NCBI GenBank assembly: GCA_937864295.1
Contig: CALMJA010000091.1
Location: forward strand, 1 to 32,460
Direction: 5' to 3'
DNA: 32,460 nt
Origin: an uncultured Candidatus Altimarinota bacterium
Lineage (GTDB): Bacteria; Patescibacteriota; Gracilibacteria; BD1-5; UBA6164
Below are positions 1 through 32,460 of this stretch, in pieces. The first letter of the stretch is position 1. Every line of letters starts with the position of its first letter. Both the position numbers and the translations under genes were made by a program. Under the pieces are notes generated by a model. It did no database searches and was not told the DNA's origin. It worked only from the letters and a program-made list of their open reading frames with translations.

Positions 1-178
1 AGTAGCTAAGTTCGGAATGGATAACCACTGAAAGCATCTAAGTGGGAAGCCTACTTTAAGATTAGATTTCTCTGCCTAGAGCAATAAGTCCCCATGGAGA
101 CTACATGGTTGATAGGTTGCAGGTGTAAGAATAGCGATATTCTCAGCCGAGCAATACTAATCGGACGAATGGATTTTA
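1..178 (+). rRNA. rrl: 23S rRNA, 3' end (partial)
   Basis: The window opens inside the last helices of 23S rRNA. The conserved stretches around 12-60 (GGATAACCACTGAAAGCATC, then AAGTGGGAAGC) and around 148-165 (GCAATACTAATCGGACGA) match the 3' terminal domain. The 3' end is placed at about 178 by resemblance only and may be off by several bases. The 5S gene follows about 100 bases later, as in a normal rRNA operon, and I see no gene in the spacer. Confidence 0.95.
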
Positions 179-263
179 TTACTATATTCTCAATTATTTA
201 TTGAAGATATTGATTAACTAACTTTAAGTATTCAGATTATTGAGCGAAATACACAATTTAAAT

Positions 264-406
264 ATTGATATTAGGCTCTTGGTAGTTATAACGGTTGAGG
301 TACACCTGTTCCCATCCCGAACACAGAAGTTAAGCCAACTCGTGCTAATGGTAGTGCATCTCGTAGATGTGCAAGAGTAGGTAGCTGCCAAGATCTTGAT
401 ATCAAT
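264..406 (+). other. 5S rRNA precursor processing stem
   Basis: Two perfectly complementary 8-mers flank the 5S gene: ATTGATAT at 264-271 and ATATCAAT at 399-406. In the precursor they can pair to form a stem closing around 5S, the usual arrangement for an RNase processing site. The pairing is seen in the sequence; the processing role is inferred from other rRNA operons. Confidence 0.55.
278..392 (+). rRNA. rrf: 5S rRNA
   Basis: It has the standard 5S core: CCCATCCCGAACACAGAAGT at about 312-331, with the terminal helix CTTGG (278-282) pairing with CCAAG (388-392). The length of about 115 nt is normal. It lies downstream of 23S and upstream of two tRNA genes on the same strand, probably in one transcript ending at the hairpin near 640. 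Confidence 0.95.
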
Positions 407-438
407 TTTTTTATGGATATGCCGTGTATATTTTATAT

Positions 439-513
439 GCTCGAGTAGCTCAGCGGAAGAGCAGTGGCCTTCTAAGCCAAAGGTCGTAGGTTCGATCCCT
501 GCCTCGAGCACCA
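439..513 (+). tRNA. tRNA-Arg (anticodon UCU)
   Basis: A full cloverleaf is visible: acceptor GCTCGAG (439-445) with CTCGAGC (503-509), D stem GCTC/GAGC, anticodon loop CTTCTAA giving UCU, T stem GTAGG/CCTGC with a TTCGATC loop, and an encoded CCA (511-513). It would read AGA, the main arginine codon of the neighbouring genes. The outermost anticodon-stem pair (27-43) appears to be a G-A mismatch. Confidence 0.95.
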
Positions 514-531
514 TTTTTTGATTTATACCCC

Positions 532-608
532 GGGTGATTAGCTCAGTTGGCGAGAGCATCTGCCTTACAAGCAGGGGGTCATAGGTTCGAATCCTATATC
601 ACCCACCA
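532..608 (+). tRNA. tRNA-Val (anticodon UAC)
   Basis: The acceptor GGGTGAT (532-538) pairs with ATCACCC (598-604), followed by discriminator A and an encoded CCA (606-608). The anticodon loop CTTACAA gives UAC, which reads GUN codons. The T loop TTCGAAT is standard. It is only 18 bases after tRNA-Arg, so the two are very likely cotranscribed with the rRNA operon. Confidence 0.95.
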
Positions 609-621
609 TTTAAAAAAAATA

Positions 622-660
622 AAAACTCTAATTTAGTTAATACTAAGTTGGAGTTTTTTA
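622..660 (+). terminator. Terminator of the rRNA-tRNA operon
   Basis: AACTCTAATTTAGT and ACTAAGTTGGAGTT pair with a few G-U wobbles around a short TAAT loop and run into TTTTTT. It sits 14 bases after the tRNA-Val CCA and is the evident end of the transcript. Confidence 0.8.
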
Positions 661-744
661 ATTGTTTAAATTTTCTTCTTTATTTTTTACAAAATATAAA
701 TTATATGATATTATTTATATATATTATATGTTAATTATTCTAAA

Positions 745-1503
745 GTGATATTATTATCTACTTCATCTTTAAATTGATATTGAATTCATAGAGTCTTTTC
801 TTTCGCTAAAAAGGCTGGATTTGATGGTATAGATTTATCATTAGTAAATGATAATTATGATCTTTGGGATGAAAACTATATTAAATGATTATCTGATTCA
901 ATTTGAATAAAAGTTTTATCAATTACTGTATCTTCTAAATGATTAGATGAGGATTCAGTTGATAAAATTATATCTTTATCTAATGTATTGGGAACTCAAG
1001 TTGTAAATTTCTCTCCTCCATATTTTAAAGATTTAAACACTTCTTGGTTTTCAAAAAAATTATCTAAAATTAAAAAGGAAAATAAAATTTCAATCGCAAT
1101 AAAAAATGTTGAACCTGAATTTTTATTACTTGTTATTCCAAAATATAGAAATTCTTCTTTACTTGATATTAAAAAAATAACAGGTGACACATCACTTGAT
1201 TTATCGATTTTAGATTGAAGTTCATGAATTGATATAATAAAAGCACATAAAATTCTTGGAACTAGTATAAAAAATATCTATTTAAGCGATAAAGATTGAT
1301 GATTACCATGAAATGCTTGAGGATGAATTTCAAATTTACCTCTTGAAAGCTTTTTAATGAAACTTAAAACAACAGCATATAATGGATTTATATCATTAAA
1401 AGTTAACCCTATTGAATTGGGTGTTTGAAATGAAGATTTAGTTTTTCAAAATTTTGAATGAATTTTAGATTATTATAAAAAATACTACTTAGATTATAAA
1501 TAA
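745..1503 (+). CDS. Sugar phosphate isomerase/epimerase-like TIM barrel protein
   Basis: The 252-residue product resembles the AP-endonuclease-2/xylose-isomerase-like TIM barrel family. The N-terminal strand reads ILLSTSSLNGYGIHRVFSFA, followed by AKKAGFDGIDLS, the usual first two strands of this fold; a later strand reads IKNIYLSDKDGG where many family members have a metal-site HLSD-type motif. No ATG starts the frame; GTG at 745 is chosen because it lies immediately before the first strand. The family covers sugar isomerases, epimerases and endonucleases, so the substrate is open. The gene stands alone between the tRNA terminator and a shared terminator. At least a dozen in-frame TGA codons are read as Gly. 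Confidence 0.75.
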
Positions 1504-1530
1504 AAAAAGAGACATATAAATCTCTTTTTT
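1503..1530. terminator. Bidirectional terminator between convergent genes
   Basis: A perfect 10-bp stem, AAAAAAGAGA (1503-1512) with TCTCTTTTTT (1521-1530) and an 8-base loop. A-run and T-run on either side let it work on both strands. It contains the last base of one stop codon and abuts the other. Confidence 0.85.
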
Positions 1531-2429
1531 TATTCTTCTAAGTATTTCTTTCATTCTTCATATGCATAATACCATAAAGCAGTTTTAAATACATCTAAAA
1601 CAGCTGTTAAGTATCATAATGCAAGTATTAATCATATGAATATTATTCATAATATTGTAATTGCAATAATTAATAGAAATTTAGTTGTTATTAATCATAT
1701 AACAACAAATATCATAATAGGGAAAAATAGAAAAATTATAAAATTTACTATTACTCTTAAATTTAAGAAAAAAATTAAAAAATATAATTTAGTAGTCTTT
1801 TTTAAATTTAATATACTTATTTTAGATGATTCTCAGATAGCTTGAAATACATTTTTATTATTTAGTACAATTGCATATTTAGAATATGCAAATAATATAT
1901 TTAAAATAATTCAAATTGTAAAAACTACCATAAATATATAATTTATAACCATTATATATTCTATTCAAATAAATCTTATAGAAAACAAATAAAAGTTTAA
2001 TATACTTATTATTTTAAATTCAGAAAAGATGTTATTATATTCAAATAGAGGTAAAAATTTATATAATCATTGTCAAAATGCTTCACTTCATGAAATAGGG
2101 GTTCATTTATTTTTAAAATCAATATATTTAATTAATCATCATTCAAATATAGGAATTGATAAAAAATACACTATTATAAAAATAATTCATATGATTACTG
2201 ATTTAAATCAGTAATCAGATTCTAAAAAATATAATAATTTTTTAAGTACTTCATCTTGATTATTTCAAAAAATTACAACATATGTATATATAGCTTGATA
2301 TACAAGGAGAGCAGTTAAGAAAATAATAGAAAGTAGTCAAGGAAATATGTAAAATTTTTTAATTTTACTATCATCTCTGATAGTTTTCCGTGCTGGTAGT
2401 ATTATTTTCTCTTTTATATCATTATTCAT
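1530..2429 (-). CDS. Multi-pass membrane protein, unknown function
   Basis: The 299-residue product has a basic N-terminus and about six hydrophobic segments, roughly at residues 30-55, 80-100, 155-200 (two), 225-255 and 260-285, ending in a charged tail (EEGKKYLEE). The layout with paired helices and amphipathic stretches such as the one around NKNVFQAIGESS is like small Patescibacteria membrane proteins of the DUF4013/YciC sort, but I do not recognise a family. Its ATG lies inside the end of the upstream solute-binding-protein gene (8-base overlap), so the two are translationally coupled. It is the last gene of the nine-gene run. Confidence 0.8.
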
Positions 2430-4671
2430 ATAATTTTTTTAATATAAATTTAAAGAAGTTAACAAAACTTTTATTTTCAAAGTTAATTATTTTATCTTCT
2501 TTTATATAAGATGAGTTTAATATATATGATCTTAAATACTTATTAGGAAAACTTTCATATATTTCTTTATTTTTTAAATTTTTATCTACAAGTAGATTAA
2601 TTTTAGGAGTATAAAGAGTTTTTATTACTTGTTCTTCTTTTAATATTTCTAATATTTTAGTTTGATTCTCTTTGATTTTTTCATCACTTAAAATATTTGA
2701 TTTTAGTTCTTCTAATAAAATATCTAAACTAGTTTTTTTAACATTACCAAAGTTATATCAATTTTTTGATTGACTTGAATGAAAATAAGGGAATATATTA
2801 AAATCAAAATATCATAAGTTAACTCAAGTAAGTATCATGTCATAATCATCTTTATTTGCTAGTACTTTACCTACATTATTTAAATCAAAAGGAATTAATT
2901 CTATTTCAATTCATAATTCTTTAAGAGAATTTTTAACAAAATTAGCAGTGTCATCCAATGCTTTTTCTGTATTTAAATAATAAAGTCTTAATGTAAATGG
3001 ATTTAAATCTTTATCATAATAAATATTTTCATCTAATTTATTAACTTTTTCAAATTCAACTTGATTAACATTTGTTATTTCTTTTTTTTCTTCACTTTCT
3101 TTTATAGCCTCAGCTTCTTGAGCTTGTTCTTTAGCCTTACTTTTTTCTTCTAAATCAGCCAAATAAAGCTCTTTTATAAATATTTTTTCTTGAGTATTTA
3201 ACTTTTCTTTATCAGTATATAGTAAAAAATTTACTTCTTCTTTAAATATTTTTTTTCATCAAATTACAAAATATATTTTATAATTATTTTTTCATTCTTT
3301 TAAATTACCATTTGAAGTTTTTAGTCTATAGAAAAAAGACGTATCTCATTTTTTATAATCACTTAATTTATAATCATTTATATAAATTTCTTCTACATCT
3401 GTAGTAGAAACTCATTCTAATAATATATCTTCTTTTGTAACAAAATTATATTTTTCTACATAAGTAGGTTTTACTATTAATTCAGATTCTTTTTGAAATT
3501 TAGCTATATCTAAATCCTCATCTTTAATTTCTGTTACATTTTTAGGCTCTTCTTTGATTTCTTCTACTTTAGGTTCCTCTTTTACAGGTAATAAATCTTC
3601 TATTTTTTTAGATTTTTTTGTATAACCTAAAGATTTCATTATAGATTCAAAATTTTTTATATTTGGTTCTTTTTCTATCTTAGTTTCTCAAATATAAGGA
3701 TTATTAACTACACTAAAATTATCTTTTCAAAGTAATTCTATTAAATTATCACTATTTATTTTATTAAATATGTAATTTCTTAACTCTAAATTTGTTACTT
3801 TATTTTGATTTATAAATAATCAAACAAATTGAGGAAGTGTATATTTATTACTTTGAAGTCTAGGTACAGATTCTCAAATTATATTATCATCATCATTAAA
3901 TACATTTACAGATTGTTTATTTTTTAAGAAAGTATTTATATTTGGAAATATATTTATTATTACTTTTGAAATATTTCAATCACCATAATGTTCATTTTTA
4001 TCTAAGATAATTTTAGACACTCATAGAGTTAAATCAGAACTTACATTTGAAATTTTAAAATTTCATGAATACACTAAATCAGTAGTAGGAAAGTTTCAAA
4101 AAATATTTTCTTTTGATAAACTATCTATAGTTTTTTTAGAAATAATTGGTTGAAAAAATACATTTAAAAAATTAATATCTTGTTTATTATTTTTAAATGT
4201 GATCATATTATCTTTATATTCTATTTTAGTTCATTCTAAAAGAGAATTTAGAACTATATTTGAATTTGTAGATTTTATTAATTCATAAGTTGAATATATA
4301 TCTTCAGCAGTAATTTTTTCTCAGTTTGACCATTTTGCATCGTCATTAATATAACACTCTATATTTACAAGAGTGCTTATATCACAATTTGCTATATCTC
4401 AAACTATTTTGTTTTCTTCTAAATCATATTTTAAAAGTGATCTATATAATAATCAAATTACATATTGATTATTTCAAGTTAAATTTTTAAGTGGATTTAG
4501 ACTTGGAAAATTTCAAATTAATCATTCTGAAATCGTTCATCATTTTACAGGAATAGTTTTAGCATCTGTATATAAAAATAAATATATAAGATGAAAAAGC
4601 GAAGTAAACAAAAATAGAATACTTATTAAAAATAAGTATTTTTTTAGTTTAAGAAATTTTTGAGTTATCAT
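2422..4671 (-). CDS. Membrane-anchored family 5 extracellular solute-binding protein with inserted Ig-like domain
   Basis: The 749-residue product resembles OppA/DppA-type binding proteins (SBP_bac_5). After an N-terminal membrane anchor (residues 12-34, no lipobox) come KGGTISEGLIGNFPSLNP and the hallmark DDAKWSNGEKITAEDIY (about 110-126). A later lobe carries the YDMILTG and FPYFHS stretches typical of the C-terminal half. Between the lobes, residues about 345-530 hold an acidic Lys/Glu/Pro linker, a roughly 65-residue Ig-like stretch (INDYKLSDYKKGDTSFFYRL and following) and a second highly charged linker. This makes the protein about 200 residues longer than usual. No permease or ATPase gene is in the window. 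It follows secG by 14 bases in the same operon. It probably binds peptides outside the membrane; the substrate is inferred only from the family. Confidence 0.82.
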
Positions 4672-4685
4672 AAAATACTGAAAAA

Positions 4686-4904
4686 TTATTTAAGTAGAAA
4701 TAATGCTATAGAATTAATTACAAATAATACTCAAAGGACTATTGTTGCATTTTGAAGTATTTTTTCAGGACCTCTTTTAGTTATTTCACCCATTCATGAG
4801 CTCATATCACTTAAATTTAAAGAAACGTTTTTGTTTTGTATTAAAACAACAAAAATTAATAATATAGCAATAATAATTTCGCTAAATTTTAATATATCTA
4901 ACAT
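4686..4904 (-). CDS. secG: Protein translocase subunit SecG
   Basis: A 72-residue protein with two hydrophobic helices (about 6-24 and 52-70) joined by the conserved loop LSDMSSGMGEITKRGPEKIL, which matches the SecG pattern ending in a basic RGPEK motif. SecG is the small subunit of the SecYEG channel and supports SecA-driven export; secA is in this window at 23749-26358. It lies between the holin-like gene (4 bases) and the solute-binding protein gene (14 bases), so it is cotranscribed with envelope genes. Confidence 0.9.
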
Positions 4905-4908
4905 TTGT

Positions 4909-5304
4909 CTATTTTTTAGAAAATAATATTGAATAAACCATATTCAAAATTGTAAAAATTGCAACTGCAATTATAAAATTTACAGCTCAATTTATTGAAT
5001 ATGATATTCCTGGTATAACTAGTATTTTATTGAAAATATAATCAAGTAACCAAAGTACTACTCAGTTAACTATAAATGCTACTAATCATAAAAATACAAA
5101 GAATAATGGTAAAGATAATATTTTTAATATTGGCTTTATAGTAACATTTATTAATCAAAGTAATGCTCATCAAATAATATATGTTTTTATTCATCATTCT
5201 ACTATTATTCAAGCTTCTACTCATTTTTCAGGATTTGCACTTAAAAGATAAGTAAGTGCAAATAATATTAATGCATTAAATAATATAGATAAAAATATTT
5301 TCAT
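4909..5304 (-). CDS. Holin superfamily IV-like (PF04020) membrane protein
   Basis: The 131-residue product has four hydrophobic helices and the family's characteristic features: GIIVEGGIKTYIIGGALLGL near residue 35, then NVTIKPILKILSLP before the third helix, and FVFLGLVAFIVNGVVLWLLD. The family was named after a phage holin, but most members are chromosomal bacterial genes of unknown role, so this is no sign of a prophage. It starts one base after the upstream stop codon and is followed by secG after four bases, fully embedded in the operon. Confidence 0.85.
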
Positions 5305-5305
5305 A

Positions 5306-5767
5306 TTATAATTTTAATAAATTAATAATTTTTTCACTAGTTGTAAGTTCTCATCATTTTACTTCTAATGTATAATTGGGTAAAATTTTTTTTAAGTCTG
5401 AACATATTTCATTGTTTATTTTTAGATCAATTTTTTTAATTCATTTTTTATTTAAATTGAATCTAACTAATATAGCATTACTTCATTTATAAATAAATGA
5501 AAAATTACTTATAGCTGAGAAGTCATAAAAATAATCTCAAATCTCTACTCATAATTCAGTTATGTTTACTTCTATTATTTCAGATGAATTATTTTCAATA
5601 AAGAAACTTATTCATGCAATTAAAAATACAATAAAGCTCAATCAGTATTGTTTTGTAAATATTCACCATATTGCAAGTCATAGAACCACAGATATAGCAA
5701 TTATGTACCATAATTTTCCTCTATTTTTTGAATCAGAAAAATTCCATTCGTATATAGTATTAGCCAT
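5306..5767 (-). CDS. Conserved-type membrane protein with C-terminal soluble domain
   Basis: The 153-residue product has a short N-terminus with YEWNFSDSKNRGKLWYI, two hydrophobic helices at about residues 19-36 and 44-56, and a soluble domain rich in alternating beta-strand residues (IIEVNITELGVEIGDYFYDF and onwards). This pattern resembles the two-helix plus PH-like domains seen next to T4SS-like genes in Patescibacteria, but I cannot name a family with certainty. It sits between the T4SS-type pilin (24 bases) and the holin-like gene (1 base). Confidence 0.75.
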
Positions 5768-5791
5768 TTTAAAAAATTAATATTAAGATAT

Positions 5792-6145
5792 TTAACCTAA
5801 ATTATCAATAACTAGTCTTATTATAAACCAAGCTAAACTAGCAATTGCAAATCAAAAAATAGCCATAATGATAGTATCTTTTCATTTAGTTTTATCTTGT
5901 TCAAGAGATCAAAATAAAATTTTAAATGCTCAAAGTATTATAAAAATAACAGCAATTGTTCAAGCTATTCACATTCAAAAATTTATAGCTCATTTTATAA
6001 CATTTGGAATATCTTTTGTATGAATATCTCAATTTCTTAATTGTTCTGTAGTTAAAGAATCTCATAATAATCAAGCATCATTAGCAGCATATGTCATTTG
6101 TAATGATGTTAATACTCACAATATGTAAAAAAAATATTTTTTCAT
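5792..6145 (-). CDS. VirB2-like type IV secretion system pilin
   Basis: The 117-residue product starts with a signal peptide (MKKYFFYILGVLTSLQMTYA) and then has two hydrophobic helices, GTIAVIFIILGAFKILFGS and DTIIMAIFGFAIASLAWFII, separated by a short polar LEQDKTKGK loop. This is the layout of VirB2/TrbC pilins and of the Patescibacteria T4SS pilin family. The preceding genes encode TraC-like and PrgI-like proteins, both T4SS components, which supports the call. The role could be a conjugative-type pilus or a contact structure; the window has no VirB4 ATPase or relaxase. Confidence 0.78.
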
Positions 6146-6148
6146 AAT

Positions 6149-6859
6149 TTAGTTTGTTATGTTGTAATTTTCAATATTTGATCAAATACTTGCTAAACTA
6201 TCTAATCTTGGATTATAATAATCAGTTAAAAAATTAACTAGTTCTTGTTTTTCCATCATTTCAGCTCTAATTCAGATATTTTCTAATCAAGTTTTTACTC
6301 AATTAAATCTTCAGATAAGTCATTTTTTTAATTTTGTGAAATTTCTAAGCTGACTTTTTAATGATATTAAATCAGAAGATTGATTTATTCATTTCCAAAA
6401 CGTAGTAAACACTCAAAGTAATGAATCATCTTTTACACTTTTATTTCAATCATTATCAAAAGGAATAATTATATAAAATTCTTTTTTCATTATTTGGGCA
6501 ACTTCAATTAGTTTTCTTAAATATTCTATATATTCATAAGTTTGATTTTGAAGTAATGAATTAGTTTGTTTCATGGCTTTATCATTCAAATTTCATAAAT
6601 ATGTTTCTATATCTAGTTTTTTTGATCTTACTAAAACTTGAATAGGGAAATCTAGAGAATTTAAAAATCTTTGAAAACTTATTATTATTGAATCTTGTTC
6701 ATCAATATTTTTTAGCAAAAAATTTATAGTAGAACATTTTACAACTACTCTAGAACTACCATCTTTCATAATAATAATATTTTCTTTTATACTTGAAAAA
6801 GGTAAGTATCTTTGTGTTGAACTATCAGGATGTTCTTTTTTATTTGTTTTTATAGGCAC
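6149..6859 (-). CDS. TraC/VirB4 N-terminal-like protein
   Basis: The 236-residue product begins with a Pro/Thr/Lys-rich tail, then RYLPFSSIKENIIIMKDGSS and a region ending in PIQVLVRSKKLDIETYL. This resembles the N-terminal domain of TraC/VirB4 ATPases, which in Patescibacteria is often encoded as a separate TraC-like protein next to PrgI. No Walker A motif is present, so it should not be an ATPase by itself; the C-terminal half is helical and charged. It starts 17 bases after the prgI-like gene and ends 3 bases before the pilin gene. Confidence 0.75.
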
Positions 6860-6876
6860 TTTTACTTTTTTAAAAA

Positions 6877-7290
6877 TTAAATCTTATTTAATTTATCTTC
6901 CATTTCCTTCATTTTATTTATTTTATCTTGAAAATCTATTTTATTGTCTATTTTATTTTCAATATTACTTATAAATCATATATCCATAAGGGAGTAGCTA
7001 TCGACTCATTTAACCCATTTTCTATTATCAATATTTACTTTATATCTGATAAATGATAATAAAAATTCGATAAAAGTCATTTCTGAATACTTAAATATCG
7101 CTATAACTACTCATATAACAGCTATTGTTATAGCTGGAATTGCAGCTATTTCTACTCATATTGGAGCAAGTGATTTAAAAATAGAATATCATATTCAAAA
7201 TCATATCATCACTATACTTAGCTGTCTTAAACTAAGTCATAGCAATATAGGATCTTCATTTTCAATTTGAACAGGAATCTTGTATTGCAT
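6877..7290 (-). CDS. PrgI family T4SS membrane protein
   Basis: The 137-residue protein opens with YKIPVQIENEDPILLGLSLR followed at once by two transmembrane helices (about residues 23-42 and 46-65) and a short cytosolic tail. The N-terminal V-P-x-D/E-P pattern with paired helices is typical of PrgI/VirB3-like proteins of Gram-positive and Patescibacteria T4SS clusters. The C-terminus is a charged coiled-coil-like region (IENKIDNKIDFQDKINKMKE). It is the first T4SS gene after ybeY, 50 bases downstream of it. Confidence 0.85.
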
Positions 7291-7340
7291 AATTTTTAAT
7301 TGTATATAATTATTATTAATTGTATTTTAATAATTTTTTC

Positions 7341-7781
7341 TTATTTTCAAAATACTTCTACCCATATTTTGTCTTCTAAAGCTTGCATAATTTCATAATC
7401 ATTGTCTAACTCGTGATCATATCATAAAATATGTAAAATAGAATGAATTATTAATTTATAAAACTCTTTTTCATTTCATAATCAATACTCAATTGCCTGA
7501 GATAATATTTTGTTTTCAGATAATATAATTTCTCAAGCAATATCATTATCATTTAAATCATTAAAATTATCAAAATAATGAAAACTCAATACATCAGTTG
7601 TTTTATCTATATTTCTATAAGTTTTGTTCAAATTTTGTATACTATCATCATCTAAAAACACTATATTTAGTGTTCATTTTTGAGGTATATTTACTATATT
7701 TCAAACTATATTAAATATAGTGTCAATTACTTTTTCATTTACATCAAAACTTGGCTTTTCTAAGATATTATATTTAAACAT
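7341..7781 (-). CDS. ybeY: Endoribonuclease YbeY
   Basis: The 146-residue product has the YbeY signature: NKTYRNIDKTTDVLSF at about residues 52-67, GEIILSENK near 83-91, and the metal-binding HSILHILGYDHE with H113, H117 and H123. YbeY matures 16S rRNA 3' ends and takes part in ribosome quality control. It heads the minus-strand run; 82 bases upstream, on the other strand, begins the structured RNA, so its promoter lies in the shared AT-rich gap. The protein looks full-length. Confidence 0.95.
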
Positions 7782-7828
7782 TTTTATTATAAATTTATAT
7801 AAAATAATTCAATTTTATTATATTTATT

Positions 7829-7856
7829 TTGCATGCTTTTACAAAATTATTATAAT
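7829..7856 (+). promoter_or_regulatory. Sigma-70 type promoter of the structured RNA
   Basis: TTGCAT (7829-7834) and a perfect TATAAT (7851-7856) are separated by 16 bases. Transcription would start near 7863, just before the folded segment. This is one of the best promoter matches in the window. Confidence 0.65.
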
Positions 7857-7863
7857 ATAAATG

Positions 7864-8088
7864 TCTATTTTATAGGTGGCAGGTCAAACTAATTTTCCTT
7901 ACAAATATTAGTAATATGATAATTCTTAGAAGTTTTTTCTATGAGGGTTAATTCTTTCAGAAAGAAAAACGGAATATCATAAAAATTCCTCACTAAGGAA
8001 TACAAAAATTTTGACTGACCATAAATATGGATAAAAATACATGGTAAAGATTATAATATGATTGTAATTTTTACCTTGTATTTTTTTT
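7864..8088 (+). ncRNA. Structured non-coding RNA, candidate (6S-like or leader RNA)
   Basis: This 357-base gap holds no convincing ORF but has strong secondary structure between a good promoter and a strong terminator. The segment at 7875-8020 closes on itself: GGT-CAG-TCAAA at 7875-7887 can pair with TTTTGACTGACC at 8009-8020, with two small bulges. Inside are a TATGATA/TATCATA helix (7915-7921 with 7975-7981), a TTCTTTCAGAAAGAA hairpin and an ATTCCT/AGGAAT hairpin (about 7985-8001). It lacks the RNase P, SRP and tmRNA signatures. Plausible identities are 6S RNA or a regulatory leader of the ferredoxin gene. Structures were found by eye. Confidence 0.55.
8034..8088 (+). terminator. Strong intrinsic terminator ending the structured RNA
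   Basis: AAAATACA then GGTAAA (8034-8047) pair with TTTACC then TGTATTTT (about 8070-8084), giving 14 pairs with a single T-T mismatch, followed by a T-run. The loop contains an ATTATAAT self-complement. It lies 50 bases before the ferredoxin ATG, so it either ends an independent RNA or controls read-through. Confidence 0.8.
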
Positions 8089-8138
8089 AATAAAATATAT
8101 TATACATAAACTTAAATTATATTTTAAAATTAAATTTT

Positions 8139-8336
8139 ATGTCAGAAGTTAAAGTGCCTTATGTAAATGAAACTTGTATTGGTTGTTGAGCTTGTGTTGC
8201 AATTTGTTCAGATGTTTTTGATTTAGATGATGAATGAAAAGCTTTTTCTAAAGCTTGAATGGATACTTCTAATGCAGTTGGAATTGACGATGCAATTATG
8301 GCTTGCCCTGTTAATGCTATACATTATAAAGATTAA
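8139..8336 (+). CDS. Ferredoxin, single [4Fe-4S] cluster
   Basis: The 65-residue protein has CIGCGACVAICSDVF (C13, C16, C19, with C23 as in disulphide-bearing ferredoxins) and the distal ligand C56 in ACPVNAI. This is the pattern of monocluster [4Fe-4S] ferredoxins of the Thermotoga type. It carries electrons at low potential between unknown partners; QueH at 18365-19612 is an Fe-S enzyme needing an electron source, but a link is only a guess. One ligand-flanking glycine (CIGCG) is encoded by TGA. The gene follows the RNA terminator by 50 bases. Confidence 0.93.
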
Positions 8337-8363
8337 TAGTAAAGGTATTTTTATCTAATTCAG

Positions 8364-8390
8364 TTGATATTTTCAATAAAATAATATACA
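8364..8390 (+). promoter_or_regulatory. Possible promoter of the pilin-like gene
   Basis: TTGATA (8364-8369) and TATACA (8385-8390) are 15 bases apart, slightly short of the optimum. It lies 35 bases before the pilin ATG and after the ferredoxin stop. In sequence this AT-rich such matches arise by chance, so confidence is low. Confidence 0.3.
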
Positions 8391-8424
8391 ATTTGGCTGT
8401 TTTATTTAATAATAATATTGTATT

Positions 8425-9063
8425 ATGAAATTACAAAAATTAAAATCAGCATTTACACTGATTGAATTACTAGTTGTTATTACTATTATTGGTATACTTG
8501 CTACATGAGCTGTTAACGTATATACATCTCAAATACAAAAAGCTAGAGATTCAACTAGACTTACTGATGTTAATGCTCTTAGAACTTGATTAGAACAAAC
8601 ATATCAAGATAAATGAGCATATCCTAATGCATGATTAGCTACTTCATCTTTACCTTCATTTGCAACAGTAACTTGATATGTTCCTAAATTACCAAATGAT
8701 CCAAAAACATGACAAAAAGCGGCTACTGTAAATTTTGATTATACTTATGCTGTTGCTGCAGATGCTAATGCTATAGTATGACAAATTTTTGAAGTTTCTT
8801 CAACATTTGAAAATGGATGAAATATTACTGAAAAAGCAGCAAAAGATGGTTGAACTGACAATCTTAGATTTGAATTAGGTATTAGTTTAGCTACTGTAAC
8901 TACTCCTATAAACATAGCAGTTGCATCTGTTCCAGCAACTTGGATAAATACTTGAGTTCCAGTTGCAGCATCATGTCTTGCTATTTCTTGAACTGCAGCA
9001 GCTACTTGTCCAACTGCAGAATCTACTACTACTAATGGTAACTGAATATTAGTTATAAGATAA
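8425..9063 (+). CDS. Type IV pilin-like / pseudopilin protein
   Basis: The 212-residue product has a short basic leader (MKLQKLKSA) and the class III hydrophobic N-terminus FTLIELLVVITIIGILATGA, including the conserved Glu at +5. Cleavage would follow Ala9, whereas Gly is usual at -1. The next helix contains QIQKARDSTRLTDVNALRTG, typical of GspG/PilE-like pilins, and the C-terminal domain is Ala/Thr-rich with two cysteines near the end. No PilB, PilC or PilD gene is in the window. It is first in a plus-strand block of surface genes and has its own terminator. Confidence 0.9.
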
Positions 9064-9084
9064 TTAAAAGATTAATTATAAAAT

Positions 9085-9113
9085 AAAAAAATCCCTTTAA
9101 AAGGGATTTTTTA
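9085..9113 (+). terminator. Terminator of the pilin-like gene
   Basis: AAAAAAATCCCTT pairs with AAGGGATTTTTT around a three-base loop, with a T-run at the end. It lies about 20 bases after the pilin stop codon. Confidence 0.8.
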
Positions 9114-9187
9114 TTTATTTATTTGTATAGTAGTTTATTTAATTATAATCAATACTATATTTTTATTATTAATTTAACTTAATAATT

Positions 9188-10765
9188 ATGGTAAAAAAGG
9201 TAATTTTGTTTTTACTATTATTTATAATTTGAATTGTTTTATTTTTTATATTTTGATTAAATAAAGATAAAAAATTGGATAATAGCAAAGTTTTAGATAA
9301 TAATATAGTTTATAATGATGATCAAACTCATCTTTGATTAAAAATATCAGATATTTTAAATAAAGATAATTATGATAAAATATGAATAAATCCAGAAAGT
9401 TATAAGACATTTGAAGATTTTCTTTTAGATTTTAAAACGTATTCTTGAGTTACTATTGATCCTATAAATGAAAAATTTTCAATTGCAATTAAAAATTGAA
9501 CTTGAAGTACTCTTTATGTACCATATAATTTTCTTAAAAATAAAGAAACATTCAATAATGAAGTTAATAAAAATTTAGCAATTTTAGATATATTTTCATC
9601 TTATAAAAATGATTTGATTTATTGAGGTTATAATTCAACTTGATGATCAAGAGTTATATATGAAGGTGATATGGTTCATCCATTGACAGATACTCTAGAG
9701 GATATTTTCTCTAGTAAAATAAATGTCTTTAACCTAATTTGAGATTTAAAAAAATCTGAAGTTATATGACAAGAAAATACAGAATTACTAGCATACTTAT
9801 ATGATTTTACGTGAGATTATAAAGAAGCAGAAATAACTAGAGAAAAATGATGTTTGGATTTTAATAATTGTGATAAAAAAATAACATTAGAAGTTTTTTG
9901 AAGAGTAATTGATAATGATTGAAACCCAATATCTTGAGCTACAGTTGAATTATTAAATGATACAGATAACAAAATTATTTCTAAATCTGACTGAACTTAT
10001 AAATTTACATTTGATGTTTTCCCATTTACTCATTTGAGATTTAAAACTTCAATTTTAGGTTATTCAGATGCTTTTAGTAACTATAGTTTAAATGACTATT
10101 TTTTCCCAATAGATTCAAAAAAAGTAACAATAGATTTTGTACTAAATAAACCAAGTCAAGTAATAAATGTATCGAAAGAATCAGAGGAAACATTTACAAA
10201 ATGAAATTATTTCCTTTTAGAAAATGATTTATCTAAATATTTTATACCTAAAGATTGATTATATTATGAAAATGGTACAAAATATACAAAATCTGATTTT
10301 GATGTTTATTTATACCATTTTACAAAATGGTCAAATATGGATAATTTACTTGAAAATGATACTTTTGAACCTGTATATTGATATGTTTGAAATATAATGA
10401 AAACCTTTGGTATGCCATATATTCAAATAATTGATAGAGAAAGTAAAAAAGAATTGTTTACAAAATCATCAAATCCAATAATTTTACAAAATCAAGTTTA
10501 TCATATGAAAGAGTTATATGATAATTATGATAAAATATATTGACCTATTAATGATGCAGATATGGAATATTTAGTTAAATATTCTAATGAATCAGAAAAT
10601 CCTTATCCAATTGATTTTGATTTCCTTACTTGAAATAATTTTTTAAGATGGCCAGCACGGTGGTCACTTGATAGAGAAACTTGAGTTTGGTCTAATGTAT
10701 GACATAGAGTATTGAATGTTTGATGATTAGTAGAATTACCATTTTACCACATTAAAGATAATTAA
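9188..10765 (+). CDS. Membrane-anchored protein with carboxypeptidase-regulatory-like domain
   Basis: The 525-residue product has one N-terminal transmembrane segment (about residues 5-24) and an otherwise extracellular body. Residues about 238-310 contain VFGRVIDNDGNPISGATVEL and a following SDGTYKF strand, the pattern of carboxypeptidase-D regulatory-like beta domains. The C-terminal part has WPARWSLDRETGVW (488-501), a Trp-rich motif which recalls eukaryotic FAM171/CILP-type proteins and some bacterial surface proteins. It is flanked by pilin-like and secreted proteins, suggesting a surface role. No catalytic residues were recognised. Many TGA glycines occur in turns of the beta domain (DGTYKF, GNPISGAT). 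Confidence 0.8.
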
Positions 10766-10803
10766 TTTTATTTTAAAATATTTATATTTATAATTTTCTA
10801 TTT

Positions 10804-11193
10804 ATGAAAAAAATAGTTGTAGCAATATCTGCTCTTGTTTTAGGTGTTAGTATAGGTTCATATATTTATATTTTTAATTGAGGTTCTTTAACTTCAGTTG
10901 AAGCAAATCCAGATTATATTTGTAAAAAATCTGTTACAGATACTCCTTGTATGGTTACAACTTGTGAAAGTTGGAAAACTGATGGAACTAGATCTTGTAA
11001 TGGTCTAAGAGCAACTGAAATAGCTTATTATTTGATTCGTACTGATTGTGAACCTGGTTATACAAAAGTTTCTGCAGGATGAAATGTAGGTTGAAATAGT
11101 GGTAGACAATGAGCTGATTATGTTTCTTGAACTCAAAGTTGTACTTTAGTAGAGGTTGATAATGTACCACCACTTGGTGATATTTCAGAATAA
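10804..11193 (+). CDS. Small exported Cys-rich protein
   Basis: The 129-residue product has an N-terminal hydrophobic segment (MKKIVVAISALVLGVSIGSY) that could be an uncleaved anchor or signal peptide, then a mature part with six cysteines (around residues 40, 49, 54, 65, 82 and 113) that could form disulphides. It includes a Gly-rich stretch, SAGGNVGGNSGRQGADYVSG, largely encoded by TGA. I recognise no family. It lies between two larger surface proteins on the same strand, and a hairpin follows its stop codon. Confidence 0.75.
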
Positions 11194-11203
11194 TTTTTAA
11201 TAT

Positions 11204-11240
11204 ATTTCAGAATAATTCTTATTATTCTGAAATTTTATTG
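11204..11240 (+). terminator. Hairpin after the Cys-rich protein, likely terminator
   Basis: A perfect 12-bp stem, ATTTCAGAATAA (11204-11215) with TTATTCTGAAAT (11222-11233), and a six-base loop. The T-run after it is short, so termination may be partial. The same ATTTCAGAATAA sequence occurs just upstream across the stop codon (TTTCAGAATAA), giving a short direct repeat. Confidence 0.6.
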
Positions 11241-11258
11241 TTTTATTAATTTAAAAAT

Positions 11259-14200
11259 ATGAAATTTTTAAAAATAGTATTGTTTGTATTTTTTTTATCT
11301 TTTTTTAGTTTAGTTAAAGCATGATATAATTACCCTTATGTTTGTAATGATTGATCATGTTATTGGACTGAATTAAAGGAATTAAACAAAACCGATAATT
11401 GATATTTTATGACAGAAACTGATATTAAAGAAGTTTCTAATTTATCAAATTATATTGATTCCAAGTTACAATGATATGAAACTTATTATGGTAGTAGTCA
11501 ATTTACTATAGATAATTATTATTCTTGATGAACAGGAAGTATTTATGATAAAGATCTAACTTTTTGACAATTATTAGATATAAATACTAGATTTTATATC
11601 GCTCATAAATCAGGGTCAATTACATATATAGATGAAACATATGATAACTGAAAAGAATATCTTTATGATAATTTCAAAGATGTTATTGATGATATACATA
11701 GTGGTTTTCCAATATGAACTAAGAAAAATAAATTAAGTGATATATTATGGAATATTGTTGAATATAGACATACTTCAAATACTTTTCGTTTAAGAAATGT
11801 ATGTACTAATTCTACATGTGAAGATTCTAATTATATGGCTATTTCTTACTATAGTCCAAATCCATATTATTTTTTATCATGAATTGTAAAACATAATAGT
11901 CAATTTGTTATTGATAATTTTAAAGTATCAAATGATTATAGTATTTCTCATATTTATTTAAAAGCAGGTTGATCGGCAAATTTTAACTTTTGATTTGAGG
12001 ATTACTTAGATGTAGGTTCAGTAAATACTAAATACAAATACACTCTTTCTTATAAATATGAATGAGAAACTATTAAAGAACTTTTTTCTGAAACAATAAA
12101 AGTTGCAAATGATTATAAAGTTACATCAGACACAATAACTCAATCAGTTTTAGATGATATTATTGATTTAACTGTATTAAGTAATACTTCTAAAAAAATT
12201 AGAATATGAGTTAAAGAGGGTTTGAAATTAACTAAAATTTGAAAAATTACATTTTATTTAGCTGTTGAAAATCTTAATACAGGAGATAAATTTGATACTA
12301 CTGCAATTAATCAATATTCTCCACTTTATGTAATTCCAAATGATCAAGTTGGTTCATGAGAATCAATTATTTATTGATTCTCGAAAACATCAAATGATGT
12401 TTGATATAATATAGGAGATACATTTTCTGTAACAATGTATTTAAAGGATGAATATGGAAATAAACATTATGACTATATAAATTGATATGATATATCTCTT
12501 GATACAGGAACTTCTGAGTTTATTGAATTATCTAAGTCATGATCAGATGTATATTCTGATACATTAATATGAGTTAAAAGCTGAGAATCATCACCATATC
12601 CTATAAATTTTAAATTTAGGATTACAAAAGCATGATATCATGAGTTTAATGGATTTAAAATAAAAATTAGAAATAAACAATCGACTTCATCTTATACTGT
12701 TCCTGCAACTTATTCATATTTTAATAATATACCTTTAAATTTATATGATGGTGAACAAAAAATGAAAATTCATATTAAATCACCATTAATTACAGATTTT
12801 CCTATTTCTTGTACTAATACTTCTGTTGTTTTAAAAACTGTTTGTACTTCTGATAATTTTAGTTGATGTAATCCATCAATGAATCAAAGTATTACTTTTA
12901 CTAGTGAAAGTGATAATGGTAGTACAGGTACTTTATCTATACGTGATTATGCACACAATGTTAAAAATTTTAATTATACTATGAATCATATAGATAAAAC
13001 AGCACCTGTTATATCTGTATTTAAATGATCAAATTTACTTTCTAATAATTCTTATAAATATAAAGCAAATAGTGATACATTGAAAATAAATTTTTATGAA
13101 AAAACAACTTCTAATTGTACATCACAAATTAATTATTTAGTAAAAGTCAATTGAGCTGTTGTTTATGATAGCTTTGTGTGAACTTCAAATTTAGATGCAA
13201 CAATTAATAATTTTTTTACTACATCTGGAGCAAAAGAATTATATATAAAAGCAACAGATAAATATTGAAATTATAGTGAAAAAGTTATTAATTTTAATAA
13301 TTATCCAGATGATATTGACCCTGTAAAAACTACTATTAGTGTTAATGAGTCAAATAATAAATATGCTAATAATTCAGATTATTATATTTATACTTTAAAA
13401 TTAAAAGATAAATATGATAATCCAATATATAATAAGACTCTTGATTTTGTTAATCAAGATTGTACTTGATATACTTGATGTTCAACTATTAAAACAAATA
13501 TGTCATGAGTTACTCCATCAGGTGATGATTCAATAATTGAATACTCTTATTGAACAAATACTAATTCACTTTGAGAAGTTAGTTTTAGAGTAAGATCATA
13601 TTCTCCTTGAACTTTTTCAAATAGATTTAAAATAAGATTAAATGATTGGGACGATAATTATTTAGACACAGCAAGTACTTCTGATTATTTTGTTTCAAAT
13701 ATAGATACAAATACTTATAATAAATTATTTACTTGAGAATTATTTGCTTCTGATGATAATTGATTAACATGGGATGCATTACCTGAATATTGAACTGATT
13801 TAAAATATAAATTACAAGTAAATCCAATTCCTTCTGCAAGTGCAATTGTTACAACATTATTAAATTTTAAAAATAATGTTAGAGCTGTAGATGTTTTTAA
13901 TTCAGAAGTTCAATCTGTTTCAACTATCAGTGGCTTAAATACTAAAAATCCTACATTTACTTGTAGATTAAATACTTCTACATCAGCATCTTCATTTACT
14001 ACTCCTTGATTACAAATTTCTGATAATGATGATCTTTCAAATGTCGTTATTTCTTATTTAATTTGATGAAAAACTGTTTCATATATATTATCTGCAAATG
14101 AATCATGATCTGATAAAACTCCAATATCTTTAAAAAATGAAACAGGAGATGTATTTTTATGAGTACAAGTTATTTGAATACTTCAATGATCAGGGAAGTC

Positions 14201-14906
14201 TGATTTTACATGACAAGAAAAGAACTTTTCAGATATATCTAAAGCTGAAGCAAGATCTGTTATAAGAAAAAATGCATTTACTCAAATAAAAAATATGAGT
14301 AATAATCAAATAGTTAATTGAGTTAAATACGTTGTTTGAACTGATATTAATTTATCATGAGAAATAAGTTGATATGAAACACTTGTTGTCAAAGATGCTA
14401 ATGTAATTATTAATTGAGATTTAAATACTACATGAAAAAAATTAGGAATTATTGTTTTAAAAGATAATTATAATACAAATTCAGATTACACTGCTAATTG
14501 AAACGTTTATGTTACATCAAATGTAAGTTCAATAAATGCTATAATTTATGCTGATTGATGATTTATTAGTGCTAATTCATCTTGAATTCCATATACTACT
14601 GATAGTACTTCAAGAAGTATTGAATTAAATAATCAATTATTTATGAAGTGAAGTTTGTTTACTAGAAATACTATTGGTTGAGCTATTTTAGCAGGTTGAG
14701 ATTATATTTTACCATGATGAAAAAAGATAACATGAATTGATTCTAATTTTGAAAAGGCAATGATTTATGATTTAAATTATATTAGAAGATGAAAATCTAA
14801 TTGTATTGAAATTTCACCTTGATTATGTAAATATAATAATTGAGCTTTTGTAATTGAATATGATTCAAAAGTGCAAACTGCTCCACCTAAATTATTTTGA
14901 AATTAA
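11259..14906 (+). CDS. Giant secreted surface protein
   Basis: The 1215-residue product begins with a clear signal peptide (MKFLKIVLFVFFLSFFSLVKA, cut before GYNYPY). The long middle, about residues 250-950, is beta-rich with Ig-like stretches such as VTMYLKDEYGNKHYD, DKTAPVISVFKG and TLKLKDKYDNPIYNKTL, the kind of strand found in Big/invasin-like domains. The last 200 residues have a different, parallel-beta-like pattern (DINLSGEISGYETLVVKDA, NVIINGDLN, AIIYADGGFIS, AGGDYILPGG). No LPXTG, TM or other sorting motif is seen at the C-terminus. It is the longest gene here, and Gly is encoded by TGA very often. Its place behind a pilin-like gene suggests an adhesin, which remains an inference. 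Confidence 0.85.
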
Positions 14907-14946
14907 AACAAATAAAAAATCCCTTTAGGGATTTTTTATTTGTTTT
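14905..14946. terminator. Long perfect bidirectional terminator
   Basis: A 19-bp perfect stem, 14905-14923 with 14928-14946 (core AAAAAATCCC/GGGATTTTTT, loop TTTA). Both convergent genes have stop codons inside its arms. T-runs exist on both strands. Confidence 0.9.
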
Positions 14947-15478
14947 AATAACTTGTTTCAACTTCTGTTTTAATCTCATATATAATATAATCTGTTTCTT
15001 TAAAATCAGATTCATTTAATTTTTCTTTTAATATAGGTATAAAATCTTCTCAAGTTAATAATTTAGGATTAATATTTGGTAGAATACAAGCCATTTTAGA
15101 ATAATCTTTTTTAATAACTATAACTCAAGATATAGTAGGCTCTATTTGTTTTATTGATTTTTCTTTTAATATTTCTCTAGATGATATTTTATCAATTCTT
15201 ATTTTTAAGTCAGGTGCCTCATTTAAACTAACAGGTTGAAATCTATCATCTTTACTTAATGCATGAATTGTATTTTCTATTATTTCAGAAACTCAATTAT
15301 CTTTAATTTCTTTTATATTTCATGCAGAACCTCTTATTTCTCATTTATAATAAAGAGTAATAAAAACAGAAATTTTTTGATTTATTAGAGGATTATTTTC
15401 TACTTTTAAATCATAAATTTTAGGTGTTTGTAGATTTTTCATATAAAAATCTATAGTTTGTTTTGCTATATCTAACAT
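14945..15478 (-). CDS. AMMECR1 domain protein
   Basis: The 177-residue product has the AMMECR1 hallmarks: a strand and loop reading FITLYYKGEIRGSAGN (residues about 38-53), then NTIHALSKDDRFQPVSLNE and the strand DLKIRIDKIS. The family is universal in archaea and eukaryotes and common in bacteria, often beside MEMO-like or radical-SAM genes. Its activity is not settled; the RGSAGN segment corresponds to the conserved motif (usually LRGCxG), here with Ser instead of Cys. It is the last gene of the lspA operon, 16 bases after the membrane-protein gene, and its stop codon lies in a shared terminator. Confidence 0.85.
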
Positions 15479-15494
15479 TTATTTATTTTAAGAA

Positions 15495-16244
15495 TTAAAT
15501 AGTATTTTTTTCTTCTTCTATTTTTGCTTTATCATTTTCTTCTAGCTCTATTTGATAAAAAATATCTCATAATGGATCTAGTGAAGTATAGCTATAATAT
15601 GTATAATATGATAACTCAAATATTTGTTTTAAAAAAGTAGTTGTAAAATTTATTATAGGTAATAATAGAGTCAACATTATTAATTTTGCATATCAAGTTC
15701 AGAATGAATTAAATATAAAAAGCGTAAATAATATACTTATAAATAATCATATGAAACTACCATAAAATCAAATTAGAATATATCTATAATTATTAAAAAT
15801 TTCTAGAATTAAGCTTGTTCAGAAAATAATTATTAATACATGGAATATATAAATTATAATTATATTATTATAATCCATTAATCACATATATACGTAAATT
15901 GGACTTATAAATAAGTATACAAGTAATTGTAAAAATGCTAATTGTCAAAATATCACTAAATTTCTTTTATATTTTTCAGGATCTGTCATTGAAATTATAT
16001 AATATGAAAGAAATGATGAAATTGTAGTTCAAAGAAGAGTTAATAATGATATTATTATAGGAAACATTGGAGTTGTCTTTATTCAATTTTCACTTGCTTC
16101 AAAAGTAGATATTATATTAAGATAATCAGATATTATAAATGTGATTACAATTAAAATTATACTTCAAATAATTCAAGCAATAAAGGCTCAAATTGAATTT
16201 ATCATAATATCAGAAATTTTTTGTTTTCTAGGTGCTAAAAACAT
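15495..16244 (-). CDS. Multi-pass membrane protein, unknown function
   Basis: The 249-residue product has a short basic N-terminus (MFLAPRKQKISD) and about six hydrophobic helices, roughly at 18-38, 65-86, 98-118, 124-145, 152-175 and 182-200. It ends in a charged cytosolic tail (ELEENDKAKIEEEKN). It resembles YIP1-like or general six-helix membrane proteins in layout, but no motif permits a name. It begins two bases after the lspA stop codon and is followed 16 bases later by the AMMECR1 gene, so the three form one operon. Confidence 0.78.
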
Positions 16245-16246
16245 AA

Positions 16247-16672
16247 TTATTTATTATTTTTTAAGATATGTATTGCATATATTATAGCTCAAATAGTTAT
16301 GAAAATATCAGCCATATTGAATATAGAAAAATATTTAACTCATAAAAAATCAATTACTTTTGAATTAAAAATTCTTTCAATTCAATTTCATATTGCTCAT
16401 CATATTATAAGTCAAAAACTTATATCTACTAATTTATTATTTTTCTTTTTTTCTTCTTTAAAATAATAATAAAAAATTCATATTATCAAAATAATAGTTA
16501 TTATTTTGATGAATGGTAATTGCATTGAAAATGCTATTCAAGTATTTTCAAAATATTCTAAATAGAAATAATCTCATATTATTTCTATTTTTTTATCCAA
16601 TAAATTTAATGCTAAATATTTAGTTATTAAATCTATTATTAAACTTATTATTATACTTGTGTAAAAAATCAT
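16247..16672 (-). CDS. lspA: Lipoprotein signal peptidase II
   Basis: The 141-residue product has four hydrophobic helices and the LspA motifs: ENTGIAFS (about residues 42-49), GGAIGNGIERI (91-101) and the catalytic pair in VIDFLGV and FSIFNMADIFI, with Asp in both. LspA removes the signal peptide of diacylglyceryl-modified prolipoproteins in the membrane; a likely substrate is encoded at 26487-26897. The ATG overlaps the -35 box of the divergent promoter for the next gene, so the two regions may interfere. All glycines in GGAIGNGIER are TGA or GG-type codons mixed; most are TGA. Confidence 0.93.
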
Positions 16673-16699
16673 TGACTATTTTTATTAAATATTTATACT
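16672..16699 (+). promoter_or_regulatory. Strong sigma-70 type promoter
   Basis: TTGACT (16672-16677) and TATACT (16694-16699) are 16 bases apart, each one base off consensus. It drives the small gene at 16733 and overlaps the start codon of divergent lspA. Transcription should start around 16706, giving a short leader with a Shine-Dalgarno. Confidence 0.7.
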
Positions 16700-16719
16700 T
16701 TTATTGTCTAAAACAAAAT

Positions 16720-16725
16720 GGAGGG
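16720..16725 (+). promoter_or_regulatory. Strong Shine-Dalgarno that decides the start
   Basis: GGAGGG lies seven bases before ATG 16733, an ideal spacing. An upstream in-frame ATG at 16718 overlaps this motif and so is not the start. Most other genes in the window lack any recognisable Shine-Dalgarno, which makes this one stand out. Confidence 0.8.
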
Positions 16726-16732
16726 ACAAAAA

Positions 16733-16951
16733 ATGAAACTTTTTCAATTGCATGATGTTGGTGTTGTTGAATTTGAAGCAATGAGGGCGATGGTTGGAAC
16801 AGAGTTTTGTTCTAAAAATGCATTCATTGCGGTTACAAAAAACAGCAAGGGAGAAGTAATCTGTGTCACAAATGATCCGACTTTAGCTCAAACACATATT
16901 GATTCTGGAAATGAATCAAGTGTGGTTGAACTTGAATTAAAGATTCATTAG
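16733..16951 (+). CDS. Small soluble protein of atypical composition, unknown function
   Basis: The 72-residue product (starts MKLFQLHDVGVVEFEAM) has two cysteines, no membrane segment and alternating strands near its end (SSVVELELKIH). I recognise no family. It has a near-consensus promoter, a strong Shine-Dalgarno and its own terminator, suggesting high expression. Its codons differ from its neighbours: GCG, CCG, GTC, ATC and AGC are used, and all four glycines are GGT or GGA with no TGA, though TGA is the commonest Gly codon around it. It also ends in TAG. This suggests recent acquisition or selection for expression; a 72-codon sample is small. ATG 16733 is chosen on the Shine-Dalgarno spacing. 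Confidence 0.85.
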   Translation: MKLFQLHDVGVVEFEAMRAMVGTEFCSKNAFIAVTKNSKGEVICVTNDPTLAQTHIDSGNESSVVELELKIH

Positions 16952-16964
16952 TTGATAGCATGTA

Positions 16965-16991
16965 AAAGACTAGGGAATTTCCCTGGTCTTT
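16965..16991 (+). terminator. Terminator after the small gene, near the convergent mtaB-like stop
   Basis: AAAGACTAGGG (16965-16975) pairs with CCCTGGTCTTT (16981-16991) with one T-G wobble and an AATTT loop. It is unusually GC-rich for this genome, and the following T-run is broken (TGTTATTTTA). It sits between the small gene's stop and the minus-strand stop at 16993. Confidence 0.75.
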
Positions 16992-16992
16992 G

Positions 16993-18285
16993 TTATTTTA
17001 ATTTACCTTTTACTATTTCATTTCTTTTTATAATCCCTGAAGTTATTTCAAATGTATTTTGGTCAGCTTCTATATAATTTTGAGTCCAGCCTTTCCATTT
17101 TATTTTTCAGTTTTCTTCTTTTACAACTTCAATTAACACTTCAAATTCATTTCAAAAATTTCTATCTATAAATTCATCTCTCATACTATCTCAAATAGCT
17201 TCTAATTTCCACATTCTTTCTTTCTTTATACTATCACTTATTTGATTTGGGAAAATTCATGCTGGAACACTTTCTCATAAATTGTGTGCTGAAAAGGGAA
17301 ATGCATGTATTTTTGTAATGAGTCATAGAGCAACTAAATTGTATGTATCCATAAAATTTTCTTCAGTTTCTCATGGAAATCCTACAATTAAATCAGCTCA
17401 AATACTTACTTCAATACCATCTTCTCTTTTTAGATTTTTAGTTTTTATAAGTAAATCTCTCATATATTTACCATCATAATGTCTATGCATTGATTTTAAA
17501 ATATCGCTAGATCCAGATTGTACAGAATAATGAAAATGAGGGTATATTCTAGTATTTTTAAATATTTCTAAACACTTGTTATCTATAAACTCTGGTCACA
17601 TAGAACTTATTCTTATTCTAGGAATTGTTGTTTTTTCAAGAATATATTCAAGCAATTCTGCAAAACGGGATTTTCAAACTTGATTTGTATCTGTTAATCA
17701 CCAAGCAGATAAATTTATACCAGTTAATACCACTTCTTTTCATCAACCAACTTCGAATTCAAGAATTTCTTCTACTATATCATCTTTGTCTCTATAATAA
17801 TGTCATCATCTTTTTTTAACAGTAAGACAAAATGTACAAAAACTATCACAACCTCATTGTATTAAAAGAAATTTTTTAGTATAAATTTGAGGTATATTTT
17901 TAAGTTTTTCATTTAAAATATTTTTTCTATAAGCGGTTGCTTTTTTTTCTTCTTTACTATCTATTATTTGAATTTTTAGCTCTTCTGGTTTTTCTCCAAG
18001 AATTTCTATTTTTCATTTTAAATTTTCTAAATCAGGATATATTTCAAAAAAATCATCTTGTGCATCTCATCTTTTAAATGCTCAACATCAACTTATAAAA
18101 ATTTTTTCATTTTCATTTAATTCTTTAGCTATATCTTTTACAAATTTAATCCATTTTCTTTTTGCTTGGTCTGTAACTACACAACTTGCAACAAAAATAC
18201 CTTCTTTATCTTTTAAATAAGCTGAATTTAACCATTCATCTGTATAATATTTATTTACTTTACATCAAAAAATTTTGTATTGCAT
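16993..18285 (-). CDS. mtaB: MtaB-like tRNA methylthiotransferase (radical SAM)
   Basis: The 430-residue product has the three-part layout of methylthiotransferases: a UPF0004 domain with cysteines C8, C35 and C67 (starting FGCKVN), a radical SAM domain with C146, C150 and C153 (GCDSFCTFC), and a C-terminal TRAM-like region. The GCKVN start is typical of MtaB, which puts a methylthio group on t6A37 of tRNAs; MiaB and RimO have other sequences here. Later radical-SAM motifs such as HYSVQSGSSDILKSMHRHY and ADLIVGFPGETEENF are intact, the PG of the latter using TGA. It stands alone on the minus strand, with a divergent gene 80 bases away. Confidence 0.85.
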
Positions 18286-18364
18286 TATTCTAATTTTTAT
18301 TGTTTATTTTAAATTTGTGTTTATTATATTGTAAATTTATTTTTTTTAAAATTAATAGTTAAAA

Positions 18365-19612
18365 ATGCCACAAGACTATTCTATAAAATATAAAATTTGA
18401 GTTGATGAAGCAGGTAGATGACCTTGGCTTTGAAGTGTAGTAGCTTGTGCATTAGCTTTCAACCCAAAAAATATGCCAGAAAGTGAATTATTATCTCAAA
18501 TCAATGATAGTAAAAAATTAACTGAAAAAAAGAGGGAAATTCTTTTTGAAAAACTTGTGGAATATTCAAGATGAGAAAATCCAAGATTGTTTTTTTGAGT
18601 TTGAGTTGTTGATAATTATTTAATTGATGAAATAAATATAAAACAAGCTAATAGAGAGGCTATGAATAGAGCATTGATAGAACTTTCTAGAAAAATAGAT
18701 TTTAAAAATCTAAACTGAGTTTTTATTGATTGAAATGATAATTATAAATTTGATATTTTAGAAAAACCAGCAATTTTTATAGTAGAATGAGATTCTAAAG
18801 TTATAGAAATATGAGCGGCTTCAATTATAGCAAAAGTTTTTAGAGATAAATTGATGATACAATATAGTTTACTTTATCCAGATTTAGGTATAGAAAATCA
18901 TAAATGATATGGTACAAAAAAGCATAGTGATTATTTAACTGATAAAAGTAAAATAACTTGAATTCATAGACTTAGTTATAAACCTATAAAAAAGGTATTA
19001 GAATCAAAACCAAAACTTTTACTACACATTTGTTGTTGACCAGATGCAACAGTTCCTATAATGGATTTAAAACATGATTATGAGGTAATATGCTTTTGGT
19101 ATGATCCAAATATTCAACCAAAAAAAGAACATGATAAAAGATTGTGAGAACTGATAAAAATTTGTGAAATTGAAAAAGTAGATTATATAATTTGAGAATA
19201 TGATTATAAAAATTTTTTTGATAGGATAAAGTGATTTGAAGATACACCAGAAAAATGAGAAAAATGTACACATTGTTATGATATGAGACTTGAAAGAACA
19301 GCTTTGGAAGCTAGAAGACTTGGTATAAAATACTGGACTTCTACGCTAAATACCTCACCACATAAAGATTTAGAAAAAATGTTTTTTTTGTGAGATAAAT
19401 GGAGTATAAAAGAGACTTTTGATTCAGAAAATAAACAATTTTTAAAAGAAAAACTAGATTTTTTAAAAATAGCTTTTAGAAAAAATCTTTGATTTAAGAG
19501 AAGTGTAGAATATACTACAAAGCATTCTATTTATAGACAAAATTATTGTGGATGTATTTATAGTGATACATTTCCATGAAAAAATAATATTAAAAAACAT
19601 TTTACTTGATAA
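18365..19612 (+). CDS. Fusion of ribonuclease HII and epoxyqueuosine reductase QueH
   Basis: The 415-residue reading frame joins two known enzymes. Residues about 1-213 are RNase HII: VDEAGRG with D14 and E15, FIDGN with D122, GAASIIAKVFRD with D161 and the closing IHRLSYKP. Residues about 215-415 are QueH: LLLHICCGPDATVP (C223, C224), CTHCYDMRLE (C301, C304), STLNTSPHKD and YCGCIYSD (C395, C397). RNase HII cuts RNA/DNA hybrids and embedded ribonucleotides; QueH reduces epoxyqueuosine to queuosine in tRNA and uses an Fe-S cluster. No stop, ATG or frameshift separates them: the reading frame runs unbroken across IHRLSYKPIKKVLESKPKLL. All key residues are present, so both halves may be active. 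It is followed by two unknown genes in tight spacing. Confidence 0.9.
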
Positions 19613-19621
19613 TTTATTTTT

Positions 19622-19960
19622 ATGGAAGAAGAAAAAAATAATTCTTTTATTAAAGAAGTTCAAATTCTTATAGATAATTGTAATATTAAAGAAAATCAAG
19701 TTAATTTGGCTTTAATTTTAGGTTTTACTCAAGAAGATATAATAAATAAAACATTATGAATTAAGCATTTAACAGAGTTACTTGATAATTCTTTAAATCC
19801 AATTCCATTTATTTCTTTAGAAGATTTAAGATTAATTGTATTGGAATTCGATAGAGATTTATATAAAATTAAAAAGAAACTAAAGTCTATAATAGATATT
19901 GATTCATTAAGTTCAGAAGGCAAAGTTCTAGTTATGAGTATATTAGATATAAGATGATAA
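19622..19960 (+). CDS. Small helical protein, unknown function
   Basis: The 112-residue product is acidic at its start (MEEEKNNS) and appears all-helical, without cysteines in motif positions or membrane segments. It reads QVNLALILGFTQEDIINKTL, then SLEDLRLIVLEFDRDLYKIK. I recognise no family. It begins 9 bases after the RNase HII-QueH stop and ends 4 bases before the next ATG, so all three are probably one operon. Confidence 0.75.
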
Positions 19961-19964
19961 TTTT

Positions 19965-20663
19965 ATGAAAAAAGTATTAAATGATAAAATAATAAATATA
20001 GAAAATACACCAATGTTTGATAATAAATTTTTATTTTCATATTTGGAAAGTGATTATATTTGAGAAAATATAGAAATTTTTTATATGTCTGAATTATTAA
20101 AAAATAAGGAAAATACAGAACTTTTAAATAATCTTAATTGAAAATATGCAATGTACTCTGAAGTTTACTCTCCAAAAGACGAACTTGAAATTTTTGTATA
20201 TTTATTTAATTATGCAATAGATAATAATAAAAAAATTCATATTATTTGAATTACTTTAAAAGACGAACTTGATATTTTGGAAGATTATTATATAAAATCT
20301 GGTTTTTTAAGAGAGGATGTAAATTGTTTTGTTCCAGATTTTAAAAATTCATTAGTTACAGTTTCAGTAAATATTGAAAATTTAATTTGGAGATGAAGTG
20401 ATTATAAAGCTAATCGTGAAAAAATATTTTTTATACCCCCAGTTAGAGAATCTGGACAAAATAAAGCTATGTTTAAATGAATAAATAGATGAAGTATAGC
20501 ATGAATTTATATAAAAAATTATAATGATTTCAATATAAATTTTTTGAGTGATTGTATAAAAAATGAACATATATTGCCATTAACATTTGCTAATGTATTT
20601 AAATATAATTTAATTAATATTTGATTTAATGGTAAAGAAAAAGACTTAATAATTTCTTATTAA
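19965..20663 (+). CDS. Hypothetical protein
   Basis: The 232-residue product is soluble and mixed alpha/beta (IHIIGITLKDELDILEDYYI, then LVTVSVNIENLIW). The middle has the basic, Gly-rich stretch IPPVRESGQNKAMFKGINRG, with the last two glycines read from TGA, which might bind a phosphate or nucleic acid. The N-terminal half, up to a strand-helix around ELEIFVYLFNYA, is low in recognisable motifs. I do not know the family. It is the last gene of the rnhB-queH run and its stop codon lies within a terminator shared with the convergent PKD gene. Confidence 0.72.
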
Positions 20664-20671
20664 GTCTTTTT
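20638..20671. terminator. Bidirectional terminator between convergent genes
   Basis: A perfect 14-bp stem, AAAAAGACTTAATA (20638-20651) with TATTAAGTCTTTTT (20658-20671). The arm contains the plus-strand stop codon and the minus-strand stop abuts it. Runs of A and T on both sides suit both directions. Confidence 0.88.
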
Positions 20672-23400
20672 TAATCTGTAATTTCTACTTCAATACTATC
20701 ATCTAAAATATTTTTATTTGTAAAATCCAGCCTTAATGTAACTTTATAAATTCAAGGTTTTCAGTATGTATGAGTTGGATTTGCTTCAGTAGAAGTTGTG
20801 CCATCTCCAAAATTCCAAAAATATGAATTTATTTGTCATTCAGATTCGTTAGATGTAAAATCTATTCATTGAAGAGTAGGTGCTTTTTTCATGCTTACAT
20901 TTATTTTAGCACTTTGTGGTGTTGGTTTCAATATTAGATTTTTTGTTTTAGAATAAGATTTTCAATCTGTAGTAACAACTGTTAATTTTATTTCATAATC
21001 TCCAGCTTCACTATATCTTCTTCAAGGAACAATAGCATCTCTTTCTTCTTTTACTCAATCACCATAATCCCATATAAATTTTGATATATTACTATCTCTT
21101 ACTTGAGATTTTGAACCATCAAATCATATTATTATAGGTACATAATCACTATTTTTTATTATATCAAAATCAACAATAGCTTCTTTTTTATTTGCTTCAA
21201 TAAATATTTTTTCTGTTATTGTTGCTGTATTATCTTCAACTTTTCTATTAACAAATGTATGTTTAACTGTTATTGTATGATTTCATTCTTTATTTAATTC
21301 ATAAGTTCATGTTTTTCAAACAAAATCTATATTTCAGTCTGAATCATAATCCCATTCTATTTTTTGTAGAGAATAAAGTGTAGAATCAGCTTTTACAAAT
21401 CTACCATCAAAAGTTAATTTAGAGGGTGTTCATACTTCATTTAAAAAATATTCATTTAAATTTTGATTATATGTTGTATCTTTTATAAGTTCATCATCAG
21501 CATATATTTTTATTTCGTCACTTAGTTTTAATACTTTAGGTAGCTCTATTGTTCTTGTAATTATTTTACTTTCTCATGCTGAATTTATAAGTTCTACTTT
21601 TATTAGTTGATCTCAATAATATTGGAAACTATGCGTTATTTCACTTGATTTTTCTGGGTCAACTATATCTCAATTTCTAGTGTAAATTTGTTCTCATATT
21701 GTCCATATATATTTTTCTATAAATCAAGCTCAAGCATCATTTTCTAGATCTATAACCCTTAATTTAATATCTAAATCATTAACCAATCATCTTTCAAACC
21801 ATATATTTCAATCTATACTTACTTTATCTTCTCATTTTATTATAAATACTTTATCAAAATTATGTTGAGGAGTATTTGAATTATTTTTCTTAATAAACAT
21901 TCATACAATAGTATCTTCAAAAATAGGTTTTCATACAATATATTCACTTCATTTCCAAACAGGTTCTACTAAGTTATCCATAAAATACCATTCAATTTTT
22001 CATAATTCCTCAAGAGAAGTTGCATCAAAATTAACTAGTTTTCATCAACTATTTAATTTTTTTTCTTCTATATCTACAACATAAGATATGTTTATATAAG
22101 GCATTGATACAACTTTTTCAATTGCTTTTCATTGAGAATCAATTCAATTTATAGTTAGTTTTATATCTGTTGTTCAAATTGTATCAAAAGTTTTAATTAA
22201 ATGAGGTAGTATAGTTTCTTGTATATCTCAATTTCAAAAATTCCAATTAAAATTTTTAATAGTAACTCATTTTTTTTCTTCAGCTTGTGCTAAATATGTT
22301 AAATCAAATTTTATTTCAACAGGTCATATTAAATTTGTAGTGTCTTTTAATAGAGATCATACTTTATCGAATTGGTCACTCGTTAATTTTGTATTATCAT
22401 AAATTTGAATTTCTCAAAATGACATTTCTTGCCAATTTGGTAGATTTTTTATTTTTTGGTCTATAATCATCCATATTGTCGCTGTTGTAAAAGTTATTAT
22501 CATAAACAATATAGAAAGTATCAGAAATTTTATTTTTTTCTTTTTAAATTCTTTTTTTGTTAAGAAAAACTTAAATAAAAAAATTATTAATAAAATAGTC
22601 TCAGATAGTAGTAATATAGAAAAAATTATAGTTACTAATTGAGCTATAAATGCATTTATTTCATTTAAATTTATTCATAATCATGCAAAAAATCTGACAT
22701 CATCAACTGTTTTTGCACTTAGAACTATGAATCATAGGAATCATCAACCAACTACTAATCATACTATTGCTATAATAATCAAAAATGAAAGTATTTGTCA
22801 CATACTCATTTTTTTCACTTCTTTTTTTGCAGTAATAGGTTTATCAACTGTTTTTGCTTTTATAAAAAGTTTTTCTCAAAAATTTCCAGGAACTACTTTT
22901 ATTAATAATTGAAAGTTTTTTTCTTCAAAGTTAATTCATCAATTTCATTCTTGAGTTTCATTAGTATTTTCTAAATTTAATTTAGTAGCTCATTTGGCTT
23001 TTAATAAAATATTAGAATAAATAGGGTATTTTATATATTTTGTTTCAATTATTACATTATTTTTTCTGAAATCTATTTTTATATTTGATTCATTTGGTTC
23101 AAATGTAACATAATCATATTTCTTATCATCTAGAAAAAATAATATATCTTTTAAAGAAGTAATATTTATATCAAAAATATTACTTTCATTTGATTGAGTT
23201 TGATTTGAGATATTTATGTCTCATATTTTTTCATTTTCACTTATTTTTTCTTCTGAAGAATCAGGTAAATCAAACATTGAAACTAAATCATCATTATTGA
23301 TAATTTCATTGTTTTCATTAGTTCAGTCATTAGATTTTTTATCTATATTTTCTAAATTTCCTAGTATATCATCGTTATTTTCGTTTTTTGGACTAGTCAT
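20671..23400 (-). CDS. Large membrane protein with PKD domains
   Basis: The 909-residue product has an acidic N-terminal part, a domain around residues 100-190, three transmembrane helices (about 200-222, 240-268, 276-300) with a Lys-rich loop between the second and third, and a long C-terminal part with PKD-type strands, ending with NSYFWNFGDGTTSTEANPTH and TYGKPGIYKVTLRL, an almost textbook PKD motif. Another PKD-like copy is at about KFIGDYGDGVKEERDAIVPG. The N-terminus should be cytosolic and the PKD part outside. The cytosolic domain ends VVPGNFGEKLFIKAK, reminiscent of the N-domain of GspE/PilB-type ATPases but without a nucleotide-binding loop. It is the only gene of its transcript that can be seen. 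Confidence 0.82.
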
Positions 23401-23473
23401 TATTTATATATTATAAAATTATTTTAATTATAATACCATAATAGGCTTAAATATCCTATAAATATCCATTGAC

Positions 23474-23504
23474 AAAAAAAAAAGTCATTTTTTAATGACT
23501 TTTT
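23474..23504 (-). terminator. Terminator of the 49-residue protein gene
   Basis: AAAAAGTCATT (23479-23489) pairs with AATGACTTTTT (23494-23504); on the minus strand it ends in a T-run from the A-run at 23474-23483. The gene's stop codon is right at its edge, and it prevents read-through to the PKD gene. Confidence 0.8.
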
Positions 23505-23653
23505 TATAATGCAGCAGCAGCTTGATTAATTGTAAGAGCAGTTTCTGCAGCAGCAGTTAAGAAAATTAACATATATGTATTTGAATGAAAATTTGTATGT
23601 TTTTCATCCCATGCTTTAACAGCACCAATTGCATTTTGTATTTTTGTTTTCAT
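23504..23653 (-). CDS. 49-residue Ala-rich small protein
   Basis: The reading frame from ATG 23651-23653 gives MKTKIQNAIGAVKAWDEKHT followed by NFHSNTYMLIFLTAAAET and a TINQAAAAL tail. It has an amphipathic, lysine-bearing N-terminal helix and an Ala-rich, helix-prone C-terminus, with no in-frame TGA. It lies alone between the PKD gene and secA with its own terminator right after its stop codon. An intact frame with a dedicated terminator argues that it is real; no family is recognised. Confidence 0.65.
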   Translation of the reverse strand: MKTKIQNAIGAVKAWDEKHTNFHSNTYMLIFLTAAAETALTINQAAAAL

Positions 23654-23712
23654 ATTTCTATATGATTAATTATTAATGTAAATAAATTGTAACATAGTTT
23701 TTATTAAAACAC

Positions 23713-23750
23713 AAAAAAATGAAAAGTAAATTTTCACTTTTCATTTTTTT
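23713..23750 (-). terminator. Terminator of secA
   Basis: A perfect 15-bp stem, 23713-23727 with 23736-23750 (AAAAAAATGAAAAGT/ACTTTTCATTTTTTT) around an eight-base loop. On the minus strand it ends in seven T. The secA stop codon lies at its edge. Confidence 0.85.
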
Positions 23751-26358
23751 ATACTCTTATTTTTGTTACTTTATCATCTTTTTTTCTGTCTATTAAGGCA
23801 TTTTGAGGATTATTATTTTCTTCTTTTTTTATTTTTAATAATTCTTCTAAATCTACTTCATTAAACTCTAAATCTTGTTTTGAAAGATCAATTTGTTGTA
23901 CTTCTTCTATTTTTCTAATTGAAAATATAGATTTTACTACTTTAAATTCAATTTCATTTATTAAATCTTTAAATTTAAAATATGCTTTTTCTTTATAAAC
24001 TACTAAAGGATTTTTTCAACTATATCATTCAAAAGCAACTTCTTCTCTAAGTTTACTCATTGCATCAATATGTCTCATCCATAGTTCATCAATAGAACTT
24101 AAAACAATTCTTCTTTCTAATCCAAAGTATTCTTTTTCAGAAATAGCATCTTTTCTAAGATTTTCAAATTCTTCTATAGCAATATCACTTATATATTTAG
24201 CTAATTCTTCAGGATTTGAAATACCGCTTATATCATCTATTTCAACTTTATCATCAATAGCTTTTAATGCTAAAAATTCATTTACTTTTTTAATTATTTC
24301 TTTATTTCAAATATTTAAACTTTGATTTTTAGTAAATTCTGATAATACAAGTGCATTGATTTGAGAATTAATCATATTTCAAATATCTTCATGGATATTT
24401 TCACTATCAAGAATTTTATTTCTTCTAGAGTAAATAATATTTCTATGTTTATTTATAACATCATCATATTCTAAAATATGTTTTCTTATATCAAAATTAT
24501 GTCATTCAACTTGTTTTTGAACTCAAGTAACTCTTTTTGTTAACATTCCACTTTGAGCTAATGGTTCATCATCTGGAAGGGAAGCAAACATAGGTGAATT
24601 AAATACCCCAAAAAGTTTATCTCAACCAAAAATTCTCATTATATCATCATTTGGTGATATTAAAAATTGAGTAACTCAAGGATCTCATTGTCTACCAGCT
24701 CTTCATCTTAATTGGTTATCAATTCTTCTTGTTTCATGTTTTTCTGTACCAAGAATAATTAATCATCCCAATTCTTTTACTCATTCTCAAAGTTTGATAT
24801 CAGTACCTCTTCAAGCCATATTTGTTGCAATTGTTATTGATCCTGCTTGACCAGCTTTAGCAACTATTTCTGCTTCGCTTTCGTGATATTTTGCATTTAA
24901 AACACTATGAGGAATATTTTCTTTTTTTAATCTTTCACTTAAATATTCACTTTTTTCTACTGAAACTGTACCAACAAGAATTGGTTGTCCAGTTTTATTC
25001 ATCTCTTTTATAAGTCTAACTACATAATCAAATTTACCTTTTTCATTTTTGAATAATAAATCAGGTCTATCTTCTCTAGCTATTGGTTTATTAGTTGGAA
25101 TTACAAGAGTATCAAGTCAGTAAACTTTGTAAAACTCTTCTGCTTCAGTAAGAGCTGTACCAGTCATACCAGCTAGTTTCCAATACATTCTAAAATAATT
25201 TTGAAATGTTATAGATGCTAGAGTTTTACTTTCTTGTTTTATTTCTACATTTTCTTTTGCTTCTATTGCTTGGTGAAGTCATTCACTATATCTTCTACCA
25301 GCCAAAACTCTACCTGTATGTTCATCAACTATTTGAACTTCTCAATCTATAACTAAATAGTCTTTATCTTTGTGATAAACAGCCATTGCTTTTAGAGCAT
25401 TTTCTACATGGTGAATATCATTATAGTGATTTGAAACATATATATTGTCAATTCTTAATAGTTCTTCTATTTTTTTAATTCAATCTTCTGTTAGAGTTGC
25501 AGTTTTTTGTTTTTCATCAATTTTATAATGAACACCATTTTGTAAATGTTTAATTAATGCAGAAAATTGCATATATTTACTAGTTGGTTGATTGTCTGGC
25601 ATAGAGATAATCAAAGGAGTTCTAGCTTCATCAATCAAGATAGAATCAACTTCATCTATAATAGCAAAAAATAATCTAGATTGAGATTTATCGTCTTTTG
25701 AGATAACCATATTATCTCTAAGATAATCAAATCCTAATTCATTATTTGTTGCATAAACGATATCACAATTATAATTTTCTTTTTTTGCTTGTTTTCATTG
25801 AGAATTAACAACTACTCAAGTTGTTAATCATAAAGCACTATATAAAACACCCATTTCTCCACTATCTCTAGTAGCTAGGTAATCATTTACAGTAACTATA
25901 TGAACACTATTTCAAGTAAGTGCATTTAGATATGCTGGAAGAGTTGCAACTAATGTTTTTCATTCTCAAGTTTTCATTTCACTTATATTTCATTCGTGAA
26001 TTGCTAAACCTCAAATAAGTTGAACATCATAAGGAATCATATTCCAAGTTATGCTTCTACCATCTTTTAATTCAAAAGTTTGTCCATTTATAAGTTTTGC
26101 AGTAGTTTTAACTAGAGCAAAAGCTTCGCATTTTATTTCGTTTAAAATTGCTTTAATTTTTTTTGTATCTTCTGCATCTTTGAAATCTAATCATTCAAAT
26201 TTAGATTTAAATTCCGTTGTTTTATTTTTTACATCTTCTAAAGAGAAGTTTTCTTGAGCTTTTTCAAATTCTTTTATTTTTTCTATAAGTCTAGAAATTT
26301 CTTTTACTTTCTTTTCACTAGGGTCTCCAAAAATGGCTTTAATAATGCTTTCTATCAT
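23749..26358 (-). CDS. secA: Protein translocase ATPase SecA
   Basis: The 869-residue product has all SecA landmarks: Walker [21 protein letters not shown] near residue 128-147, the DEAD-like [56 protein letters not shown], and the second motor domain with TNMAGRGTDIKL and RIDNQLRGRAGRQGDPG. Both glycines of TGEGKT are TGA codons (25966-25968 and 25960-25962), which shows the recoding most clearly. The C-terminal Cys-rich zinc-binding tail of many SecA proteins is missing; the protein ends [11 protein letters not shown]. SecA drives export through SecYEG; secG is elsewhere in this window. It is a one-gene transcript here. Confidence 0.97.
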
Positions 26359-26445
26359 TTTTATTTCGTTTTTATAATTAAACCTTGAGATTATAATAAA
26401 AAAAAGCTATAAATCAAAAATAGTTTTTGCTTTTTTGAAAAGTAT

Positions 26446-26480
26446 TTATATACTAGTTATATACTTATTTTTAATATAAT
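26446..26480 (+). promoter_or_regulatory. Promoter with tandem repeats and apparent leaderless start
   Basis: TATAAT at 26475-26480 lies six bases before ATG 26487, so transcription should begin at or just before the start codon, and there is no room for a Shine-Dalgarno. Upstream, TTATATACT occurs twice (26446-26454 and 26457-26465) with an 11-base period, one helical turn, overlapping where the -35 would be. This looks like an activator or repressor site; no -35 consensus is present. Confidence 0.5.
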
Positions 26481-26486
26481 GTAAAT

Positions 26487-26897
26487 ATGAGAAAAATAAT
26501 TGTTTTATTAATAATGTTAACATTTGTTTTATCAAGTTGTTCAATAGATTGGAATGATGAAAAAGATAAGAAAATTACTGAATTGGAAAATAAAGTCGAA
26601 GAAATAATAAAAGAAAAAGAAAGTGATTTATTTAATAAAAAACAAGAGTGTAAAAAATATCAAGATACTGCATTTTTATTTCTTAAAGAATGAGACGAAA
26701 TTGACTCAATATTTTATAGTAAAAAATTAAATTCTTGTTTATTTTCATTTATAACATATGAAACAGTATCATTAGAAGGTTTTGATAGAGATTATCCAAT
26801 ACATGTTATAAGAGATATATTTACACTTGAATATATTTTTAGAGAAACTGATTATCCACTATGGCAAGAAAAAATAAAAGAATTTAAATGAGAATAG
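26487..26897 (+). CDS. Small lipoprotein with coiled-coil segment
   Basis: The 136-residue product starts MRKIIVLLIMLTFVLSSCSI, a short basic n-region, hydrophobic h-region and LSSC lipobox, with Cys18 the lipidated residue. Then comes a highly charged coiled-coil-like stretch (DKKITELENKVEEIIKEKES) and a globular part ending near IRDIFTLEYIFRETDYPLW. The lipobox fits processing by the LspA encoded at 16247-16672. It is the first gene of a four-gene operon with a HEPN-like protein, ruvA and rmuC, and one base separates its stop from the next ATG. No family recognised. Confidence 0.85.
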
Positions 26898-26898
26898 T

Positions 26899-27843
26899 AT
26901 GAATAAGTATATAATTGAACAAGAAATAGATTCTTTATTAAAAAATCATTATTTTGAATGACAAAAATCTATAACATCATTTGAATTTGAATGAATAACT
27001 TTTTCTGAAAAAAATTATTCATATTGAGAGTGAGCATTTTGAAACAAGTGGATAATAAATTGTGAGCTAGAATGAGAAAATTATAAAGATGTTTTAAATA
27101 TATATTCTTATAAAATTAGTAAAATAATTCCAAAAATTTCTTTTATAGGACAAGCATATATAAATTATAACTATTGAAGTTTATTAGTAAAAAAATGAGA
27201 TATTTGATTATTTTTTTATAGATATAATAATGAGCCTGTATGACTAAATTTTTGAAAAAATAAACAAGATATACTTTTAGATTTGTATTATAATAAAGAT
27301 ATCCCTCAAGAATTTTTTAGCTATTGGTATGATTTAATAAATACAACTTCATATACATGAAAAATTTTATTATTATGTTGTTCTATAGAATCTTTATTGC
27401 CTAAAAAACATAAATGAAAAACATTAAATAAAGAACAATCTGAACATAATAAAGAAGTTAACAAATTAAGAAAAAAAATAATTTGAAATGATTTAGATAA
27501 TGATTTATTTTGAAGAGATGATAAATGATTAAGACATAGAATTATTCATTGAGAATATTTTTCACCAGAAGACTTTAAAAAAAATTATGTTGTTGAAATT
27601 CATAATAGGATTATTGATTATTTTAATAAAGAAATAATTAATATAGATGAAAAAATACCATTATGAATTATTGATCCTCAAAGAAATTTGTTTATTAATT
27701 ATAAGGGTCAAAGGTGCTATTTAAAATGAAGTAAAAAATTTGAACTTAATATTGTAAATTTATTAGATAATATAAAACAAGATAGAATTTTAAAATTTAA
27801 TGAAGATACCTATAAAATAGTTTCTAATGTAGATAATTTTTAA
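26899..27843 (+). CDS. HEPN-like (ApeA-type) domain protein
   Basis: The 314-residue product has an N-terminal beta-rich part (about residues 20-150; for example NYKDVLNIYSYKISKIIPKI) and a C-terminal helical part. Around 160-220, LLLCCSIESLLPKK and KGLRHRIIHGEYFSPEDF carry R212-x4-H217, the Rx4-6H signature of HEPN domains, here in the LRxxxxHG form seen in ApeA-type HEPN proteins. HEPN proteins are often metal-free RNases in toxin-antitoxin or defence systems. No antitoxin such as an MNT protein is next to it. It is one base after a lipoprotein gene and 10 bases before ruvA. The substrate is unknown and the call rests on one motif plus the domain order. Confidence 0.6.
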
Positions 27844-27853
27844 CAAAACCACT

Positions 27854-28444
27854 ATGATTTCATATATAACTTGAAAAATAATTGATTTAGATTTCACTAA
27901 TATGACTATTTTAACAAATAGTTGAGTAGGATATGAAGTGCTTATAAATGAACTTACATATTCAAAACTTGCTACTATGGAAGAAGTAGAATTATTTATT
28001 TATCACTATAAAACAGAAAATAGTGAAAATCTTTTTGGATTTATAGAAAAAGAAGAAAAAAAAGTTTTTGGAGAACTTATAAAAATCTCTTGAATAGGTT
28101 GAAAAGTCGCTATGCAAATATTGTCTCTTTGAATTGAAAGACTTATTATGGCTATAAAATGAGAAGATAATAAAACTATAGAAAGTATAAAATGAGTAGG
28201 TAAAAAAATGGCTGAAAAAATAATTCTAGAATTAAAAGATAAAGAATTTGCCATAGATTTTAGAAAAACTGAAAATGTATTAAAAGCAAACAATATAGAT
28301 TCATCACTTCACTCTTCTATCAAATCAACTCTTACTGCTATGTGATACAATCCAAAAGATATAGACAATATATTGTTTAATTTACCAGAAGGAATAAATG
28401 AAACAAAAGATATAATTCCATATGTTATTAAAAGTTTGAGTTAA
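27854..28444 (+). CDS. ruvA: Holliday junction helicase subunit RuvA
   Basis: The 196-residue product has the RuvA order: OB-fold (residues about 1-62, with GVGYEVLINEL), two helix-hairpin-helix motifs (KISGIGGKVAMQILS near 76-90, and IKGVGKKMAEKIILEL near 111-126) and a C-terminal helical domain III that binds RuvB (LHSSIKSTLTAMGYNPKDID). RuvA binds four-way junctions and directs RuvB branch migration. Both HhH glycine hairpins use TGA for at least one Gly. It follows the HEPN gene by 10 bases and precedes rmuC by 21, while ruvB and ruvC are not in the window. Confidence 0.95.
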
Positions 28445-28465
28445 AATATTTTTTAAAAGAAAATT

Positions 28466-29512
28466 ATGAATTTAGAAGTAGTTTTAATACTCGTTGTTTT
28501 TGTATTGCTTGCAGTTATTTTTTATCTTTTTTCTAAATTGTGAAATAAATCTAATTCAAATGATAGTTTTAGGTTACTCCAAGATCAGATATTAGCACTT
28601 AACAAAAGTCTTGATTTTAAATTGTCAGAATCAAATAGAAATACTATGATACAATGAGAAATAAATACTAGTATTTCAAAAGAAGCAAGTCAAAAAATAG
28701 AAGAAATCACAAAAAAATTATCAAGTTTAGAAGAAACAAATAAACAAATAAAAGATATTTGAAGTCAATTAGAATGACTTGAATCTATACTTAAAAACCC
28801 AAAGCAAAGAGGTATTTTGTGAGAATATTTTTTAGAAAATGTACTTAAAAACATACTTCCTCCAGATAATTTTGAGTTGCAATATAGTTTTGCAAATGGG
28901 GAAATAGTAGATTGAGTTATATTTGTAAAAGAAAAAATTATTCCTATAGATTCTAAATTTTCTCTTGAAAATTATAATAAAATACTCGGGGAAGATAATC
29001 TGATACAAAAAGAAATCTATATAAAAGATTTTAAAAATGATTTAAAGAAAAGAATAGATGAAACAAGCAAATATATAAGACCTAGTGAGGGGACTATGGA
29101 TTTTGCTTTTATGTTTATTCCAAGTGAATGAATTTATTATGATTTACTTGTAAATAAAATATGAACTTTGAAGTCAAATACTATTGATTTAATAGAATAT
29201 GCTTTTAAAGAAAAAAAAGTAATTATAGTAAGTCCAACTAGTTTTTATGCATATTTACAAACAGTTATGCAAGGTCTTAGAGCTCTTCAAATAGAGGAAA
29301 AAGCACAAGATATTAAGAAACATGTTGAAAAATTATCGCGTCATCTTGATGCTTATGAAGAGTACTTAGAAAAGCTATGAAATAGTTTGTGAACAAGTAT
29401 AAATCATTATAATAATGCATACAAAAAATTTAATCTAATTGAAAAAGATGTTATTAAAATAACAGGGGAAGAACAAGAGAGTAACATAATACAATTAAAT
29501 TGACCAGAATAA
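28466..29512 (+). CDS. rmuC: DNA recombination protein RmuC
   Basis: The 348-residue product has an N-terminal membrane helix (about 4-25), a coiled-coil stretch (about 35-100) and the RmuC nuclease-like core: NPKQRGILGEYFLENVLKNI, then IIPIDSKFSLENYNKIL and FAFMFIPSEGIYYDLL, the conserved EAxF/FIP-type segments. RmuC limits DNA rearrangements and is often found near recombination genes. It is the last gene of the lipoprotein-HEPN-ruvA-rmuC operon and is followed by a strong terminator. Its length is somewhat short for the family (often 400-500 residues). Confidence 0.92.
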
Positions 29513-29515
29513 AAT

Positions 29516-29552
29516 AAAAAGCTTTTAGTATAGACTAAAAGCTTTTTATTTT
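29516..29552 (+). terminator. Terminator of the ruvA-rmuC operon
   Basis: A perfect 14-bp stem AAAAAGCTTTTAGT (29516-29529) with ACTAAAAGCTTTTT (29534-29547), loop ATAG, then T-rich sequence. It lies 4 bases after the rmuC stop. Confidence 0.9.
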
Positions 29553-29608
29553 ATAAAAATATTATGTGATTATATTTTTAAGTATTGCTATTTTTAAAAA
29601 ATATTGTT

Positions 29609-29691
29609 TTGTTAAATGTTAAAAAATAAAAAAGACTTATATATAGACACCTTAAAACCTTTTTTAACATTGTTAAAAAAACATTTAACAA
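29609..29691 (+). promoter_or_regulatory. Cluster of TGTTAAA/TTTAACA inverted repeats upstream of nrdA
   Basis: TTGTTAAATGTT (29609-29620) and AACATTTAACAA (29680-29691) are perfect inverted 12-mers. Between them TTTTTAACA-T-TGTTAAAAA (29661-29679) is a perfect 9-bp palindrome with a one-base centre. All four half-sites share TGTTAA. This is a plausible operator for a regulator of ribonucleotide reductase; it does not resemble the published NrdR box. No clear -10/-35 pair was identified in the 219-base gap 29553-29771, which holds no gene. Confidence 0.6.
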
Positions 29692-29771
29692 GGTTGTTCT
29701 AAAATTGTTAGCAAAAATTAGAAAAATCATTAAATTTCTCTAAGTCACTTTATTTTTTTATATAGGTTTTT

Positions 29772-32384
29772 ATGGTTATTAAAGTTATTAAAACAAGAGA
29801 TTGAGACTTGGTAAACTTCGACAGAAGTAGAATAGAAAGAGTTATTGAAAAAGCAGCTGAAAGTGTATGAGAAAAAGATTTGAGTTTTGTGGATCTTGTT
29901 ACGGATAAAGTAATAGAATCTTTAAATTTAAAATTAGAAAAATTTGATAAATCTCAGTTCATAACTATTGAAATGATTCAAGATCAAGTAGAAAGAGAAC
30001 TTATGGAATCTGGATATTTCCAAGTAATGAAACATTTTATTATTTATAGAAATAAAAGAGCTGAAGCTAGAGAATTAGCAAAAGAAAAAGTAGAAAAAAA
30101 ATTATCAGAAAATACTTTTAAAATAACTAAAACTACTTGAAAAAAAGAAAGTTTTGATATGAGTAAAGTAGAAAAAACTTATAAAATAGTATCTTACTGA
30201 CTTGCTCGTAAATGTAGATTTGAAGAAATAAGTGATAGTTTGAAAAAATATATAGTTGAAGGAATGAAAACTAGTGATATCACTAAAATGCTTATTAAAT
30301 CAGCTATAGATTTGATTTCTATTGAAAATACTTCTTGGCAATTTATTGCTTGAAGATTGGCTTTAATTGATCTTTATAAAGAAGCTTCAAATAATAGAAA
30401 AATGGATATTAAAAAAATCTATGAAGCAAAACACTATGTTGAATTATTTGATGAATATGTTAAATCTGGATTATACTCTAAAAATTTCTACAATTATTAT
30501 TCAAAAGAAGACATTTTAGAAGCAGGTAAATATCTGAAAAAAGAATACGATTTTGAATATAATTATACAACTATTTTGATGTATAAAAAGAGATATCTTT
30601 TAAATCCAAATAAAAAAGTAAAAGAATTACCACAAGAAATGTATATGAGTATAGCTTTATTTCTAGCTATGCCTGAACCAAAAGAAACAAGATTAAAGAT
30701 AGCAAAAAAAATCTATGATTATTGTGCTTCTGGAAAAATTTCACTTCCAACTCCAACTCTATTAAATGCTAGAACAAATTTTCATCAATTATCTAGTTGT
30801 TTTAAATTTAATGTTGAAGATGATTTAAGAGCTATTTATCATGCTATTGAAAATATGGCACAAGTTTCTAAATTTGGTGGATGAATTTGAGTTTATCTTT
30901 GAAATATTAGAAGTAGATGAGGTTATATTAGATGAGTAAAAGGTGCTGCTGGTTGAGTAAATCCTTGGATTAAAGTTATAAATGATACTGCTGTAGCTGT
31001 AAATCAATTATGAGCTAGAGCATGAGCTATAAGTGTAACTTTAGATGTTTTCCATAGAGATATTTATAGTTTTCTTGATTTACAAACTGAAACTTGAGAT
31101 ATAAGAAGTAAAGCTTTTGATGTATTTCCAGCTGTAAGTTTTCCAGATTTATTTATGGAAAGAGTTGCAAATGATGAAAATTGGACACTTTTTGATCCAA
31201 AAGAAATAACAGATAAAACAGGAAAAAGATTACAAGATCATTTTTGAGCTGAGTTCGAAGAATTTTATAGAAAATGTGAAAAAAATGATGTTTTAGAATT
31301 AAAAGAAGAAGTTTCTGCTCGTGATTTATTTAAAAAATATTTAAAAGCTACTGTTGAAACAGGTATGCCTTATGCATTTTTTAGAGATACTGTAAACAAA
31401 GCAAATCCAAATAAACATGCTTGAAATATATATTCTACTCAACTTTGTGTTGAAATATGTCAAAATACAAGTCCTTCTAAATTTGTTGAAGAAACAATAG
31501 AAGATGGAAAAATAGTTATTAAATACGAACCAGGAGATAGTGTAGTTTGTAACTTAGCTTCTATAAATGTAGCAAAAGTTAATACTCCTGAAGATATTAA
31601 AAAAGTAGTTCCAATTGCTATGAGATTACTTGATAATGTAATAGATTTAAATTTCTATCCTATAAAAGAAGCTGAAAAAACTGCAAAAAAATACAGATCA
31701 GTATGACTTGGATTTTTATGACTTGCTGAATATTTAGCTGTAAATAAATTGGCTTATGATAGTAAAGAAGCAAGAGATGTTGTTGATGAATTATTTGAAA
31801 AATATGCATATCAAACTCTTAAATCTTCAAATGAATTAGCTACAGAAAGAGGTACTTATGAAGTATATCAAGGTAGTGAATGGTCTAAATGAATTTTACT
31901 TTGAAAAGATGCAAATTGGTTTAGAAATAATTCAAAAATGAGCGCTCTATGGTTAGAATTAATTGAAAATATTAATAAAACTTGAGTAAGATTTGCTTAC
32001 CATTTAGCTCCAGCTCCAAATACTTCTACTGCTTTAGTAGTTGGTACAACAGCATCTATTCTTCCAATTTATAAAAAATATTTTGTTGAAACAAATGCTA
32101 TTGCTCCAAGTGTAAATGTGGCTCCAAATTTAAACGAAGAAAATTTTTGGTATTACAAAGAATATGTAAATATGAACATGAATGATGTAATTGATATGGT
32201 TTCAGTAATCTATAAATGGATTGACCAATCTATTTCATTTGAATGGATGATAAATCCAGCTAATGTTTCTCCAAAAGAACTTTATGAATATTATTTTAAA
32301 GCACATAGAGAAGGTATAAAAACAGTTTACTATGTTAGATCTATGAGTCTTGAAGTAAAAGAATGTGTAAGTTGTAGTGGGTAA
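29772..32384 (+). CDS. nrdA: Ribonucleoside-diphosphate reductase large subunit (class I)
   Basis: The 870-residue product starts with two ATP-cone-like regions (about 1-90, starting [20 protein letters not shown], and about 118-210), the second degenerate. The core has [19 protein letters not shown] (C343), FGGGIGVYLGNIRSRGGYI, C559 in QLCVEICQ with E561, C593 in VCNLASINV, and [20 protein letters not shown]; the tail has [18 protein letters not shown] with C865 and C868, the thiol shuttle pair. It makes deoxynucleotides. The N-C-E active-site triad of most class I enzymes has Gln557 at the Asn position. NrdB, the radical-generating small subunit, is not in the window. The ATG start lies directly before the ATP cone; no Shine-Dalgarno. 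Confidence 0.95.
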
Positions 32385-32414
32385 AAAATAAGCACTTTTA
32401 AGTGCTTATTTTTT
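32384..32414 (+). terminator. Terminator of nrdA
   Basis: AAAAATAAGCACTT pairs with AAGTGCTTATTTTT around a tiny loop, with a T-run to about 32415, directly after the nrdA stop. The last 45 bases of the window hold nothing I can identify. Confidence 0.85.
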
Positions 32415-32460
32415 TGTATATTAAATCTATATTAAATTTTTTACAATATAAAAAAATGTG

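Follow-up and report, generated by a model that had tools for sequence, protein, structure and literature searches.

6S RNA plugs RNA polymerase by imitating an open promoter and acts as a global brake on transcription. Its topology is that of a rod of 150-200 nt with a terminal closing stem, a central bubble and an imperfect internal arm (PMC8876501). In the E. coli-type 6S RNA, the product RNA opens helix P2, whose 3' strand then goes into a 3' bubble hairpin. In B. subtilis 6S-1 RNA, this hairpin is smaller and is already present in the free RNA, and product-RNA synthesis starts at nucleotide 40 (PMC8876501). Ms1, from Actinobacteria, is a 6S-like structured RNA that was missed by 6S sequence models and traced by synteny (PMC9130861). 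In the literature searched, no paper mentioned 6S RNA in connection with Gracilibacteria or the Candidate Phyla Radiation (CPR), and the one match for Patescibacteria used the term "6S RNA" for SRP RNA.

The RNA gene described here adjoins the ferredoxin gene in a code-25 Gracilibacteria genome. The window, that is the whole stretch of DNA analysed, is 32,460 nucleotides long, and the RNA proper, which is about 170 nt long, non-coding and folded, occupies positions 7863-8032 of its plus strand (covariance-model match G000:C91:7863-8032). The interval between ybeY and the ferredoxin gene holds no credible gene, and its folding energy was -59.5 kcal/mol compared with -34.8 +/- 4.0 kcal/mol for shuffled sequences (z -6.3; 0 of 200 shuffles). 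The features of the locus are listed below.

7341..7781, minus strand: ybeY, usual divergent upstream neighbour, outside the RNA (gene list of the window)
7828..7856, plus strand: sigma-70-type promoter, TTTGCA-17-TATAAT, -10 box conserved in 40 of 45 relatives
7863..8032, plus strand: the RNA itself, 6S-like, about 170 nt (covariance-model match; covariation in 45 relatives)
7863..7873, plus strand: outer closing helix P0, 5' strand (helix 1; partner 8021-8032; 95% of cells paired, 8 of 13 pairs compensatory)
7882..7888, plus strand: inner closing helix P1, 5' strand GGUCAAA (helix 3; partner 8010-8015; 6 of 6 pairs compensatory)
7893..7902, plus strand: 5' central-bubble strand UUUUCCUUAC, near-invariant in 45 relatives
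7895..7900, plus strand: P2 5' strand (helix 4; 100% paired; covaries)
7915..7921, plus strand: internal-arm helix P3, 5' strand (helix 5; partner 7975-7981; 7 of 7 pairs compensatory)
7932..7970, plus strand: apical part, made of P4 (7932-7937 / 7965-7970) and the GAGGG/CUUUC helix (7943-7947 / 7954-7958) (helices 6 and 7; length varies between species)
7975..7981, plus strand: P3 3' strand (covariation alignment)
7985..8001, plus strand: 3' central-bubble hairpin (7985-7990 / 7996-8001), which takes up the P2 3' strand, so that P2 cannot form alongside it
7995..8003, plus strand: P2 3' strand AAGGAA and conserved UAC (covariation alignment)
8010..8020, plus strand: P1 3' strand and CUGACC side of the conserved P0-P1 internal loop (covariation alignment)
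8021..8032, plus strand: outer closing helix P0, 3' strand (covariation alignment)
8035..8088, plus strand: intrinsic terminator hairpin and T run (folding; similar hairpin in 33 of 45 relatives)
8139..8336, plus strand: ferredoxin gene, usual downstream neighbour (41 of 45 relatives), outside the RNA

A preliminary description of this DNA had claimed a good promoter, a closing helix joining 7875-7887 to 8009-8020 and a very strong terminator, and all three were found. The promoter is a good sigma-70-type one, with TTTGCA (7828-7833) and TATAAT (7851-7856) separated by a 17-base spacer, and a -10 box with at least five of six matches lies 6-9 bases 5' of the start of the RNA in 40 of the 45 relatives, compared with 7% at random places. 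The closing helix is present and continues outward as far as the ends of the RNA: P0 (7863-7873 / 8021-8032) closes the molecule exactly at the expected transcription start, and its 13 pairs include the GG/CC pairs at 7875-7876 / 8019-8020. The terminator, at about 8035-8088, is a strong, A+T-rich hairpin of 23 pairs followed by a T8 run. It was not flagged by a simple terminator scan because its stem is A+T-rich. Its stem has no conserved strand in common with the RNA and varies freely among relatives.

The alignment of 45 sequences contains 45 pairs, with 93.4% of cells paired and compensatory changes in 32 of the pairs. Its covariation score was 0.485, compared with 0.181 when shuffled and at most 0.12 when slid, and none of 500 shuffles reached any observed value. 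This alignment was fitted to the model and consequently leans towards structure, and P3 was added by hand before model building; an unfitted MAFFT alignment analysed with RNAalifold gave most of the same helices, with compensatory changes in 21 of 40 pairs. Covariation and conservation among relatives were thus strongly present, the opposite of the outcome named in the preliminary description as speaking against an RNA at this place. Read from 5' to 3', the RNA consists of P0, the internal loop GGYGGC / CUGACC, P1, the 5' bubble strand, P3, P4 with its variable apex, the 3' bubble with AAUUCC..., then AAGGAAUACA and the returning strands of P1 and P0.

The apex seems free to vary. Lineage-specific A+T-rich hairpins of 10-57 bases are inserted between GAGGGUU and UUCUUUC in several relatives (L005:1356-1582, L058:1501-1699, L057, L060 and L061), and the apex is missing in L063 and L083. 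A small apical reading frame (ATGAGGGTTAATTCT...) was considered and rejected on account of these two losses and of the insertions in L005, L057 and L058, the helices being kept.

The locus encodes an independent structured RNA that is conserved in this Gracilibacteria order. BLAST matches covered the full length of the RNA across the genus and part of it in the family. A first covariance model, built from 17 relatives, found a single strong copy in 44 of the 48 family genomes and in one genome of the sister family, and a second model (R2) added another sister-family genome, which brings the number of homologues to 46. There is usually one copy per genome; the extra 24.6-bit match in G060 looks spurious. 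The search of 380 genomes across the phylum with R2 and strict filters was negative outside the order. When GTDB genomes were scanned for an exact pattern, 26 places came up, 25 of which were confirmed by the model. The titles of these 25 are mostly Candidatus Gracilibacteria; the others are "bacterium", a Patescibacteria bin and one "Candidatus Altimarinus" bin. The sole foreign place, in a "Chitinophagaceae" assembly (L113), was unsupported by the model. Weak model matches in the sister family (L092-L096) fall within coding sequence or next to it, have neither promoter, terminator nor closing stem, and were discarded. The two sister-family copies (L090 and L091) seemingly have two separate internal stems, one of them a long 3' bubble hairpin, unlike the main family.

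We then examined the central bubble, in which two mutually exclusive pairings share one strand. P2 (UUCCUU / AAGGAA) covaries, being CCCUU/AAGGG in L059, CUCUU/AAGAG in L065 and L072, and UUUCUU/AAGAAA in one genus. The P2 3' strand also pairs locally with the upstream AUUCC, and this partner changes in step with it, from AUUCC/GGAAU to GUUUC/GAAAU or AUCCC/GGGAU. In the free RNA, P2 and the 3' hairpin compete, with mean probabilities of 0.29 and 0.43, respectively. When the 13 bases that the predicted product RNA would cover were kept single-stranded, the mean probability of the 3' hairpin was 0.62, compared with 0.32 when the upstream 18 bases were shuffled, and it exceeded the shuffled control in 41 of the 45 relatives.

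The topology of the E. coli-type 6S RNA (SsrS, RF00013) is shared by the present RNA, which is a rod of 150-200 nt with a closing stem, a central bubble and an imperfect internal arm, is present in single copy with its own promoter and terminator, and has a P2 3' strand that can form a 3' bubble hairpin instead of P2. It differs from RF00013 6S RNAs by its A+T-rich outer helix, by the GGYGGC / CUGACC loop in the closing stem, by AAUACA after P2 and by its gene neighbours, and it lacks the CCCACCU of the 3' bubble that is conserved in Rfam-type 6S RNAs. The likeness to B. subtilis 6S-1 RNA lies in the small 3' bubble hairpin populated in the free RNA and in the product start at nucleotide 40, which corresponds to the C40 that we infer below (PMC8876501); the two RNAs have no sequence match.

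The Rfam covariance search proposed in the preliminary description gave no relevant match at the locus at gathering or permissive thresholds. RF00013 at its gathering score had no match in the window or in the homologous loci and, with the filters relaxed, still had none in the 24 genomes searched from the order, although a diverged second 6S RNA could be missed by such a search. Among 380 Patescibacteria genomes, 30 had an Rfam 6S RNA, and 15 of these 30 are from other families of the same class. These RNAs (L126-L133 and L136-L154) have the same layout as the present one, whereas they are recognisable by RF00013, carry a CCCACCU...AGG hairpin and lie mostly beside an M50 peptidase gene. Gene neighbours gave no link between the present RNA and the Rfam-type group. 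The M50 (site-2) peptidase gene adjoins most of the Rfam-type 6S genes L126-L132, with L133 as an exception, and is a possible synteny marker for 6S RNA in the phylum.

The results of the reverse search, in which R2 was run unfiltered on 25 kb around eight Rfam-type 6S genes, showed that its best match lay end to end on the 6S gene of L133. This match scored 20.7 bits (E 0.005), compared with 12.9 bits for the next one, and is the best match of R2 outside the family; the L133 gene is itself below the Rfam gathering score (41.5 versus 46.4 bits). On 20 more 6S loci, the four best R2 matches fell on 6S genes, in the correct orientation and agreeing to within 5 nt at both ends, at scores of 9-12 bits that are at background level and could reflect the general rod shape alone. 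The control, run on RNase P and tmRNA loci (37 kb), reached no more than 12.4 bits, and most matches were short fragments. The 5' bubbles of L138 (UUUUCCUACACU), L133 and L153 resemble the UUUUCCUUACACU of the present RNA at the matching position. A position-weight test of the 5' bubble motif on 25 Patescibacteria 6S RNAs was not significant overall, with p < 0.05 in only two of them (L138 and L153), both at the matching position.

Taken with the covariation-supported rod (closing stem, bubble and arm), the exchange between P2 and the 3' hairpin and the standalone gene that is usually present in one copy, these results make it likely that the locus encodes the order's own 6S RNA, or something functionally close to it, in a form too diverged for the Rfam 6S model to detect. 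A 6S-like function is proposed because of the anatomy, the exclusive distribution and the one significant cross-match, that with L133, and on the same grounds the divergent 6S RNA suggested in the preliminary description is the best supported reading. We call it a divergent 6S-like RNA, and not a member of the Rfam 6S family, because the Rfam search was made and returned no match.

We infer binding to RNA polymerase, a product RNA, its start site and its release. Transcription from the RNA's own promoter would begin with the outermost pair of the closing stem and stop at the terminator, and the RNA folds into a rod with a closing stem (P0 and P1), a central bubble and an internal arm (P3 and P4). 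Once nucleotides are available again, the 5' bubble strand would serve the polymerase as a template from C7902 onward (nucleotide 40, the C of UUAC), the putative start site of a product RNA 5'-GUAAGGAAAA..., and this synthesis would open P2. The freed P2 3' strand (AAGGAAU) would then pair with the AUUCC just upstream, and formation of the 3' bubble hairpin would eject the RNA from the polymerase. A start at C40 would give a purine, which is G in most relatives and A in L059; in L085 the strand is UUCAC and the reading of the start site is uncertain.

A new standalone regulatory or housekeeping RNA class of Gracilibacteria, unrelated to 6S RNA, comes second to the 6S reading; the preliminary description had put forward such a class for code-25 bacteria. 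Its conserved loops (GGYGGC / CUGACC and UUAC / AAUACA) would bind another protein, and the alternation of P2 and the hairpin would be a different switch, which we consider improbable. The absence of an Rfam match, the long near-invariant loop sequences, the weak sequence likeness to Rfam-type 6S RNAs and the unlike gene neighbours all agree with a new class, whereas the RNA agrees with 6S RNA in its topology, its size, its single copy and the alternation of P2 with the 3' hairpin, it replaces Rfam-detectable 6S RNA in this order, and its model finds a 6S gene of the same class (L133). There is a small chance that the RNA is a separate Gracilibacteria-specific class with a two-state switch, not descended from 6S RNA, which took the place of 6S RNA or another role.

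A cis-acting leader of the ferredoxin gene (riboswitch or attenuator), with the terminator as expression platform, is very unlikely. Ferredoxin is found downstream on the same strand in 41 of the 45 relatives, as such a leader would have it, and in L009 and L047 (G007) the ferredoxin start codon follows the RNA after about 30 bases, with no terminator in between. In these two, the RNA may be released by processing of a longer transcript. However, the RNA is not always upstream of, and co-oriented with, one regulated gene: in L066 it lies between dnaN and a convergent mechanosensitive-channel gene, the sole downstream gene, which is behind the terminator; in L083 ybeY is kept and the downstream gene is another one; in L084 the RNA is 5' of what we read from the sequence as an ATP-cone protein gene; and in L088 it is 5' of pnp. 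No ferredoxin was seen at L091, in the sister family. The L066 and sister-family copies already contradict the leader, and the freely varying terminator stem also speaks against it. Because copies lie beside other genes and the distance to the -10 box is kept, the RNA is not a ferredoxin leader. The preliminary description was therefore right in regarding it as an independent structured RNA, which has its own promoter and terminator, is conserved as a unit and is found away from ferredoxin.

Within the 6S-like reading, an RNA resembling Ms1, which binds the RNA polymerase core and not the holoenzyme, has a slightly smaller chance still. Like the present RNA, Ms1 has a 6S-like structure and escapes 6S models (PMC9130861). 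However, Ms1 has been described in Actinobacteria, and the class to which the present RNA belongs contains Rfam-type 6S RNAs; binding to the core and to the holoenzyme are inseparable on present evidence.

That the locus encodes SRP RNA, RNase P RNA or tmRNA in disguise is refuted in practice. Neither RF00169 nor RF01854 matched in any of 24 genomes of the order, which leaves the slot for an SRP RNA open, but the Ffh M domain and the SRP GTPase are likewise absent and the apical loop of the RNA is variable, with no GGAA tetraloop. RNase P RNA and tmRNA are encoded elsewhere; the preliminary description had noted that signatures of all three RNAs are missing here. RNase P RNA (RF00010) lies at G000:C1:3335-3738 and was found away from the locus in 23 of 24 genomes, tmRNA exceeded the cut-off in 19 of 24, and neither RF00023 nor ARAGORN found a tmRNA at the locus. 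No full-length tmRNA was found in G000, the window's own draft genome, though close relatives have one, which is probably an assembly gap. The Ffh M domain and the SRP GTPase (including FtsY) had no match over the cut-off in 13 genomes of the order, while all 14 controls were positive. The whole SRP system had no match over the cut-off in the tested genomes of the order (G000-G008 and G024-G032), which agrees with a published comment that many CPR bacteria lack SRP subunits (PMC8080830).

If the 6S reading is confirmed, host-dependent bacteria with a reassigned stop codon, which have lost SRP, would still keep the 6S brake, in a form missed by current covariance models. A gap in the known distribution of 6S RNA would be filled, and the 46-homologue model could serve to find more. 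The near-invariant bubble strands lead to a precise prediction, a product RNA starting with GUAAGGAAAA.

Other parts of the window were noted in passing. Positions 1-608 contain the 3' end of the 23S rRNA gene, 5S rRNA, tRNA-Arg(tct) and tRNA-Val(tac). Just after ferredoxin (8425-9063) is a gene for a protein that resembles type IV pilins and has a FTLIELLVVITIIGIL signal; L010 has it in the same position. The minus strand upstream (5792-7290) carries small membrane-protein genes and a conserved gene (SSTQRYLPFSSIKENIIIMKD) whose sequences recall parts of type IV secretion systems.
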